Shown here one piece after another: positions 1-58,255 of a DNA stretch of 58,255 nucleotides; position 1 is the stretch's first letter, and every line of letters begins with the position of its first letter. The stretch is from assembly GCA_021841025.1 (NCBI GenBank), contig JAKBWA010000103.1, positions 1 through 58,255 of the forward strand, read 5' to 3'. This DNA comes from Bacillota bacterium (GTDB taxonomy: Bacteria > Bacillota > Sulfobacillia > Sulfobacillales > Sulfobacillaceae). The notes beneath the pieces were generated by a model. The model was given only the letters and a program-made list of their open reading frames with translations, did no database searches and was not told where the DNA came from. The translations under genes and the position numbers were made by a program.

Positions 1-138
1 GAAATTATTCACCAGTTCATCAAAGAGATTGTCGTCGGACATGATACGGTTTCCATTAAGGCGACAATCCCTACGGTGGTGCAATCACCCAGCGTCTCGC
101 CCCAAAACCCCCTGACCGTGACCATGTCTTTGCAGTAA
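1..138 (+). CDS. C-terminal end of a probable large serine recombinase (SpoIVCA-like), cut by the window edge
   Basis: Frame 1 is open from the first base to a TAA at 136-138 and gives 45 residues. The segment has a short hydrophobic/acidic stretch (IKEIVVGHDTVSIKATI) typical of the extreme C-terminus of large serine recombinases, followed by a Pro/Gln/Ser tail. No catalytic domain is visible because the gene starts upstream of the window. The identification rests mainly on position: the gene ends 45 bases before the 3' part of sigK, and in spore formers the recombinase that excises the sigK intervening (skin) element is a large serine recombinase encoded inside that element. The alternative is an unrelated protein end; 45 residues are too few to be sure. 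Confidence 0.5.
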   Translation, partial: EIIHQFIKEIVVGHDTVSIKATIPTVVQSPSVSPQNPLTVTMSLQ

Positions 139-173
139 ATTGGCAATTACTTCCGCAACCTCCTGTCAGTGAC

Positions 174-178
174 AACGA
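174..178 (+). other. Candidate skin-type recombination core inside sigK codons
   Basis: The sigK reading frame can be traced back upstream of the TTG at 183 through codons for S-D-N-E-V-L-M-H-L-R. In Bacillus sigK the join between the two gene halves falls in the matching stretch (I-E-N-E-I-L-M-H/Y-L-R) at a five-base core AATGA. Here the equivalent bases are AACGA at 174-178. Upstream of about residue N, the frame no longer resembles sigma factor sequence and meets a TAA at 57-59, as expected if foreign DNA begins here. The exact crossover point is inferred by analogy. Confidence 0.4.
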
Positions 179-182
179 AGTA

Positions 183-536
183 TTGATGCATCTGCGCAAT
201 CAAAAGAAGCTCAAAAGCGAAATCAGTATTTATAGTCCCATAGGGGTGGATCGTGAAGGTAACGAGATTTTGTTGCTGGACATTTTAGCCAGTGGAGATG
301 AAGTTCCCGACACGGTTGAGGTGAGCATGATTATGGAATGGGTTACAGATTTTGTTTCGAGTTTGACACGCAAAGAACGCCTAGTATTGAGCTTGCGATT
401 TGCCTTGAATGGCCAGGATAGACGGTATACGCAAAAGGAAATTGCACAGAGGTTGGGAATCTCTCGCAGTTACGTTTCCCGTATTGAAAAAAGAGCCGTT
501 GAAAAGATTTTGGCATCTTTAAGCTTACCGACGTGA
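183..536 (+). CDS. 3' part of the sporulation sigma factor sigma-K (SpoIIIC-like fragment)
   Basis: The 117 residues match only the C-terminal half of sigma-E/sigma-K type factors. The start resembles the end of region 2/3 (MHLRNQKK, then PIGVDREGNEI and LLDIL), and residues about 60-117 are a sigma region 4 with helix-turn-helix (TQKEIAQRLGISRSYVSRIEKRA). The complete family is about 235-240 residues, so the promoter-melting regions 1-2 are absent. The annotated TTG has no good ribosome-binding site, which suits a fragment that is not translated alone. A recombinase end sits directly upstream, the arrangement of spoIIIC in skin-interrupted sigK. After excision the fragment would be fused to a 5' half located elsewhere. 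The alternative is a degraded sigma gene, but the reading frame and motifs are intact. Confidence 0.85.
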   Translation: MMHLRNQKKLKSEISIYSPIGVDREGNEILLLDILASGDEVPDTVEVSMIMEWVTDFVSSLTRKERLVLSLRFALNGQDRRYTQKEIAQRLGISRSYVSRIEKRAVEKILASLSLPT

Positions 537-598
537 TGGGGATCTAATCGGTAGCTGGCTAATGGACGCTCAGTGTGAGGAAAAAGTGCCCATCGGGT

Positions 599-636
599 TT
601 GTTACCTTCGCGGAACTATTTGTGCGAAGGTAACAA
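599..636. repeat. 13-bp perfect inverted repeat between convergent sigK fragment and DUF4012 gene
   Basis: Arms 599-611 (TTGTTACCTTCGC) and 624-636 are exact reverse complements around a 12-base loop. The TAG stop of the DUF4012 gene (616-618 read on the minus strand) lies in the loop. There is no clear T-run on either side, so it is not a textbook intrinsic terminator, but its place between convergent genes suggests transcript end formation or 3'-end protection. Confidence 0.5.
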
Positions 637-2448
637 GGAGATAGTCTTATCGGTATAGAGGTTAAATGGCTTCAGATGGTGTCCGTTAACAATGACTGTT
701 TCATGGTCAACTTGAATTCCTGGCTGTTTTTGAATCACATACCGAGACATATTGATGTCTTTGGGGAGCCAATATGTGGCTGTCATTGATTGGGTAGTTG
801 GTGGTTGATGCTTGTTCAAGCGAGCGGGCATCGTTAAGTGATTGCCGAAGACCGTCTTATGGAGTTGAGCGTTAGTGTACGCTTGAGTTACAGCATCTCC
901 TCCTTTCAAGGAGATGAGTCGGGATCCATAAGGAACATAAAAACGCACCCAAGACGAATAAGGAACCACCAGCCAATTGTCAAAAATACCCGTGTTGGTC
1001 CACGTGACAGTCGTGGTTTGACGGTACCGAGAGCCGATTTTTTGGATCCGAGAGGTGATATGGTAATGCATGTAGAAGTTGTCTTTGTGCCCTCCCAGAT
1101 TGTCATCAACGACTTCAAGATAGTCACCATGGACATGGGAGTCGACGGTTCCCGCCCAATTATGGGATTTGGCCATCGCTTCTAGTTGGGGGTTGTTGAA
1201 ATAAAACAATACATTCTTTTGATTCAAAGACTGATAGCCGCCCTGAAAGGTACGTAACAACACAGGGACCGGAGCATGGGCCACTTTATGCAGAATGAAA
1301 TGAATCATCGTACCAATGAATTTCTTTTTAGACCCGGCAGATAAGTGGGAACGCTCTGCAATGTACTCCATTTCATAGTTAGCATTGCTCGATGTAATGC
1401 GTACGTTATGATAGGTTTTGGGCATGGTAATGCCGCCGATATCTTTAAGCAGCGTATCTGCCACCCACGTGTTTACAAATATCACGCCATTCAAGTGAGG
1501 AGCATGCGGCATCGAATTATAAAATTTGTACATCTGTTGCACCGTTGTGGGGACATTGGGCGACCAATTGGAATCCCGTAAGTGCCATATAGGTGTGTAC
1601 ACCCAAGTGTGAATGGGTAAGGGTGCGGGCGGACGGTAGCGAATATGCGACTGTAAACTATAGATGTTATGCGAGTGTATGGGTTGCAGGTGGCCATTTT
1701 GAAAGGTGATATAGCTGTAGGCCGTCATAAAACCGCCGGTAGAGCGAAGTTCTCCCGGATTTTCATACACTAAGAAATAGCGACGCGTACCGTGAGTTGG
1801 AATCATTTTGGTAACCATTGGCAACATTGTCCGTACGTCTTGGATATCTTCTGTAAGCAATTGGCTGTCGTTCTGAAATTGGTGCCAATGACTTGAGGAT
1901 ACCAACCAAGTCGGCAGATTGGTGCGCCCAATCCATTGGTTCCACTGGCTCACGCTAGGATAAAAGATGTTGACGAGTCGATCGATATTAGGCAGTTGTC
2001 GAAACAACGCGGCCTGCAATTGGCTGTGGGATAAGGAAGGATCGGGACGGGTCGGGGTCGCGAATCCAATTGAGCCCAAAATCTGGTTAATGTCTGGCTC
2101 GGCCCGGCGGGTGGACCGGCTCAATACCGCCAGATTTCTTCCTGATAATTCCAGAGAATTCAAGAACGAACTGTGGGGATCCAGAATTCTGAGCGGCCAG
2201 AACGACCAGACCATACTGCGGTACCACTGAGTCGTATCATTTAGATAGGTGATACCCGTGTCAATACTTTGAGTTTGGTGAGTTTTGACGCCAATACCTG
2301 CATATACTGCCGCGGCTCCAAGAGTGGCGGCAGAACCGGCAAACGTCAAAAATGGCAACCCGATGATACCTAGTAAGCCCAGACTTCCTGCTATTAGTCC
2401 TATTCGTAGAGGACGCCTTGTTGACTTCCCGAATTGCGTGCGAATCAC
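616..2448 (-). CDS. DUF4012 family membrane-anchored protein
   Basis: This 610-residue protein has an Arg-rich N-terminus followed by a hydrophobic segment at about residues 14-50 (a signal anchor or two short membrane helices); the rest is predicted to be outside the cell. The central part carries the DUF4012 signature: NPGELRSTGGFMTAY at about 229-243, then a stretch ending in LRDSNWSPNVPT near residues 290-302. DUF4012 proteins are widespread in Gram-positive bacteria and are often near polysaccharide or cell-envelope genes, but their biochemical function is not established. The GTG start at 2448 is preceded by AGGAGAAAGG. The gene stands alone, convergent with the sigK fragment and divergent from the SAM-riboswitch unit. 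I cannot assign a specific role. Confidence 0.8.
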   Translation of the reverse strand: MIRTQFGKSTRRPLRIGLIAGSLGLLGIIGLPFLTFAGSAATLGAAAVYAGIGVKTHQTQSIDTGITYLNDTTQWYRSMVWSFWPLRILDPHSSFLNSLELSGRNLAVLSRSTRRAEPDINQILGSIGFATPTRPDPSLSHSQLQAALFRQLPNIDRLVNIFYPSVSQWNQWIGRTNLPTWLVSSSHWHQFQNDSQLLTEDIQDVRTMLPMVTKMIPTHGTRRYFLVYENPGELRSTGGFMTAYSYITFQNGHLQPIHSHNIYSLQSHIRYRPPAPLPIHTWVYTPIWHLRDSNWSPNVPTTVQQMYKFYNSMPHAPHLNGVIFVNTWVADTLLKDIGGITMPKTYHNVRITSSNANYEMEYIAERSHLSAGSKKKFIGTMIHFILHKVAHAPVPVLLRTFQGGYQSLNQKNVLFYFNNPQLEAMAKSHNWAGTVDSHVHGDYLEVVDDNLGGHKDNFYMHYHITSRIQKIGSRYRQTTTVTWTNTGIFDNWLVVPYSSWVRFYVPYGSRLISLKGGDAVTQAYTNAQLHKTVFGNHLTMPARLNKHQPPTTQSMTATYWLPKDINMSRYVIQKQPGIQVDHETVIVNGHHLKPFNLYTDKTISLLPSHK

Positions 2449-2512
2449 CCTTTCTCCTGTCTTGAAGTACTACCTCGCTTTTTCGTTGCTTAACATAATA
2501 TGCTTCATGACT

Positions 2513-2541
2513 ATGATGAGATTATCGTCTGATTTCGTCAA
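2513..2541 (-). promoter_or_regulatory. Candidate sigma-A promoter for the DUF4012 gene
   Basis: On the minus strand a TTGACG (complement of 2536-2541) is followed after 17 bases by CATCAT (complement of 2513-2518). The -35 matches 5/6 and the -10 4/6 to consensus, and the start point would fall about 60 bases before the GTG start. Based on consensus matching only. Confidence 0.35.
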
Positions 2542-3068
2542 CATTCTCCCGAACATTGCCAAGCATTGGCGAATAGCAATAGCTCTTCCGTCAGACTCCA
2601 AAAGAACTCATTCCTCTCCGAGATGGGGGAGTGCCGAGACCCGGCGCGGCAATGCTACCAAACCATGTTTAGCGATTCAGGCCCCTTGCCCGGAGTGTGG
2701 TATCCTGTCGCCATACTATATTGGGGAGGGTACGGAATCACGCCAAAAGGTCCTGGCAAAGGGAATACTCGGAAAGCAGCACAAGATTGACAAGGATTAA
2801 GAAATAAGAAGAACGAGAGCGTTGTCTCCTTTCCTTGTGATTACGCTTTAGCCCCGACCGATGCTGGCTATCCATGGGGTGTAGTCATGTTAAGAGGTTG
2901 AGTCTAATCGCGCAAGACTACCCAGGCAAGATCACGGTCAATGAGTTTTTGCTAAGAAGTAGTCCATTCTTGATAAATGGCTTCGGAAGAACTCTTTAAG
3001 AAAGTGGGCCTGTCGAAATGGTTAAAGAGGGTATATCTAGATCAGCTTGCGAAAGAATAAAGATGACG
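2542..3068. other. Non-coding gap between divergent genes
   Basis: No supported gene is visible in this stretch. Two overlapping plus-strand reading frames end near 2790-2800. One contains a CPEC dipeptide pair that looks zinc-finger-like, but it has only one such pair, no ribosome-binding site at a plausible start and no family resemblance. The part after 2820 is AT-richer and leads into the promoter region of the SAM-riboswitch transcript. Confidence 0.4.
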
Positions 3069-3097
3069 TTGCACATTTTTGTGAGATATGGTAGAGT
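3069..3097 (+). promoter_or_regulatory. Candidate promoter of the SAM-riboswitch transcript
   Basis: TTGCAC at 3069-3074 and TAGAGT at 3092-3097 are separated by 17 bases, and the start point would be about 12-15 bases before the aptamer. The hexamers are only moderate matches, so support comes mostly from spacing and placement. Confidence 0.35.
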
Positions 3098-3115
3098 GCG
3101 ATTTATCATTAACAC

Positions 3116-3226
3116 CTCTTATCGAGAGTGGCGGAGGGACTGGCCCGATGAAGCCCGGCAACCCCTAGACAGAAGGTCGTCTAGTTGGTGCCAATTCCTG
3201 AAAGACCAGGTCTTTCAAGATGAGAG
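3116..3226 (+). promoter_or_regulatory. SAM-I riboswitch (S-box) aptamer
   Basis: The segment has the S-box hallmarks in order: closing helix P1 formed by CTCTTATC (3116-3123) and GATGAGAG (3219-3226), the GAGGGACTGGCCC block, the invariant GATGAAGCCCGGCAACC region (3147-3163), and the GGTGCCAATTCC element (3187-3198) ahead of P4. It lies directly upstream of a transsulfuration enzyme gene and is followed by a terminator. S-box RNAs bind S-adenosylmethionine and then favour termination, so expression is expected when SAM is low. Identification is from conserved sequence; the fold was not computed. Confidence 0.93.
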
Positions 3227-3242
3227 GGAATGGGTACCGCCA

Positions 3243-3267
3243 CCCTCCCTCGATGGGAGGATTTTTT
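3243..3267 (+). terminator. Riboswitch-controlled intrinsic terminator
   Basis: CCTCCC at 3244-3249 pairs with GGGAGG at 3255-3260 around a five-base loop, followed by six T (3262-3267). It lies between the SAM aptamer and the ribosome-binding site of the downstream gene, the expected place for the attenuator of an S-box leader. Confidence 0.85.
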
Positions 3268-3287
3268 AGTCACAAGGAGGCGTTACC

Positions 3288-4520
3288 GTGGGCCAAAAGT
3301 CTTGGCATAGAAATACGCTTTTAGTGCATGCTGGCACTCCTCGGTTAGAACCAATCCAACCAACAGCCCTGCCGATTTTCCCGTCTACCACTTATCAGTC
3401 TCAATCCGCGGAGAAGCTAGATCAGCTAATGGCCGGGGAAATACCGGGATTTTCTTATGCGCGGCATGGCAATCCTAATGTGCAAGCTTTGGTGGAGGCC
3501 GTAAAGGAACTGGAAGAAGCAAAAACCGGGATTGCCACATCATCCGGTATGGCCGCCATTGACGCTGCCTTGTATGCTACACATGTTCAGCCCGGTGATG
3601 CGGTTTTGATAAGCCAGGATGTATACGGCGCCTCCCTAAATCTCGTAGGCACAATTTGGGCTGAAGCAGGGGTCAGGGCGATTGCTGCAGACTTTACCGA
3701 TTTAACACGTTTCGAGCAATTGCTGAAGGAATACAAGCCACGAAGCGTCCTTATGGAGACGTTGTCCAATCCGTTATTGAAGGTCCTAGATTTACCCCGG
3801 ATTACCGAATTAGTACACACGAACGAGGCTCAACTTATTGTAGACAATACCTTTACCACACCTTTAATTATGCAGCCTTTGGTCTTTGGGGCGGATATTG
3901 TGGTCCATAGCGGAACCAAGTACTTCGGAGGTCATGGTGATGCTATGGGTGGCATTGTCGTGGCTCGCCAAGAGTATCATGATCGGTTGTTGCAGTACTT
4001 AAAACTGCGGGGGGCCGTCTTAGGACCGTTCGAGGCATGGCTTATCCATCGTGGTTTGAGAACGTTAGGGGTGCGGTTTGAAAGGCAGTGTCAGAATGCT
4101 GCCCAAATAGCGGAATCATTGCGCCGATCGCAATCATTCCCGCGCGTGTTTTATCCTTTGTTGCGTGATCATCCAACCTATTCGACTGCAAAGAGGCTAT
4201 TGCCATCCGCATTAGGTGGAGCGGTTGTAACGTTGGATTTAGGGGGAAGTAAAGAGACGGTGTTTCGTTTTTTGAACCATTTGCAGCTCGTGGCTTCGGC
4301 CACGACTGTCGGCGATATTTATACTCTTTGCCTCTATCCCGTTGTAGCCTCACACCGGAATCAAACCTCTGAGGAAAGGGCCAACATGGGAATTACCGAC
4401 AGCATGGTCCGCGTGTCGGTGGGGTTGGAGGATCCACAGGATATCGTTGCAGATTTGATTCAAGCAGCCAAATGCGCCCATGAGCATCAAGATGACTCGG
4501 TGGTAATGCAACAAGACTAG
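3288..4520 (+). CDS. Cys/Met metabolism PLP-dependent enzyme (cystathionine gamma-synthase / O-acyl-homoserine sulfhydrylase type)
   Basis: This 410-residue protein belongs to the trans-sulfuration fold-type I PLP enzymes, which interconvert homoserine esters, cystathionine, cysteine and homocysteine. Visible motifs are FSYARHGNPNVQALVEAV near residue 53 (Y-R-NP cofactor contact), SSGMAAIDAAL near 83, LSNPLLKVLDLP near 163, and the PLP lysine region HSGTKYFGGHGDAMGG near 206-221. The GTG start at 3288 has AAGGAGG seven bases upstream. The SAM-I riboswitch points to a biosynthetic role in methionine/cysteine supply. The exact reaction (gamma-synthase, beta-lyase or direct sulfhydrylation) cannot be fixed from sequence by eye. 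The gene ends in a bidirectional terminator. Confidence 0.88.
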   Translation: MGQKSWHRNTLLVHAGTPRLEPIQPTALPIFPSTTYQSQSAEKLDQLMAGEIPGFSYARHGNPNVQALVEAVKELEEAKTGIATSSGMAAIDAALYATHVQPGDAVLISQDVYGASLNLVGTIWAEAGVRAIAADFTDLTRFEQLLKEYKPRSVLMETLSNPLLKVLDLPRITELVHTNEAQLIVDNTFTTPLIMQPLVFGADIVVHSGTKYFGGHGDAMGGIVVARQEYHDRLLQYLKLRGAVLGPFEAWLIHRGLRTLGVRFERQCQNAAQIAESLRRSQSFPRVFYPLLRDHPTYSTAKRLLPSALGGAVVTLDLGGSKETVFRFLNHLQLVASATTVGDIYTLCLYPVVASHRNQTSEERANMGITDSMVRVSVGLEDPQDIVADLIQAAKCAHEHQDDSVVMQQD

Positions 4521-4542
4521 GCGAAAGATGCCTAGTCTTGTT
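4510..4542. terminator. Bidirectional terminator whose arms encode the ends of two convergent genes
   Basis: AACAAGACTAGGC (4510-4522) and its exact reverse complement (4530-4542) form a 13-bp stem with a 7-base loop. The TAG stop of the PLP enzyme (4518-4520) is in one arm and the TAG stop of the Rieske gene (4532-4534, minus strand) in the other. Because of the symmetry both proteins end in Gln-Asp. The 3' side is followed by a T-rich run (TTGTTCTATCTC) rather than a perfect T-tract. Confidence 0.65.
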
Positions 4543-4849
4543 CTATCTCAATAAAGATCTCGTTGCCTTCGGTCTTGACTGGATACGTTCGAATTGGAGA
4601 AGTCGCGGGAAAATGCCGAGCTTCACCTGTTCGCACATCAAATTGTCCTCCGTGCCGCGGACAATGAATGACATATCCCTTTAGGTCGCCTTCAGACAAT
4701 GATGCTTCGGCGTGAGAACACAAATCATCCGTGGCATACAACTGATTCTTCGCTCGGTATAAAGCAATGTCCTCATTGTTGACTACGACCAACAGCGGAT
4801 TGTGCTGTTTAAGTTCCTCCATCGAAGCAACATGAACCCATTTTGCCAA
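4532..4849 (-). CDS. Rieske-type [2Fe-2S] ferredoxin in the suf operon
   Basis: This 105-residue soluble protein has a Rieske fold. The cluster ligands are C44 and H46 in the motif CSH, and C63 and H66 in CPRH, followed by GGQFDVRTGEA. There is no membrane segment, so it resembles the small Rieske ferredoxins that serve non-heme oxygenases or nitrite reductases. It is the last gene of the suf operon, starting directly after the sufB stop, which suggests a role in electron supply or Fe-S assembly; small Rieske proteins also accompany suf genes in actinobacteria. Its partner is not known. Confidence 0.85.
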   Translation of the reverse strand: MAKWVHVASMEELKQHNPLLVVVNNEDIALYRAKNQLYATDDLCSHAEASLSEGDLKGYVIHCPRHGGQFDVRTGEARHFPATSPIRTYPVKTEGNEIFIEIEQD

Positions 4850-6250
4850 TTAGCCAATGGCTCCTTCCATCTCAAACTTGATGAGGCGATTCATTTCCAC
4901 CGCGAATTCCATGGGCAATTCCCGTGTAAAGGGTTCAATGAACCCTAGAATGATAAGCCGTGTGGCTTCTTCTTCGTTTAAGCCCCGAGCTTGCAGGTAG
5001 AAGAGCTGTTCCTCGCTGACTTTAGTCACCGTAGCTTCGTGCTCCATTTGGGCGTGACTGGTTTCCATCTCGCTATAGGGTAAAGTGTCATTAACCGATG
5101 TGTCATCCATCAATAATGTGTCGCACTTAACGTTGGACTTAGCACCGATAGCCGTTTTATCAAAATGAACCAATCCGCGATAGGTGGTTTTGCCTCCATG
5201 TTGGCTAATGGACTTAGAGACAATGGTTGAGGTGGTATTGGGCGCTAGGTGAATCATCTTGGCACCGGTGTCTTGGTGTTGGTTGTGTCCGGCAACGGCA
5301 ATGGAGAGTACGCTTCCCTTTGCTCCCTCGCCCATGAGATAAACAGATGGATACTTCATGGTCGCTTTCGATCCAATATTTCCATCCACCCATTCCATGG
5401 TGGCGTTGTTGTAAGCAATAGCCCGTTTGGTCACTAAATTGTAAACGTTCGAAGCCCAATTCTGTACGGTGGTGTATCGCATCCGGGCATTGTCTTTAAC
5501 AATAATTTCCACCACCGCTGAGTGCAATGACTCCGAGTTGTAACTGGGTGCCGTACAACCCTCTACGTAATGTCCGAAGGAATCATCTTCGGCAATGATT
5601 AAGGTCCGCTCAAATTGTCCCATATTCTCGGAGTTAATCCGGAAGTAGGCTTGTAACGGAATGTCGGTTTTGACGCCCTTCGGAATATAAACGAAGGATC
5701 CTCCGGACCATACGGCAGAATTCAAAGCCGCAAATTTGTTGTCTTCGGGAGGAATGACGGTGCCGAAATACTCTCGCAGTAACTCCGGATATTCACGAAG
5801 AGCCGAATCGGTGTCCATGAATATAATACCCTTTTCCTCCAAATCCTTGCGAATGGAGTGATAAACCACTTCCGATTCATATTGAGCCGAAACACCGGCC
5901 AGGAATTTTCTTTCTGCTTCCGGGATCCCCAAACGTTCAAAGGTATCCTTAATAGCTTGAGGCACATCATCCCATGTTCGCCCTTGATTTTCTGAGGGCT
6001 TAACATAGTAAATGATATCGTCAAAATTCAGCTTCGAAAGATTGGCGCCCCAGTTTGGCATTGGTTTCTGATAAAAAACATCGAGCGCATGAAGGCGAAA
6101 GTCTAACATCCACTTGGGTTCTTGCTTTATTCTGGAGATTTCCTCCACTGTCTTGCGGTGAAGTCCCTGCTGAAATTTCAAAATCCCGACGTCACCATCG
6201 TTAAATCCGTACTGATAATCTTCGTTGATGATTGTTGACTTGCTTGCCAT
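4850..6250 (-). CDS. sufB: SufB, Fe-S cluster assembly scaffold protein
   Basis: SufB forms a scaffold with SufC and SufD on which Fe-S clusters are built from persulfide sulfur. The protein is 466 residues, the usual SufB length of 460-480. It carries family blocks such as [20 protein letters not shown] near residue 180, the [16 protein letters not shown] motif near 418-433 and [15 protein letters not shown] near the end. I chose the ATG at 6250 (MASKST) because GGAGGG lies seven bases upstream; a longer start at 6283 lacks such a site. It follows sufU by 85 bases. The distance from sufD in the operon is the standard Bacillus order sufCDSUB. Confidence 0.95.
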
Positions 6251-6335
6251 TGAAATCCCTCCTCGATGAACTCTTGAACTCATAGGCTATGGCCTTTCTC
6301 TTACTGAGTGCCTTAGAATGCTCACTCTTGTCCGG

Positions 6336-6758
6336 TTAGGTGGCCGAATCGGTCATAGCTTTCTCCAGAGCATTATGCGCCAATGTTGCACATTTCACGC
6401 GGCTGGGAAATTGCGACACACCGTGCAGTGCTTCCAAATCGCCTAAAGAAACGGACGACTGCCCGCCGGTAACGAAGTTCTTAAAATTTGACGTCAAAGC
6501 CAGAGCTTCGTCTATAGTTTTGCCTTTAATGGCTTCCGTCAACATTGATGCTGACGCCATACTAATGGAACATCCCTGTCCGCTAAACCGGATGTCCTGG
6601 ATCCTGCCTTCGTTTATGGCTAGTTCCAGTTGAATTTGATCACCGCAGGTCGGGTTCAGCAATCCGACACTTTTCGTTGGGTGTTCCAAATGACCGTAAT
6701 TTCTTGGCGACTGATTATGGTCCAAGATTGTTTCGCGGTAGATGTCATCAAGGTTCAT
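6336..6758 (-). CDS. sufU: SufU, zinc-dependent sulfur transfer protein
   Basis: This 140-residue IscU/SufU-family protein accepts sulfur from the SufS cysteine desulfurase and passes it to the SufBCD scaffold. The conserved cysteines are at 38 (NPTCGDQ), 63 (GQGCSIS) and 123 (SRVKCATL), with Asp40 beside the first. A stretch between the second and third cysteines longer than in IscU (EAIKGKTIDEA onward) is typical of SufU. The ATG overlaps the sufS stop by four bases (ATGA), indicating translational coupling. Confidence 0.93.
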   Translation of the reverse strand: MNLDDIYRETILDHNQSPRNYGHLEHPTKSVGLLNPTCGDQIQLELAINEGRIQDIRFSGQGCSISMASASMLTEAIKGKTIDEALALTSNFKNFVTGGQSSVSLGDLEALHGVSQFPSRVKCATLAHNALEKAMTDSAT

Positions 6759-7978
6759 CGTTTAAAGTACCTCTTTGTCGCCTCAATGGCGTCCACAAGA
6801 ACGTCAATGTCTCGATCGCTGTTATACAGATAGAAACTGGCGCGTGCAGTAGACCCAACGTCCAACCAGTGCATTAAGGGTTGGGCGCAGTGATGGCCGG
6901 CACGAATTGCGATTCCGTGCGCATCAAGCACCTGTGATACGTCATGAGGGTGGATTCCTGAAATATTAAATGCCACAACGCTGGTTCGCGGATAAGCTGG
7001 ACCATAGACTGTAACTCCAGAAATGTTGGCTAATTTGCGGTAGGCTTCTTCGGCTAGACCACGGCTGTGTTCTTCAATCCGGGACATGCCCAGAGAATTG
7101 AGGTAGTCGACCGCAGCCCCCAGGCCAATGGCCCCGGCAATATGAGGTGTTCCCCCTTCGAACTTTGCAGGCAGTTCGGCCCATGTCGCATCTTCTCGGT
7201 CCACATAGGCAATCATTTCGCCTCCGAATACCACTGGATCGGCTGCTTCCAACAAGGCTTCCTTTCCCCACAAAACGCCAATACCAGTCGGGCCCAACAT
7301 CTTGTGGCCCGAAAAGGCGAGAAAATCTATATCCGAATTTTGGACGTCTGTGGGCTGGTGAGGAACAGACTGGGCCCCATCAACAACCATAATAGCCCCC
7401 ACCTCGTGAGCCAGTTTAGCCACCTGGCTTATGGGATTTATCGTCCCCAGAACATTTGATACTTGGGACAACGTGACAATCCGTGTTCGGTCATTGATAA
7501 GATGTCTTACGGCATCGACAGAAATTGTTCCATCTCGATTGAGATCGATATAACGTAAAAGAGCTCCTACGCGCTTGGCCAGTTGCTGCCAGGGGATAAT
7601 ATTGGAATGGTGTTCCATGGGTGAAAGCACGATTTCGTCTCCTGCTTCCAAAAATTTGTCACCCCATGCTCGAGCAATCGTGTTGAGGCTTTCCGTAGTG
7701 CCCCGAGTAAATATAACCTCACGGGGGGAACTGGCGTTAATGAATTGGGCAATCTTTTCGCGAGCCTCTTCCATAGCCACCGTAGCCTCCTCCGCCAACG
7801 TATGGACACTTCGCAAAACATTGGCATTAGAGATTTCGTAATAGCGCCGAATGCTGTCAATGACTACTTGGGGCTTTTGGGAGGTGGCGGCGGAGTCCAG
7901 ATATGTGAGTCGATGGCCATTGATTTGCCGCTTGAGAATGGGAAAGTCTTCTGTGATATCAACCAGTGCCGTAATCAT
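6755..7978 (-). CDS. sufS: SufS, cysteine desulfurase
   Basis: SufS is a PLP enzyme that removes sulfur from cysteine as a persulfide for Fe-S assembly. The protein has YLDSAATSQKP near the N-terminus, TRGTTESLN near residue 86, the PLP-lysine motif FSGHKMLGPTGIGVLWG and the persulfide cysteine in AGHHCAQPLM near the C-terminus. The start was set at ATG 7978 because it overlaps the sufD stop as ATGA and has AAGGAAG upstream; this gives 407 residues, the normal length. It overlaps sufU at the other end, so sufD-S-U are coupled. Confidence 0.95.
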   Translation of the reverse strand: MITALVDITEDFPILKRQINGHRLTYLDSAATSQKPQVVIDSIRRYYEISNANVLRSVHTLAEEATVAMEEAREKIAQFINASSPREVIFTRGTTESLNTIARAWGDKFLEAGDEIVLSPMEHHSNIIPWQQLAKRVGALLRYIDLNRDGTISVDAVRHLINDRTRIVTLSQVSNVLGTINPISQVAKLAHEVGAIMVVDGAQSVPHQPTDVQNSDIDFLAFSGHKMLGPTGIGVLWGKEALLEAADPVVFGGEMIAYVDREDATWAELPAKFEGGTPHIAGAIGLGAAVDYLNSLGMSRIEEHSRGLAEEAYRKLANISGVTVYGPAYPRTSVVAFNISGIHPHDVSQVLDAHGIAIRAGHHCAQPLMHWLDVGSTARASFYLYNSDRDIDVLVDAIEATKRYFKR

Positions 7979-9264
7979 GCCTTCAACTTCCTTTCTACGG
8001 ACTCCCATACGGAATTGCGGAGAATAAGTCCGGGAATAGCATCAACCACGGGCGCCAGGAAGCCATGCACATATAGACGCGTTGCGTCTTCTTCTGACAA
8101 ACCGCGAGCCATAAGGTAGAAGAGAGCTAGCGGATCAATCGGACCGGTACTAGCAGAATGTGCGGCATAGACGTCGTTGTCGTTGATCAAAAGTGAAGGT
8201 ACGGCATCTGCCCGGGATTCGTCGGAGAGCATCAGGGTTTGCTCTTTTTGGCGTCCGTCGGAGTGAACTGCCCCATGTTCGATATTGGTTATTCCGTGAA
8301 AAGCGCTGCGGCTTTTACCTTTCATGACACCTTTGGCCACAATTTTACTCACGGTGTAAGGGGCATGGTGGAGAATTTCCGTATCGAAATCTTGCCGTTG
8401 CCTTCCCGATCCAAAGAAAACCATGGTATGGGTGCCTTGGGCTCCCGCTTCCGTTAGATAGGTACGATCCAGCGCGATCGTGGCGTTGCCCCCAAATTCC
8501 CCAATGCTCCACTCAACACAGGCGTCTTTGTCAACACGAGCAGATCGGCTCACAAATACTTCCATATGGTCGGACAGGTTTTGAACGGAACCGTAATGAA
8601 CCCGGGATCCTTCCTGTGCTGCAATTTCAACCATATTCGAAAACAATGCCTTGCCTTCAAAATCGTTGGAAATATATCGTTCAACGATCGTCAGACGACT
8701 ATTGACACCCGCTACGATCAATGTGCGCGGAAATAAACTCGTCACCTCATTGTCAAAATGACCATAATGAAGAATTAATAATGGATCGGTGATGTCAACT
8801 CCGTCCGGAACTTTTACGAACAGTCCCTGATCCCACAAGCCTGAATTGAGAGCCTCGGCCTTGTTCAAAGGGGCGGAATGGATTTGTCCGAGCCATTCTC
8901 TCATCTCATGTTCATACTGAAGGGCAGCTTGGGGCAGGCTCAAGACGACGAGTCCCTTTTCTTTTGCTTCTGCACTCGTGCTCTGTTCTACTATGTGGTC
9001 ATTGGCAAAAACCACATGCAGGGGAGATTCGATAGAGTGCAAGTCTGAGAGAGGCACGGCAGCGTCAGTAAATTCTTCAGTCAAAGGTATTTGGTCTAAT
9101 TGGCGCTCTCGGAGAGCTATTTTTTGCCGTTTAGGCCAAGAATAATCCGCAAGATTTTCCAAAAAAGATAGACGCCAGTCCCGAAGCCATTGAGGCTCCT
9201 CTTGCCGGTCTAAGGTGAGAGAGCGAATATTCTCGAGCCAATTTACATCGGTCGACATAGTCAA
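7975..9264 (-). CDS. sufD: SufD, Fe-S cluster assembly protein
   Basis: SufD is the second subunit of the SufBC2D scaffold and is homologous to SufB in its C-terminal beta-helix. The 429-residue protein shows FFGSGRQRQDFDTEI and SAFHGITNIEHGAVHSDG near 300-330, ending with FYLMARGLSEEDATRLYVHGF. A TTG at 9264 lies six bases after AGGAGG, while an ATG at 9258 lies twelve bases after it; spacing favours TTG. It is eleven bases from the sufC stop and overlaps sufS. Confidence 0.93.
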   Translation of the reverse strand: MTMSTDVNWLENIRSLTLDRQEEPQWLRDWRLSFLENLADYSWPKRQKIALRERQLDQIPLTEEFTDAAVPLSDLHSIESPLHVVFANDHIVEQSTSAEAKEKGLVVLSLPQAALQYEHEMREWLGQIHSAPLNKAEALNSGLWDQGLFVKVPDGVDITDPLLILHYGHFDNEVTSLFPRTLIVAGVNSRLTIVERYISNDFEGKALFSNMVEIAAQEGSRVHYGSVQNLSDHMEVFVSRSARVDKDACVEWSIGEFGGNATIALDRTYLTEAGAQGTHTMVFFGSGRQRQDFDTEILHHAPYTVSKIVAKGVMKGKSRSAFHGITNIEHGAVHSDGRQKEQTLMLSDESRADAVPSLLINDNDVYAAHSASTGPIDPLALFYLMARGLSEEDATRLYVHGFLAPVVDAIPGLILRNSVWESVERKLKA

Positions 9265-9275
9265 TAGGAGCCTCC

Positions 9276-10043
9276 TTACTGTACCTGGTTAAGTAGTTCG
9301 TTTCGGACCCATTCATATCCTTTGACTTCTAGCTCCTCAGCCAAACGGAAATCGCCAGATTTGACGATGCGCCCATCAATCATAATGTGTACCACGTCGG
9401 GTTTTAAATACGATAATATCCTTTGATAGTGCGTTATTAACAAAACGCCGAACTCGGGACCCATTAACGATTGAACACCTTTGGCCACGACTTTGATGGC
9501 ATCAATATCAAGCCCTGAGTCAATTTCATCGAGAATCGCGATACGGGGTTCGAGCATAAGCATCTGGAGTATTTCGTTGCGCTTTTTCTCTCCGCCCGAA
9601 AAACCTTCGTTAACGTAACGATTGGCGAATTTGGGATCCATGTCCAAATAACGCATCTGGTCGTCTAATTTATCGCGAAACTCTTTTAGGGGGATCTGGT
9701 TGCCTTCGCCGCGCTTGGCATTAATCGCCGTGCGTAGAAAGTTGGCTGTGCTGACTCCTGAAATCTCACTCGGATACTGCATGGCCAGGAATAACCCGGA
9801 TTTCGCTCGCGCGTCCGTCTTCATTTCCAGTACGTTTTGGCCGTCCAATAATACCTCACCGCCTGTGACTTGGTAGCGAGGATGTCCTAGCAAAGTTTGA
9901 GCTAGAGACGTTTTGCCAGTCCCGTTTGGACCCATAACGGCGTGAATTTCACCGCCTTTAACCGTGAGATTAACCCCTTTCAGAATAGGCTTATCATCAA
10001 TGTTTACGTGTAAATCCTTGATTTCCAGAACCGGTGTTGGCAT
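9276..10043 (-). CDS. sufC: SufC, Fe-S assembly ATPase
   Basis: SufC is a soluble ABC-type ATPase that drives conformational change of the SufBD scaffold. The 255-residue protein has Walker A GPNGTGKTSL at about 38-47, the Q-loop region LAMQYPSEISG, the signature FSGGEKKRNEIL near 150 and Walker B IAILDEIDSGLDIDA. The ATG at 10043 is preceded by GGAGGG. It is the first gene of the operon, and a promoter with a small palindrome lies about 50-80 bases upstream. Confidence 0.95.
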   Translation of the reverse strand: MPTPVLEIKDLHVNIDDKPILKGVNLTVKGGEIHAVMGPNGTGKTSLAQTLLGHPRYQVTGGEVLLDGQNVLEMKTDARAKSGLFLAMQYPSEISGVSTANFLRTAINAKRGEGNQIPLKEFRDKLDDQMRYLDMDPKFANRYVNEGFSGGEKKRNEILQMLMLEPRIAILDEIDSGLDIDAIKVVAKGVQSLMGPEFGVLLITHYQRILSYLKPDVVHIMIDGRIVKSGDFRLAEELEVKGYEWVRNELLNQVQ

Positions 10044-10091
10044 GAGATCCCTCCTGCTTCATTTCCGAGTAACTTACTCAGTATTTATAAT

Positions 10092-10120
10092 AAGTGTATT
10101 CCACTTGTTCTAAAAGTCAA
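10092..10120 (-). promoter_or_regulatory. Candidate promoter and operator of the suf operon
   Basis: On the minus strand TTGACT (complement of 10115-10120) is followed after 16 bases by TACACT (complement of 10093-10098). A palindrome AAGTG-5-CACTT (10092-10106) overlaps the -10, a position from which a bound repressor would block initiation. Suf operons are commonly controlled by an iron or Fe-S sensing repressor; which one acts here is not visible. Confidence 0.4.
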
Positions 10121-10688
10121 CAGGTCAAACTGTTTTTCGGATTTAACATGACACTTTGGGATGAGCTGGTAGCCGTATTATAATTCATAAGTCTCTAACC
10201 TATGTGCAGAATGCACTTTTGATGACCCGTGAATATGACGTGGGATGGAGCTTAATTTATCACACGCGCCGTAAAACCCCTAGCTTCAGTTATCTTGAGG
10301 GATCAAAATGCCTTCTACGACGTAAACAACGTAGCCTAATGAGACGAAAAACACCGTCGGAGAGTCATTATCGTTAGGGATTCTCTCACGAAGAAACCCT
10401 ATCCGTCGAAGGCCCAAAGTCACGAATGTCTTAACCTTTTGAGGAAGTTCTTAATTTTTCGTGTTGTACGTGGTAGACATTTCTACGACGTCAAAAGGGC
10501 TTATTCCTTAAGAGTTTTTAAAATCTGACTATAGATAACTTGAGGCGCGGGGAGTGTCAAAATAAAATCAGGGCAATTGGGGAAATCCTTAAGCAGAAAT
10601 GGGATTTTGGACCAAGGCAGGATGAGATAGTAGCCTACGCTAATGGTTCATGGATGACAGAGATGGCGATGTTCTGATTGATCTTCAA
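10121..10688. other. Gene-poor stretch between suf operon and yqeG
   Basis: No supported reading frame occurs here. The stretch contains a degenerate IS605-type left end (10257-10289, listed separately) and AT-rich sequence. It may be what is left of an old insertion, but no transposase codons are recognisable. Confidence 0.35.
10257..10289 (+). repeat. Degenerate IS200/IS605-type left-end sequence
   Basis: These 33 bases align without gaps to 57729-57761, the left end next to the tnpB at the right of the window, with 26 identities. The best-matched part is TTATCAcacGCGCCGTA against TTATCAaatGCGCCGTA, then a C-run, T and GCTT-AG. In the right copy a hairpin follows; here the hairpin arms have decayed. 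Alignment was done by eye. Confidence 0.45.
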
Positions 10689-10697
10689 TGGTATACT
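10689..10697 (+). promoter_or_regulatory. Candidate extended -10 promoter for yqeG
   Basis: TGGTATACT matches the extended -10 element TGnTATAAT (5/6 in the hexamer plus the TG). No good -35 is needed for this class and none is obvious. The start point would be about 45 bases before the yqeG ATG. Confidence 0.4.
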
Positions 10698-10746
10698 AAA
10701 TGTTAAAATAGAAAATGAAGTAGAGGAAGGGGGGGGCGGTAGATGC

Positions 10747-11256
10747 ATGATTAGATTGTTTCAGCCGCGTCTGTTTCTCGCCTCTATTTTTGATCTGGAC
10801 CTAAACCGTTTGCATGCCCGGGGAGTGCGAGGGCTGATCATGGATTTGGACAACACTTTGGTCGGATGGAACCGTCCTGAGTTAAGCCATGAGCTAAAAG
10901 CGTGGTTCCAGGACGTTCGTGGAACGGGTTTTAAGATGTGTATAGTTTCGAATAATTTGACCGAGCGCGTTGACCAGTTCGCCGAAAAAGTGGGAGTGAT
11001 GGCTATTCCCAGAGCGGCAAAGCCACGTCGGCGGTCCTTTCGAATAGCGATGCGCCGTATGGGTACAACCAATCACAATACGGCTGTGATTGGTGACCAA
11101 GTCTTTACGGACATTTTAGGAGGAAATCGTCTGCGACTTTTCACAATTCTGGTCCATCCCATCGATGCTCAGGAATATTGGACAACACGGTTGGTTCGTC
11201 GAGTAGAGCGCTACGTGGTCAAAAGGCCGCATATTCCGCAAAGTTTTTCGCAGTAA
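10747..11256 (+). CDS. yqeG: YqeG family HAD-type phosphatase
   Basis: This 169-residue HAD subclass IIIA phosphatase has motif I MDLDNTLVGW (residues about 31-40), motif II SNN, a basic motif III KPRRRSF and motif IV IGDQVFTDILGGNR. YqeG members act on unknown phosphate esters; relatives hydrolyse phosphatidylglycerophosphate in other lineages. I chose ATG 10747 (MIRLFQP) because the longer ORF start at 10678 precedes the likely promoter, and a G-rich ribosome-binding stretch lies before 10747. In Bacillus yqeG also lies upstream of the shikimate dehydrogenase gene, with yqeH between; here yqeH is replaced by an unrecognised gene. Confidence 0.85.
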   Translation: MIRLFQPRLFLASIFDLDLNRLHARGVRGLIMDLDNTLVGWNRPELSHELKAWFQDVRGTGFKMCIVSNNLTERVDQFAEKVGVMAIPRAAKPRRRSFRIAMRRMGTTNHNTAVIGDQVFTDILGGNRLRLFTILVHPIDAQEYWTTRLVRRVERYVVKRPHIPQSFSQ

Positions 11257-11318
11257 GACACCGCTCGACACATTTCTCGATACTCTCCCGCTAGGATTAA
11301 CCTAAGCGAGGAGGAGGA

Positions 11319-11699
11319 TTGGGGGTGTTGGGTGTGGATTATACGGTCAATACTATTCTGCGTCACGGTGAATTAGAGGAGATTGTCAGGATTTTGTTGA
11401 GACCTTATCAAATTCGGACGTTGCCCTTTGAAGCCTTGAGTGGCAAAAACCACGGCAACACGTGCAAATGTTTCGTTGTAGACTGGTTGCAATGTACGCC
11501 TAGAGAACGGTTGACGATACTGAAGCTCGAACGGATGACTCAGGTGACTGTCATAGACTTATCGGGAACTCTGCGCCGAGGAGTGACCCGACGCGTTTTC
11601 TCACCTCCATTTGTGTGGCGAAGCATGGTCCAGGAAGTGCTGAATAGCTTGGCTATAGACAGGTCAACACAGAAAATGGACTATATGGTCGGGCATTAA
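11319..11699 (+). CDS. Hypothetical protein between yqeG and aroE
   Basis: I do not recognise this 126-residue protein. It is basic, with no clear signal peptide or membrane helix, two cysteines as CKC near residue 49 and one more near 59. The start is TTG 11319 or GTG 11325; GAGGAGGAGG directly upstream fits GTG 11325 better. The position is that of yqeH in Bacillus, but there are no GTPase motifs, so it is not YqeH. Translation signals are good, which argues for a real gene. Confidence 0.5.
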   Translation: MGVLGVDYTVNTILRHGELEEIVRILLRPYQIRTLPFEALSGKNHGNTCKCFVVDWLQCTPRERLTILKLERMTQVTVIDLSGTLRRGVTRRVFSPPFVWRSMVQEVLNSLAIDRSTQKMDYMVGH

Positions 11700-12038
11700 A
11701 GAGGTTGGACAGAGGTCGAAATAGAAATTGATGAAAAAGAGGCAAACAGAATCAGTCTAGTAAGAACAGCTGAAAAAGACACGCCAACTGGACGTGATCG
11801 GGATTGCAACTATGCGGTGAAACTCGCGAAAATAGTTATTTCTTGACTGATAACTATGCCCAGATGTCACACGGGTGCAAAAGACTCCCGGGATCCTTGG
11901 TCATAATACATCTTATCCGGGAATGATGCAGCCATGAGCCCCTGACAACATACTCCAGTCTAATCGGCCCTGAAATTAAAGGAGGAAAGGCGGTTTCTTC
12001 TCCGGATTGAATGAGGAGGCCTGGCCGCCAAGTTTAAG
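11700..12038. other. Leader region upstream of aroE with an inverted repeat
   Basis: No gene is supported in these 339 bases. ATAGTTAT (11832-11839) and its complement ATAACTAT (11850-11857) flank a 10-base spacer that contains TTGACT, an operator-like layout, but no good -10 follows. A strong AAAGGAGGA at about 11978-11986 has no start codon at normal distance. Confidence 0.35.
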
Positions 12039-12833
12039 ATGGATTTATTTGCAGTTTTTGGTAATCCTATACACCATTCTCTGTCTCCCGATATGCATAA
12101 TGCGGCCTTCAAGTATCTGGGGCGACAGTCTTTTTATTTTCCGGTTCAATGTGCGCCTGACGCGATTTGGGAGTGCCTTGATGCCTTTCGCCGTTTAAAT
12201 GGGCATGGAGTCAATTTAACTAGGCCTTTGAAGGAGTTGGTCGTCCCCCATTTGAAATCACGATCGGCATGGGTAGAGAAAACAGGGGCTGCGAATACCC
12301 TCGTGTGGGACCAAGACGGGTGGATCGGGGATAACACTGATGTGCAAGCCTTAGTATCTAGAATTCCTCCAGCCGTCAGCAAGCATTTTGGCCAAACGGC
12401 TTGGGTCTTGGGCCAGGGAGGTGCAGCCCAGGCCAGCATCGTAGCGTTGGAATCTCAAGGTTATGAAGTTCTGGTATTCGGACGCAGAGAGAAACCTCAG
12501 GGGCTAAGACACGTCAGTTGGGAGGTTTGGGACGATTCCCGATTAAAACATCCCCAATGTGATATTTTGGTCAATGCAACGCCCCTTGGCCAAATGGGAG
12601 AAGCACACTGGCCCTTTTCGCCCGCGTTTGATCCGTCGACACTTGTCGTTGACTGGGTGTATCGGCCCAACAACACTCTGTTGATTAAAAAGGCCCGCGA
12701 AGCCGGATGTGCTGTAGTGGACGGATTAACCCTTCTCATAGACCAGGCCGCGTTATCTTGGAAACTTTGGTTTGGGAGCCCGGGCCCGCAGGAGATTATG
12801 GCGCGTGCGGTTCGGAAATTTTCCGATGAATAG
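12039..12833 (+). CDS. aroE: Shikimate dehydrogenase
   Basis: AroE reduces 3-dehydroshikimate to shikimate with NADPH. The 264-residue protein has the substrate motif GNPIHHSLSPDMHNAAF at 8-24, the catalytic lysine motif GVNLTRPLKE near 60-69, ANTLVW, the GDNTDVQ motif near 97 and the nucleotide-binding VLGQGGAAQAS, where GQGG replaces the usual GAGG. ATG 12039 is the only sensible start; a GAGGAGG lies about 20 bases upstream, a long spacing. The 3' end overlaps the next gene by eight bases. It begins an aromatic biosynthesis block. Confidence 0.92.
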   Translation: MDLFAVFGNPIHHSLSPDMHNAAFKYLGRQSFYFPVQCAPDAIWECLDAFRRLNGHGVNLTRPLKELVVPHLKSRSAWVEKTGAANTLVWDQDGWIGDNTDVQALVSRIPPAVSKHFGQTAWVLGQGGAAQASIVALESQGYEVLVFGRREKPQGLRHVSWEVWDDSRLKHPQCDILVNATPLGQMGEAHWPFSPAFDPSTLVVDWVYRPNNTLLIKKAREAGCAVVDGLTLLIDQAALSWKLWFGSPGPQEIMARAVRKFSDE

Positions 12834-13422
12834 CATTGTTTTAAATTTGTGGATAGCTTTGGCGTGGGCGGCTATTATGGCCGTGGTTGCACCATATTGG
12901 GGCTTAAAAGGGCGTATTTCCTGGACAACCCGAATGATGGTGGTTGCGGTAATAGTGCTATTGGCTGTGAGTTGTGCCTGGTATGATGGACATTGGAAGT
13001 GGAGGTTTGATATCTATTTAGGAATTTGGAGTGTCATTGCTTATGTGGATTGGAAAGAGCAAATTATTCCTAATCGGTGGGTTCTTGCTACCATTGTATG
13101 GGGGTTGGTCTCGACCCCATGGACTTATTGGCTGATTGGTCAAAATGCGTTGATGGCTCTGAGTCTCTTTCTTTTTTACCTGGGCGTTTATGCCATCAGC
13201 CGTGGAGGACTGGGCTTAGGCGATGTAAAATTCGGCGCAGCTCTGGGACTGGTTTTGGGATGGCCCCAGGGACTGATGGCGTCAGTGATTGGCCTTTGGA
13301 CTGCGGGAATTTATGCGTTGGTGTTGCTCGTGGCCTTCCGCCGTTCACGTTCTGAGCCTATTGCCTTAGGCCCATTTTTGGTTCTAGGGGGATTTGCGGG
13401 TTTGCTAGGAGTTTTGCATTAA
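12826..13422 (+). CDS. Prepilin peptidase (A24 family), short form
   Basis: This 198-residue polytopic membrane protein is an A24 aspartic prepilin peptidase. The two catalytic aspartates lie in YVDWKEQIIPN near residue 66 and GLGLGDVKFG near 125. It has about six membrane helices. The N-terminal zinc-binding methylase domain of full PilD/ComC proteins (about 260 residues) is missing, so it may only cleave. The start at ATG 12826 overlaps the aroE stop. Peptidase genes of this type also lie next to aro genes in other Firmicutes; the target pilins are not in the window. Confidence 0.85.
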   Translation: MNSIVLNLWIALAWAAIMAVVAPYWGLKGRISWTTRMMVVAVIVLLAVSCAWYDGHWKWRFDIYLGIWSVIAYVDWKEQIIPNRWVLATIVWGLVSTPWTYWLIGQNALMALSLFLFYLGVYAISRGGLGLGDVKFGAALGLVLGWPQGLMASVIGLWTAGIYALVLLVAFRRSRSEPIALGPFLVLGGFAGLLGVLH

Positions 13423-13504
13423 TGGACTGCCATGATTTTTCTGTTATGTTGTCGAATGAGATAACAGTGTGGCGATTTGAAACCGTACGAGAGGATGGAC
13501 GACA

Positions 13505-14662
13505 ATGGGGTTGTGGCGCTTTATGACCGCCGGCGAATCACACGGGCCGGGATTGATGGGAATTATTGAAGGGGTTCCTGCTCATGTGACAGTAACAACC
13601 GAATTAATTAACGAGGATTTAGCGCGGCGCCAAAAGGGTTATGGGCGTGGCGGGCGCATGACTATTGAAAAAGACCAGGTGGAAATTTGGGGAGGAGTGC
13701 GTCACACAAAGACCTTAGGGAGTCCAGTGGCGTTGTTGGTGAAGAATCGTGACTTCGTCAATTGGCAGGAGTCGATGGCGCCGGGGAAAGGGCAACCTGA
13801 CCGTGTTGTAACGCGTCCGAGGCCGGGTCATGCGGATTTAGTGGGCGGAATAAAGTACCAACACCGCGATTTGCGTAACGTGCTGGAGCGAGCATCTGCT
13901 CGCGAAACAACGATGCGAGTGGCTCTCGGAGCAGTGGCTCGCAGCTTTCTCCATGAATTGGGGATTGAAGTGCGAGGGCACGTCTTGAGTATTGGCGATG
14001 TACATGCTCCTTACCGAGACTATACATTAGAAGATCTCTTAGCTTCGGAAAATTCTTCAGTGCGTGTTGTTGATCCCAGCATTGAACAAGCCATGACTAA
14101 AGCCATAGACCAGGCCAAAGAGAGAGGCGACACTCTTGGCGGAATTTTTGAGATTAGGGCCTTTGGCCTGCCCCCGGGCGTGGGAAGTTACGCTCAATAC
14201 CAACGCCGTATTGAAGGGCAACTGGCTCAGGCCTTGCTGAGCATTCCCGCCATGAAGGCGGTAGAAGTGGGAACAGGAATGGAACAAGCAGAAGCTCCAG
14301 GCTCTCAGGTTCATGATGCGATTTGGTGGGATAAGGAACACGGTTTTAGCCGTTTAACAAATCGCGCCGGTGGAATTGAGGGGGGAATCACCACGGGTAT
14401 GCCCTTAGCAATCCGCGTGGCGATGAAGCCGTTGTCCACGCTTTTGTCTCCTCTCGGATCGTTTGACATTGAGAGCAAGGAGCCCTTTTTGGCTCAAGTG
14501 GAGCGATCAGATGTCACAGCAGTGCCTCCGGCTGTGGTTGTCGGAGAAGCGATGGTGATGCATGTTCTGGCTGATGCCATCATAGAAAAGTTTGGAGGCG
14601 ACAGTCTGCCTGAGATTCTTGAAAGAATCGAGCAGTGGAAACGATATGTCAAGGAATATTGA
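13505..14662 (+). CDS. aroC: Chorismate synthase
   Basis: AroC converts 5-enolpyruvylshikimate-3-phosphate to chorismate using reduced FMN. The 385-residue protein has the first signature GESHGPGLMGIIEGVP at 10-25, RRQKGYGRGGRM near 41-52, RPGHADLVGGIKY near 100-112 and the third signature region ERASARETTMRVALGA near 121-136. SNRAGGIEGG is present as TNRAGGIEGGITTG. The ATG is preceded by GAGAGGATGGAC. The end overlaps aroK by 17 bases. Confidence 0.95.
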   Translation: MGLWRFMTAGESHGPGLMGIIEGVPAHVTVTTELINEDLARRQKGYGRGGRMTIEKDQVEIWGGVRHTKTLGSPVALLVKNRDFVNWQESMAPGKGQPDRVVTRPRPGHADLVGGIKYQHRDLRNVLERASARETTMRVALGAVARSFLHELGIEVRGHVLSIGDVHAPYRDYTLEDLLASENSSVRVVDPSIEQAMTKAIDQAKERGDTLGGIFEIRAFGLPPGVGSYAQYQRRIEGQLAQALLSIPAMKAVEVGTGMEQAEAPGSQVHDAIWWDKEHGFSRLTNRAGGIEGGITTGMPLAIRVAMKPLSTLLSPLGSFDIESKEPFLAQVERSDVTAVPPAVVVGEAMVMHVLADAIIEKFGGDSLPEILERIEQWKRYVKEY

Positions 14663-15182
14663 TGGCCACCTCTTGTTAACGGGTATGATGGGCAGCGGCA
14701 AGTCTACCGTAGGACCCAAATTGGCTCAGGCATTACATTATTCTTTTTACGATCTTGATGATGAGATTGTTGCTGCCAAGGGCGTGTCAATTGCCGAAAT
14801 ATTTGAGCGGTACGGCGAGGCAACTTTTCGCCAATGGGAATTGGAGAGTCTGAGTCAACTGCTGTCTCAGCCCGTGCCTGTGGTTTTGGCTTTGGGCGGG
14901 GGAAGTCTTGGAAACGAAAGAGTATTCTCGTTAATCCAACATCATCAGGTCATTTGGCTTGAGGCACCAACTGAGGCACTTTGGCACAGAGTGTGTGATT
15001 CTCCCAGACCTCTGGTGAAAAGAGGGCTTGAGGCCTTTCGCCGAATGCATCAACAACGAAGAAAGGCCTATGCCAAGGCTGCGATGTTTCAAGTGGATTG
15101 CAATCAAGATCCCGATATCATTGTTCGCACGATTGTAGAGAAGTTGGGGGCACATGGGAATGAACAACGAAATAGTGATTGA
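14646..15182 (+). CDS. aroK: Shikimate kinase
   Basis: This 178-residue P-loop kinase phosphorylates shikimate at the 3-hydroxyl. Walker A is GMMGSGKST near residue 12, the shikimate-binding DLDDEI lies near 35, the FRQWE motif near 61, and the glycine loop LALGGGSL near 81. The adenine/lid arginine region is SPRPLVKRG. ATG 14646 lies within the aroC tail; the longer start at 14592 is not supported by alignment with the family. The end overlaps aroB by 29 bases. Confidence 0.93.
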   Translation: MSRNIDGHLLLTGMMGSGKSTVGPKLAQALHYSFYDLDDEIVAAKGVSIAEIFERYGEATFRQWELESLSQLLSQPVPVVLALGGGSLGNERVFSLIQHHQVIWLEAPTEALWHRVCDSPRPLVKRGLEAFRRMHQQRRKAYAKAAMFQVDCNQDPDIIVRTIVEKLGAHGNEQRNSD

Positions 15183-16245
15183 GTTCAGTCGATCACAATC
15201 ATCGAAGGTGGTTATAGGACACCAGATGTTGGAAAAATGGCCATGGTCAACATGGCTAGCAAATCAGGGGTCTGTGATGGTTGTTGTAGATCCGCCCGTT
15301 AAACCCTACGTCGAAAGGCTGCTGCATCGAATAGGCGCCGAATCGAAAACCGTGACGGTTCTTGAGCGTAGTATTTCCGAACGAGACAAAACGCTGGATA
15401 CCGTAGCTGCTTTGTACCGAGACTTCGGTGAAGAGCGAGTTACCCGCGACACCCTGGTTTTGGCGGTGGGAGGCGGTGTTCTTACGGATTTGACGGGATA
15501 TGTCGCGGCAACCTATCTACGGGGATTGCGCTGGATCGCGGTACCAACCACTTTGCTTGCCCAAGTCGACGCGGCTATCGGCGGCAAAGTTGCCGTGAAT
15601 ACCGAATTTGGCAAGAACTTAGTAGGAGCTTTTCATTTGCCAGAAATTGTGGCCATTGACCCGGTGCTTTTGGCGTCATTGCCCATAAAAGAATGGCGTG
15701 CAGGATTCGGCGAAGTCATAAAGTCAGCCGTTATAGCCGGGGGAACTTTGTATGATCGGGTAAGACATAACCTGGAACCGTTAGGGAAAATGACATCGGG
15801 CTGGGCATCGATTATCGGAGAAACTGCGCGTCTTAAAGCTCAGATCGTGCAAATGGATCTTTACGAACAAGATCAGCGCATGTTTTTGAATTTTGGGCAC
15901 ACAGCGGGCCATGCTCTCGAAAATTATTTTGGCTACGGCACTCTTTCACATGGGGAGGCTGTGGGGTTGGGCTGTCTTGTGGCTTTGCGTCTGTCTGAAA
16001 TACTCTTGGGACTCGAACGTAGAGTGCGTGAAGAGGTGGAGAGTTGGCTCTTGCGCTGGGGGTTGCCCGTTAACACGACGGAGTTTGATTCTACGGCTCT
16101 TATAAACATTATGCGTCAGGACAAAAAGGCGCGGGCATTTGGATTGCAGTGGGTACTTTTGAAAGGCATAGGCAGTCCGGTCGTGGTCAGAAACGTTGAT
16201 GCAGCTGTGGTAAGAGAGGCATTAGATGTGATTGTCCGGCGCTAA
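15154..16245 (+). CDS. aroB: 3-Dehydroquinate synthase
   Basis: AroB cyclises DAHP to 3-dehydroquinate with NAD and a divalent metal. The 363-residue protein has the nucleotide loop AVGGGVLTDLTGYVAATYLRG near 107-127, the metal ligand Glu in GFGEVIKSAVI, and the ligand His residues in NFGHTAGHALE and SHGEAVGLG. A GGGGG stretch precedes ATG 15154. It is the last gene of the aro block; an insertion-sequence remnant follows. Confidence 0.95.
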   Translation: MGMNNEIVIEFSRSQSSKVVIGHQMLEKWPWSTWLANQGSVMVVVDPPVKPYVERLLHRIGAESKTVTVLERSISERDKTLDTVAALYRDFGEERVTRDTLVLAVGGGVLTDLTGYVAATYLRGLRWIAVPTTLLAQVDAAIGGKVAVNTEFGKNLVGAFHLPEIVAIDPVLLASLPIKEWRAGFGEVIKSAVIAGGTLYDRVRHNLEPLGKMTSGWASIIGETARLKAQIVQMDLYEQDQRMFLNFGHTAGHALENYFGYGTLSHGEAVGLGCLVALRLSEILLGLERRVREEVESWLLRWGLPVNTTEFDSTALINIMRQDKKARAFGLQWVLLKGIGSPVVVRNVDAAVVREALDVIVRR

Positions 16246-16358
16246 AGACTCAAGGGTGGAGGGAACGAAAGCGCTTGGTTGCTGTCATGGGAAGAAGATC
16301 AAATGGGATGATGTCCTGTCACAAGTGGTGTAAAAGCTTCGGCTTCCTGAGAGATGTC

Positions 16359-17126
16359 TCAGCGCGTTATCTGTCTTTTGCTGGTTATCTGTCCGGCGCG
16401 TCCGCGCCGGGTTGCAGTTTGTCCATGGACGTTTGACTGAAGTACCGGCGGGGAAACGCGGCCGGATTCATCGCGGTACTCTATCAGGACCGCTCCTGCC
16501 AAGCGCAATGCCGCTGCCGGGTTCGGAAAGGTGCCGACGACACCGGCGGCCGATGTCCAGATGGAGCCGTTCCAGCGGGTTCGTGGACGCAATATGCTTC
16601 CCATGTTCAGGGGGGAACCACCTATACGCCAGAATATCGTCCTGGGCGTCGGCCAAGAGGCTGACCGCCTTTGGAAAGCGACTCTCCACCACCCGCGCCA
16701 ATTCGGCTCGGACCGTGTCCTGAACCGGTTGCCCAAAGATGGAGCGCACGCGGGCGGAAACCACGGTTTGGACGTGCTTCGGGACGTGTACCAAGAAAGC
16801 GCACGCGGCACCGCTGCCGCTCGCCCGTTGGAGGATTTGACGAAGCGCGGCTTGGATCCCCGTATGCACGTCGCGAAAGACCCACTGGACCCCGCGGAGG
16901 CCTCGGGACACGAGATCCTGCAGAAATGTGACCCAGAAGGGTGCCACTTCACTGAGGCCGATGTCAAAGCCCAAGACCTCGCGGTTACCCGACGGGGTGA
17001 CACCAATTGCGACCACGCAGGCCATGCTGGTGACACGGTCGCCGTCCCGCATCTTGAGGTCTTTGGCATCGAGCCAGACATACGGGTACGGACCTTCCAA
17101 AGCGCGTTGCGTGGACTCTAACTTAA
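16359..17126 (-). pseudogene. Remnant of an IS256-family transposase (frameshifted, 5'-truncated)
   Basis: On the minus strand the reading starts with a segment ending EGPYPYVWLDAKDLKMRDG and continues through the IS256 transposase core to TNPLERLHLDIGRR. The homologous reading then jumps by one frame near 16541-16545 to GVVGTFPNPAAALRL and ends at 16359. About the first 130-150 residues of a normal 390-400-residue transposase are missing, including the first catalytic Asp region; an early Asp remains in VWLDA. The sequence is clearly GC-richer than the aro and gcv genes on either side, as expected for transferred DNA. No matching terminal inverted repeats were found. GTTATCTGTC occurs twice close together at about 16367-16395 just past the 3' end. 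Confidence 0.88.
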
Positions 17127-17140
17127 ATGGGCTGCTTGCA

Positions 17141-17169
17141 TTGCAGTGATGGCAGGCGCAAGGTATCAT
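17141..17169 (+). promoter_or_regulatory. Candidate promoter of the gcv operon
   Basis: TTGCAG (17141-17146) and TATCAT (17164-17169) are spaced by 17 bases; the -10 matches 5/6. The promoter sits right at the edge of the IS256 remnant, about 75 bases before the gcvT start. Confidence 0.4.
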
Positions 17170-17248
17170 CAGAGAGGGATTGAGGTGCGCGATCGTGAAA
17201 ATGACAAGCGGGCGGCGACACATATTTTGTTACAAAGAGGGGAATCGA

Positions 17249-18334
17249 TTGAAAACAACACCGCTTACGCCCTGGCATCGTCAACATAAGGCTAAAATGA
17301 TGGAATTTGGCGGCTATGACATGCCGGTGGAATATACAAGTATCATCCAGGAGCACGAGAATGTGCGAAATGCGGTCGGGATGTTTGACGTTTCTCACAT
17401 GGGCGAATTCATGTTTCAGGGCAGCCAGACCCCACATTTTCTGGATCATTTGGTCACCAATCTTCCGTCCACACTGCAACTCGGGCAAGCCATGTATACG
17501 CCCATGTGCTATCCCCACGGCGGAACCATTGATGACCTTTTGATATACCGCATTGAACCAGATAGATTCCTGATGGTCGTGAATGCGGCAAATCGCGAAA
17601 AAGACTGGGAATGGATCACGAATCAAGCCAAGTCTTTTTCCCACTTGGAACTCGAAGATATTTCAGACCGTACAGCGCTCATCGCTGTTCAGGGTCCTCT
17701 CGCGCTAAATATCATTCAATCTTTAACGGACATTGCCCTCAACGAGCTTACTTATTATCATGCGGCGTTTGACGTTTTAGTGGGGGGAATAAAGGCTCAT
17801 TTGTCAAGGACCGGATACACGGGGGAAGACGGATTTGAATTGTACGTTTCCGCGGATAAAGCTCTGGAATTGTGGGAAGCTTTGTACGAGCTTGGCGTTC
17901 AACCGGCAGCTTTGGGTGCTCGTGACACCTTGCGCCTGGAATCCCGCTTTCCTCTATACGCTCATGAACTCACGGAGACGATCTCCCCCTTGGAAGCTGG
18001 CTTAGGAATGTTTGTCAAATTTGACGGGCATGAATTTGTGGGCCGAGATGCATTATGGGCACAGAAGACGAACGGCTTGACGCGAAAAATTGTAGGGATC
18101 ACATTAAACGGCGGTATAGCCCGTCCGGGCTACCCGCTCCATGATGAGGAAAACCGTGTGGTGGGAATCGTGAGCTCGGGAAGTTATTCCCCGACGTTAA
18201 AACGGCCGATTGCGTTAGCGTTGGTAGATCTGTCCCACACGAAGACCGGAACACCCTTAAAGGTCATGGTGAGAAACCGGGCTGTCCCAGCAACAGTGGT
18301 CAAAACACCATTTTATCGCCGTTCTTCCAGTTGA
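17249..18334 (+). CDS. gcvT: Aminomethyltransferase (glycine cleavage T protein)
   Basis: GcvT transfers the aminomethyl group from the H protein lipoyl arm to tetrahydrofolate, releasing ammonia. The 361-residue product begins at TTG 17249 (LKTTPLTPWH), ten bases after AAAGAGG; the longer frame start at 17180 lies inside the promoter region. Motifs include GGYDMPVEY, FDVSHMGEF near 47, the GARDTLRLESRFPLYAHEL block near 228-246 and SYSPTLKRPIALALV near the end. gcvH follows after 52 bases. Confidence 0.93.
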   Translation: MKTTPLTPWHRQHKAKMMEFGGYDMPVEYTSIIQEHENVRNAVGMFDVSHMGEFMFQGSQTPHFLDHLVTNLPSTLQLGQAMYTPMCYPHGGTIDDLLIYRIEPDRFLMVVNAANREKDWEWITNQAKSFSHLELEDISDRTALIAVQGPLALNIIQSLTDIALNELTYYHAAFDVLVGGIKAHLSRTGYTGEDGFELYVSADKALELWEALYELGVQPAALGARDTLRLESRFPLYAHELTETISPLEAGLGMFVKFDGHEFVGRDALWAQKTNGLTRKIVGITLNGGIARPGYPLHDEENRVVGIVSSGSYSPTLKRPIALALVDLSHTKTGTPLKVMVRNRAVPATVVKTPFYRRSSS

Positions 18335-18386
18335 TGAATTACCTGGCGGATATTGGTCATCCAAATTACAATTAGGAGGAAAAAAC

Positions 18387-18755
18387 GTGAATATTCCAGA
18401 CGACTTGAAATATACCCGAGATCACGAATGGATTAACAAAGATGGAAAGGTCGGCATTACCGATTATGCCCAAGAATCTTTGGGCGATGTGGTTTTTGTA
18501 GAACTGCCGCAAGTTGGTGAACAATTAAAAATCGGCGAGGCTTTTGGCGTGGTAGAGTCCGTCAAATCTGTATCCGATTTATACAGTCCCGTTGATGGCA
18601 CTGTCAAAGCGGTTAACGAAAGTCTTAAGGAAACGCCTGAATTGATCAATCAGGAGCCCTACAATCAAGGATGGATCATGCAGGTAGACATCCTCAACCA
18701 AAGTTCAGATCTGCTCGATGCCAAGGGCTATCGGCAGCAAGTCGAAGGAGAATAA
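18387..18755 (+). CDS. gcvH: Glycine cleavage system H protein
   Basis: GcvH carries the lipoyl group between the P, T and L proteins. The 122-residue protein is of standard length, with the lipoylation lysine K60 in VVESVKSVSDLYSP. The GTG start is preceded by AGGAGGAAAAAAC. In Bacillus gcvH lies outside the gcvT-PA-PB operon, so its presence here completes the operon except for the dihydrolipoyl dehydrogenase. Confidence 0.95.
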   Translation: MNIPDDLKYTRDHEWINKDGKVGITDYAQESLGDVVFVELPQVGEQLKIGEAFGVVESVKSVSDLYSPVDGTVKAVNESLKETPELINQEPYNQGWIMQVDILNQSSDLLDAKGYRQQVEGE

Positions 18756-18760
18756 ATTCG

Positions 18761-20092
18761 TTGCGGTACATACCTCATACCGGTGATGACAAACGCGCCA
18801 TGTTGCAGGCCCTGGGATATGCTTCAGTCGATGAGCTTTTCGATGACATTCCTCGAACAGCACGTCTCGAACGATTGTTGAATTTGCCTTCGGCATTGTC
18901 CGAATTAGAACTGCAACAACACATGGCTGAATTAGCGGGAAAGAATCACAGTGTTGACGACCTCGTGTCTTTTTTGGGCGGGGGTTTCTATGATCGGTTC
19001 ATCCCTGCCGCGATTGCTCAGTTAGCAGAACGCGGAGAATTTCTTACAGCTTATACACCTTACCAGGCGGAACTGTCACAAGGGACACTGGCAGGGATTT
19101 TTGAGTTTCAGACAATGATCGCAGGCTTATGCGGGATGTATGCGGCTCAAGCATCCATGTATGATGGCTCTTCAGCAGTCGGAGAAGCGGCTTTGTTGGC
19201 ACTCGGACAAACTGAACCAGGACATCTCGTGGTATCGCGCTATTTGCATCCGGACAGCATCAGTGTGGTGCGTACTTACGCCCATGCACGCAGAGCTCAG
19301 GTTAGTGTGGTGGATTCTGCCGAAGATTTAGAAAAAGTATTGAGTACACAGAAAACTTCTGGTGTAATCTGGCAGTATCCAGATATTATGGGAAGTTTTA
19401 AGTCATTGCCAGATGCCATTATGTTGGCGCATCGCTTTGGGGCTTTAGCGATCGTTTCTTCTGATCCGGTGGCATTGTCTGTACTGAAGCCTCCAGGGGA
19501 ATGGGGAGCCGATATTGTGGTCGGGGAAGGTCAGCCTTTGGGCAATCATTTGAACTACGGTGGGCCTACGCTCGGATTTTTTGCCGTAACGGAGCAACTG
19601 GTTCGTAAATTGCCGGGACGGCTCGTTGGCCAAAGTTATGACCGTGAGGGCCGCCGTGGATTTGTCTTGACCTTGCAAGCTCGCGAACAGCATATTCGGC
19701 GTGAGCGGGCCACATCAAATATTTGTTCCAACCATTCATTAAACGCATTGCAAGCGACGATTTACATGGCTCTTTTGGGACCCAGCGGCATGAAAGAAGT
19801 GGCCCGTCTCTCTATATCTAAGGCTCATTATTTGGCACAGGCGTTAGCTCAAGCAGGCTTTGTGCGCGTTAATGCGGATGATCCGTTTTTATACGAGTTC
19901 GTGGTGAAAGTACCGGGTTCTGTTGCGTCGCTCAATCGCCATCTTTTGTCCAAGAATATTATTGGAGGCCTGGACATGGGACAATGGGATCCCGCGTTTT
20001 CGGGAATGTGGCAGATTGCTGTGACCGAGAAGCGCTCGCGTGCACAGTTGGATCAATTGGTGGAGGAGGCGAAGAGATGGATGTCCCGGTAA
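18761..20092 (+). CDS. gcvPA: Glycine dehydrogenase (decarboxylating) subunit 1
   Basis: GcvPA is the N-terminal half of the split P protein that decarboxylates glycine. The 443-residue product starts at TTG 18761, nine bases after AAGGAGA and six bases beyond the gcvH stop. It contains [13 protein letters not shown] near 66 and the [15 protein letters not shown] block near 91-105, both typical of the subunit-1 family. The last codons overlap the start of gcvPB by 16 bases, matching their function as an alpha2beta2 complex. Confidence 0.93.
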
Positions 20093-21531
20093 TTTTCGAG
20101 AGGTCGGTTCCTGGCCGACAAGGAATTCGCCTGCCTCAGTGTGACGTACCTGAGTTGAATGTGCAGGATGTTGTGGGGGATGAGTTCACCAGGACTTCCG
20201 ATCTGCATTTGCCGGAAGTTTCGGAAGTGGACGTTGTGCGTCATTACACATTTTTGTCTACACTAAATTATGGCGTCGACACCGGATTTTATCCCTTGGG
20301 TTCGTGCACTATGAAGTATAATCCGAAAGTCAATGAAATGGTGGCCCAATGGCCCGGGTTTGCCGATATTCATCCTTTGCAGCCGCCGGAAACTGTGCAG
20401 GGGATGCTATCCCTATTACACTCCTTAGAAGTGGCTCTAGCCGAAATTTCGGGGATGGACGCTATGACGCTCCAGCCGGCAGCAGGGGCCCACGGAGAAT
20501 TGACAGGGATCTTGATCATCCGCGCTTACCTGGAGGCCAAAGGGCAAAAGCGGACGACTATACTGATACCCGATTCTGCTCACGGTACTAATCCAGCCAC
20601 TGCGACCATGGCTGGATTCCAGGTCAAGGTCGTGCCTTCGGGACTGCGCGGAGGAGTAGACGTTGAAAAATTACGGGCTGCCGTCGATGAAAACACAGCG
20701 GGTCTGATGCTGACAAATCCCAATACCTTGGGACTTTTTGAAGAAGATATCTTAGAAATTGCAGATATTGTCCATCAAGCCGGGGGATTGCTTTATTACG
20801 ACGGTGCAAACATGAATGCCATCATGGGTAAAGTTCGACCGGGGGACATGGGGTTCGATGTGGTGCACTTGAATTTGCACAAAACATTTTCTACGCCCCA
20901 TGGAGGGGGCGGACCCGGAGCAGGTCCGGTAGGAGTTAAAAAGGAACTGCAACCTTTTTTGCCAGTGCCACGTATTGCTGGGCAGGAAGGCGAATGGTAT
21001 TGGGAATACAACCGCCCCCAGTCGATTGGAAAAGTAAGGTCGTTTTACGGAAATCCCGCAGTGCTTGTCAGAGCTTATGCTTATCTTCGGAGTCACGGCG
21101 CCCAAGGTTTGCAAGAGGTGTCGGAGACAGCAGTGCTTAATGCGAACTACCTGTTGCATTTGCTAAAGGAACGTTACCATACGCCTTTTGATCGTACGGT
21201 TAAACATGAATTTGTATTATCGCTGAGTCATCAAAAGAAACGGGGAGCAAAAGCTTTGGACGTCGCTAAACGATTGATCGATTACGGAGTGTACCCGCCT
21301 ACAGTGTACTTCCCTTTGGTTGTCGAAGAAGCTTTGATGGTAGAACCTACGGAAACGGAAAGTAAAGAAACTCTTGATGCATTTGCGCGATCGATGATTG
21401 ATATTGATAATGAAATCGATGCCAATCCACAGTTATTGCACCAGGCTCCCCACCACACGGTAGTGAGCCGCCTCGATGAAGCCGGGGCAGCTCGGCGTCC
21501 GATTTTGAGTTTTTTTTCAAAAAAGGCTTGA
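20077..21531 (+). CDS. gcvPB: Glycine dehydrogenase (decarboxylating) subunit 2
   Basis: GcvPB is the C-terminal, PLP-carrying half of the P protein. The 484-residue product has [16 protein letters not shown] near 70, [26 protein letters not shown] and the PLP lysine in [16 protein letters not shown] near 269. ATG 20077 was chosen because GGAGG precedes it and a start at 19984 would sit deep in gcvPA. glyA follows. Confidence 0.95.
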
Positions 21532-21573
21532 TTAAGACCATGAGGAATTCATGAAAAAATAAGGAGGATGTCC

Positions 21574-22833
21574 ATGAGCCGGAGAGATATGGAGGTATTA
21601 GCTCAGGTTGACCCCGATGTGTACCAGGCTATTCTTGACGAAGAGGCACGACAGTCCGGCCATCTGGAATTGATTGCGTCCGAGAATTGGACTTCCAAAG
21701 CGGTAAGGCAAGCTGTGGGTTCGGTGATGACTGACAAATACGCTGAAGGATATCCCGAGCACCGTTATTACGGCGGATGCGAATACATGGATGTGGTCGA
21801 GCGACTGGCGCAAGAGCGCGTCAAACAATTGTTCTCCGCGGAGTATGCTAATGTTCAGCCTCACGCCGGGGCTCCAGCGAATATGGCCGTTTATTTTACC
21901 GCCCTAAAACCGGGAGATAAAGTGTTAGGAATGAACCTTACGCATGGAGGGCATTTGACGCACGGCAGCCCCGTAAATTTCTCGGGAAAACTGTACCACG
22001 TGGAAAGTTATGGAGTCGATCCCGAAACCGAACGACTGGATATGAACCAGGTTCAGCAGGTTGCGAAGTCTTTTCAACCCGACATGATCGTGGCGGGTGC
22101 CTCTGCTTATCCCCGAATTCTTGATTTCAAAGCGTTTCGCGAGATTGCCGATGAAGTGGGCGCTCTCTTGATGGTGGACATGGCGCATATTGCCGGGTTG
22201 GTTGCTGCAGGTCTTCATCCCACTCCTGTCGGCATTGCCGACTTCGTGACGTCGACGACGCATAAAACGTTGCGTGGACCGCGCGGCGGATTCATTTTAA
22301 GCAACGAATCATGGGGGAAAAAAATCGACAAGACTGTTTTTCCAGGACTTCAGGGTGGCCCTTTAATGAACCTGATTGCCGGGAAAGCTGTGGCGTTTAA
22401 CGAAGCTCTGAGTCCGGAATTTCGACAATATCAAGCGCGAGTCGTGGAAAATGCACAAGTTTTGGCAGAAAGACTGACGGAACAGGGGGTGCGTTTGGTA
22501 TCCGGCGGCACGGACAATCATCTCTTGCTGCTTGACGCTAAACACAGCGGCATTACCGGTCTCGAAGCGCAAAACCGGTTAGCTCAGGTGGGAATTACTG
22601 TCAACAAAAATACAATACCGTTTGAAACAGAAAAACCCACCATTACGTCAGGAATTCGTCTCGGAACACCGCAGGTTACAACCAGAGGATTTGGAACTGA
22701 AGAAATCGGTATCCTGGCGGATGTTATAGCTCAGACTATTAAGGCTTCATCCAACTTTGATCCGGAACCGCTTAGGCGCCGTATTGAGAGATTGGCACAG
22801 GACTTTCCTTTGCCAGGATTAGATTCAGCATGA
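21574..22833 (+). CDS. glyA: Serine hydroxymethyltransferase
   Basis: GlyA interconverts serine and glycine with tetrahydrofolate. The protein has [13 protein letters not shown], the [16 protein letters not shown] motif and the PLP lysine in [14 protein letters not shown] near 229. AAGGAGG at 21561-21567 touches the ATG at 21568, so the second ATG at 21574, six bases away, is the better start (419 residues). Its place behind gcvPB links glycine cleavage with serine/one-carbon flow. Its stop overlaps the aroQ start (ATGA). Confidence 0.95.
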
Positions 22834-23258
22834 AAGTAGCTATCGTCAACGGCCCGAATTTGGGAACTCTAGGGCGGCGCCAGCCCCACATCTATGGCAA
22901 TCGCAGTTGGGATCAGATTGTGGAGGCTTTGAGGCAGCGGTTTAAAAACTGTACGCTGGTGGATTTTCAATCGAATCATGAAGGTGCGGTTATCGATTAT
23001 ATTGAAGATCTTGAGCATCAAGGGGTAGAAGGGTTAGTGATTAATCCGGGAGCATGGACTCATCAAAGTTATGCCATCCGAGACGCTCTAGCTGCTCTTT
23101 CTATTCCTATTATTGAAGTGCACATCAGCAATATTTACGCGCGTGAGGATTTTCGGTCTCATTCTTTGATCGCACCTGTCGTGACCGCTCAAGTGAGCGG
23201 TTTTGGGGCCGACGGATATCGTCTCGCGGTGGCCTATTTGTGTGAAGAGAATCTTTAA
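22830..23258 (+). CDS. aroQ: 3-Dehydroquinate dehydratase, type II
   Basis: AroQ dehydrates 3-dehydroquinate to 3-dehydroshikimate, supplying the step not covered by aroB, aroE, aroK and aroC upstream. The 142-residue protein has [17 protein letters not shown] with the catalytic Tyr region at about 8-24, [16 protein letters not shown] near 71 and [17 protein letters not shown] near 95. The length is typical of the dodecameric type II enzyme. It starts in the glyA stop by an ATGA overlap. Confidence 0.95.
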
Positions 23259-23289
23259 TCAACTTTCGAATGCCAGAAGGGGGCGTTGT

Positions 23290-24351
23290 GTGTCTCGCAT
23301 TGATACGTTGTGGAAAAATTGCCGATCCGAAATCGATGCTTTTCTTATTTGTTCTCAACAAAATCGCTATTATTTAAGCAACTTCACGGGATCTTCAGGG
23401 TGCATTTTAGTAAGCGCCGAACACAGATTTCTTTTAACCGACTCCCGCTACCGAGAGCAAGCTGCATTGGAAAGTCCTGAGTTCGAGGTGAAAATTGGCA
23501 AAAGGTTCTATGATGAAGTCTCGGAATTAGCTCGAACTCGAGGATGGAATCGAATTGGGTTCGAGGCTGAACATATGACAGTTCAGGACTATTTGCAGCT
23601 TCTCCAACGATATCCGGACGTACAGTGGCTGCCAATGACGGGAATTGTTGAAAGGCAAAGAGGCATTAAGGATAAGAAAGAGATAGAGTATCTTCGGCAA
23701 GCTGCTCAAATTGCAGACCAGGCATTGTCTTTGGCTTGGGATCATTTGCGCCCGGGAGTTTCAGAGCGACAGTTTCAGTTAATTTTAGAGCATGCCATGG
23801 AAAACCTGGGATCACAGGGGATATCCTTTCCTACCATTGTGGCTTCGGGGCCTCGTGGATCAATGCCCCATGCTAAACCAACAGATCGAGTTTTTAAAGA
23901 AGATGACTGGGTTACTATTGATTTTGGGGCAGTCGACCACGGATATCATTCCGATGAAACGGTGACGATACCAGTGACAAAGAAGGCTTTATCCGGACAA
24001 TTGGCAGTCATTTATGATATTGTATTACAGGCTCAAAACGCAGGCATCAAGGCACTTAAGCCCGGCGTCAGCGCGTCACAAGTTGATGAAATTGTACGTG
24101 GCGTTATTATAGAGGCAGGGTATAGTGAATATTTCGGACATGGAACCGGTCATGGCGTGGGATTGGATGTTCATGAGGCTCCGTTGTTGGGGCCCAGTTC
24201 ACCGAAAGATATGACCTTGGAAGCGGGCATGGTAGTCACCATTGAGCCCGGTATTTATTTACCTCAGGTGGGCGGTGTGCGTCTAGAAGACATGTTGCTA
24301 GTGACGGCGGAGGGAAGTACGCGTCTGACTTCATGGGATAAAGAGTCGTGA
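23290..24351 (+). CDS. M24 family metallopeptidase (Xaa-Pro dipeptidase/aminopeptidase type)
   Basis: The 353-residue protein has an N-terminal creatinase-like domain (residues 1-125) and a C-terminal pita-bread M24 domain. Metal ligands are visible in DFGAVDHGYHSDET (two Asp), HGTGHGVGLDVHE (His) and EPGIYL (Glu), with a final Glu in RLEDML. Such enzymes cleave X-Pro bonds. GTG 23290 was chosen because AAGGGGGCG lies just upstream and the length matches YqhT-like proteins, which also sit between aroQ and efp in Bacillus. Confidence 0.9.
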   Translation: MSRIDTLWKNCRSEIDAFLICSQQNRYYLSNFTGSSGCILVSAEHRFLLTDSRYREQAALESPEFEVKIGKRFYDEVSELARTRGWNRIGFEAEHMTVQDYLQLLQRYPDVQWLPMTGIVERQRGIKDKKEIEYLRQAAQIADQALSLAWDHLRPGVSERQFQLILEHAMENLGSQGISFPTIVASGPRGSMPHAKPTDRVFKEDDWVTIDFGAVDHGYHSDETVTIPVTKKALSGQLAVIYDIVLQAQNAGIKALKPGVSASQVDEIVRGVIIEAGYSEYFGHGTGHGVGLDVHEAPLLGPSSPKDMTLEAGMVVTIEPGIYLPQVGGVRLEDMLLVTAEGSTRLTSWDKES

Positions 24352-24384
24352 GCGTCGCATGTTAGTTTGGAATGGGAGTGATTT

Positions 24385-24948
24385 TTGCCGGTGATTTCTT
24401 CTAACGATTTTCGCAATGGTGTCACAATCGAACTGGATGGGGTTCTGTATCAAGTGATAGAATTTCAGCATGTTAAACCAGGAAAGGGATCAGCTTTCGT
24501 GCGCACCAAGCTGAAAAACCTTCAAACAGGCGGGGTCGTCGACCGCACGTTTAACGCGGGAGAGCGCGTACCTCAGGCTCGCGTGGAAAAGCGCGAAATG
24601 CAGTTTCTTTACTCTACCGGAGACGACTACACGTTCATGGATACAGAAACCTTTGAACAGTTGACTCTACACAGCACCGATATCGGCGCCGGGGTCCGGT
24701 TTCTCAAAGAGAATATGATCTGTTATGTCATGTTGTATAAAGGGGCCAGCATTGGGGTAGACCTTCCCAATAGCGTGGATCTACAAATTGTGGAAACGGA
24801 ACCGGGATTCAAAGGCGATACCGCAACGGGAGGAACCAAACCCGCTAAGTTGGAAACGGGTGCCGTGGTTAAAGTACCGTTATTTGTGGAGCAAGGAGAA
24901 ATCATCTCGGTGGATACGCGGACTGGACAATATCTGGGCCGGGCTTAG
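24385..24948 (+). CDS. efp: Elongation factor P
   Basis: EF-P relieves ribosome stalling at polyproline stretches. The 187-residue, three-domain protein has [10 protein letters not shown] with the modifiable lysine at position 34, then [12 protein letters not shown] and the C-terminal [16 protein letters not shown] block. The TTG start at 24385 has a GGGAG upstream; a GTG two codons in is an alternative. A strong terminator follows 28 bases after the stop. Confidence 0.95.
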
Positions 24949-24976
24949 AATATTGCCGTCAATTGACGTTTCAAAG

Positions 24977-25003
24977 GACTGGGATCATTCCCAGTCTTTT
25001 TTT
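24977..25003 (+). terminator. Intrinsic terminator after efp
   Basis: GACTGGGA (24977-24984) and TCCCAGTC (24989-24996) pair perfectly around a TCAT loop and are followed by seven T (24997-25003). Confidence 0.92.
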
Positions 25004-25066
25004 ACATGAAAATATCTATGCCAGGAAATAGTATTGACTGTAACGTCTAAGGAGGAGGTGTGATGA

Positions 25067-25564
25067 GTGGCAGATCTTCGACGCAGGGTTTCACATTTGG
25101 TCAGCCTAGCCGAACGATACGACGTGGGTTCTAGAAGTCGCGAAGGAAAAATTATAGAAGAGATGATTGGTGTGTTGCGAGATTTGGCGCTAGATGTTGA
25201 GGAAGTGGCAGTGAATCAAGCGGAGATTGAAGATTTTCTTGAGGAACTGGATGGAGATTTGTTGGATGTTGAAGAAGAGGTCTATAACGATGATGAAGAT
25301 GGAATGACCGACTTCAATGTCGAGGATGATGATACACTGATGAATGAGGAGTTGGTGAACGACCAGAAGGAGGAGGATGCGTCTTACATCGCGTTAGAAT
25401 GTCCCCTGTGCCATCAAGAGTCGTCCTACAATCATAGACTTTTCAGTCGCGATGGAGTTCAACTCTCCTGTCCTCATTGCGGCAACGTGATCTTTGACAG
25501 CGACGAAGACTGTATCATCATGGAAGAATCCGACGACGAACACTCGTTTGGATCTTATCGTTAA
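25067..25564 (+). CDS. Acidic zinc-ribbon protein upstream of the spoIIIA operon
   Basis: The 165-residue protein has a helical N-terminal part (1-70), a very acidic Asp/Glu linker (about 70-105) and a C-terminal zinc ribbon with ECPLCHQES near 112 and LSCPHCGNVIF near 134. It resembles the conserved Firmicutes proteins with a CD1247-type N-terminal domain that often lie between efp and spoIIIAA; no function is established. GTG 25067 follows AAGGAGGAGGTG by six bases. Terminators on both sides make it a single-gene transcript. Confidence 0.75.
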   Translation: MADLRRRVSHLVSLAERYDVGSRSREGKIIEEMIGVLRDLALDVEEVAVNQAEIEDFLEELDGDLLDVEEEVYNDDEDGMTDFNVEDDDTLMNEELVNDQKEEDASYIALECPLCHQESSYNHRLFSRDGVQLSCPHCGNVIFDSDEDCIIMEESDDEHSFGSYR

Positions 25565-25593
25565 ATTCCTGTTGTGTTTGCATTGCATTATCC

Positions 25594-25621
25594 AAGCCCG
25601 TGGCGAAAGCCGCGGGCTTTT
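25594..25621 (+). terminator. Intrinsic terminator after the zinc-ribbon gene
   Basis: AGCCCGTGGC (25595-25604) pairs with GCCGCGGGCT (25609-25618), with one T-G wobble, around a GAAA tetraloop and is followed by a short T-run. Confidence 0.85.
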
Positions 25622-25631
25622 GAATTGTCTA

Positions 25632-25661
25632 GCATAACTTGTCTATGACGTCCATAAATAT
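25632..25661 (+). promoter_or_regulatory. Possible sigma-E type promoter of the spoIIIA operon
   Basis: A CATAAATAT at 25653-25661 resembles the sigma-E -10 (CATAnnnT) with GCATAA at 25632-25637 fifteen bases upstream as a weak -35. The spoIIIA operon is sigma-E dependent in Bacillus; the match here is partial. Confidence 0.3.
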
Positions 25662-25707
25662 CAAACAACTGGAACCGAGATCCAGTGAATGAACAGGAGT
25701 GAAAGTG

Positions 25708-26616
25708 ATGGAACCTTGGATATATCTTCCTAATCCATGGAGAGACGCCATTTTGGCGTTGCCCGGGGAATTCCTGGGATTATTGGAAGAAGTGCGGCTT
25801 AGACTGGATCGTCCTGTTTATTGCTACACTACGAATGACGTGATTCCACTGGAAGTGGACAATCAACTGAGGACCGTTAAGGAAAAAGATTTGGACCACA
25901 TCATCGGGATTATTGCTGAGCATTCTTTATATGCCCGTACCGAAGAACTTCGACAAGGATTTCTCACTTTACCCGGAGGTCACCGTGTAGGGGTGGCGGG
26001 AAAGGCTGTTTGGAAGGACGGCCACATCGTGACAATGACGGATATCTCCGGACTGAATTTTCGGCGTGCCAGAAATGTCGCAGGAGCAGCAGCGGAGCTT
26101 GTTAGCATATTTCGCTGCCAACATCTTAGCGTAGAATCCCTTTTGGTTGCAGGCCCCCCGCGTAGTGGCAAAACAACACTCTTGCGGGATTTAGTTCGGA
26201 TATTCAGTGATTATGGAGAGCGGGTTACGGTGATTGATGAACGTTCAGAATTAGCGGCATACCATGGTGGCCATTACGGTTTTGATTTAGGAGCACACGT
26301 CGACGTGCTGGATGGATGGGCAAAAGCTGAAGGTATAGTGTTGGCCATACGCACGCTCGGCCCGGATCGGATTGTTGTGGATGAATTGGGAAATGGAGAA
26401 GATTGGCCTGCGGTCGATCAGGCTCTTTCTACTGGGGTGAAAATCGTGGCGAGTGTTCATGCCGGCACATATGCGGATCTATGCCGCAAACCATCGCGAA
26501 GGTTGCCCGTGCTTCATTTGTTTGATTCGATAGTGATTCTCAAACGCTCAGGGATTCCGGGCGCGGTACAAGAAATCTGGCATAACAGCCAAAGAATTTG
26601 GCCAGACGCCTCATGA
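25708..26616 (+). CDS. spoIIIAA: Stage III sporulation protein AA, ATPase
   Basis: SpoIIIAA is a secretion-type ATPase that works with the SpoIIIA-SpoIIQ channel between mother cell and forespore. The protein has GHRVGVAGKA near 92, Walker A AGPPRSGKTTLL near 148 and VTVIDERSELAA near 176, with VVDELGNGED near 223 in the Walker B region. Start 25708 was chosen because AGGAG lies eight bases upstream; 25699 would overlap that site. The stop overlaps spoIIIAB (ATGA). Confidence 0.95.
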   Translation: MEPWIYLPNPWRDAILALPGEFLGLLEEVRLRLDRPVYCYTTNDVIPLEVDNQLRTVKEKDLDHIIGIIAEHSLYARTEELRQGFLTLPGGHRVGVAGKAVWKDGHIVTMTDISGLNFRRARNVAGAAAELVSIFRCQHLSVESLLVAGPPRSGKTTLLRDLVRIFSDYGERVTVIDERSELAAYHGGHYGFDLGAHVDVLDGWAKAEGIVLAIRTLGPDRIVVDELGNGEDWPAVDQALSTGVKIVASVHAGTYADLCRKPSRRLPVLHLFDSIVILKRSGIPGAVQEIWHNSQRIWPDAS

Positions 26617-27113
26617 AACTGATGGGAGCTATATTGGTGGTCGTGGCAGGCTGGTGGCTAGGACGTCTTTTCGCGGCTCCCTACCGTCAGCGAATTAAAT
26701 GCTTGGAACAAGGTTTGGGCTTACTCGAGCAGTTGCGTTCTGAAATCGGGTGGCACCACCGGGTACTCGTAGAGGCTTTCCAACGGGCTAGCCATTCGTA
26801 TCCTGCCTACGAGCCGATGGCTCAGTCTTTGTTCGAACAAATTGCCCAGCACGAGAGTGATTTTGCGACGGCGTTTCAAAAGGCTTTGTACCGTGTTACG
26901 GGTCTGTGGGAGTCGGATCGGCAAATTTGGAGCAATTTAGCACAAATGCTAGGCAAATCCTCGGTGGACTATGAGCTCGAATATCTGCAGCAGACCCGGG
27001 AGGAATTGGCGCGGCAACTGGGTGAAGCCAGGACACAAGGATCAAAAACAGCACGCATGCTTGAAGTCTTGGTCTCTTTGACGGGTGTTGCTATCGTGAT
27101 CGTTCTTATCTGA
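26613..27113 (+). CDS. spoIIIAB: Stage III sporulation protein AB
   Basis: SpoIIIAB resembles the GspF-type platform proteins of secretion systems. The 166-residue product has an N-terminal membrane helix (residues about 3-22), a helical cytoplasmic domain and a C-terminal hydrophobic segment (LEVLVSLTGVAIVIVLI). ATG 26613 overlaps the spoIIIAA stop; the TTG at 26598 is less likely. Confidence 0.92.
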   Translation: MKLMGAILVVVAGWWLGRLFAAPYRQRIKCLEQGLGLLEQLRSEIGWHHRVLVEAFQRASHSYPAYEPMAQSLFEQIAQHESDFATAFQKALYRVTGLWESDRQIWSNLAQMLGKSSVDYELEYLQQTREELARQLGEARTQGSKTARMLEVLVSLTGVAIVIVLI

Positions 27114-27130
27114 ACAAACGGAGTGAAGAT

Positions 27131-27331
27131 ATGACGAACAATATTGATTTAATCGTGCGTCTTGCAGGCATTGGCATTCTAGTGACGGTAGCGTACAGCG
27201 TGCTAGAACGACTGGACCGAAAAGAATGGGGACAACTGGTTGCATTGGCGGGCGTAGCCGTAGGTTTTCTTTTAGTTCTGCGGGAAGTTCAGCAACTCTT
27301 CAATACCGTACGCACCCTGTTTAACCTGTAA
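27131..27331 (+). CDS. spoIIIAC: Stage III sporulation protein AC
   Basis: The 66-residue protein has two membrane helices (residues about 7-25 and 36-55) linked by the short loop LERLDRKEWGQ, matching the small SpoIIIAC subunit. It lies 17 bases after spoIIIAB in the standard operon order. Confidence 0.93.
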   Translation: MTNNIDLIVRLAGIGILVTVAYSVLERLDRKEWGQLVALAGVAVGFLLVLREVQQLFNTVRTLFNL

Positions 27332-27348
27332 AGAAGGAGAGGGAGCCG

Positions 27349-27741
27349 TTGCAAATCATCCTCAAGCTCGTATTTCTCGGGATTATCGGAACCATTTTGC
27401 TCGTGGTCATCCGCGAAGAACGACGGGACATCGGGGTTATTTTGCGACTGGCCATTGGGGTTGCTCTGCTTCTTTTACTGCTCAGCCCCTTATCCCGTGT
27501 TTTGTCGGGGGTTTTGCAAGTCGTGGATCAAGTGAAAATTCGCGGTTTGTATCTGGGGCTCCTCCTCAAGGTAATTGGAATTGCCTATCTGGCCACTTTT
27601 GCCGCGCATATTGCCAATGATTCTGGAGAAGCCGGCATAGGATGGCGAATTGAAGTCGGTGCCAAGATTGTCATTTTGGCTCTCGCTTTGCCTCTAATCA
27701 GCGCGATCTTGCATACGGTCTTGAAAATGATTCCTTCGTGA
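27349..27741 (+). CDS. spoIIIAD: Stage III sporulation protein AD
   Basis: The 130-residue protein is almost entirely hydrophobic, with about four membrane helices, typical of SpoIIIAD. Family blocks are YLGLLLKVIGIAYL and DSGEAGIGWRIEVGAKI. It starts with TTG after AAGGAGAGGGAG and lies 17 bases after spoIIIAC. Confidence 0.93.
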   Translation: MQIILKLVFLGIIGTILLVVIREERRDIGVILRLAIGVALLLLLLSPLSRVLSGVLQVVDQVKIRGLYLGLLLKVIGIAYLATFAAHIANDSGEAGIGWRIEVGAKIVILALALPLISAILHTVLKMIPS

Positions 27742-27753
27742 GGAGTGGGGGAC

Positions 27754-28917
27754 ATGCGTAAACATTTTTGGGTTGTTATGTTGGCGATAGGGATGATCGG
27801 GTTTTTTTCCCCCGTCGCCTTTGCCCAATCCATCAATACACTTGTCCAACGGCAACAGCAAAATATTAATACCCAGTCGCTGGACCACCAAGTCTCCCAG
27901 CTTGTTAACCCGTATCCCCAAATCCATGTGCCTACCGTGTCTGAAATTGTGTTCGCGCTGCTCCACCATAGAAATCCTTTTCCTCTCAATACATTGTTCT
28001 CGGCTATAACTCAAGCAGTGGGAGGCGATTTAGCGCAAGAGGGCCGAGTTCTAGGGATAATCTTTCTCTTGTCAGTGCTTGCTGCCCTCCTCTCCAGACT
28101 ATCCGATTCCGTTGACCAATCGGGGAATCTCGCAGACCTGGCACAGATGGCGGTTGTTTCTGCCTTGATTCTGATTGCTCTGCATTCCTTTGGTGTGGCA
28201 TTAGCGATGGTTCACCATCTTTTGACCGATATTGTGCATCTCATGGAGTCTTTAATTCCTTTGCTGATCGTGCTTATGGCAGGAAGCGGGGAAGTGGCTT
28301 CGGCCGGAATATTCCATCCCATCATGATGCTGACGGTAAATCTTGTAGCCGTGCTGACCCGATCGTGGGTGCTTCCATTGGTTCTCTTAGCCACCATCGT
28401 CGATTTAGTCGGACACTGGCTTCCCAATTTTTCGATTAAGAATTTGGCTCTGCTCTTGCGGCAGACAGGACTTACCTTGCTGGGTGGGTTGATGACACTG
28501 TTTTTGGGAGTGATGGCGGTGGAGGGATCGGCTGGGGCCGTTGCAGACGGGGTTAGCTTGCGCACTGGAAAATTTTTAGCGAATACGTTTGTTCCTGTCG
28601 TGGGCAAAGCGTTTTCAGATGCCATGGAGGCCGTTTTCGGATCCTCAATGCTCCTCAAGAATGCCGTCTCTGTCGTTGGAGCTTTGACCATCATCGTCTT
28701 GGTGGCCTTTCCCTTGATTAAACTGTTCATCATGATGATCTTATACCGCCTAGGCGCTGCCGCCACAGAACCTTTAGGAGTGCAAGGAGTCAATAAAACC
28801 TTAGAAACAATGGCGACCGCTATGGGATGGCTCTTAGCTATAACGGGGTCTGTGGCTTTGATGTTCTTCTTAATGATAACCGTCGTGTTAACGGCATCTA
28901 ACGGAGCGGGTCTTTAA
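27754..28917 (+). CDS. spoIIIAE: Stage III sporulation protein AE
   Basis: The 387-residue protein has a cleavable signal peptide (about residues 1-25, ending SPVAFAQ) and seven or so membrane helices, matching SpoIIIAE, a permease-like component of the feeding tube. ATG 27754 is preceded by AGGAG at eight bases; the GTG at 27745 overlaps that site. It directly abuts spoIIIAF. Confidence 0.93.
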   Translation: MRKHFWVVMLAIGMIGFFSPVAFAQSINTLVQRQQQNINTQSLDHQVSQLVNPYPQIHVPTVSEIVFALLHHRNPFPLNTLFSAITQAVGGDLAQEGRVLGIIFLLSVLAALLSRLSDSVDQSGNLADLAQMAVVSALILIALHSFGVALAMVHHLLTDIVHLMESLIPLLIVLMAGSGEVASAGIFHPIMMLTVNLVAVLTRSWVLPLVLLATIVDLVGHWLPNFSIKNLALLLRQTGLTLLGGLMTLFLGVMAVEGSAGAVADGVSLRTGKFLANTFVPVVGKAFSDAMEAVFGSSMLLKNAVSVVGALTIIVLVAFPLIKLFIMMILYRLGAAATEPLGVQGVNKTLETMATAMGWLLAITGSVALMFFLMITVVLTASNGAGL

Positions 28918-29406
28918 ATGATGACATTGATTGGACATTGGGTTAAATCTCTCATCATTATCGTGCTTTTGGGGAATTTGGCTCAGTTCGTATTGCCTAA
29001 AGGTGATTTGAAGAGATATGCAGGGTTGATCATCGGTTTGGTACTGCTACTGGCTATGATAGCTCCCGCGTGGGGACTAATACATCGTTTGGAAAATCAA
29101 CCAGCTTCCATGAGACTTTTGGGGCCAGGAAGCAGCGGCAATTTTCAGGCGGTCGTGCAACAGGAACAGATTGGCCAGGCCGAGGCAATGGTTCTTAACT
29201 ATCCTCAAGTTGTTTCGTGTCACATTACTTACAACAACTCCGATCACTATACGGCTGACGTCAAGACCCGGTCTCTCGTTTCCTCTGAAACTTTGAAGAC
29301 GTACATTATGGCAGCGTTGGCCGTGAGTACCGGTCGTAACCAAAATCAAGTCAAGGTACGCGTTGTTGTTGAGCATCCCTCATCGTCAAAAAAGCCGTCA
29401 CCATAA
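28918..29406 (+). CDS. spoIIIAF: Stage III sporulation protein AF
   Basis: The 162-residue protein has two N-terminal membrane helices (about 7-25 and 35-54) and a soluble C-terminal domain with a ring-building-motif-like pattern (VVSCHITYNN, YTADVKTRS). It starts immediately after the spoIIIAE stop. Confidence 0.9.
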   Translation: MMTLIGHWVKSLIIIVLLGNLAQFVLPKGDLKRYAGLIIGLVLLLAMIAPAWGLIHRLENQPASMRLLGPGSSGNFQAVVQQEQIGQAEAMVLNYPQVVSCHITYNNSDHYTADVKTRSLVSSETLKTYIMAALAVSTGRNQNQVKVRVVVEHPSSSKKPSP

Positions 29407-29446
29407 ATCCTGGAAGGGCTGGATAACCACAAAGGAGCGTAGACAC

Positions 29447-29959
29447 ATGGCAAATAACTTTCAAGAGTGGTGGAAAAAAATATCGAGCCGGGACCGCCCC
29501 CAGTTGTACAGCCTCATTGGCATTGGCCTGTTGGGTGTGCTGTTGCTGGGTTTCGGCAGTTTTGGTCCTTCGGTTCCTTCGCCCCCTCGCTCCTCGCAAC
29601 AAGCTGTAACTAAGGGGCCATTAGTTCAACAAGAGCAAGAGATATCCCAACAACTTCGCCAGATTTTGCGAACGATTCCTCAGGTTCATGGAGTTTCCGT
29701 TGCAATAACTTTGAGTCGCAGCATGACCTCGCAATATGCGTCATCGAATGCCAATTCTCAAGGATCCTCACCGGTTGTGATCACAACGAATTCCGGAGAA
29801 ACGGTTGTGCCCTTAGATGAAATAGGTCCGGCCGTTCAAGGGGTTGTGGTAGTCAGCCCATCGGCTCGCAATCCTTTGGTTCGAGCCGAACTGGCGCAAG
29901 CTGTGGAGACTTTGTTGCAAGTTCAACCCTATCAAGTGCTTATCCTTCCGCAGGCGTAA
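29447..29959 (+). CDS. spoIIIAG: Stage III sporulation protein AG
   Basis: SpoIIIAG forms a large ring in the intermembrane space. The 170-residue product has one membrane helix (about residues 22-43), a Pro/Ser linker and a ring-building domain with EQEISQQLRQILRTIPQVHG and GVVVVSPSARNPLVRAEL. ATG 29447 follows AAGGAG by nine bases; the longer frame start at 29363 would overlap spoIIIAF. Confidence 0.93.
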   Translation: MANNFQEWWKKISSRDRPQLYSLIGIGLLGVLLLGFGSFGPSVPSPPRSSQQAVTKGPLVQQEQEISQQLRQILRTIPQVHGVSVAITLSRSMTSQYASSNANSQGSSPVVITTNSGETVVPLDEIGPAVQGVVVVSPSARNPLVRAELAQAVETLLQVQPYQVLILPQA

Positions 29960-29998
29960 GTGTCATTAAAAATGTTGAGTTGAGAGGAGAAAAAATAC

Positions 29999-30499
29999 AT
30001 GAACCGTCCTCAAGTTGTAAGATTTGCAGCATTTGTCACCGTGCTGGCCGTGCTATTAGGTTATGTGGTGTATCACCGCACATCCCCAAACGCCACTGCG
30101 TATACCACGGTGACCTCTCAAAAAAAGCAATCCCACAGTGTCAGCAATTTGGAAAATTACTTTGTCAACTATCGTATGCACCGTGACCGCGTTATGACAC
30201 AAGAAATCGCTACATTGAAGGCCTTGACCTCGAACCCGTCGATATCCCGTTCTGCCAAAGATCAGGCCACGGCCACAATGGTGAGAGACACACAGGAACT
30301 TAAGGCAGAGACACAGGCTGAAGGCCTATTGTCCGCACGCGGATTTCCTTTGAGTGCTGTGACAATTACCAAGAATAAGGCGGTTGTGGTTGTTGGTGCC
30401 AGTCACTTAAGTTCACAACAAATCGGTCGCATCGCCAATACTATCACTGAAGTAACAAGCCTGCCGCCACAAGATGTGGTGATTCTCCCCAAATCTTAA
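29999..30499 (+). CDS. spoIIIAH: Stage III sporulation protein AH
   Basis: SpoIIIAH spans the outer forespore membrane and binds SpoIIQ from the forespore. The 166-residue protein has an N-terminal anchor (about 8-27) and a YscJ/FliF-like domain with ENYFVNYRMHRDRVMTQEI and AVVVVGASHLSSQQIGRI. It ends the operon and is followed by a strong hairpin. Confidence 0.93.
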   Translation: MNRPQVVRFAAFVTVLAVLLGYVVYHRTSPNATAYTTVTSQKKQSHSVSNLENYFVNYRMHRDRVMTQEIATLKALTSNPSISRSAKDQATATMVRDTQELKAETQAEGLLSARGFPLSAVTITKNKAVVVVGASHLSSQQIGRIANTITEVTSLPPQDVVILPKS

Positions 30500-30510
30500 T
30501 GCAGCCAATA

Positions 30511-30554
30511 AATTGGGGAAGGAGCATCATTTGTGCTCCTTCCCCAATTTTTTT
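30511..30554. terminator. Strong bidirectional terminator between spoIIIAH and the DsrE-like gene
   Basis: A 16-bp perfect stem (30511-30526 with 30534-30549) encloses a 7-base loop and is followed by seven T up to 30554. On the minus strand the left arm is preceded by A-rich sequence in the complementary sense (ATAAATT), so it can also end the convergent DsrE-like transcript. Confidence 0.93.
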
Positions 30555-30565
30555 GAATGGGGAAA

Positions 30566-30919
30566 TTAAAATGTAAGAACCGTGTATCCATCTTGCATGC
30601 GGCGGGCAATTTCTTCGCCACCTCGAACAATTTTCGCTTCAAACATTTGATCAGGTGTCAGTCCCAGGTTTTGCATAGATTGTTCACAGATTGCAATTTC
30701 GATACCGGCCGCCTTCATAGCATCCAACTGTTGGGAAAATTGCGGTGAATTTTTTTGGTTGGACTTGAGAATCTCAATACCTGGTCCCAACACAAGCAAT
30801 TCCACAGGCTCTTGCCCGAATTTCCTTAGCATCAATGTCATCTGCAGTATGGCGTTGGCCCTCACAAAGGCTTCTTTTCCCGTAGTCAATACCACCAAAG
30901 TAGGTTGTGTGTTCTGCAC
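30566..30919 (-). CDS. DsrE/DsrF-like family protein
   Basis: The 117-residue protein has the DsrE-like alpha/beta fold: LVVLTTGKEAFVRANAILQMTLML at the start and a single cysteine, C78, in GIEIAICEQSM at the place of the sulfur-carrying cysteine of DsrE/TusD relatives. Such proteins shuttle sulfane sulfur in sulfur oxidizers and in tRNA thiolation, but many small soluble members are uncharacterised. It lies on the minus strand between spoIIIAH and accC, where accB is found in related genomes. Function beyond a possible sulfur-relay role is inference. Confidence 0.8.
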   Translation of the reverse strand: MQNTQPTLVVLTTGKEAFVRANAILQMTLMLRKFGQEPVELLVLGPGIEILKSNQKNSPQFSQQLDAMKAAGIEIAICEQSMQNLGLTPDQMFEAKIVRGGEEIARRMQDGYTVLTF

Positions 30920-31101
30920 CGGATGTGGCCTCCTTCTTCCCCAGACTATTATTGAACAGCTTTACCATAGCACAAAGGCAATCCAGCACTCTTCCGCAAA
31001 TCACGATGCTGTTCTCAATAAATGAAAGGCCGCCAGATTAGATGGCGAAGCGGAGTAAGAGAACATGAGCTGAGTGCGGTTTGGCGTGGGCCAAAGACAG
31101 G

Positions 31102-31130
31102 CTAGACAATCCCCCATGATTGTGGTCTAG
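31102..31130. promoter_or_regulatory. Interrupted inverted repeat upstream of accC
   Basis: CTAGAC-AATC and GATT-GTG-GTCTAG pair with a three-base bulge around CCCCAT. It is about 28 bases before the accC start and could be an operator or leader hairpin. No family match is claimed. Confidence 0.3.
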
Positions 31131-31157
31131 TAATGAAAGAGAATCGGAGGTGCGAAG

Positions 31158-32504
31158 TTGTTCAAGAAGATTTTAGTCGCCAATCGCGGAGAAATCGCTA
31201 TTCGAGTGATGCGGGCAGCCCGCGAACTGGGTATTAAAACTGTGGCGGTATATTCTGATGCGGATAAAGAGGCCATGCATGTAAAATATGCAGATGAAGC
31301 CTTCCCGATTGGCCCGGCGCCATCTAATTTGAGTTATTTACATATCCCGAATATTATTAACGCAGCCGTTCAAACTGGATCTGAGGCCATTCACCCCGGT
31401 TACGGATTTTTGTCTGAAAACCACCACTTTGCAGCAGTTTGCCAAACCTGGGGAATCAAATTCATTGGACCCTCGGCTGATGCTATCGAGAAAATGGGGA
31501 TTAAAGCCCAGGCCCGCCAATTGATGAAGGAAGCTGGCGTTCCCGTCGTACCTGGTACTGAAGGCACAGTAGAAAATCTAGACTCAGCCAAACTTATTGC
31601 CCAAGAAATTGGCTACCCCGTTTTGGTAAAGGCCTCTTATGGGGGAGGAGGACGAGGTATTCGCGTCGTAGAGTCTACGGAGGAACTTGAAGAGGCTTTG
31701 GAGCGAGCGAGTCGTGAAGCCAGATCGGCATTTGGTCAAGGTGATATGTATATTGAAAAGTACTTACGCCGTCCCCGCCACATTGAAATTCAGGTGTTGG
31801 CCGACGAACAAGGAAATATTGTAACCTTGGGAGAGCGAGAATCTTCGCTTCAGCGCCGGAGACAAAAGGTTCTCGAAGAAGCCCCGTCGGTGGCAATCAC
31901 ACCTGAACGTCGGGAACAGATGAGTCTTGCCGCTGTTAGGGCTGCTCGCGCCGTGAACTACACTAGTGCTGGCACTCTGGAGTTTTTATTGGACGAAGAA
32001 GGACAATTTTATTTCATGGAAATGAATACCCGTGTGCAAGTGGAGCATGCCTGTACGGAAATGGTAACGGGTATCGATATCGTCAAAGAACAAATCCGTG
32101 TGGCTCAGGGCCAGCCATTGTCGGTGACTCAAGACGACGTGGAGCTGCGGGGATGGTCTATCGAATGCCGGATTAATGCAGAAGATCCGGAAAACCAGTT
32201 TAGGCCTAGTCCCGGGAAAGTGACGGAGTGGCGAGAACCGGGCGGCCCGTGGGTTCGGGTGGATGCAGGTGCTGAAACGGGTTACCAGGTTCAGCCTTTT
32301 TATGACTCGCTGTTGGCCAAGCTTTTAACATGGGGGCGTACACGTGACGAGGCTATCGAACGAATGCGGCGGGCTTTAAGTGAGTTCAAGATTGAGGGAG
32401 TTAAAACAACACTCGGGTTGCATAAACAACTGATGCAAGATGAGGACTTTTGTGCAGGGAGAATCCACACCAACTTTTTGTCTGAACGAATTAAAGGCGC
32501 CTAA
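31158..32504 (+). CDS. accC: Biotin carboxylase subunit of acetyl-CoA carboxylase
   Basis: AccC carboxylates the biotin on AccB with ATP and bicarbonate, the first step of fatty-acid synthesis. The 448-residue protein has ANRGEIAIRVMRAARELGI at 8-26, the ATP-grasp glycine loop ASYGGGGRGIRVV near 160, EMNTRVQVEH near 289 and ECRINAEDP near 331. The TTG start has GGAGGTG upstream. The usual partner accB is not adjacent and not in the window, so it must lie elsewhere. The same core could belong to a propionyl-CoA or pyruvate carboxylase, but the asp23-nusB context favours accC. Confidence 0.9.
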   Translation: MFKKILVANRGEIAIRVMRAARELGIKTVAVYSDADKEAMHVKYADEAFPIGPAPSNLSYLHIPNIINAAVQTGSEAIHPGYGFLSENHHFAAVCQTWGIKFIGPSADAIEKMGIKAQARQLMKEAGVPVVPGTEGTVENLDSAKLIAQEIGYPVLVKASYGGGGRGIRVVESTEELEEALERASREARSAFGQGDMYIEKYLRRPRHIEIQVLADEQGNIVTLGERESSLQRRRQKVLEEAPSVAITPERREQMSLAAVRAARAVNYTSAGTLEFLLDEEGQFYFMEMNTRVQVEHACTEMVTGIDIVKEQIRVAQGQPLSVTQDDVELRGWSIECRINAEDPENQFRPSPGKVTEWREPGGPWVRVDAGAETGYQVQPFYDSLLAKLLTWGRTRDEAIERMRRALSEFKIEGVKTTLGLHKQLMQDEDFCAGRIHTNFLSERIKGA

Positions 32505-32580
32505 AGTTCTCGGTTTGGGTATGTTTGTTGGGTAGAAGTGGGAGGTTTTCTGTCACTGCCAAGAAAGGAGTGCAAACAAA

Positions 32581-32979
32581 ATGACACAGGTGCCCCAAGA
32601 GTTGAAAACACAAGCTCGGGTGCGGGTGACTAATGATGTTATTGCCGCAATCGCTGGCATAGCAGCAATAGAAGTTCAGGGTGTCTCTGCCATGAGCGGA
32701 GGATTGGCAGGAGGAATCACGGAAAGGTTTGGGAAGAAATCCTTAGGACGCGGGGTTAGACTGGAAATGAAGGACACTAATGTGAACCTCGATCTGTACG
32801 TGGTGGTGCGTTATGGGTATAAAATTCCAGAGGTAGCTTCACGAATTCAGTCCCGGGTTAAGGAAACCGTCGAAACGATGACGGGACTTAGAGTATCGGA
32901 TGTGAATATTCATGTTCAAGGGGTGTCCTTTGAGGAATGCGATGACACTGATGCAGTGGAACCAAACACGGAGCCTTAA
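32581..32979 (+). CDS. Asp23/Gls24 family envelope stress protein
   Basis: The 132-residue protein has the Asp23 domain: VTNDVIAAIAGIAAIEVQGV near residue 15, then a basic glycine-rich stretch (GKKSLGRGVRLEM) and RVKETVETMTGLRVSDVNIHVQGV. It corresponds to YqhY of Bacillus, which lies between accC and nusB and affects acetyl-CoA carboxylase activity. The start follows AAGGAGTG. Confidence 0.92.
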   Translation: MTQVPQELKTQARVRVTNDVIAAIAGIAAIEVQGVSAMSGGLAGGITERFGKKSLGRGVRLEMKDTNVNLDLYVVVRYGYKIPEVASRIQSRVKETVETMTGLRVSDVNIHVQGVSFEECDDTDAVEPNTEP

Positions 32980-33058
32980 TGAAGGGCATATCATCCGGTT
33001 GAACTTCATATGGTAATCACAGTCTGTTTCTTTAAAATGGCGAAAAGGAGGGAAAGAA

Positions 33059-33502
33059 ATGGCCAGGCATCATGCACGGGAAATGGCGTTGCGCGTGTTG
33101 TTCGAATACGACTTAGCCCATACCGATCCGAAGTCTTTAGTTGAGCGTCTCAACAGTCAGGATACCCGTGATCGCGAATTTGCCCAATCCATCGTGCATG
33201 GTGTGTTAGAGCATCAAGAACAGGTGGATCGGATTATAGCCCAATCGTCGGTGGACTGGCGTGTTCAACGTATGCCGACAATTGATCGCAATGTATTGCG
33301 GATAGCTGTTTACGAGTTGTTGTTCGAACCTAAAACACCGATTTCGGTTCTGATCGCCGAAGCTGTAGAGTTAGCAGGAGTTTATAGCACGGAGGACGCC
33401 AAACGTTTTGTGAACGGGGTTTTATCCTCAGCCGCCAAGGCGGTTCGGCCGGAGGGAGATCTGGATCGTATGGCAGAACCCGAGACAGATATGGAGTTAT
33501 AA
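33059..33502 (+). CDS. nusB: Transcription antitermination protein NusB
   Basis: NusB binds boxA RNA with NusE to allow antitermination in rRNA operons. The 147-residue helical protein has ARHHAREMALRVLFEYD at the N-terminus, DRNVLRIAVYELLF near 81 and EAVELAGVYSTEDAKRFVNGVL near 103. GGAGGGAAAGAA precedes the ATG. In related genomes folD follows; here an IS607-like element and a TsaD-like gene intervene. Confidence 0.95.
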   Translation: MARHHAREMALRVLFEYDLAHTDPKSLVERLNSQDTRDREFAQSIVHGVLEHQEQVDRIIAQSSVDWRVQRMPTIDRNVLRIAVYELLFEPKTPISVLIAEAVELAGVYSTEDAKRFVNGVLSSAAKAVRPEGDLDRMAEPETDMEL

Positions 33503-33508
33503 ACTATA

Positions 33509-33537
33509 TTGCACATAAATGCCTCAAAGTGTATAAT
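33509..33537 (+). promoter_or_regulatory. Promoter reading into the IS607-type tnpA
   Basis: TTGCAC (33509-33514) and a perfect TATAAT (33532-33537) are separated by 17 bases. The TATAAT ends eight bases before the open frame of tnpA. Confidence 0.6.
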
Positions 33538-33544
33538 GTAGGGC

Positions 33545-34207
33545 ACTGAACGCACATTCACTAGTCATGAAGTCGCTCACGTGCTCGATGTGAACAGCAA
33601 GACGATTCAACGGTGGGATCGCGAGAGCCGACTCAAGCCGGCTGGTCGGACGGCCACAGGCCGTCGCTATTATACCGAAGACCAAATTCTGGCCTTTCGA
33701 CATCAGCCACCGGTCACGACGAGTCCACGTAAGACGGTCGCCTATTGCCGGGTCAGTAGCCAGAGTCAGCGGCCCGATTTGAAGGACCAACGGCGTGCCC
33801 TGGAACAGTTTTGTACGGCATGCGGCCTCGCCCACGTGGAGTTTATCGAGGAAGTTGGTGGGGGCATGAACTGCCGCCGCAAGCAGTTTTTGGTCGTGAT
33901 GGACGCAGTGGATGCCGGAGAAATTGGCACGGTGATTCTGGCCCATAAAGACCGGTTGACGCGGTTTGGTTAGGAGTGGTGCGAGCGATTCTGCCAGCAA
34001 CACGGATAGGAGATTCTTGTTCGCAACCAGGAGCACTTATCTCCTGAGCAAGAGTTGGTCCAAGACTTGCTCACCATTACGCAGGTGTTTTCGGCGCGAT
34101 TGTATGGGTTGTGGAACTATCGCAAAAGCTTCAGGGAGGCCATTCATGCCGACGTTAGCACACAGGATCCGGCTGGATCCGACGCCGGATCAGATCCGGT
34201 TCTTTAA
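33545..34207 (+). pseudogene. IS607-type TnpA serine recombinase, interrupted by two amber stops
   Basis: The frame starts with an excisionase-like winged helix (FTSHEVAHVLDVNSKTIQRW, then GRRYYTEDQI) followed by a resolvase domain with the catalytic serine in VAYCRVSSQSQ. It then reads LAHKDRLTRFG-TAG-EWCERFCQQHG-TAG-EILVRNQEHLSPEQELVQ and on through LYGLWNYRK to a TAA at 34205. The stops are at 33971-33973 and 34019-34021. No ATG/GTG/TTG precedes the helix-turn-helix part in frame; the first start (GTG 33581) would cut it. The protein is therefore probably inactive. GC content is higher than in nusB or the downstream genes. Confidence 0.85.
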
Positions 34208-35486
34208 GCAAGCCGTGGGCACCGCACGATTTGTCTGGAACTGGGCGCTGGCTGAATGGAACCGCCAATACGAGGCGGGTCAGCGGGTCAATGCCACGGC
34301 CTTAAAACCGCCATTTAACGCGATCCAGTATGAGCAATTCCCGTGGTTGCATGAGGTGCCGCGTGATGCCCATGCTCAACCGTTTGCGGATTTGGCCGGC
34401 GCATGGCAGCCCTATTGGGAGGCGCTAAAACAACGCCGCGAACGCCCAACGCCCAGCGCACGGACTCCGCGACTTCGCTGGGATCGTCCGACGTTCAAGA
34501 AAAAAGGCCAGGCACGCGATAGCTTTTATGTGGCGAATGGCAAATTTCACCTCGTGGATCGTCGGGTGAAACTACCGCAAATCGGGGTTGGGTTGCCATG
34601 CAGGACCCCCTGCGGTTTCCCGGTAAAATTTTGGGATCCCGCATCACGCGTCAGGCGGATCAGTGGTTTCTCTCCATCCAGGTGGATGTGCCGGATATCG
34701 TCTATTATTGTTATCGCACGGGGAACGGCATCGACGGAGCCGCTATGGGCGTGAAAATCTTTGTCACATTGTCGGATGGAGAAAAGATTGCCGGTCCCAA
34801 GGCCCTCCGGCGCTTGAAGATCCGGCAACGGGCGATTACTCGCCAGATGCAGGCGGCCAAAGCCGCCGTCGGTCTGACCCCGAAGGCTCCCCCGGAGCCG
34901 GAACTTGCTGAAAGCGCAAGACCGGCTGGCGCACGCGCATCTCCGCGTTTTCAATGTCCGGAGCGATTTCTTACACAAAACGTGTACCCGACTCGGCCGC
35001 GAAAACCCAGCGATAGGGAGCGAGACGTTATCGGTGGAAGGTATGATGCAAAACCATCACTTAGCACGGGCTATTGCCGATCAAGGCTTGGGGCAGTTTT
35101 TCGCGATGCTGAAATATAAAGCGGAGCGTTACGGCACACAACTTGTGGCAGCCGATCGCTGGTTCTCCAGCAGCAAACTCTGCTCGACCCCGGGGTGCGG
35201 CTATCTCCAGAAGGACTTGACATGGCAAGATCGGGAATGGACCTGTCCGTCCTGTGGTACCGGCCACGACCGTGATGTCAATGCGGCGCGGAATTTGGCA
35301 CGGCTGGCAACCGAAACGGCTCTACCTGTGGCGACGGCTTGGGCAACGAAGCCGACGAATCCGTCAAGAGACGGAATCGACGGGAAAGTCACGCCTGTCA
35401 GAGACGAAGCGAGACCCGCTGGCTATAGGCTGGAGGCTTCGGGGCAGGAAGAAGTCGGTGTGCACCATCGCACACCGATTTTATAG
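34146..35486 (+). pseudogene. TnpB (IS605 OrfB/Cas12-like nuclease) split over three frames
   Basis: The N-terminal part starts at ATG 34146 (MPTLAHRIRLDPTPDQ) and is homologous to TnpB until about 34590. The reading then shifts to a second frame (DPLRFPGKILGS, then GVKIFVTLSDGEKIAGPKALRRL with RuvC-I), and near 34895 to a third (RVFNVRSDFLHK, SVEGMMQNHHLARAIADQG with the RuvC-II Glu region, a zinc finger with CSTPGCG and CPSCG, and HDRDVNAARN with RuvC-III). RuvC-I reads GIDGAAMGVK where TnpB proteins normally have GIDLGVK, an apparent small insertion. Two frameshifts make it non-functional as one protein. Confidence 0.88.
35456..35483 (+). terminator. Hairpin at the 3' end of the IS607-type element
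   Basis: TCGGTGTGC (35456-35464) and GCACACCGA (35471-35479) pair around ACCATC and are followed by TTTT. It overlaps the last tnpB codons. In active TnpB elements the 3' end of tnpB and the right end form the guide (omega) RNA, so this hairpin may be part of that scaffold or a terminator. Confidence 0.55.
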
Positions 35487-35596
35487 CAGTAATTTCATAA
35501 GCGGTCATCTCAAAAGTGATACTCTGTCATCAATCGATTCCGTGAGAATCCGGACTTATCCACGGCCTTGCCTTTGACCACCGGGTAGAGAAGCTC

Positions 35597-35725
35597 ATGA
35601 GAATCGCATGGTGGATGCTTTTTCTCCCTATTGGTAAGCGTCTTGCGAGCGAGCTTTTCGAGAAACAGGAGAATTTGGAGATTGATGATGATACAGGCAA
35701 ATTCTGGTTGTGTGATGGGATTTGA
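35597..35725 (+). CDS. Possible small protein of 42 residues
   Basis: An ATG frame gives 42 residues with a hydrophobic/aromatic start (MRIAWWMLFLPIG) followed by a charged part ending DDDTGKFWLCDGI. A GGGTAGAGAAG lies upstream as a weak ribosome-binding site. It overlaps the start of the TsaD-like gene by 38 bases in another frame, which allows translational coupling. I recognise no family; it may be chance. Confidence 0.25.
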   Translation: MRIAWWMLFLPIGKRLASELFEKQENLEIDDDTGKFWLCDGI

Positions 35726-36650
35726 CACAAGCGCATACACTGCCTCAGTAGCCTTAGTGGCGAAGAACGAAGTAATCTTTGAAGGTCGCGAAGTTATTAA
35801 GGTCCCGCCTACGCGGCGGGGGGTACGTCCGTCGGATGCTGTTTTTGCACATGTGCAAAATCTTCCGAAACTCATTGAAGGCATGATGCACCACAGCCGT
35901 GGCCACCAGGTAAGAGGCATTTGCGTTTCGGCCAAGCCGCGACCCGATCCGCATTCCTACTTGCCGCCTTTTACGGTAGGAGTCAGCTTTGCTAAATCTC
36001 TGGCCAGTGTCTACCAAGTTCCCTTAATGTTGTCAACTCACCAGGAAGGACATATTCAGGCAGCATTATGGAGTATTCATCATGAAGAATGGGAAAAGTT
36101 TTCTGCGCTCCATATTTCCGGGGGTACCACTGAATTGCTCCAAGTCCATCGTAATAATGTGGGCGGATTGGATATACAAACCATAGCTGCTACCGATGAT
36201 CTTTATGCAGGGCAGTTGGTGGACCGGATTGGAGTGCTTTTAGATCTTCCTTTCCCCAGCGGACCATATTTGCAGGATTTGGCACGAAATAGCGTGCATC
36301 CCGTTGTTCTCACGATTCCCAAGGTTTGGTATGATGGGTCACGATGGCGGACTAGTTTTTCCGGACCGGAGGCGCAAGCACGCCGTGCGTGGAATGAGGG
36401 AGCGAAGAAGGAGGATTTGGCCCGAGGCGTGGAACTGATTTTGGCTCATGCTTTGGCTCGTCTTATTGAAAAAGCGAAACCTCTGTGGCCATTAGTTGTA
36501 GTAGGGGGTGTTGCCGCGAACGAGACCCTTCGAAGCCAACTTCCCCTCTTTCTCCCAAGCCCTCAGGATGTCTATTTCGCAAGTCCTGAATTGAGCCGGG
36601 ATAACGCCGTGGGGATAGCGCGTTTGGGCTATTCGGTATTGATGGAATAA
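35688..36650 (+). CDS. TsaD/Kae1-like protein (ASKHA fold paralogue)
   Basis: The 320-residue protein has the TsaD/Kae1/Gcp fold: GFDTSAYTASVAL near the start, the metal-binding motif HQEGHI near 116, SGGTTELLQV near 142, and GGVAANETLRSQL plus DNAVGIARLGY near the end. TsaD makes the t6A modification of tRNA with TsaB/TsaE, but this form differs from true TsaD in several blocks and resembles the Kae1-like paralogues found near nusB/folD in some Firmicutes. Its function is unknown. ATG 35688 lies seven bases after GGAG; an ATG at 35685 is only four bases away. Confidence 0.8.
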   Translation: MIQANSGCVMGFDTSAYTASVALVAKNEVIFEGREVIKVPPTRRGVRPSDAVFAHVQNLPKLIEGMMHHSRGHQVRGICVSAKPRPDPHSYLPPFTVGVSFAKSLASVYQVPLMLSTHQEGHIQAALWSIHHEEWEKFSALHISGGTTELLQVHRNNVGGLDIQTIAATDDLYAGQLVDRIGVLLDLPFPSGPYLQDLARNSVHPVVLTIPKVWYDGSRWRTSFSGPEAQARRAWNEGAKKEDLARGVELILAHALARLIEKAKPLWPLVVVGGVAANETLRSQLPLFLPSPQDVYFASPELSRDNAVGIARLGYSVLME

Positions 36651-36751
36651 ATTCCTCGGATTGTGCTTCTGGTGAAGGGAATTTTGGTTCGTGAAAATGT
36701 TGTGTAGGATGCTAGGGATTGCGTGATTACACACAAGGAGCTAGACAGATA

Positions 36752-37597
36752 GTGATATTAGACGGAAAGGCCACTTCTCAGCTGATTCGGGAAGAGTTGG
36801 CAAAAAAAATTGAAGAGAATTACCAAAGGACCAACCTGCGACCGGGATTGGCTGTCGTTTTAGTAGGAGAGGATCCGGCTTCCAAAATTTATGTTCGCAA
36901 CAAACAGCGCGCTAGTACCCAGGTGGGCATGGATTCCCGTCAAGTGGTTCTGTCCGGCAACTCTACGACAAGCCAGGTTCTCGAGAGCATCGAGATGTTG
37001 AATCAAGATCCGACTATTCATGGTATTTTACTGCAATTGCCGGTACCCCCACAGGTTGACGCGGGACTGATTCTTAAGCATTTGGATCCCCGCAAAGATG
37101 TCGATGGTTTGACGCCTGTTAACATGGGACAGCTTATGGCAGGGCAACCAGGACTAAGACCTTGCACGCCACTTGGCATTATCGAACTTCTGGACCGCTA
37201 TCAAGTGCCATTGGAAGGAAAACGAGCCGTGATGATCGGTCGTTCACAGTTGGTCGGACGGCCTTTGGCATTAATGATGATGGAACGCAATGCCACGGTG
37301 ACCATTATCCATTCCAAAACACGCAATCCTTGGGAAATTTGCCGGGAACAGGACGTGGTTGTGGCAGCAGTCGGGCATGCCAAGTTGGTTGAAAGTCATT
37401 GGATTAAACCCGGGGCCATCGTTATAGACGTGGGAATCAACCGCTCGGAGGAAGGCCTTGTGGGGGATGTCGATTTTGAGGGGGTCCTTGGTGCGGCTGC
37501 TGCCATTACCCCAGTCCCAGGAGGCATAGGTCCCATGACGATTGCCATGTTGCTGCAAAATACTTGGCAGGCCTTTCAGGAAACGGTTGGAGCATGA
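36752..37597 (+). CDS. folD: Bifunctional methylenetetrahydrofolate dehydrogenase/cyclohydrolase
   Basis: FolD interconverts 5,10-methylene- and 10-formyl-tetrahydrofolate, using NADP. The 281-residue protein has VGEDPASKIYVRNK with the catalytic Tyr and Lys near 40-54, QLPVPPQVD, DVDGLTPVNMG near 110-120, IGRSQLVGRPLALMM near 155-169 and the C-terminal PVPGGIGPMT. GTG 36752 lies eleven bases after AAGGAG; the TTG at 36719 would add an atypical N-terminus. It works with the gcv/glyA one-carbon genes. The stop overlaps xseA. Confidence 0.94.
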   Translation: MILDGKATSQLIREELAKKIEENYQRTNLRPGLAVVLVGEDPASKIYVRNKQRASTQVGMDSRQVVLSGNSTTSQVLESIEMLNQDPTIHGILLQLPVPPQVDAGLILKHLDPRKDVDGLTPVNMGQLMAGQPGLRPCTPLGIIELLDRYQVPLEGKRAVMIGRSQLVGRPLALMMMERNATVTIIHSKTRNPWEICREQDVVVAAVGHAKLVESHWIKPGAIVIDVGINRSEEGLVGDVDFEGVLGAAAAITPVPGGIGPMTIAMLLQNTWQAFQETVGA

Positions 37598-38799
37598 ACG
37601 ACGGGGCAATCAGTGTTCATGAACTTGTTCAGGGAATTCGCAAACTTGTGGAAAGTGTCCCGCAATGGCAGAAATTGTGGGTTCAAGGAGAGTTGTCTGG
37701 TGTCAAACACCACAGCTCGGGTCACTGGTACTTTACTTTAAAAGATGAATTGGCCCAGATTCGCGGAGTAATGTTTCGCCGCGACGCGCAATCTCTGAGC
37801 AAACCCTTGGCCGACGGTATGTCGGTTTTAGTTTATGGGCGCGTTGGAGTTTTTGAAAGGGACGGGCAAACACAACTGTATGCGAGCATCATACAAGACA
37901 TTGGAGCCGGTGCTCAGTTTCAAAGATTAGAGGCGCTTAAAAGAAAGCTTTACGAAGAGGGATTGTTTTCTCGTCCCAAGCGCGCGGTACCCGCTCTTCC
38001 CAAAGCCATTGGAGTGATTACATCGGGGAGCGGAGCCGCACGCTATGACATTGAGACCGTTACCGCAAGGCGTTTTCCTGGTATGCCCCTGAAACTCTTT
38101 CCGGTGTTGGTGCAAGGGGAAGGGGCTCCTCGGGCTATTGTTGAAGCGTTAGAACTGGCCTATAAGGAAGATATCAGTGTTCTGATTATCGGTCGCGGAG
38201 GCGGATCCAAAGAAGATTTGATGGCCTTTAACGATGAAAGGGTGGTGCGAACTGTAGCTCGCTCTCCTGTGCCAGTTATCTCTGCGGTGGGCCATGAGAT
38301 CGATACCACTCTTGTAGATTTAGTGGCAGATTTTCGAGCGCCAACGCCATCGGCGGCGGCCGAAGTCGCTGTACCGGAAAAGGCCCGGTTGAAAGCTTGG
38401 CTAGATCAACTGGACCAACGTTTGCTGGCCGCAGTGACGAGGCGTTTGCAATGGGAGCGGACCCGCCTTCAAGGGTGGACCGCGCATGGAATTTTAGCGG
38501 ACGGAACCAGACTTGTAAGCTCGCGCCGGGAGTTGTTAGATCGTTTGGACGAACGGATGGATCGGGCATGGGAGCGAATGATACACTCATGGCATTTACG
38601 TCTGGAAAAACTGGACGCCTCCCTTAAAGCTATGAATCCGACGGCGGTTCTGGTCCGCGGATATACTTATGTGTTGGATGAAGATGGTCAAAGCGTTCTC
38701 AGAGAGGATGTTCGTCAAGGACACCGATATGAGGTACACTGGTATAATGGGGGCTGTTGGATGAGGTCTGAAACATCGGGGAAAGAGGAAAATACGTGA
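37594..38799 (+). CDS. xseA: Exodeoxyribonuclease VII large subunit
   Basis: XseA degrades single-stranded DNA with XseB. The 401-residue protein has an N-terminal OB domain (GELSGVKHHSSGHWYFTLKD near 35-54) and a catalytic domain with GVITSGSGAARYDI near 138, GRGGGSKEDLMAFND and SAVGHEIDTTLVDLVADFRAPTPSAAAE near 230-257. ATG 37594 overlaps the folD stop (ATGA). The stop overlaps the xseB GTG. Confidence 0.95.
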   Translation: MNDGAISVHELVQGIRKLVESVPQWQKLWVQGELSGVKHHSSGHWYFTLKDELAQIRGVMFRRDAQSLSKPLADGMSVLVYGRVGVFERDGQTQLYASIIQDIGAGAQFQRLEALKRKLYEEGLFSRPKRAVPALPKAIGVITSGSGAARYDIETVTARRFPGMPLKLFPVLVQGEGAPRAIVEALELAYKEDISVLIIGRGGGSKEDLMAFNDERVVRTVARSPVPVISAVGHEIDTTLVDLVADFRAPTPSAAAEVAVPEKARLKAWLDQLDQRLLAAVTRRLQWERTRLQGWTAHGILADGTRLVSSRRELLDRLDERMDRAWERMIHSWHLRLEKLDASLKAMNPTAVLVRGYTYVLDEDGQSVLREDVRQGHRYEVHWYNGGCWMRSETSGKEENT

Positions 38800-38993
38800 C
38801 AGAGGATAACGAGCTGGAACAATTTGAAGATATTGTTCTTCGGATCGAAAAGATTGTTCGGCAGTTGGAGGAAGGTCATCTTTCTTTGAAAGAAAGCCTA
38901 GTAATGTATGAAGAAGCCAAAAGCCTGAGTGAGAAAGCCAACTCACTTCTTAACCAGGCCGAAAACTTACTGAAGCCCCGGATAGAGGCATAG
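38796..38993 (+). CDS. xseB: Exodeoxyribonuclease VII small subunit
   Basis: The 65-residue helical protein has RIEKIVRQLEEGHLSLKESLVMYEEAKSL, the XseB signature, in residues about 16-45. GTG 38796 overlaps the xseA stop by four bases (GTGA), so the subunits are translationally coupled. Confidence 0.94.
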   Translation: MTEDNELEQFEDIVLRIEKIVRQLEEGHLSLKESLVMYEEAKSLSEKANSLLNQAENLLKPRIEA

Positions 38994-38995
38994 GC

Positions 38996-39871
38996 GTGGA
39001 GATTGAACAGTGGCTCGCGGCTAGCCGCGAAACGATTGAACAGTGGATCAAAGAGGACGATGTTGTGCGCCAAGCCAAGCCAGAGACTGTGGAGGAAGCG
39101 ATGCGTTATTCGCTGTTGGCAGGGGGCAAACGCCTCAGGCCGCAACTGGTCATGGCCAGTACAGCCTATTTGGGTCTTCCTCCTGATACCTTCCGCGAAG
39201 TAGCCTTGGCCGTTGAATACATTCATACGTATTCGTTAATTCATGACGACCTTCCAGCAATGGACAACGATGATTTGCGGCGCGGTCAACCGACGGCACA
39301 CAAGGCGTTTCCGGAAGCCATGGCAATTTTGTCTGGGGATGCGTTATTAACGGAAGCTTTTGTAAAAATGAGCCGGATTCAAAATGCGAAAGCCGAAGAT
39401 GTCCTTTCGGCGATTGCTTATTTGGCAGTTGCTGTGGGACGGGAAGGGCTCATCCGGGGGCAGGTCATGGACTTGGCTGCGGAACACATCGATTTGGAAT
39501 TACCCGACCTGAAAATAGTCCACCAGAACAAAACGGGCGCACTGTTTCGAGCGGCTTTGGTGATTCCCGCCTTGTTGAGCGGCAACTACAGCCGTCAACA
39601 GGCGCTTAGTCAGTATGGCGAACATTTTGGTTTAGCGTTTCAAATTGTGGATGATATCCTGAATGTTGTTGGTAGTTCCGAGTTATTGGGTAAGAATATT
39701 GGTACCGACAATGAGCGCGGAAAAGCAACGTATCCCCGTATAGTAGGACTCGAGCAGGCTCGGCATTTGGCTGATGACCACCGAATTCGGGCAAAGATTG
39801 CGATTGGTTCTGAACCCGGAGCCGAAATTTTGCACAGTTTGATCGACTTCGCGGTGGACCGTCAATGGTGA
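38996..39871 (+). CDS. ispA: Polyprenyl (farnesyl) diphosphate synthase
   Basis: The enzyme condenses IPP with allylic diphosphates to give geranyl/farnesyl diphosphate. The 291-residue protein has GGKRLRPQLV near 42, the first aspartate-rich motif DDLPAMDNDDLRRG near 82-95, QNKTGALFRAAL near 177 and the second motif FQIVDDILNVVG, where the last Asp of the normal DDxxD is Asn. It begins two bases after the xseB stop and precedes dxs, as in Bacillus. Confidence 0.92.
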   Translation: MEIEQWLAASRETIEQWIKEDDVVRQAKPETVEEAMRYSLLAGGKRLRPQLVMASTAYLGLPPDTFREVALAVEYIHTYSLIHDDLPAMDNDDLRRGQPTAHKAFPEAMAILSGDALLTEAFVKMSRIQNAKAEDVLSAIAYLAVAVGREGLIRGQVMDLAAEHIDLELPDLKIVHQNKTGALFRAALVIPALLSGNYSRQQALSQYGEHFGLAFQIVDDILNVVGSSELLGKNIGTDNERGKATYPRIVGLEQARHLADDHRIRAKIAIGSEPGAEILHSLIDFAVDRQW

Positions 39872-39883
39872 GGAGGGTGTGTG

Positions 39884-41785
39884 GTGGAGACAAATTTGCT
39901 GACATCAATCAAATCCCCTAAAGATATCCGCAACTGGCCTGTTGCGCAATTGGAGGAACTGGCCAGAGAAATTCGCCAGGTTATCATTGAGACCACGGCT
40001 CAAACTGGGGGTCATATTGGGGCAAGCCTAGGAGCTGTCGAATTGGCAATCGCCCTCCATTATGCGTACGATACGCCGCACGACAAATTGATTTGGGACA
40101 TCGGACACCAGGCCTATGCTCACAAATTGCTGACCGGTCGTGGCGAAAATTTTACCACCTTAAGGCAGTTGCATGGGTTGTCCGGGTTTCTGAAACGTCG
40201 TGAGAGCGATTATGATGTGTGGGAAGCGGGCCATGCGTCGACGTCACTGTCGGCGGCCATGGGGATAGCTAGCGCGCGTGACTTACGTCATCAGGGTTAT
40301 AGAGTGGTCGCGGTAATTGGTGATGGGGCCTTGACTGCGGGAATGGCCTGGGAAGCTATGAACCAAATAGGGCAGACGAAGACGAATCTGGTTATGGTGG
40401 TCAATGACAATTCGATGTCGATTGCCCCGAATGTCGGCGCTTTTTCGCGGTACTTGACAGAGTTGCGGGCAGCTCCAGCCTACACACGTATGAAGCAAGA
40501 GGTTGAACAATTGCTCGATTCCATTCCGGTGTTTGGGGGTCCCTTGCGCAAATCGGCGGAGCGCATAAAGGACCTGTTACATCGGGCAGTTTTGCCCCGC
40601 AACGTGTTTGAGGAACTGGGATTTAAGTATTATGGACCCATCGATGGACATAATTTGGCTGAATTAATTCCGGTTTTACGCAATGCTCAACTGGTAGAAG
40701 GACCTGTGGTCGTTCATGCTATTACCCAGAAAGGTCACGGATATCGGCCTGCCGAAGAACGGCCTGGTGAATTCCATGGCCCGGGCCCCTTTGAAATTCA
40801 TTCCGGAAAATTTATCAAGAAAACGCAACCTCGGTCGTACAGCCAGGTATTTGGTCAAACATTGGTGGAGTTGGCCCAAGAGCATCCTGAAATCATCGCA
40901 ATCACAGCCGCAATGCCTGATGGGACAAAGCTTGATCTATTCCAGAAAGCGTTTCCCCATCGGTTTTTTGATGTAGGAATTGCTGAACAACATGCCGCTA
41001 CTTTTTCGGCGGGACTGGCCGTGGGAGGGATGCGTCCCGTCTTCGCCGTCTACAGCACTTTCTTGCAAAGGGCCTATGACCAGGTTATTCATGACATCTG
41101 TCATCAAGATTTACCCGTCATATTGGGTGTAGACCGGGCTGGATTGGTTGGAGGTGATGGAGCGACTCATCAAGGAGTGTATGACATCACTTTTCTCCGG
41201 GCTATACCCAATATGGAGATTGCCATGGGCAAAGACGAGCTGGAATTGCGGCAATTACTAAGAGCAGCTTTGGACATTCCTCACCCCGTAGCTCTGCGCT
41301 ATCCTAGGGGGGCAGGCAGGGGAGTCGATTTGAATGGTCCTTTGGTTCCGATTCCCTGGGGAAAGGGGGAGTGGCTGGCAGAAGGGGAAGACGCCACGAT
41401 TGTCGCCATAGGGCCAATGGTCTATCCCGCCTTGGCCGCAAGGGACATTCTTGCGCACGAAGGCTACCGCATTGGCGTCGTTAATGCGCGGTTTATCAAG
41501 CCGTTGGATACGGAATTATTACGGCAAGTTACCCACGAAACGGCGGCATTAATAACTCTCGAAGAACATGCTGTGGCGGGCGGTTTCGGGTCGGCCATTA
41601 ATGAATGGTGTCACGACCAAGGGCTATTCTTGCCTGTTTTCAACGCCGGTCTGCCAGATGAATTTATTGACCAGGGATCAACCGATTATTACTGGAATTT
41701 GTATGAACTTAATGGGGAAGGGATCGCACGGAGGGTGAGGGCGTGGCTTCCGCAAGAGGAAAGAATCAAAAAGCAGATCAAATGA
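39884..41785 (+). CDS. dxs: 1-Deoxy-D-xylulose-5-phosphate synthase
   Basis: Dxs joins pyruvate and glyceraldehyde 3-phosphate using thiamine diphosphate, the entry step of the MEP isoprenoid pathway that feeds ispA. The protein (about 633 residues) has GHIGASLG, DIGHQAYAHKLLTGR near 70, the TPP motif GDGALTAGMAWEAMN near 151-165, DGTKLDLFQKAFP, and VDRAGLVGGDGATHQG near 425. GTG 39884 lies seven bases after AGGAGG; GTG 39881 is also possible. Confidence 0.95.
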   Translation: METNLLTSIKSPKDIRNWPVAQLEELAREIRQVIIETTAQTGGHIGASLGAVELAIALHYAYDTPHDKLIWDIGHQAYAHKLLTGRGENFTTLRQLHGLSGFLKRRESDYDVWEAGHASTSLSAAMGIASARDLRHQGYRVVAVIGDGALTAGMAWEAMNQIGQTKTNLVMVVNDNSMSIAPNVGAFSRYLTELRAAPAYTRMKQEVEQLLDSIPVFGGPLRKSAERIKDLLHRAVLPRNVFEELGFKYYGPIDGHNLAELIPVLRNAQLVEGPVVVHAITQKGHGYRPAEERPGEFHGPGPFEIHSGKFIKKTQPRSYSQVFGQTLVELAQEHPEIIAITAAMPDGTKLDLFQKAFPHRFFDVGIAEQHAATFSAGLAVGGMRPVFAVYSTFLQRAYDQVIHDICHQDLPVILGVDRAGLVGGDGATHQGVYDITFLRAIPNMEIAMGKDELELRQLLRAALDIPHPVALRYPRGAGRGVDLNGPLVPIPWGKGEWLAEGEDATIVAIGPMVYPALAARDILAHEGYRIGVVNARFIKPLDTELLRQVTHETAALITLEEHAVAGGFGSAINEWCHDQGLFLPVFNAGLPDEFIDQGSTDYYWNLYELNGEGIARRVRAWLPQEERIKKQIK

Positions 41786-42594
41786 ATCAGCGTTTGGATC
41801 GGCTAATGGTTGAACGGGGGCTTGCGCCGACACGTTCCAAAGCGCAAGCCTTGGTTATGGCTGCCCAAGTTTTTGTTAACGGAGAAAAACTTACCAAGGC
41901 AGGAACTTTGGTGAGTAAAGATGCACGGATTCAAGTTCAGGGCCCGTCCAATCCTTATGTGAGCCGGGGGGGCCTGAAACTGGACAGAGCTCTGGCCTAT
42001 TTTGATTTAAATCCTCGCGGATGGAAAATCATTGACGTAGGGGCGTCCACCGGCGGGTTTACGGATTGTTGGCTTAAGCATGGGGCAGAGCATGTGTGGG
42101 CCGTGGATGTCGGCTATGGACAGTTGGATTGGCAACTACGCCAAGATCCCCGGGTTACCGTATTGGAAAAAACCAATGCGCGTTGGCTTACCGCCGATAT
42201 TTTGCACATGGATCACGCTGTAGACGCTGCTTCCATAGATGCGTCATTTATTAGTATGGTGCTGCTGCTCCAGCCTCTGCATGCTTTGGTGAAAGACAAC
42301 GGGGTGATTGTGGGGCTCGTCAAACCTCAGTTTGAGGCCGGACCGGAACATGTGGGAAAACACGGGGTGGTTCGGGATCCCAAGATTCATGTAGATGTCT
42401 TAGAAAAGTTTATTGACCAGGCCCAGGCTTTAGATTTTAGCGTATTGCGCCTGACTTTTTCCCCGATTCGCGGACCTGAAGGGAATATCGAATTTTTGAG
42501 TTTGCTTAGTAATCAAAAACTCATGACGACACTAACCCATCTGGATATTGTTGAAATCGTTGACCAGGCGTGGGATCAGGAGGAACATCATTGA
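41743..42594 (+). CDS. TlyA family rRNA (cytidine-2'-O)-methyltransferase
   Basis: The protein has an N-terminal S4 RNA-binding domain (RLDRLMVERGLAPTRSKAQ, then VFVNG) and a FtsJ-like SAM methyltransferase domain with IIDVGASTGGFTDCW near 94 and AVDVGYGQLDWQLR near 119. TlyA members methylate rRNA and affect capreomycin sensitivity; the Bacillus homologue YqxC lies in the same place. The GTG at 41743 has GGAGGGTGAG upstream; ATG 41782, which overlaps the dxs stop, would give the more usual N-terminus but has a weaker site. Confidence 0.9.
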   Translation: MASARGKNQKADQMNQRLDRLMVERGLAPTRSKAQALVMAAQVFVNGEKLTKAGTLVSKDARIQVQGPSNPYVSRGGLKLDRALAYFDLNPRGWKIIDVGASTGGFTDCWLKHGAEHVWAVDVGYGQLDWQLRQDPRVTVLEKTNARWLTADILHMDHAVDAASIDASFISMVLLLQPLHALVKDNGVIVGLVKPQFEAGPEHVGKHGVVRDPKIHVDVLEKFIDQAQALDFSVLRLTFSPIRGPEGNIEFLSLLSNQKLMTTLTHLDIVEIVDQAWDQEEHH

Positions 42595-43445
42595 AGCGGC
42601 TGTTAATTTGGCCTAATACGGATAAGGACCAAGTAAGAGGTTTGACGGGTAGGATTTGGCGGTGGTCTTTGGACCATGGTATTGACACCGTGATTCCGAC
42701 AGTTTTAGCTGAAGCAGTGGGCTATTCCGACTTGGGACGCGATGTGGATGGACTAGCTGAGGGCAGTGTCGATGGAATTATTGTGTTGGGAGGAGACGGA
42801 ACTTTACTACACGCAGCCAAAGCGCTCGCACATCTAAATTGTCCCATTTTAGGAGTGAATCTGGGCCACCTGGGATTCTTGACCGAAGTGGAAGTTCCAG
42901 ATTTGTTGGCGGCATTAACGGCGATGGTCAATGGTCAATACGAAATCGATCAACGCTACCTTTTGGCAATGCGGGTGATGAGAGGGCATCGTGAATTGGC
43001 GCGTTTTGAAGCTATGAATGACGTGGTCGTGACCAAAGGGCCTTTTGCGCGTCTTATAAATTTAGAAACCTTCGTTGATGAAGCATATGTGACAACTTAT
43101 CCTGCTGATGGTTTGATTGTGGCCTCTCCCACCGGGTCCACAGCTTATTCACTGTCGGCCGGAGGACCGATTTTGAGCCCGGCTTTAAGCGTCATGGTGG
43201 TGACCCCTATTTGCCCACATTCTTTTTTTGATCGGTCTATTGTCATAAATGGGGACCAGCAAGTCAAAATCAGGGTGCGAGCGATGCACAGGGACACGCT
43301 TGTGACAGTGGACGGGCAAGAAACCTATCCGCTCGTGGATGGCGACGAAGTGATAGTGGAAACCAGCCCCACTCGAATTCGGTTATTTCGGCGACCAGGA
43401 TGGAGTTTCTTCCAAGTGCTCAGAGGGTGGCGAAAGGGGCATTAG
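42591..43445 (+). CDS. nadK: NAD kinase
   Basis: NadK phosphorylates NAD to NADP. The 284-residue protein has GGDGTLLHAAKAL near 66, NLGHLGFLTEVE near 92, AMNDVVVTKGP near 141 and SPTGSTAYSLSAGGP near 181. TTG 42591 overlaps the TlyA stop (TTGA) and follows AGGAGG at eight bases. In Bacillus clusters a NAD kinase is not always here, but clostridial clusters place it between tlyA and argR. Confidence 0.93.
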   Translation: MKRLLIWPNTDKDQVRGLTGRIWRWSLDHGIDTVIPTVLAEAVGYSDLGRDVDGLAEGSVDGIIVLGGDGTLLHAAKALAHLNCPILGVNLGHLGFLTEVEVPDLLAALTAMVNGQYEIDQRYLLAMRVMRGHRELARFEAMNDVVVTKGPFARLINLETFVDEAYVTTYPADGLIVASPTGSTAYSLSAGGPILSPALSVMVVTPICPHSFFDRSIVINGDQQVKIRVRAMHRDTLVTVDGQETYPLVDGDEVIVETSPTRIRLFRRPGWSFFQVLRGWRKGH

Positions 43446-43448
43446 ACC

Positions 43449-43904
43449 ATGCGTCATGATAAACGCACACGTCAATCATTGATTCAGGAAATTATCAGTG
43501 CACAGCCTGTTGAAACCCAGGAAGAACTTTCGGAAATTTTGGCGTCAAAAGGAATGCCAGCAACACAAGCCACAATTTCCCGTGACATCAAAGATCTGGG
43601 ACTCATCAAAGTACCATACCGGGAGACGCACCGGTATGCCTTGCCGGAAGAACGGGCATTGGGGGCAACCAGGGACCGGCTCCGCCGACTTTTGCGTGAA
43701 GTCTTGACGGGCTATGCCGTGAGTGAGAATTTGGTCGTGGTCAAAACATTGACCGCAGGTGCTGAGGTTGTTTCTGAGGCGATTGACAAGATGGACTGGC
43801 CGGAGGTGGTAGGGACATTGGCTGGAGAAAATACCGTCCTCGTTGTGGCCCGTTCGAAAGAAGAGGCTCCTAAACTCGCGAAGAGACTTGAAGAGTTACG
43901 GTGA
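43449..43904 (+). CDS. argR: Arginine repressor
   Basis: ArgR/AhrC binds ARG boxes when arginine is high. The 151-residue protein has the winged helix with ATQATISRDIKDLGL at about 37-51 and a C-terminal hexamerisation/arginine domain with GTLAGENTVLVVAR near 124-137, the position of GTIAGDDTIL in the family. It lies between nadK and recN, as ahrC does in Bacillus. Confidence 0.94.
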   Translation: MRHDKRTRQSLIQEIISAQPVETQEELSEILASKGMPATQATISRDIKDLGLIKVPYRETHRYALPEERALGATRDRLRRLLREVLTGYAVSENLVVVKTLTAGAEVVSEAIDKMDWPEVVGTLAGENTVLVVARSKEEAPKLAKRLEELR

Positions 43905-43917
43905 ATGGATGTGTGAT

Positions 43918-45585
43918 ATGCTCAGCCTACTCAAAGTAGAAAACTTCGGGCTCATTTCTCAGGCGGAAGTGCAATTCGACAAAGGTTTTAACGCGGTGAC
44001 CGGCGAGTCCGGTGCAGGCAAGTCGCTACTGTTAACGGCTATACCGGCCGTGTTTGGACTCGGAGCGAATCAGGACCAAATCGGCCCTTTTGGGTCCGGC
44101 TTCCGGATCCGAGCGGTCTTTTCCGTGCCTTTGTCTGACTCCTTGTGGGATGGACTGCGGCAATGGGGAATCGATGAGGATGATGTTTTAATTATTCAAC
44201 GGGACATGAGTCAAGAAGGGCGTTCAACTTACCGCGTGCAGGGACAAATTGTTACCCGTCAGGCGGTAAGGGACTTGGCACCAAAATTGATTGACTTCAG
44301 TGGGCAACACCATGCTTTGCGTTTGTTCGAGTCCAATCAGCTTTTGTTGTGGCTTGATCGTTATGCGGGGCTGGAAATAAAGCGTCAGGAAACCGACAAG
44401 GCATATTTTGCGTGGAGAAATGCTAAGGCCGCCTACAGCACGTTAACGGCGAATGTGCCTAGCCCCGAGGTTTTGAGTGAGAAACGTCAGGAGCTGGATG
44501 AATTAAGGGATTTGCACCTTGATGTCGAGGAAGAAGAACGATTGACTAGAGATTTGGCTCGTCTGCATTCGCGCCACCGTCTATTAGAGTTGTTCCACAG
44601 TATAGAAGAGGATTTGGAAAACAATGAGTCCGCCAATGTCATTTCTTTGTTAAATCGCATGTCCCATAACGTAGCCAATTTGGCCCGTCTTGATCCCAGC
44701 AGTGGCAATGTAGGAAATCTGATGGAGCAAGCTATTGCCATAGTGGAAGAACTGCGTTCGGATCTGAATGAATGGGCAAGCCATCTGGACCAAGATCCTG
44801 GCCAACTGGACATACTAGAAACCCGGGCGAATGAACTGGCCCGGGTAAAACGCCGGTACGATATGTCTATTGAGGAACTATTATGGCACATACAATCTCT
44901 GCAAGAGGATTTGGCACGATGGGAAGACTTTGAATGGCAGGTACATATTGCGGAACGAAAATTGCACGACACAGAACAGGAATATTTCCGACTGGCCCAT
45001 GAATTGTCGCGGGCTCGCCGACTTGCGACCCAAGGGGTCAGTGAAGAATTAACCCGTCTCGTTCAAGAAATGGAAATGCCGGCCTCTATGGTGCAATTTG
45101 GTCTTGAACCAGCCGAACCCACCGCATCGGGATTAGATCATGCGATTATTCTTTATGCTCCATCGACTCAGCAGGAGTTAAAACCCGCAACGAAAGTGGC
45201 TTCCGGTGGTGAGCTGTCCCGGATAGCCTTGGGAATGGCGGTAATGGGTGGAACCCAAGGATCGGCGAGTTTGATCTTTGACGAACTGGATCAGGGGCTG
45301 GGAGGACAGAGCGCGGCAAAAGTGGGGGTCCTTCTCAGGACCTTGGGGGAGCGCCAGCAGGTCATAGCCATTAGCCATCAGCCCTCGGTGGCCGCTAATG
45401 CCCACTACCAGTGGGCTGTCGTGAAAGTGCTGGACAACAACACTAAGGCCCAAAGTTCTGTAAAGTTCGTGGAAGGCCAAGATCGAGAACGTGAGATTGC
45501 GCGAATGCTGAGTGGTCAGTCTGACCAAATGGCCATAGAACACGCCCGACACTTGCTGACGACCCGGGGAAAACGGAGGGATTAA
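43918..45585 (+). CDS. recN: DNA repair protein RecN
   Basis: RecN is an SMC-like ATPase acting on double-strand breaks. The N-terminal part has TGESGAGKSLLLTAI (Walker A) near 29, IDFSGQHHALRLFE near 124, a long coiled coil (about 170-380), and the C-terminal ASGGELSRIALGMAV signature with LIFDELDQGLGGQSA as Walker B. I chose ATG 43918 (MLSLLKVENFGL) by family alignment; ATG 43909 three codons earlier is also possible and neither has a strong ribosome-binding site. Confidence 0.94.
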   Translation: MLSLLKVENFGLISQAEVQFDKGFNAVTGESGAGKSLLLTAIPAVFGLGANQDQIGPFGSGFRIRAVFSVPLSDSLWDGLRQWGIDEDDVLIIQRDMSQEGRSTYRVQGQIVTRQAVRDLAPKLIDFSGQHHALRLFESNQLLLWLDRYAGLEIKRQETDKAYFAWRNAKAAYSTLTANVPSPEVLSEKRQELDELRDLHLDVEEEERLTRDLARLHSRHRLLELFHSIEEDLENNESANVISLLNRMSHNVANLARLDPSSGNVGNLMEQAIAIVEELRSDLNEWASHLDQDPGQLDILETRANELARVKRRYDMSIEELLWHIQSLQEDLARWEDFEWQVHIAERKLHDTEQEYFRLAHELSRARRLATQGVSEELTRLVQEMEMPASMVQFGLEPAEPTASGLDHAIILYAPSTQQELKPATKVASGGELSRIALGMAVMGGTQGSASLIFDELDQGLGGQSAAKVGVLLRTLGERQQVIAISHQPSVAANAHYQWAVVKVLDNNTKAQSSVKFVEGQDREREIARMLSGQSDQMAIEHARHLLTTRGKRRD

Positions 45586-45586
45586 C

Positions 45587-46018
45587 TTGCAATGGCTCCT
45601 GGACACGAACCGCGTGCTAGTCAGTGCAGTCACTGCCGCAGTGACCGCACAGATGTTGAAGTTTGTAATTTATCTCGTTCTCCGTCATGAGCCGCGTTAC
45701 GAGCGACTGGTTGGAGCGGGGGGGATGCCGTCATCCCACTCGGCGATGGTTACAGCATTAGCCTCTTCCATTGGCTATCAATATGGCTGGAAATCGGGAC
45801 AATTTGCTATTACGGCCGTATTGGCAATGATAGTGCTGTATGATGCGATCCATGTCAGGCGCGTCGTAGGATTGCAGTCGCGTTATCTCAACCTCGTATC
45901 TCGTTCTGAATATCTAGCGGACATTGAACGCGATTTTCCGGAATTTGTGGGTCATACGCCATGGGAAGTTATTGCCGGAATGATATGGGGTCTCATCACG
46001 AGCCGGGTCTTTTATTGA
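45587..46018 (+). CDS. Divergent PAP2 family membrane protein (DUF212)
   Basis: The 143-residue protein has VGAGGMPSSHSAMVTALA near 42-59 and LYDAIHVRRVVG near 85, the DUF212/acid-phosphatase-like signature also seen in Bacillus YuiD. Three or four membrane helices are predicted. PAP2 relatives dephosphorylate lipid phosphates; activity of this family is not established. TTG 45587 follows GGAGGG by six bases and lies two bases after recN. Confidence 0.88.
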   Translation: MQWLLDTNRVLVSAVTAAVTAQMLKFVIYLVLRHEPRYERLVGAGGMPSSHSAMVTALASSIGYQYGWKSGQFAITAVLAMIVLYDAIHVRRVVGLQSRYLNLVSRSEYLADIERDFPEFVGHTPWEVIAGMIWGLITSRVFY

Positions 46019-46043
46019 TGACAGGTCGGCTAAGGAGAAGGGC

Positions 46044-47096
46044 ATGCGGATATTAATAGCGAGCTTACCCATAGGAACCGGTCATGACAGCGCTGCCAAA
46101 GCGTTAGCGGAAGCATGTCTGGGGCTTGGCATGGATGTCGAATTCTCCGAGCATTTGGTGGGCAAAGCCCGTGTGGAGACCGGTTTGTACTTTTGGGCCT
46201 TGCAGCATATGCCTAGCCAATATGGTGCGGTATTTCGATGGGCGGACCACTCCCCCGCCCGCTGGGCCAGACACCGACAACGGTGGATGCATATTGGGAA
46301 GTCGCAATTAGAGGCGGTATATGACGCGTACCAGCCCGACATTATTCTGGCGACTCACCCCTTTGCCTTGAATGCTTGGTCAGGCATCAAAGCCATCCAC
46401 CCTCACTTGAAAATCGTAGGAATTCTTACGGATTTATCTGTGCACCGATTTTGGTATGAGCCGTTAGCCGATGCTTATACGGTGTGGCTGCCTGAACAAG
46501 TCGAAGACCTGGCACGCTTCGATGTGCCCGAAGAACGGATATGGCGTAGCGGCATACCAATTCGTTCAGCTTTCCACGCGCCAAGGTGGGAACTTCCGTT
46601 ATTTGCCCGCGACCCGATCGTGTTATTGGGAGGAGGTTTGGGAATGGGACCGTATTACCGAATTTTGCGGCATTTGGCGAGAGCCAATTATCCTGTGGTG
46701 GCCGTGTGCGGACACAATGAACGTCTCAGGTGGCAACTGGATCAGCACGCCTGGCCGAGCACCGTAACCATTGTGGGCTATGTGGAAAAGATGCCCTTAT
46801 TGTTGCGCCATGCCCGCATTGTCGTGGGAAAGCCGGGAGGCGTGACGGCGGCAGAAGTGGCTCAATCGCGAGTTCCGTTTATTATGACGCACTGGATTCC
46901 CGGGCAGGAAGAAGCCAATCGCGACAGGTTGCTACGTCATCAACTGGCTCTTCGAGCAGACAGCGATTTATTGAAATGGGTTCACGAGTTGCTACCCGAA
47001 GATTCCCCGCTTCGCGCCAAAATTATTCAACAACAAAAATTGTGGGCTCGGCCACATGCGGCAATGGACATTGCGCAACACTTGCAAAGGTTGTAA
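46044..47096 (+). CDS. MGDG synthase/MurG-like glycosyltransferase
   Basis: The 350-residue GT-B fold protein starts with LIASLPIGTGHDSAAKAL (the MGDG synthase GH motif, with GTGH), has an N-terminal half recognising the lipid acceptor (DIILATHPFALNAW near 110) and a C-terminal UDP-sugar domain with VGKPGGVTAAEVAQSRVPFI near 263. Family members transfer glucose or galactose to diacylglycerol, or act like MurG; the donor and acceptor here are not known. It follows the DUF212 gene by 25 bases, suggesting a shared membrane-lipid role. Confidence 0.82.
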   Translation: MRILIASLPIGTGHDSAAKALAEACLGLGMDVEFSEHLVGKARVETGLYFWALQHMPSQYGAVFRWADHSPARWARHRQRWMHIGKSQLEAVYDAYQPDIILATHPFALNAWSGIKAIHPHLKIVGILTDLSVHRFWYEPLADAYTVWLPEQVEDLARFDVPEERIWRSGIPIRSAFHAPRWELPLFARDPIVLLGGGLGMGPYYRILRHLARANYPVVAVCGHNERLRWQLDQHAWPSTVTIVGYVEKMPLLLRHARIVVGKPGGVTAAEVAQSRVPFIMTHWIPGQEEANRDRLLRHQLALRADSDLLKWVHELLPEDSPLRAKIIQQQKLWARPHAAMDIAQHLQRL

Positions 47097-47260
47097 TGCA
47101 TGCTTTCACGGTCAAATGTGGCCATTTATTGAGCGTCTAATGATATGCCCTACGTGTAATTATTCCTATTCATAGCGTGCTATAGGCAACGGATCTAAAA
47201 ATTTGGGGTGATTTTTGCCATCACTCTGGCGTCAAAGTTAAACCTTGGTCGCAATTCCGG

Positions 47261-47290
47261 GCATGAATTCGCCCTGTTTCCGGGATCTTA
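47261..47290 (+). promoter_or_regulatory. Possible forespore (sigma-G type) promoter of spoIVB
   Basis: GCATG (47261-47265) and GATCTTA (47284-47290) are separated by 18 bases, close to the sigma-G pattern GHATR-18-CATnnTA with G for C at the first -10 base. In Bacillus spoIVB is transcribed in the forespore by sigma-F and sigma-G. Confidence 0.35.
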
Positions 47291-47325
47291 AAACCGGAAA
47301 GCTATTTCAAAGGGGGTGAAGATCG

Positions 47326-48579
47326 GTGAAGCGACCTGGTCGTAAAACTCGTATCGCTGGAGTTGTAGGTGCGGCATTGGTGATCACTTTTGGGTTTCTG
47401 CCACCGGTGCGGGTATCAGTCAATTTGCCGCGCGCCGTGACAATCCCTTCAGGCCAAGGGATTTCTTTGCCCTGGAGCAACTGGCTTCGAGTAAAAAATA
47501 GCCCTATGCAAGCGATTTTGGTCAAATCCGGGGTCATCCATATCAGAGGGAATGCCCCGGGACATTTTGTGATCCACACGAAACTATTGGGCTGGATTCC
47601 GTGGCGGACGTTGCCAGTTGAGGTTACCCGGCCTGTGTATGAAGTGCCGGGCGGGCAATCGATTGGAGTGGTGGTGAAAACCAAAGGGCTCGTCGTGCAA
47701 GGATATGCACCAGTTTTGGTGAAAGGTCAGGAACTTGATCCTGCCAAAGACGCGGGCATAGATCCCGGAGATGTGATAATCGAGGCCAATCATCGTCTGC
47801 TCACATCGACGCGCATGTTACAAAGTGCTGTGCAGCAATCTGGCCAAGAGCACAAAACTTTAGCTCTCGGCGTAGAAGGTTCTCGGCGATTTCATATCCG
47901 GTATGTCAAACCGGTGTTCTCTCAGACGCAAAAGATTTGGCACCTGGGGATCATTGTGCAAGGAGGAACGACTGGCGTTGGCACTTTGACTTTTTATAAT
48001 CCCAAAACGATGAAATTTGCTGCGCTCGGCCACAGTATCACGGACGGCCTAACTCGCGTTCCGATTAAAATAACGGGAGGGAAACTGACGGGAGCACGGA
48101 TTGTGGGAATTATTGCAGGGAGTATGAATACCCCCGGGCAGAAAATTGGTGTGCTTGCGAATGGACATGACATCGAAGGCAAGGTGAAGCACAATGGAAT
48201 ATTTGGGATAACTGGCCATCTTATTCATAAACCTCTACAGGGTTTCCGTCGCGCTTTGCCCGTTGCCCTTCCAGACCAGGTACATCCTGGCCCGGCACAG
48301 ATTGTCACGGTTCTTCAAGGGCAAAAAACACAATTATTTGCCATAAGAATTTTGAAGACATACGTGCAATGGCGCCCTCATACCAAAGGGTTATTATTTC
48401 AAGTGACAGATCCTGCATTGCTCACCCGTACTGGCGGTATCATTCAAGGAATGAGCGGAAGTCCTATTATTCAAAACGGACGATTAGTAGGAGCTGTCAC
48501 TCATGTACTTTTGAGCCATCCGTCGTTGGGTTATGGATGTTATGCATACTGGATGGTGAAACAAAAATCTTTTTCTTAA
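47326..48579 (+). CDS. spoIVB: SpoIVB serine peptidase (sigma-K checkpoint signal)
   Basis: SpoIVB is secreted from the forespore and cleaves SpoIVFA to start pro-sigma-K processing. The 417-residue protein has an N-terminal membrane/signal segment (about 10-28), a PDZ domain (about 105-190, with AKDAGIDPGDVIIEAN), and the S55 peptidase domain with the catalytic His in AALGHSITDG and Ser379 in GMSGSPIIQNGRLVGAVTH. AAAGGGGGTGAAG precedes the GTG start. Its presence with a split sigK suggests that the sigma-K branch is used. Confidence 0.93.
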   Translation: MKRPGRKTRIAGVVGAALVITFGFLPPVRVSVNLPRAVTIPSGQGISLPWSNWLRVKNSPMQAILVKSGVIHIRGNAPGHFVIHTKLLGWIPWRTLPVEVTRPVYEVPGGQSIGVVVKTKGLVVQGYAPVLVKGQELDPAKDAGIDPGDVIIEANHRLLTSTRMLQSAVQQSGQEHKTLALGVEGSRRFHIRYVKPVFSQTQKIWHLGIIVQGGTTGVGTLTFYNPKTMKFAALGHSITDGLTRVPIKITGGKLTGARIVGIIAGSMNTPGQKIGVLANGHDIEGKVKHNGIFGITGHLIHKPLQGFRRALPVALPDQVHPGPAQIVTVLQGQKTQLFAIRILKTYVQWRPHTKGLLFQVTDPALLTRTGGIIQGMSGSPIIQNGRLVGAVTHVLLSHPSLGYGCYAYWMVKQKSFS

Positions 48580-48656
48580 GGCATTTTTGGCAGGATATTC
48601 GACACTTGGTGGCGAAATCGTTCGTCATAGTTCCCTAAACAGGAGGGGGCGAATCC

Positions 48657-48890
48657 ATGGAAAAATCCCCGCAAGTAGCACTGGCAGTATGGGTTTTTTT
48701 GACCGTGACGACGGGACTAATGTGGGTGCTGCTGCAATATAGTCGCAATTTGTGGTATTACGCCCGTGCCACTTATTTGCATATTCTTTATCTCAAGCAA
48801 CTGGGGCTACTGTCGTTTGATGACAATGGATGTAACAATTTAGAAGGAAAAGACTCTTCGCAAGATGAGCGGGATAAGGCACAATCGTAG
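48657..48890 (+). CDS. Small single-pass membrane protein between spoIVB and spo0A
   Basis: The 77-residue protein has one membrane helix (VALAVWVFLTVTTGLMWVLL, residues about 7-26), an aromatic stretch (NLWYYARATYLHILYL) and an acidic, hydrophilic tail. AGGAGGGGGCG lies eight bases before the ATG, so translation is likely. I do not recognise a family. It is 47 bases upstream of spo0A and is probably cotranscribed with it. Confidence 0.55.
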   Translation: MEKSPQVALAVWVFLTVTTGLMWVLLQYSRNLWYYARATYLHILYLKQLGLLSFDDNGCNNLEGKDSSQDERDKAQS

Positions 48891-48937
48891 GGGAAGGATT
48901 TGTGTTGATTTGTAGATAAATCGCAGGAGGCTAAAAA

Positions 48938-49723
48938 ATGGCAACAAAGGTGTTGATCGCCGATGATAACCGCGAATTCTGCGAACTGTTGCAGGAGGCG
49001 ATACGGGGTGAAGAAGGGCTGGAAGTGGTGGGTGTCGCGAGCCATGGCATGGAAGTATTGGAACTACTGGCTCAACAGCCTGTAGATGTTATTGTTCTCG
49101 ACATTATTATGCCTCATTTGGACGGCATCGGAGTGTTGGAGCGGCTGGTTCAGATGGAATTGCCCAATACCCCACGTGTGATTGTCCTAACGGCATTTGG
49201 CCAGGAAACAATGACGCAGAAGGCGCTCGAACTGGGTGCCGACTATTTTATTCTGAAACCCTTTAACTTAAAGGTCTTGGCCTCGCGCGTCAAACAACTA
49301 GCCGCCACGGCTGCTTCATCTGGAAAGAAAACCAGTAGCTTGAGCGGAAAGTTAAGTGTCGTTCCCGCGAGAAATCTTGATGTAGAAGTGACGAACGTGA
49401 TCCATGAGATCGGCATTCCCGCTCATATCAAAGGCTATTTGTACCTGCGCGAAGCGATTATTATGGTGATAAACCGGGTCGATTTGTTGAGCGGTGTAAC
49501 CAAAGAGTTATATCCCGCTATTGCGTCCAAATACAAAACAACCCCCAGCCGAGTGGAACGGGCGATAAGACATGCTATTGAAGTGGCGTGGTCGCGAGGC
49601 AATGTTGATGTAATTAATGGAATTTTCGGCCATACTGTTAACCGGGACAGGGGGAAGCCCACCAATTCTGAGTTCATTGCAATGGTGGCGGATAAGTTGC
49701 GAATGCAAATCAAAGCTGGTTAA
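48938..49723 (+). CDS. spo0A: Spo0A, master regulator of sporulation
   Basis: Spo0A is the phosphorelay response regulator that commits the cell to sporulation. The 261-residue protein has a receiver domain with the acidic pocket ADDN (8-11), phosphoacceptor D55 in [11 protein letters not shown], the conserved Thr in VLTAFGQ and Lys in LKPFN. The C-terminal DNA-binding domain contains [19 protein letters not shown] and [16 protein letters not shown] precedes the ATG. A terminator overlaps its stop codon. Confidence 0.96.
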
Positions 49724-49743
49724 GCCCCTAAGGGGGCTTTTTG
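49722..49743 (+). terminator. Intrinsic terminator after spo0A
   Basis: AAGCCCC (49722-49728) pairs with GGGGCTT (49733-49739) around TAAG, followed by a T-run. The spo0A TAA stop (49721-49723) is partly within the stem. Confidence 0.88.
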
Positions 49744-49892
49744 TTTTTCTGGGCATTCTGCTGGTTTACCGTTTTAGGTGTTTGTGACATTATGAGGAAC
49801 GGAGATGGGATTTTGCGACTCCCATCATCCAACTAGACTAGAGTTCAGTAAAGAGAAAGGAAGTGAGTCCCACTCACTCGTGTGGGGTCGCG

Positions 49893-50960
49893 ATGAAAAT
49901 ATTTGAGGCGATGGAACAGTATGGCCATGAGGAGTTGGTCTTTTGGCATGATCAGACAACTGGGCTGAAAGCTATTGTCGCTATTCATGACACGACACTT
50001 GGCCCAGCTTTGGGAGGCTTGAGAATGTGGCCTTACGAGACGGAAGATGAAGCTATCACTGATGTGCTTCGACTGTCCCGAGGTATGACATACAAGAATG
50101 CTGCAATGGGACTGGATTTAGGAGGAGGCAAATCAGTCATTTGGGCGGACTCCCGTCATGACAAGTCTGAAGCCCTGCTGCGGTCATTTGGTCGTCTCAT
50201 TCAAAGTTTGGGTGGGCGGTATATTACTGCGGAAGATGTGGGAGTGAATGCCGATGATATGGCCATGATCTCCCGGGAAACGGAATTTGTGGGCGGATTA
50301 AAGGAAACTAGCGGCGATCCGTCTCCAGCAACGGCCCTAGGCGTGTTAGAAGGCATGAAAGCCGCTATGATGACGGCCTTCGGATCGGATGACTTTCATG
50401 GTAGAACTGTGGCCATCCAAGGATTGGGACATGTAGGCAGCTTATTAGGGAGGATGCTGGTCGAAGAAGAAGCCGAGCTTATCGTAACTGATATTCACCC
50501 CGAAGACGGACAGCAGGTTGCAGAACAACTTGGGGCAAAATGGGTTTCGCCTGACGAGATTTATGGGGTGAAGGCTGATATTTTTGCTCCGTGTGCTTTG
50601 GGGGCTATAATCAATGACGATACTATTCCACAGTTTCGGTGTAAAGTTATTGCCGGATCTGCGAATAACCAATTGAAAGAACCGCGTCACGGTCTGGAAT
50701 TATTGCGGCGGGGGATTGTCTATGTTCCCGATTACGTGATTAATGGCGGCGGGGTTGTCAATGTGGCCGATGAGTTTCACCGCGATGGCTATCACAAAGA
50801 GAGAGCCTATTCGCGGGTACGTCAGATCGGCAAGCAGGTTAGTGAAATTCTCTTGCACTCCCAAGAGGAGAATATCCCAACCCAGGACGCTGCGGACCGA
50901 GTAGCCGAAAGGCGCATCCATGAATTAGGAAAGATTAATTTGACGTACATTCCCGAATAA
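49893..50960 (+). CDS. Glu/Leu/Phe/Val dehydrogenase family enzyme, most like leucine dehydrogenase
   Basis: The 355-residue protein deaminates a branched-chain or aromatic amino acid with NAD. It has ALGGLRMWPYETEDEAITDVLRLSRGMTYKNA with substrate contacts near 38-69, the catalytic lysine motif GLDLGGGKSVIWAD near 73, EDVGVNADDM near 118, and the Rossmann GLGHVGSLLGRML near 176. Length and motifs fit leucine dehydrogenase; phenylalanine dehydrogenase cannot be excluded. ATG 49893 has only a weak upstream site. A GTG at 49863 preceded by AAAGGAAG is too close to it. Confidence 0.88.
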   Translation: MKIFEAMEQYGHEELVFWHDQTTGLKAIVAIHDTTLGPALGGLRMWPYETEDEAITDVLRLSRGMTYKNAAMGLDLGGGKSVIWADSRHDKSEALLRSFGRLIQSLGGRYITAEDVGVNADDMAMISRETEFVGGLKETSGDPSPATALGVLEGMKAAMMTAFGSDDFHGRTVAIQGLGHVGSLLGRMLVEEEAELIVTDIHPEDGQQVAEQLGAKWVSPDEIYGVKADIFAPCALGAIINDDTIPQFRCKVIAGSANNQLKEPRHGLELLRRGIVYVPDYVINGGGVVNVADEFHRDGYHKERAYSRVRQIGKQVSEILLHSQEENIPTQDAADRVAERRIHELGKINLTYIPE

Positions 50961-50987
50961 AGGATAGTAAAATAAAGGACTGAGGGG

Positions 50988-51023
50988 AGAGGATATCGAA
51001 GTTAATAAAGATATCCTCTTTTT
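50988..51023 (+). terminator. Intrinsic terminator after the amino-acid dehydrogenase gene
   Basis: AGAGGATATC (50988-50997) and GATATCCTCT (51010-51019) pair perfectly around a 12-base loop and are followed by five T (51019-51023). Confidence 0.88.
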
Positions 51024-51051
51024 CTATTATGCCGGTTATAAAGGAGTTTCC

Positions 51052-51795
51052 GTGTTCATGAGTGGGGAATTTGAACAAGTCTCCGTTTCGGAGATTGAAG
51101 CACTCATCAAACGTTTGCCAACGGTTCTGCGCTGTCACGTTGCTGTCAATGAATGGGGAGCGGTGGAAGAAGTGCATGTACTAACGACTCTTGAACGCTC
51201 CCCGAAACAAATTGTCCGTGATGTAGAAAGCGCCTTATTGGCACAATGGGATTTACGGGTTGATCACAAGAAAATATCGGTGGCTCAAATTATTGATGAT
51301 GGACCCATGGAACCTTTTCCACGGTTGACGGTCGCGGAATTCCGCATGGATTTGGATACCATTCACCAACGGGGGCAGAGTTTTGTCCGTCTTCAACCCA
51401 GTAATGATGACAATACATACTACGAAGGACATTGGCAAGGACACTATGTTCCCAGTCAGTATCACAATATGATGGCTTGGGCCTGCGTGGACGCGTTGAA
51501 CCATATTCCCGAATTGAGGGAGCCTGTCGTATTGGCGGCATTGGAGACCTTCACAATGGCTGGCAGAAATGTCGTGGTAGTGGCCCTCAGTTATATCACA
51601 TCGCGAGGACGCGAAGAAATGTTAGTCGGAGCAGCACCAGAACGGCGTGATGGTCCCCAGGCTGCAGCCGTAAAAGCGGTTTTGGACGCAATCAACCGGA
51701 GATTATCTGAAAAGCAACGACCTAAGCCAATCAAACGTCCTCCCAGAGATGGGGTTGATGGTGCTGAAAACGATACTCTTAGGAATGAAGACTAA
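51052..51795 (+). CDS. Conserved-looking hypothetical protein of 247 residues
   Basis: I do not recognise a family with certainty. The N-terminal part (residues 10-75) looks like a small alpha/beta domain with VSEIEALIKRLPTVLRCHVAV, EEVHVLTTLERSPKQIVRDV and VDHKKISVAQI. The C-terminal half has a Met/Ala-rich helix (AWACVDALNHI), VVVVALSYITSRGREEMLVG and a basic, Pro-rich tail. No signal peptide or membrane helix is seen. AAGGAG lies five bases before the GTG start. It is cotranscribed with the Hfq-like gene, whose frame starts nine bases after its stop. Confidence 0.6.
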   Translation: MFMSGEFEQVSVSEIEALIKRLPTVLRCHVAVNEWGAVEEVHVLTTLERSPKQIVRDVESALLAQWDLRVDHKKISVAQIIDDGPMEPFPRLTVAEFRMDLDTIHQRGQSFVRLQPSNDDNTYYEGHWQGHYVPSQYHNMMAWACVDALNHIPELREPVVLAALETFTMAGRNVVVVALSYITSRGREEMLVGAAPERRDGPQAAAVKAVLDAINRRLSEKQRPKPIKRPPRDGVDGAENDTLRNED

Positions 51796-51822
51796 TCAAA
51801 AACATGAAGACTAATCAAAATC
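51785..51822 (+). repeat. 19-bp tandem duplication across a stop codon and an ORF start
   Basis: The unit ATGAAGACTAATCAAAA-C at 51785-51803 is repeated at 51804-51822 with one substitution (A to T near the end). The first copy contains the TAA stop (51793-51795) of the upstream gene; the second copy supplies an alternative ATG for the Hfq-like gene. Confidence 0.85.
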
Positions 51823-51845
51823 ATGAGGAAGAAAGAGGGCGACGT

Positions 51846-52193
51846 ATGTCCAGTGATAAATGGATTGAAGTTCCCCGTCCTAACCGCACAGATAAGGCGC
51901 GAGTACAGAATCCATCTTCTCGGAAAGCTGCGGCTCCACAAGCCGCATCGACAGGACCTGCGGGAAACCGGACAAGTTATGTTCAAGACGCATTTTACCA
52001 GCATCTCATGTCAGAACGCGCCCTGGTTGAAGTTGTGTTTATCGATGGGGAACCTTTGATTGGAGTTATTGACGGTTTTGACACTTATGCTATTTTGCTG
52101 TTAAGTCAGGGTGAAGAAATTCTGATTTTTAAATCTGCGATTCGTTATATTCATTTGTACTTGGGTGATGGAAATACAGAAAAAAACGTGTAA
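51846..52193 (+). CDS. Divergent Hfq-like (Sm-fold) RNA-binding protein with N-terminal extension
   Basis: From ATG 51846 the product is 115 residues: a basic, Ala/Pro-rich N-terminal extension of about 47 residues, then an Hfq-like domain with VQDAFYQHLMSERALVEVVF (Hfq QDxFLN start), GEPLIGVIDGFDTYAILLL and FKSAIRYIHL. The Sm2 motif is F/Y-K-H-A in Hfq; here it is FKSA, so the conserved His is replaced by Ser. Hfq itself is about 75-100 residues. AGAGGG lies six bases upstream of 51846; ATG 51804 in the duplicated unit is an alternative start. It is probably an RNA chaperone relative; RNA binding is inference. Confidence 0.7.
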   Translation: MSSDKWIEVPRPNRTDKARVQNPSSRKAAAPQAASTGPAGNRTSYVQDAFYQHLMSERALVEVVFIDGEPLIGVIDGFDTYAILLLSQGEEILIFKSAIRYIHLYLGDGNTEKNV

Positions 52194-52235
52194 GATATAA
52201 AATATGTAAGAAGAGATAGTAGTTGGCTGGTTAGA

Positions 52236-52253
52236 GTTAAAATATTTTAACTA
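52236..52253. promoter_or_regulatory. 18-bp perfect palindrome upstream of the Nudix gene
   Basis: AGTTAAAAT at 52236-52244 is followed directly by its complement ATTTTAACT (52245-52253), a loop-less, dyad-symmetric site more like a protein operator than an RNA hairpin. It lies about 140 bases before the Nudix gene. Confidence 0.5.
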
Positions 52254-52281
52254 GAGTTGAAAAGCCATCACCAGTCAATGC

Positions 52282-52313
52282 GGTTACCAGGCCTAATTCG
52301 TCAGGTGGTAACC
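52282..52313. promoter_or_regulatory. Second inverted repeat upstream of the Nudix gene
   Basis: GGTTACCA (52282-52289) and TGGTAACC (52306-52313) form an 8-bp stem with a 16-base loop. No T-run follows, so it is not an intrinsic terminator; it may be a leader structure or operator. Confidence 0.4.
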
Positions 52314-52392
52314 TAGACAAAAGCACAGCCATCAACGTGGAGAGAGTTATTAAGAATACTCGAAGATATTGAAGAAGGGATTTTTACATCTC

Positions 52393-52929
52393 ATGGAGCA
52401 CAGGTCAGGTCCGGAGCAATGGGTTTACCGTGGGAAGACAATATCAGTTAGAGTTGATCCGGTGCGAGTCAATAACACAATGACGACTCGCGAAGTTGTA
52501 GTCCGTGTTCCTGCTGTGGCCGTTATTGCTGAAACCAACGAGGCCCGACTCGTGGTCATAAGGCAACATAGATGGGCAGTCGGTCAAACTTTGTACGAAT
52601 TGCCCGCCGGAAAAGTGGATGATGGGGAAAGCGCCATTTTGGCCGCCAAACGCGAATTGTTGGAAGAAACGGGTTATGGCGCAGAACGCTGGCAGCTGGT
52701 GACAACATTTTACCCAAGTCCTGGATATACTGACGAAAAGGTTTTTTTATACTATGCATCTGGTTTGTCATATACTGAAACTCGCCTTGATGAAGATGAA
52801 GAAATTGAGACGGAATTATGGACCCGGGCGCAAATTGAGCAATTTGTCCGATCCCCTCAAGAGGTGAATGGTATTGCATTGATCGGCCTACAATGGTGGT
52901 TGTGTCAAAAATTGGATAGAAGTCCGTGA
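52393..52929 (+). CDS. ADP-ribose pyrophosphatase-type Nudix hydrolase
   Basis: The 178-residue protein has the Nudix box GKVDDGESAILAAKRELLEETGY (written in two parts: GKVDDGESA and RELLEETG) near residues 76-98 and VVIRQHRWAVGQTLYELPAG before it, the NudF/ADP-ribose subgroup pattern. It cleaves ADP-ribose to AMP and ribose 5-phosphate in that family. ATG 52393 follows GAAGAAGGG at about twelve bases; TTG 52369 is less supported. In Bacillus nudF also precedes spoIIM. Confidence 0.88.
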   Translation: MEHRSGPEQWVYRGKTISVRVDPVRVNNTMTTREVVVRVPAVAVIAETNEARLVVIRQHRWAVGQTLYELPAGKVDDGESAILAAKRELLEETGYGAERWQLVTTFYPSPGYTDEKVFLYYASGLSYTETRLDEDEEIETELWTRAQIEQFVRSPQEVNGIALIGLQWWLCQKLDRSP

Positions 52930-52957
52930 GACACCCGCCCATGAGGAGGCGTTTTCC

Positions 52958-53704
52958 GTGGAATCGGTGCCGTTAATTGAGGATATCCATGCACAACTAT
53001 TGGAAGCCAAGCATAATGGCCATGAAGTCCTTAAACGTTTCGGAGTTTGGATGCGTCAGCACCGGGAAAGACGAGGGTTCACGGTAACGGAACTAGCTCA
53101 CCGCATCGGTGTGTCGCAGGTATTGATTACCCGTGTCGAACGCGGTAATGCGGTACTCAGTGAAAGTAAACTCGCTAAAATTTTCGAAACACTGGAAATC
53201 CCGCCAATTATATGGCGCCATTTTCAAGAACGACATGATGAACCGAGCCTGAATGAATTGGCCCATGCCTTACACACGCAACTGCAAACCGCACGGATTT
53301 GCTGCCCGCCCTTGTTGCTCGAGTTTGGCTGGTACGTTCGTCATTACCGTCACCGCAGAGAATGGACAGAAACTCAACTGGCGGTCAGAGTCGGTGTCAC
53401 GAAACAGACCATCTGTGGAGTAGAACAGGGAAAGATGGTTCCGAGCGCCACCTTAATTACGCATTTAGCCGAACAACTCGAAATGTCCCTCAAGGATTGG
53501 CGGTTGCCGGCAAGTTATCACAATCAACCGGAACCGCGTGATTTGTTCTGGAACACGTTAAAGCGGTTTTGGGCTAATATGGATGACGAAGACAAGCTGG
53601 TTATCTTGCAATTGGTGGGCCGTTTGCGGCGCGACGAATTGCACGAGGATGACCAAGAGAATTGGCGATCAAGTGAAACAGAACTCTTGGGTCTAGATCC
53701 CTGA
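52958..53704 (+). CDS. XRE-type regulator with two helix-turn-helix domains
   Basis: The 248-residue protein has two Cro/C1-type helix-turn-helix domains in tandem, at about 28-82 (TVTELAHRIGVSQVLITRVERG) read as TVTELAHRIGVS and ITRVERGNA, and at about 124-180 (TETQLAVRVGVTKQTI, GVEQGKMVPS). The C-terminal 55 residues are helical and acidic. Two XRE domains in one chain could recognise adjacent half-sites without dimerisation. GTG 52958 follows GAGGAGG. It lies between the Nudix gene and spoIIM; its targets are not known, but palindromes near both genes are candidates. Confidence 0.82.
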   Translation: MESVPLIEDIHAQLLEAKHNGHEVLKRFGVWMRQHRERRGFTVTELAHRIGVSQVLITRVERGNAVLSESKLAKIFETLEIPPIIWRHFQERHDEPSLNELAHALHTQLQTARICCPPLLLEFGWYVRHYRHRREWTETQLAVRVGVTKQTICGVEQGKMVPSATLITHLAEQLEMSLKDWRLPASYHNQPEPRDLFWNTLKRFWANMDDEDKLVILQLVGRLRRDELHEDDQENWRSSETELLGLDP

Positions 53705-53707
53705 CGA

Positions 53708-53745
53708 TCATCATAGGCTGTTGCAAGGGGGACAGCCTATGATGA
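53708..53745 (+). promoter_or_regulatory. 14-bp inverted repeat that holds the spoIIM ribosome-binding site and start
   Basis: TCATCATAGGCTGT (53708-53721) and its exact complement (53732-53745) enclose a 10-base loop TGCAAGGGGG. The Shine-Dalgarno AAGGGGG is in the loop and the start codons ATG 53739/53742 are in the 3' arm, so the mRNA could fold to hide the start codon. The repeat begins four bases after the XRE gene stop, so translating ribosomes could open it. The DNA dyad could equally be an operator. Confidence 0.7.
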
Positions 53746-54374
53746 CCATGCGTCCTATTACGATATGGGATGAATATTTTAGGCAATACCTGACACCTAT
53801 CTATATGGCCTCGGCCATGTTTATTGTGGGTATGGTCTTTGGGGCCTTGGCCATTGAAACTTTGACCCGGGCAGATATTTTGTCGCTGTCAAGGTATATC
53901 CATCATTTCATAACGATAGAAACATCGACCACACCTCCTTATGCGACAATATTTCAACCGGCTCTCATTGGCAATCTTAAAATCTTGGGCCTATTTTATA
54001 TTCTGGGCATATCTGTGGCAGGGATGCCGCTTGTCCTGGTAGCCTTATTTTTCCGTGGATTTGTCTTAGGCTTCACAGGTGCCTTTCTGATCTCATCTCT
54101 TCATTGGCAGGGAGTAGTCTTGGCTATCATCACCCTGGTTTTGCAAAACATATTTATTCTTCCGGCCCTCATCCTCGTCAGTGGTGTGGCTCTGGGCTTT
54201 TCCTGGCAATTGATTGCAACCAAAGGCCAGACGGAGAGAAGCTCCTTGGTTCAGAAGTTTGGTGCGTTCACCACACTGGTTATCCTCATGGCGTTGGTCA
54301 TCATAGTGGGGAGTGCCGTTGAAGCCTATGGATCACCGTTTTTGATTCACATCGCGGGACGGTGGGGCATCTAA
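53739..54374 (+). CDS. spoIIM: Stage II sporulation protein M
   Basis: SpoIIM recruits SpoIIP and SpoIID for septal peptidoglycan hydrolysis during engulfment. The 211-residue polytopic protein has an N-terminal helix (about 23-43), GNLKILGLFYILGISVAGMPLVLVALFFRGFVLGF near the middle (here split: NLKILGLFYILG, LFFRGFVLGFTGAFL) and a C-terminal helix, matching SpoIIM. ATG 53739 lies eight bases after AAGGGGG and falls in the 14-bp inverted repeat. The stop overlaps the convergent pxpC stop. Confidence 0.88.
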   Translation: MMTMRPITIWDEYFRQYLTPIYMASAMFIVGMVFGALAIETLTRADILSLSRYIHHFITIETSTTPPYATIFQPALIGNLKILGLFYILGISVAGMPLVLVALFFRGFVLGFTGAFLISSLHWQGVVLAIITLVLQNIFILPALILVSGVALGFSWQLIATKGQTERSSLVQKFGAFTTLVILMALVIIVGSAVEAYGSPFLIHIAGRWGI

Positions 54375-55321
54375 GCGTGGTCCGTAACGTATTGATGCCA
54401 GGTCATCAAGTCCTGAAAAGCCTTTTTGCTGAGTGCTTGGGCTTGGGCGGGAGAAATTGCCACAAACGACAATGTTTTTGCAGTGGGCCATTGCGCTAAA
54501 CGCCATAATTCAGGACTGGGCAGTGTGGCTACTACCGGATATCCTCCGACGGTCCCGCGTTGATTAAGAAGAATAATGGGTTGAGCATCTGGCGGGACCT
54601 GGATGGCACCGGGAATGGTACCCTTAGACTGTTTCGTCGAGGATTCGACACGGGGTTTCACCGGAGGACCTTGGAGACGGATTCCCATAATATTACTGGC
54701 CGGGGTAATCATGTAAGTCCCCTGGAAAAGCGCATGAAGAGAGGAGGCTGGAAATTCGTCCGCATTGGGGCCCACAACCACTTGCAGGGGCGAATGATCA
54801 GTCCAAAGATCCTGAGACCATGATACCCGTGATGAAATCGACGCATCTACACAATGTTTGATCGGAATTTTGTCTCCTGCGCGGAGAGATCGGCCGTGCC
54901 ATCCGCCAATTCCTGCGGTAAAGTCGGTACAATGGCTGCCTAAGACCGGAGAGATATCGAATCCGCCTCGAATCGCAAGATATGCTCTTTGGCCTCGAAG
55001 AGTTCCCAGGCTGATTCGTTCACCGGGCTGGGCCACTAACCTTTCTCCCGACTCCAATTGGTAGAGGTGAGAACCAATCCGGACATCCTGAACCCCTGCA
55101 ACCGAAAAAACAATCGGGGTATCAGAAATGAAGTCTAAGCCTTGATAGGTCATTTCGATGGCTGCTTCATCCCATGAATTGCCGGCCAGGGTTTGGGCTA
55201 CGGCAAACAAACGAAAATCTAAAGGTCCCGAGCGACTTAAGCCGAGATACTCGTATCCCCTCCGGCCGCTGTCCTGTATATGGGAAAAAGGCCCGGGCTT
55301 CAAGATTTCTATCATGTTCAT
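54371..55321 (-). CDS. pxpC: 5-Oxoprolinase subunit C (KipA-like)
   Basis: PxpC acts with PxpA and PxpB to hydrolyse 5-oxoproline with ATP. The 316-residue protein has the biotin-dependent carboxyltransferase-like fold: IEILKPGPFSHIQDSGRRGY at the start, SRSGPLDFRLFAVA near 32, YLAIRGGFD near 110 and GGYPVVATLPSPEL near 270. ATG 55321 overlaps the pxpB stop (ATGA); the frame extension to 55336 is not needed. Confidence 0.9.
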   Translation of the reverse strand: MNMIEILKPGPFSHIQDSGRRGYEYLGLSRSGPLDFRLFAVAQTLAGNSWDEAAIEMTYQGLDFISDTPIVFSVAGVQDVRIGSHLYQLESGERLVAQPGERISLGTLRGQRAYLAIRGGFDISPVLGSHCTDFTAGIGGWHGRSLRAGDKIPIKHCVDASISSRVSWSQDLWTDHSPLQVVVGPNADEFPASSLHALFQGTYMITPASNIMGIRLQGPPVKPRVESSTKQSKGTIPGAIQVPPDAQPIILLNQRGTVGGYPVVATLPSPELWRLAQWPTAKTLSFVAISPAQAQALSKKAFQDLMTWHQYVTDHA

Positions 55322-56025
55322 GGCATCATCTCCCATAAATCGTGATGCTGAGGATTCCGAAGGAGTTCATCATACTCATGTGGGGTAATGGGAGTAAAGT
55401 GCAATCTATCCCCTTGTTGATAGGGGATGGGAGGTGTGTTGGCGACATTGAACAGGATAACAGGGGTACGGCCGATGAGTTGCCAACCCCCTGGCGAACT
55501 GAAAGGGTAAATACCGCTCTGGTGGCCGCCAATGGCTACTGAGCCCGCGGGAACGCGCAACCTGGGAGTATCCTTTCTCGGCGTGATTAATTCCTTTGGG
55601 AGCCCAGACAAATATGGAAAGCCGGGAGTGAACCCGATGGCTTCAATGCGGTAATCGGGCTGAGCATGTAAACGAATGACCTCATTTCGCGACAAGCGGT
55701 GCAAATCTGCTACGAACGGCAGGTCGGGTCCGAAATCGCCTTCGTAGCAGACGGGGATTAAAAATCTCCGGGAAGGTGTCTTGGGTGTTTTAGGGGCTGT
55801 AATTGACTCGTGGACGATATTTATTACTTCGTCCAGAGAGTCATTCCAAGGGTAGGAAATCGTGAGGGTTTGGTAGGCTGGGATTATGTGCCATGATGAA
55901 GTTCGGGGGTGTTGCCGCAATTGTTCAAAAATATGGTAGACGCTATCCGTATCATCGAATCCAGGTGCCTTCGAAAAGTCAAATTGTATGTTGAAATCGC
56001 CCAAAATGTACCAGACTATAGCCAA
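55318..56025 (-). CDS. pxpB: 5-Oxoprolinase subunit B (KipI-like)
   Basis: The 235-residue protein has the carboxyltransferase-domain signature of PxpB/KipI: EIGFTPGFPYLSGL read as IGFTPGFPYLSGL near 132, TPRKDTPRLRVPAGSVAIGG near 150 and GGWQLIGRTP near 182. In Bacillus KipI inhibits the sporulation kinase KinA, and the same family supplies 5-oxoprolinase with PxpA. TTG 56025 has AAAGGAG ten bases upstream. No pxpA lies in the window. Together with pxpC it forms a two-gene operon. Confidence 0.88.
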   Translation of the reverse strand: MAIVWYILGDFNIQFDFSKAPGFDDTDSVYHIFEQLRQHPRTSSWHIIPAYQTLTISYPWNDSLDEVINIVHESITAPKTPKTPSRRFLIPVCYEGDFGPDLPFVADLHRLSRNEVIRLHAQPDYRIEAIGFTPGFPYLSGLPKELITPRKDTPRLRVPAGSVAIGGHQSGIYPFSSPGGWQLIGRTPVILFNVANTPPIPYQQGDRLHFTPITPHEYDELLRNPQHHDLWEMMP

Positions 56026-56322
56026 TTGTGTCGTTGTCGCTCCTTTAGTTTGATCTCCCTACGGCTACCGATAGCCGCGGGGGGTGTAGGGGCTGCTAAT
56101 CTCGCGATGCATCGATTAAATTATAGGAGATCCCACGCAGTATGGGTGATGATGGCGCCGTAAATTGGAGAATTCAATATACGGCATCCTTTCCCATAGA
56201 ACTCGTGCGTGAGAGAGGTTTTTTCCCTCGAATCCAATGGATGGATGTTTGGCATTGGGCTCGGGAATGCTATAAGATTGCATAAGGTTAAGGAAAATTT
56301 TAGAGAGAAAAGAGGCACGTGT

Positions 56323-56616
56323 ATGGCTTTATATGCGGCGTGGTTAGAAATTGTGGACCGGGAATTGAATCAAAAGATTCGTCCGCAGCATCTCAGTTAT
56401 GTTCAGTCATTATATCGAGAAGGGAAAGTGGCATGGGCCGGACCGTTTTCCGACAGATCAGGGGGAATGGTTGTCTATCAAGCGACGACAGAGGAAGAAG
56501 CCCGGGACTTTGCGCGCAATGACCCCGCAGTGACGTCTGGAGCCAGGACCCTAATCTTTAAAACATGGGAATTGTTGGACTGGGAGCATTTAGATCCGAC
56601 AGCTCCCTTGTCCTAA
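56323..56616 (+). CDS. YciI-like (YCII-related) domain protein
   Basis: The 97-residue protein has the YciI ferredoxin-like fold signature: RPQHLSYVQSLYREGKVAWAGPF (RPQHLSYVQSL and VAWAGPFSD) near 20-45, then EEARDFARNDPAV near 63. Family members include hydrolase-like and dehalogenase-associated proteins, mostly uncharacterised. ATG 56323 was chosen because AGAGG lies nine bases upstream and the family length is about 95; the frame start at 56209 would add an unrelated N-terminus. Confidence 0.75.
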   Translation: MALYAAWLEIVDRELNQKIRPQHLSYVQSLYREGKVAWAGPFSDRSGGMVVYQATTEEEARDFARNDPAVTSGARTLIFKTWELLDWEHLDPTAPLS

Positions 56617-57720
56617 AAGGCAGTCGAATATCTCTTGGGAGCGTTTGACGCCAGGGCAAGAGACGGGCGATAAAGAGAACGCCAGGGAATATGAAAGTTC
56701 TAGTGCGTTGTCGCGGCGAACGATCCGCGTTCCGGTAAACCATTTTTGGTGCATATAGGGTTGAGCATAGCCTTGCACCGCTGTTAATCTATACTCCAGG
56801 TGAGGAAAGACCGGAATTTTCAACATAGTGAAGGGGCATTGAAACAGTAAGGGAGCCCGAATAGGTTTAGGATAGTTTTTCTGTAAACTGCCAAAACCCA
56901 GGTTGGTGGAGAGCCTTGTCTTGCCTTTCTTAACACGAGGAGTTTAGTAGTTCAAATCACAGTGAAATGAGACTGATGTTTCTTTAAGAACGACCCAACC
57001 TCTGCTCACGAACACCGCAGCATGAATCCGCTAAGAAGCTTCTTCACAAGACAACTGCGATGGGGAGCGGTGAAAACTATCGAAGAACCTGGCACGGCAA
57101 CTTGCCAGGTTCTTCCAAAGAGTCAGCTGGGGATTTTAAACTTGTCGTTGACAGGTTAAGTCCAAAGCAAGAAGCAGATGCGGGAATTGAATTGTTAAGA
57201 TCCAGCTTCTTGTGACAATGGTCCCCGAGGAAGAATTTACGGGATGGGTGAATTAAAATCCCGACAAGTCTAAGGGTTAAGCATGTCGCTATGCCTCCGT
57301 GCCGTGTTCTGGCTCGTCGATTTGCAGTCTGCTACACGAGAAAGAAAATCTTGTGTGAACCTCTGATGCCGCACCGCGAGGCGAGGGAGCCGGCACGCGT
57401 TTGGGATTTACGGGGTGATCCGGCCGGCGAACTGCATCAGGACGGTGTATACTCTCATTCCAGAGATAAGGACCAACATGGAGAAAATGGCGTTGAGTAA
57501 TCCAGATAAGCAACATATAATCAAGAAACCGGGACTATTGCTTTTTTGTGAGTGAGGCCGATGGCGGAAGAGCAAGACAGAAAGAAGGAAAGGGCAGATA
57601 AAAGAGGGAAGAAGCTGCTCCATCAACGTGGAGCGGAAGGCAAAAGGTCTTCTCCTACCCCGGGTTTTGTGCATCAGCAGGAACGGGCTGGTTTTTCCTT
57701 TCGGAAGCCCCAACATCATA
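56617..57720. other. Gene-poor stretch upstream of the IS605-type left end
   Basis: No gene is supported over about 1.1 kb. Short frames exist on both strands but lack ribosome-binding sites and family resemblance; one on the minus strand (57408-57719) has two hydrophobic stretches. A 13-bp perfect hairpin at 57082-57115 (GAAGAACCTGGCA with its complement) has no T-run. The stretch may be degraded accessory DNA. Confidence 0.35.
57082..57115. repeat. 13-bp inverted repeat without T-run
   Basis: GAAGAACCTGGCA (57082-57094) and TGCCAGGTTCTTC (57103-57115) are exact complements around an 8-base loop. It lies in a gene-poor stretch; it could be a remnant of an insertion-sequence end or a small RNA hairpin. 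Confidence 0.5.
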
Positions 57721-57728
57721 TTGACAAA

Positions 57729-57794
57729 TTATCAAATGCGCCGTACCCCCCCTCGCTTTAGCGAGGGGGATATCAGGCGCTCGCCGCCAGGCGA
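57729..57794 (+). mobile_element. Left end of an IS200/IS605-type element
   Basis: The stretch has TTATCAAATGCGCCGTA followed by the hairpin CCCCCTCGC-TTTA-GCGAGGGGG (57748-57769), then a second small hairpin TCGCC-GCCA-GGCGA (57781-57794). Hairpins near the ends are typical of IS200/IS605, which lack inverted repeats. The tnpB start follows 65 bases later. The first 33 bases match 10257-10289. Confidence 0.65.
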
Positions 57795-57859
57795 AGCTTT
57801 GGCATGGATACGATAGGCAGTTGGTCGATAATAATCATATAGAAAGCAGTGACGTCACG

Positions 57860-58255
57860 GTGTACTGGACACAGAGTAACCGAATGAAGGGACTCCGCCC
57901 AAAGGAATATGAAGCCTTGCGGGAAAGGTGTCGGTATGCCCAGCATCTCTACACGGTCGGTTGGTATTCGATTCGCCAGTATTTTTGGGGGGAAGGCCGT
58001 TGTCTGCGTGACGAATCGAATGACCCCGCCGTGAAGGATAACGCAAACTATGCTTTACTTCAAGCGGGTGTGAGCCCGCCCAGTCTCAAGGGCGTCGATC
58101 GGTCTGTCCGCTCATTTTTTAACCGCCTACGGTTACATCCCGAGTTGGCGAGAATGCGTATTCCGGTTCCTGCCCGGCTGGCTCATAAGACGATCCAAGA
58201 AGTTCGTATCATCCCTATGGAGAAAGCCCGGTTTTTCACGGTGCAATGCGTCTAC
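57860..58255 (+). CDS. tnpB: TnpB (IS605 OrfB/IS1341 type), cut by the window edge
   Basis: An open frame runs to the last base and gives 132 residues from GTG 57860. It has the N-terminal helical signature of the IS1341-like TnpB group: MKGLRPKEYEALRERCRYA read from an ATG at 57884, then LYTVGWYSIRQYFW, NYALLQAG and VDRSVRSFFNRLR. RuvC motifs would lie past the window edge. No TnpA is visible upstream, so this may be a tnpB-only element. TnpB proteins of this group are RNA-guided nucleases. The start is GTG 57860 or ATG 57884; no strong ribosome-binding site is seen for either. Confidence 0.85.
   Translation, partial: MYWTQSNRMKGLRPKEYEALRERCRYAQHLYTVGWYSIRQYFWGEGRCLRDESNDPAVKDNANYALLQAGVSPPSLKGVDRSVRSFFNRLRLHPELARMRIPVPARLAHKTIQEVRIIPMEKARFFTVQCVY

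Follow-up and report, generated by a model that had tools for sequence, protein, structure and literature searches.

A split sigK and a probable skin-type intervening element of the SpoIVCA/Skr kind in a Sulfobacillus-group acidophile

The window analyzed here, 58,255 bp long, is contig C54 of a draft genome (G000; 118 contigs, 3.39 Mb, estimated contamination 1.9%) from an acidophilic spore-former of the Sulfobacillus group. Base 1 of the window is the contig edge, so that sequence upstream of it cannot be read there. The features of its left end are the following:

1..138, plus strand: C-terminus of a large serine recombinase, putatively SpoIVCA-type, 45 codons and stop, cut by the contig edge (identity to the G002 and G010 recombinases)
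151..166, no strand assigned: right inverted-repeat arm of the att site, TTCCGCAACCTCCTGT (its exact reverse complement forms the other arm, next to the sigK 5' half on contig C107)
174..178, plus strand: core AACGA common to both junctions, attR side (sequence comparison and in-frame join; partner C107:1629-1633, minus strand)
174..536, plus strand: sigK 3' half, sigma regions 3-4, without a start codon of its own (NCBIfam SigK 3e-41, Sigma70_r4 5e-16)

NCBIfam SigK models match positions 171-533 at 3e-41 and 2e-39, solely from profile position 110-112 to the end, which confirms that the window carries the C-terminal part of sigK, as the first-pass annotation of this DNA had claimed. That annotation placed the part at 183-536. 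The 3' half is real, but its start must be moved: position 183 is merely the first TTG, and the sigK-homologous frame begins at the recombination core (174-178), with no start codon belonging to the frame. Downstream of sigK, in the opposite direction, lies a gene for a DUF4012 protein (616-2448), which also adjoins the intact sigK of G003, a genome of the same genus. Farther into the window, a Resolvase-domain frame containing two TAG stops (33737-34099) is probably a decayed transposon recombinase.

The product of positions 1-138, taken alone, has no Pfam, NCBIfam or PHROG match. It does, however, match the C-terminal 45 residues of a full-length, 528-residue large serine recombinase in G002, of the same genus (L088:1507-3093), at 95.6% identity, and the end of the G010 recombinase at 60%. 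The complete G002 protein shows Resolvase, Recombinase and Zn-ribbon domains; its gene also ends 39 bp before the sigK 3' half, and the first 170 bp of the window are 96.5% identical to G002 at the DNA level. The earlier suggestion that a probable large serine recombinase ends just upstream of the sigK part thus holds. We tentatively assign this recombinase to the SpoIVCA kind by comparison with relatives found at the same place. The element's own large serine recombinase is seen here through its 45-residue tail, most of the gene falling in the assembly gap left by the unassembled middle of the element. Neither a Pfam Recombinase search nor a protein search of the genome found the recombinase body elsewhere, and 10 kb of the G002 element searched against the genome returned just the two junction stretches and short repeat-like pieces. 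Other Resolvase matches in the genome were considered as the missing body and rejected as short and unrelated. A full recombinase gene had been expected between the two sigK halves; this assembly has the tail only, while close relatives carry the full gene at the same place.

The 5' half of sigK was recovered from the same genome as a truncated match in a whole-genome search for Sigma70 region 2 (C107:1629-1972, minus strand). Its frame terminates in LATYCARCIENELLVTGGCGIKW, followed by a stop codon; the I-E-N-E type ending that had been predicted for this half is therefore present, and the other att arm lies just beyond it. When a joined SigK query was compared with the whole genome, the two halves covered it at 98-99% identity, each half was present once, and no intact sigK was found. 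The query also matches, with about 45% identity, one further sigma factor, which is taken to be SigE. The gene is thus split, as proposed from the window alone, with one half on C107 and the other in the window. C107 runs 1.6 kb into the element and then ends, with two ORFs of no known family in this part. Long frames of 767 and 901 residues that seem to fuse the sigK halves to other proteins look like chance frames in GC-rich DNA, and we set them aside.

Both halves stop at the shared core AACGA, which represents the Asn-Glu codons of CIENEV. The B. subtilis skin element interrupts sigK at the same codons. On the element side, this short core is accompanied at either end by the inverted arms ACAGGAGGTTGCGGAA and TTCCGCAACCTCCTGT, an exact match of 16 bp; matches of at least 12 bp were obtained in 0 of 2000 shuffles. 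Joining the halves at AACGA restores a 233-residue frame without a stop, corresponding to pro-sigma-K, which begins with a hydrophobic stretch like the B. subtilis sigma-K pro-sequence. The joined frame crosses the junction as CIENEVLMHLRN, like the intact SigK of G003 and G004 (CIENEVLMHLRNQKK); the same region reads CIDNEVLM in the intact SigK of G001 and G005. In G003, the C107 flank lies on one side of sigK and the window's DUF4012 gene on the other, so that gene order in this relative is C107, sigK, window.

A split sigK is common among relatives. We found it at the same site in at least 13 of 61 genomes searched, mostly Sulfobacillia (this genome, G002, G008, G010, G011, G017, G019, G024, G026, G030, G037, G039 and G055), and most of these have a recombinase beside a sigK half. 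Several show one half only because contigs end. The gene is intact in G001 and G003-G005, all of the same genus. Complete elements at the same codons span 2.7 kb in G011 (ferritin/Dps-like and Fur genes with the recombinase), 5.1-5.2 kb in G024 and G026 (SurE, BacA/UppP, DsrE and HxlR genes with the recombinase) and 14.5 kb in G017. Cargo at L068:2325-3287, L070:3688-6915 and L069:2181-16182 consists of ordinary cellular genes (Dps-like, Fur, SurE, BacA/UppP, DsrE, HxlR) and not of phage structural genes; by eye, the L069 element also contains apparent catabolic genes. The G002 element (L088:1500-17816) reaches the end of its contig after more than 16 kb and carries genes that by eye resemble reverse transcriptase and PIN-domain genes; no sigK 5' half was found in G002.

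Another genome of the same order, G040, presents sigK in two contexts. Its contig C149 ends inside a joined sigK (end of L082/L186), and its own contig C107 has the same 3' half after different DNA (L083/L185). The two contigs overlap by exactly 99 bp, starting at the recombination point. Such an arrangement is consistent with a mixed population, whether of strains or of copies with the element excised and inserted. In the interrupted context, no recombinase was found beside the 3' half, and the one large serine recombinase of G040 occupies a different contig, where the stretch examined gave no match to sigK.

Taken together, the two halves, shared core, inverted arms, in-frame join, flank synteny, recombinase tail and complete elements of relatives lead us to conclude with high confidence that sigK here carries a skin-type element of the SpoIVCA/Skr kind, inserted at the Asn-Glu codons (CIEN|EV). 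The first-pass annotation had inferred that this genome carries its own skin-type element from one edge only; the 5' half in the same genome, with its I-E-N-E end and matching att arm, and the failure to find an intact sigK now support that inference.

We may also consider that a skin-like element was inserted but has since decayed and can no longer excise, leaving a lineage without sigma-K whose sporulation would be incomplete. The assembly indeed lacks the recombinase body and any directionality factor. However, the recombinase tail is intact, in frame and nearly identical to its complete homologue, neither sigK half contains a stop and both are well conserved, and the 16-bp att arms pair without a mismatch, none of which is expected after decay; we regard this scenario as improbable. 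An origin of the halves in two different strains, or a chimeric contig edge, as a draft in 118 contigs with some estimated contamination and two contigs both ending within the element might suggest, is very improbable: each half is single-copy, arms and core match, same-genus G002 has the recombinase directly before the sigK 3' half on one contig with near-identical DNA, and flank order is that of G003.

For the skin-type element, we propose the chromosomal order C107 (reversed), 5'-sigK, attL, element, attR, sigK-3', C54. C107 and C54 are separate contigs, physically unjoined in the assembly; of the element, C107 would contain at least 1.6 kb and C54 173 bp, with an unassembled middle between them. 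In the mother cell, its large serine recombinase would recombine attL with attR, assisted by a small directionality factor whose gene would immediately precede that of the recombinase, the whole recombination unit being under sigma-E-type control. Excision would rejoin sigK and release a circle in which the 16-bp arms would face each other, while the germline copy in the forespore would keep the element. Homology predicts that this excision takes place during sporulation and is needed to finish the spore. Since the predicted protein keeps its hydrophobic pro-sequence, sigma-K would, as in B. subtilis, be restrained at two levels, the interrupted DNA and the processing of the pro-protein; a membrane protease gene in the genome could be spoIVFB.

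The skin element of B. subtilis uses SpoIVCA together with Skr, a 64-residue protein; the 3' end of its gene shares a 101-nt overlap with spoIVCA (PMC6957869). In this genome, the recombinase body and any skr-like gene fall in the assembly gap. Most Sulfobacillia, and many of the other relatives, have a small ORF whose stop lies at the recombinase start or slightly past it. The Sulfobacillia ORF has about 55 codons, and differences between related copies are mostly at third codon positions; this bias supports a coding function. Profile comparison detected no homology between the Sulfobacillia small ORFs and those of Bacilli and Clostridia, and we consider the ORF a candidate skr-like directionality factor by position, not by sequence. 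A CATA box, of the -10 type recognized by sigma-E and sigma-K, occurs 25-48 bp before the small ORF in nine of 11 relatives, against a null mean of 1.6; this enrichment is suggestive only, as visual inspection of these same sequences had first drawn attention to the box, and some of the sequences are related. Compared singly with the sigma-E consensus, just one upstream region fits above chance.

Several known systems can be compared with this element. It shares with B. subtilis skin the cut in sigK, a large serine recombinase within the element, inverted-repeat att sites with a 5-bp core (skin att sites have 5-bp repeats placed outside longer inverted repeats; PMC5025042), a predicted pro-sequence on sigma-K and, in relatives, a small ORF that overlaps the start of the recombinase gene or directly adjoins it. 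The differences from skin are the small size of relatives' elements (complete ones span 2.7-14.5 kb), observed cargo that does not consist of phage structural genes, a Sulfobacillia small ORF that cannot be aligned with the Bacilli ones, and a recombinase that in relatives usually lies beside the 3' half, codirectional with sigK. In Clostridioides difficile, the skin element (CD1231/CD1234) is likewise excised from sigK by a large serine recombinase and a small directionality factor (PMC5025042), yet it departs from the B. subtilis type in its recombination unit and in where it sits in sigK (PMC6957869); the present element is closer to the B. subtilis type. The gin element of Bacillus cereus (GirC/GirX), a non-phage element that sporulating cells excise with a serine recombinase and a 42-residue directionality factor (PMC5595907), is also gene-intervening, but its target is gerE. 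Other elements inserted in sigK in Bacilli are Alicyclobacillus phage MMB025 and island IV of B. cereus bv anthracis (PMC13141910, PMC10745906): the former differs in being an infectious 105-kb phage with core TCTC, the latter in being a 22-kb island at another position of sigK.

A profile scan of named genomes across Bacillota returned 79 loci with relatives of the recombinase, 63 of them with a sigK half within the examined flanks. The remaining 16 (L111, L115, L121, L126, L128 and others) show no sigK half within these flanks. The family ranges over Paenibacillus, Brevibacillus, Anoxybacillus, Neobacillus, Pelotomaculum, Syntrophomonadaceae and Thermaerobacter, and its members usually adjoin the sigK 3' half, in the same direction as sigK. 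A quick tree places the Sulfobacillia recombinases together, with support of 99 for the 10 of 11 grouped without L108 and 62 for all. Two sigK elements of about 1.8 kb in Clostridia (L170:921-3384 and L177:5423-7918) contain little besides a recombinase, encoded antisense to sigK, and a small ORF that overlaps it, and judging from gene content we view them as putative bare excision cassettes. We may speculate, although we think it somewhat doubtful, that the skr-spoIVCA unit in sigK is not a series of unrelated prophage insertions but a developmental switch of ancient origin, present phylum-wide and retained because it is useful for regulation; lineages would have added cargo to it or lost cargo from it, down to the bare cassette of about 1.8 kb.

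The SpoIVCA/Skr type of skin is already known, but apparently undescribed in the class Sulfobacillia: we found no paper on sigK interruption in this class in the literature searched, which excludes most subscription journals. The present finding extends SpoIVCA-type interruption of sigK to iron- and sulfur-oxidizing acidophiles far from Bacillus and ties a recombinase family to sigK across Bacillota. With close species that have and lack the element, and with elements ranging from bare cassettes to cargo carriers, this group offers a natural test of whether such elements are parasites or regulators.
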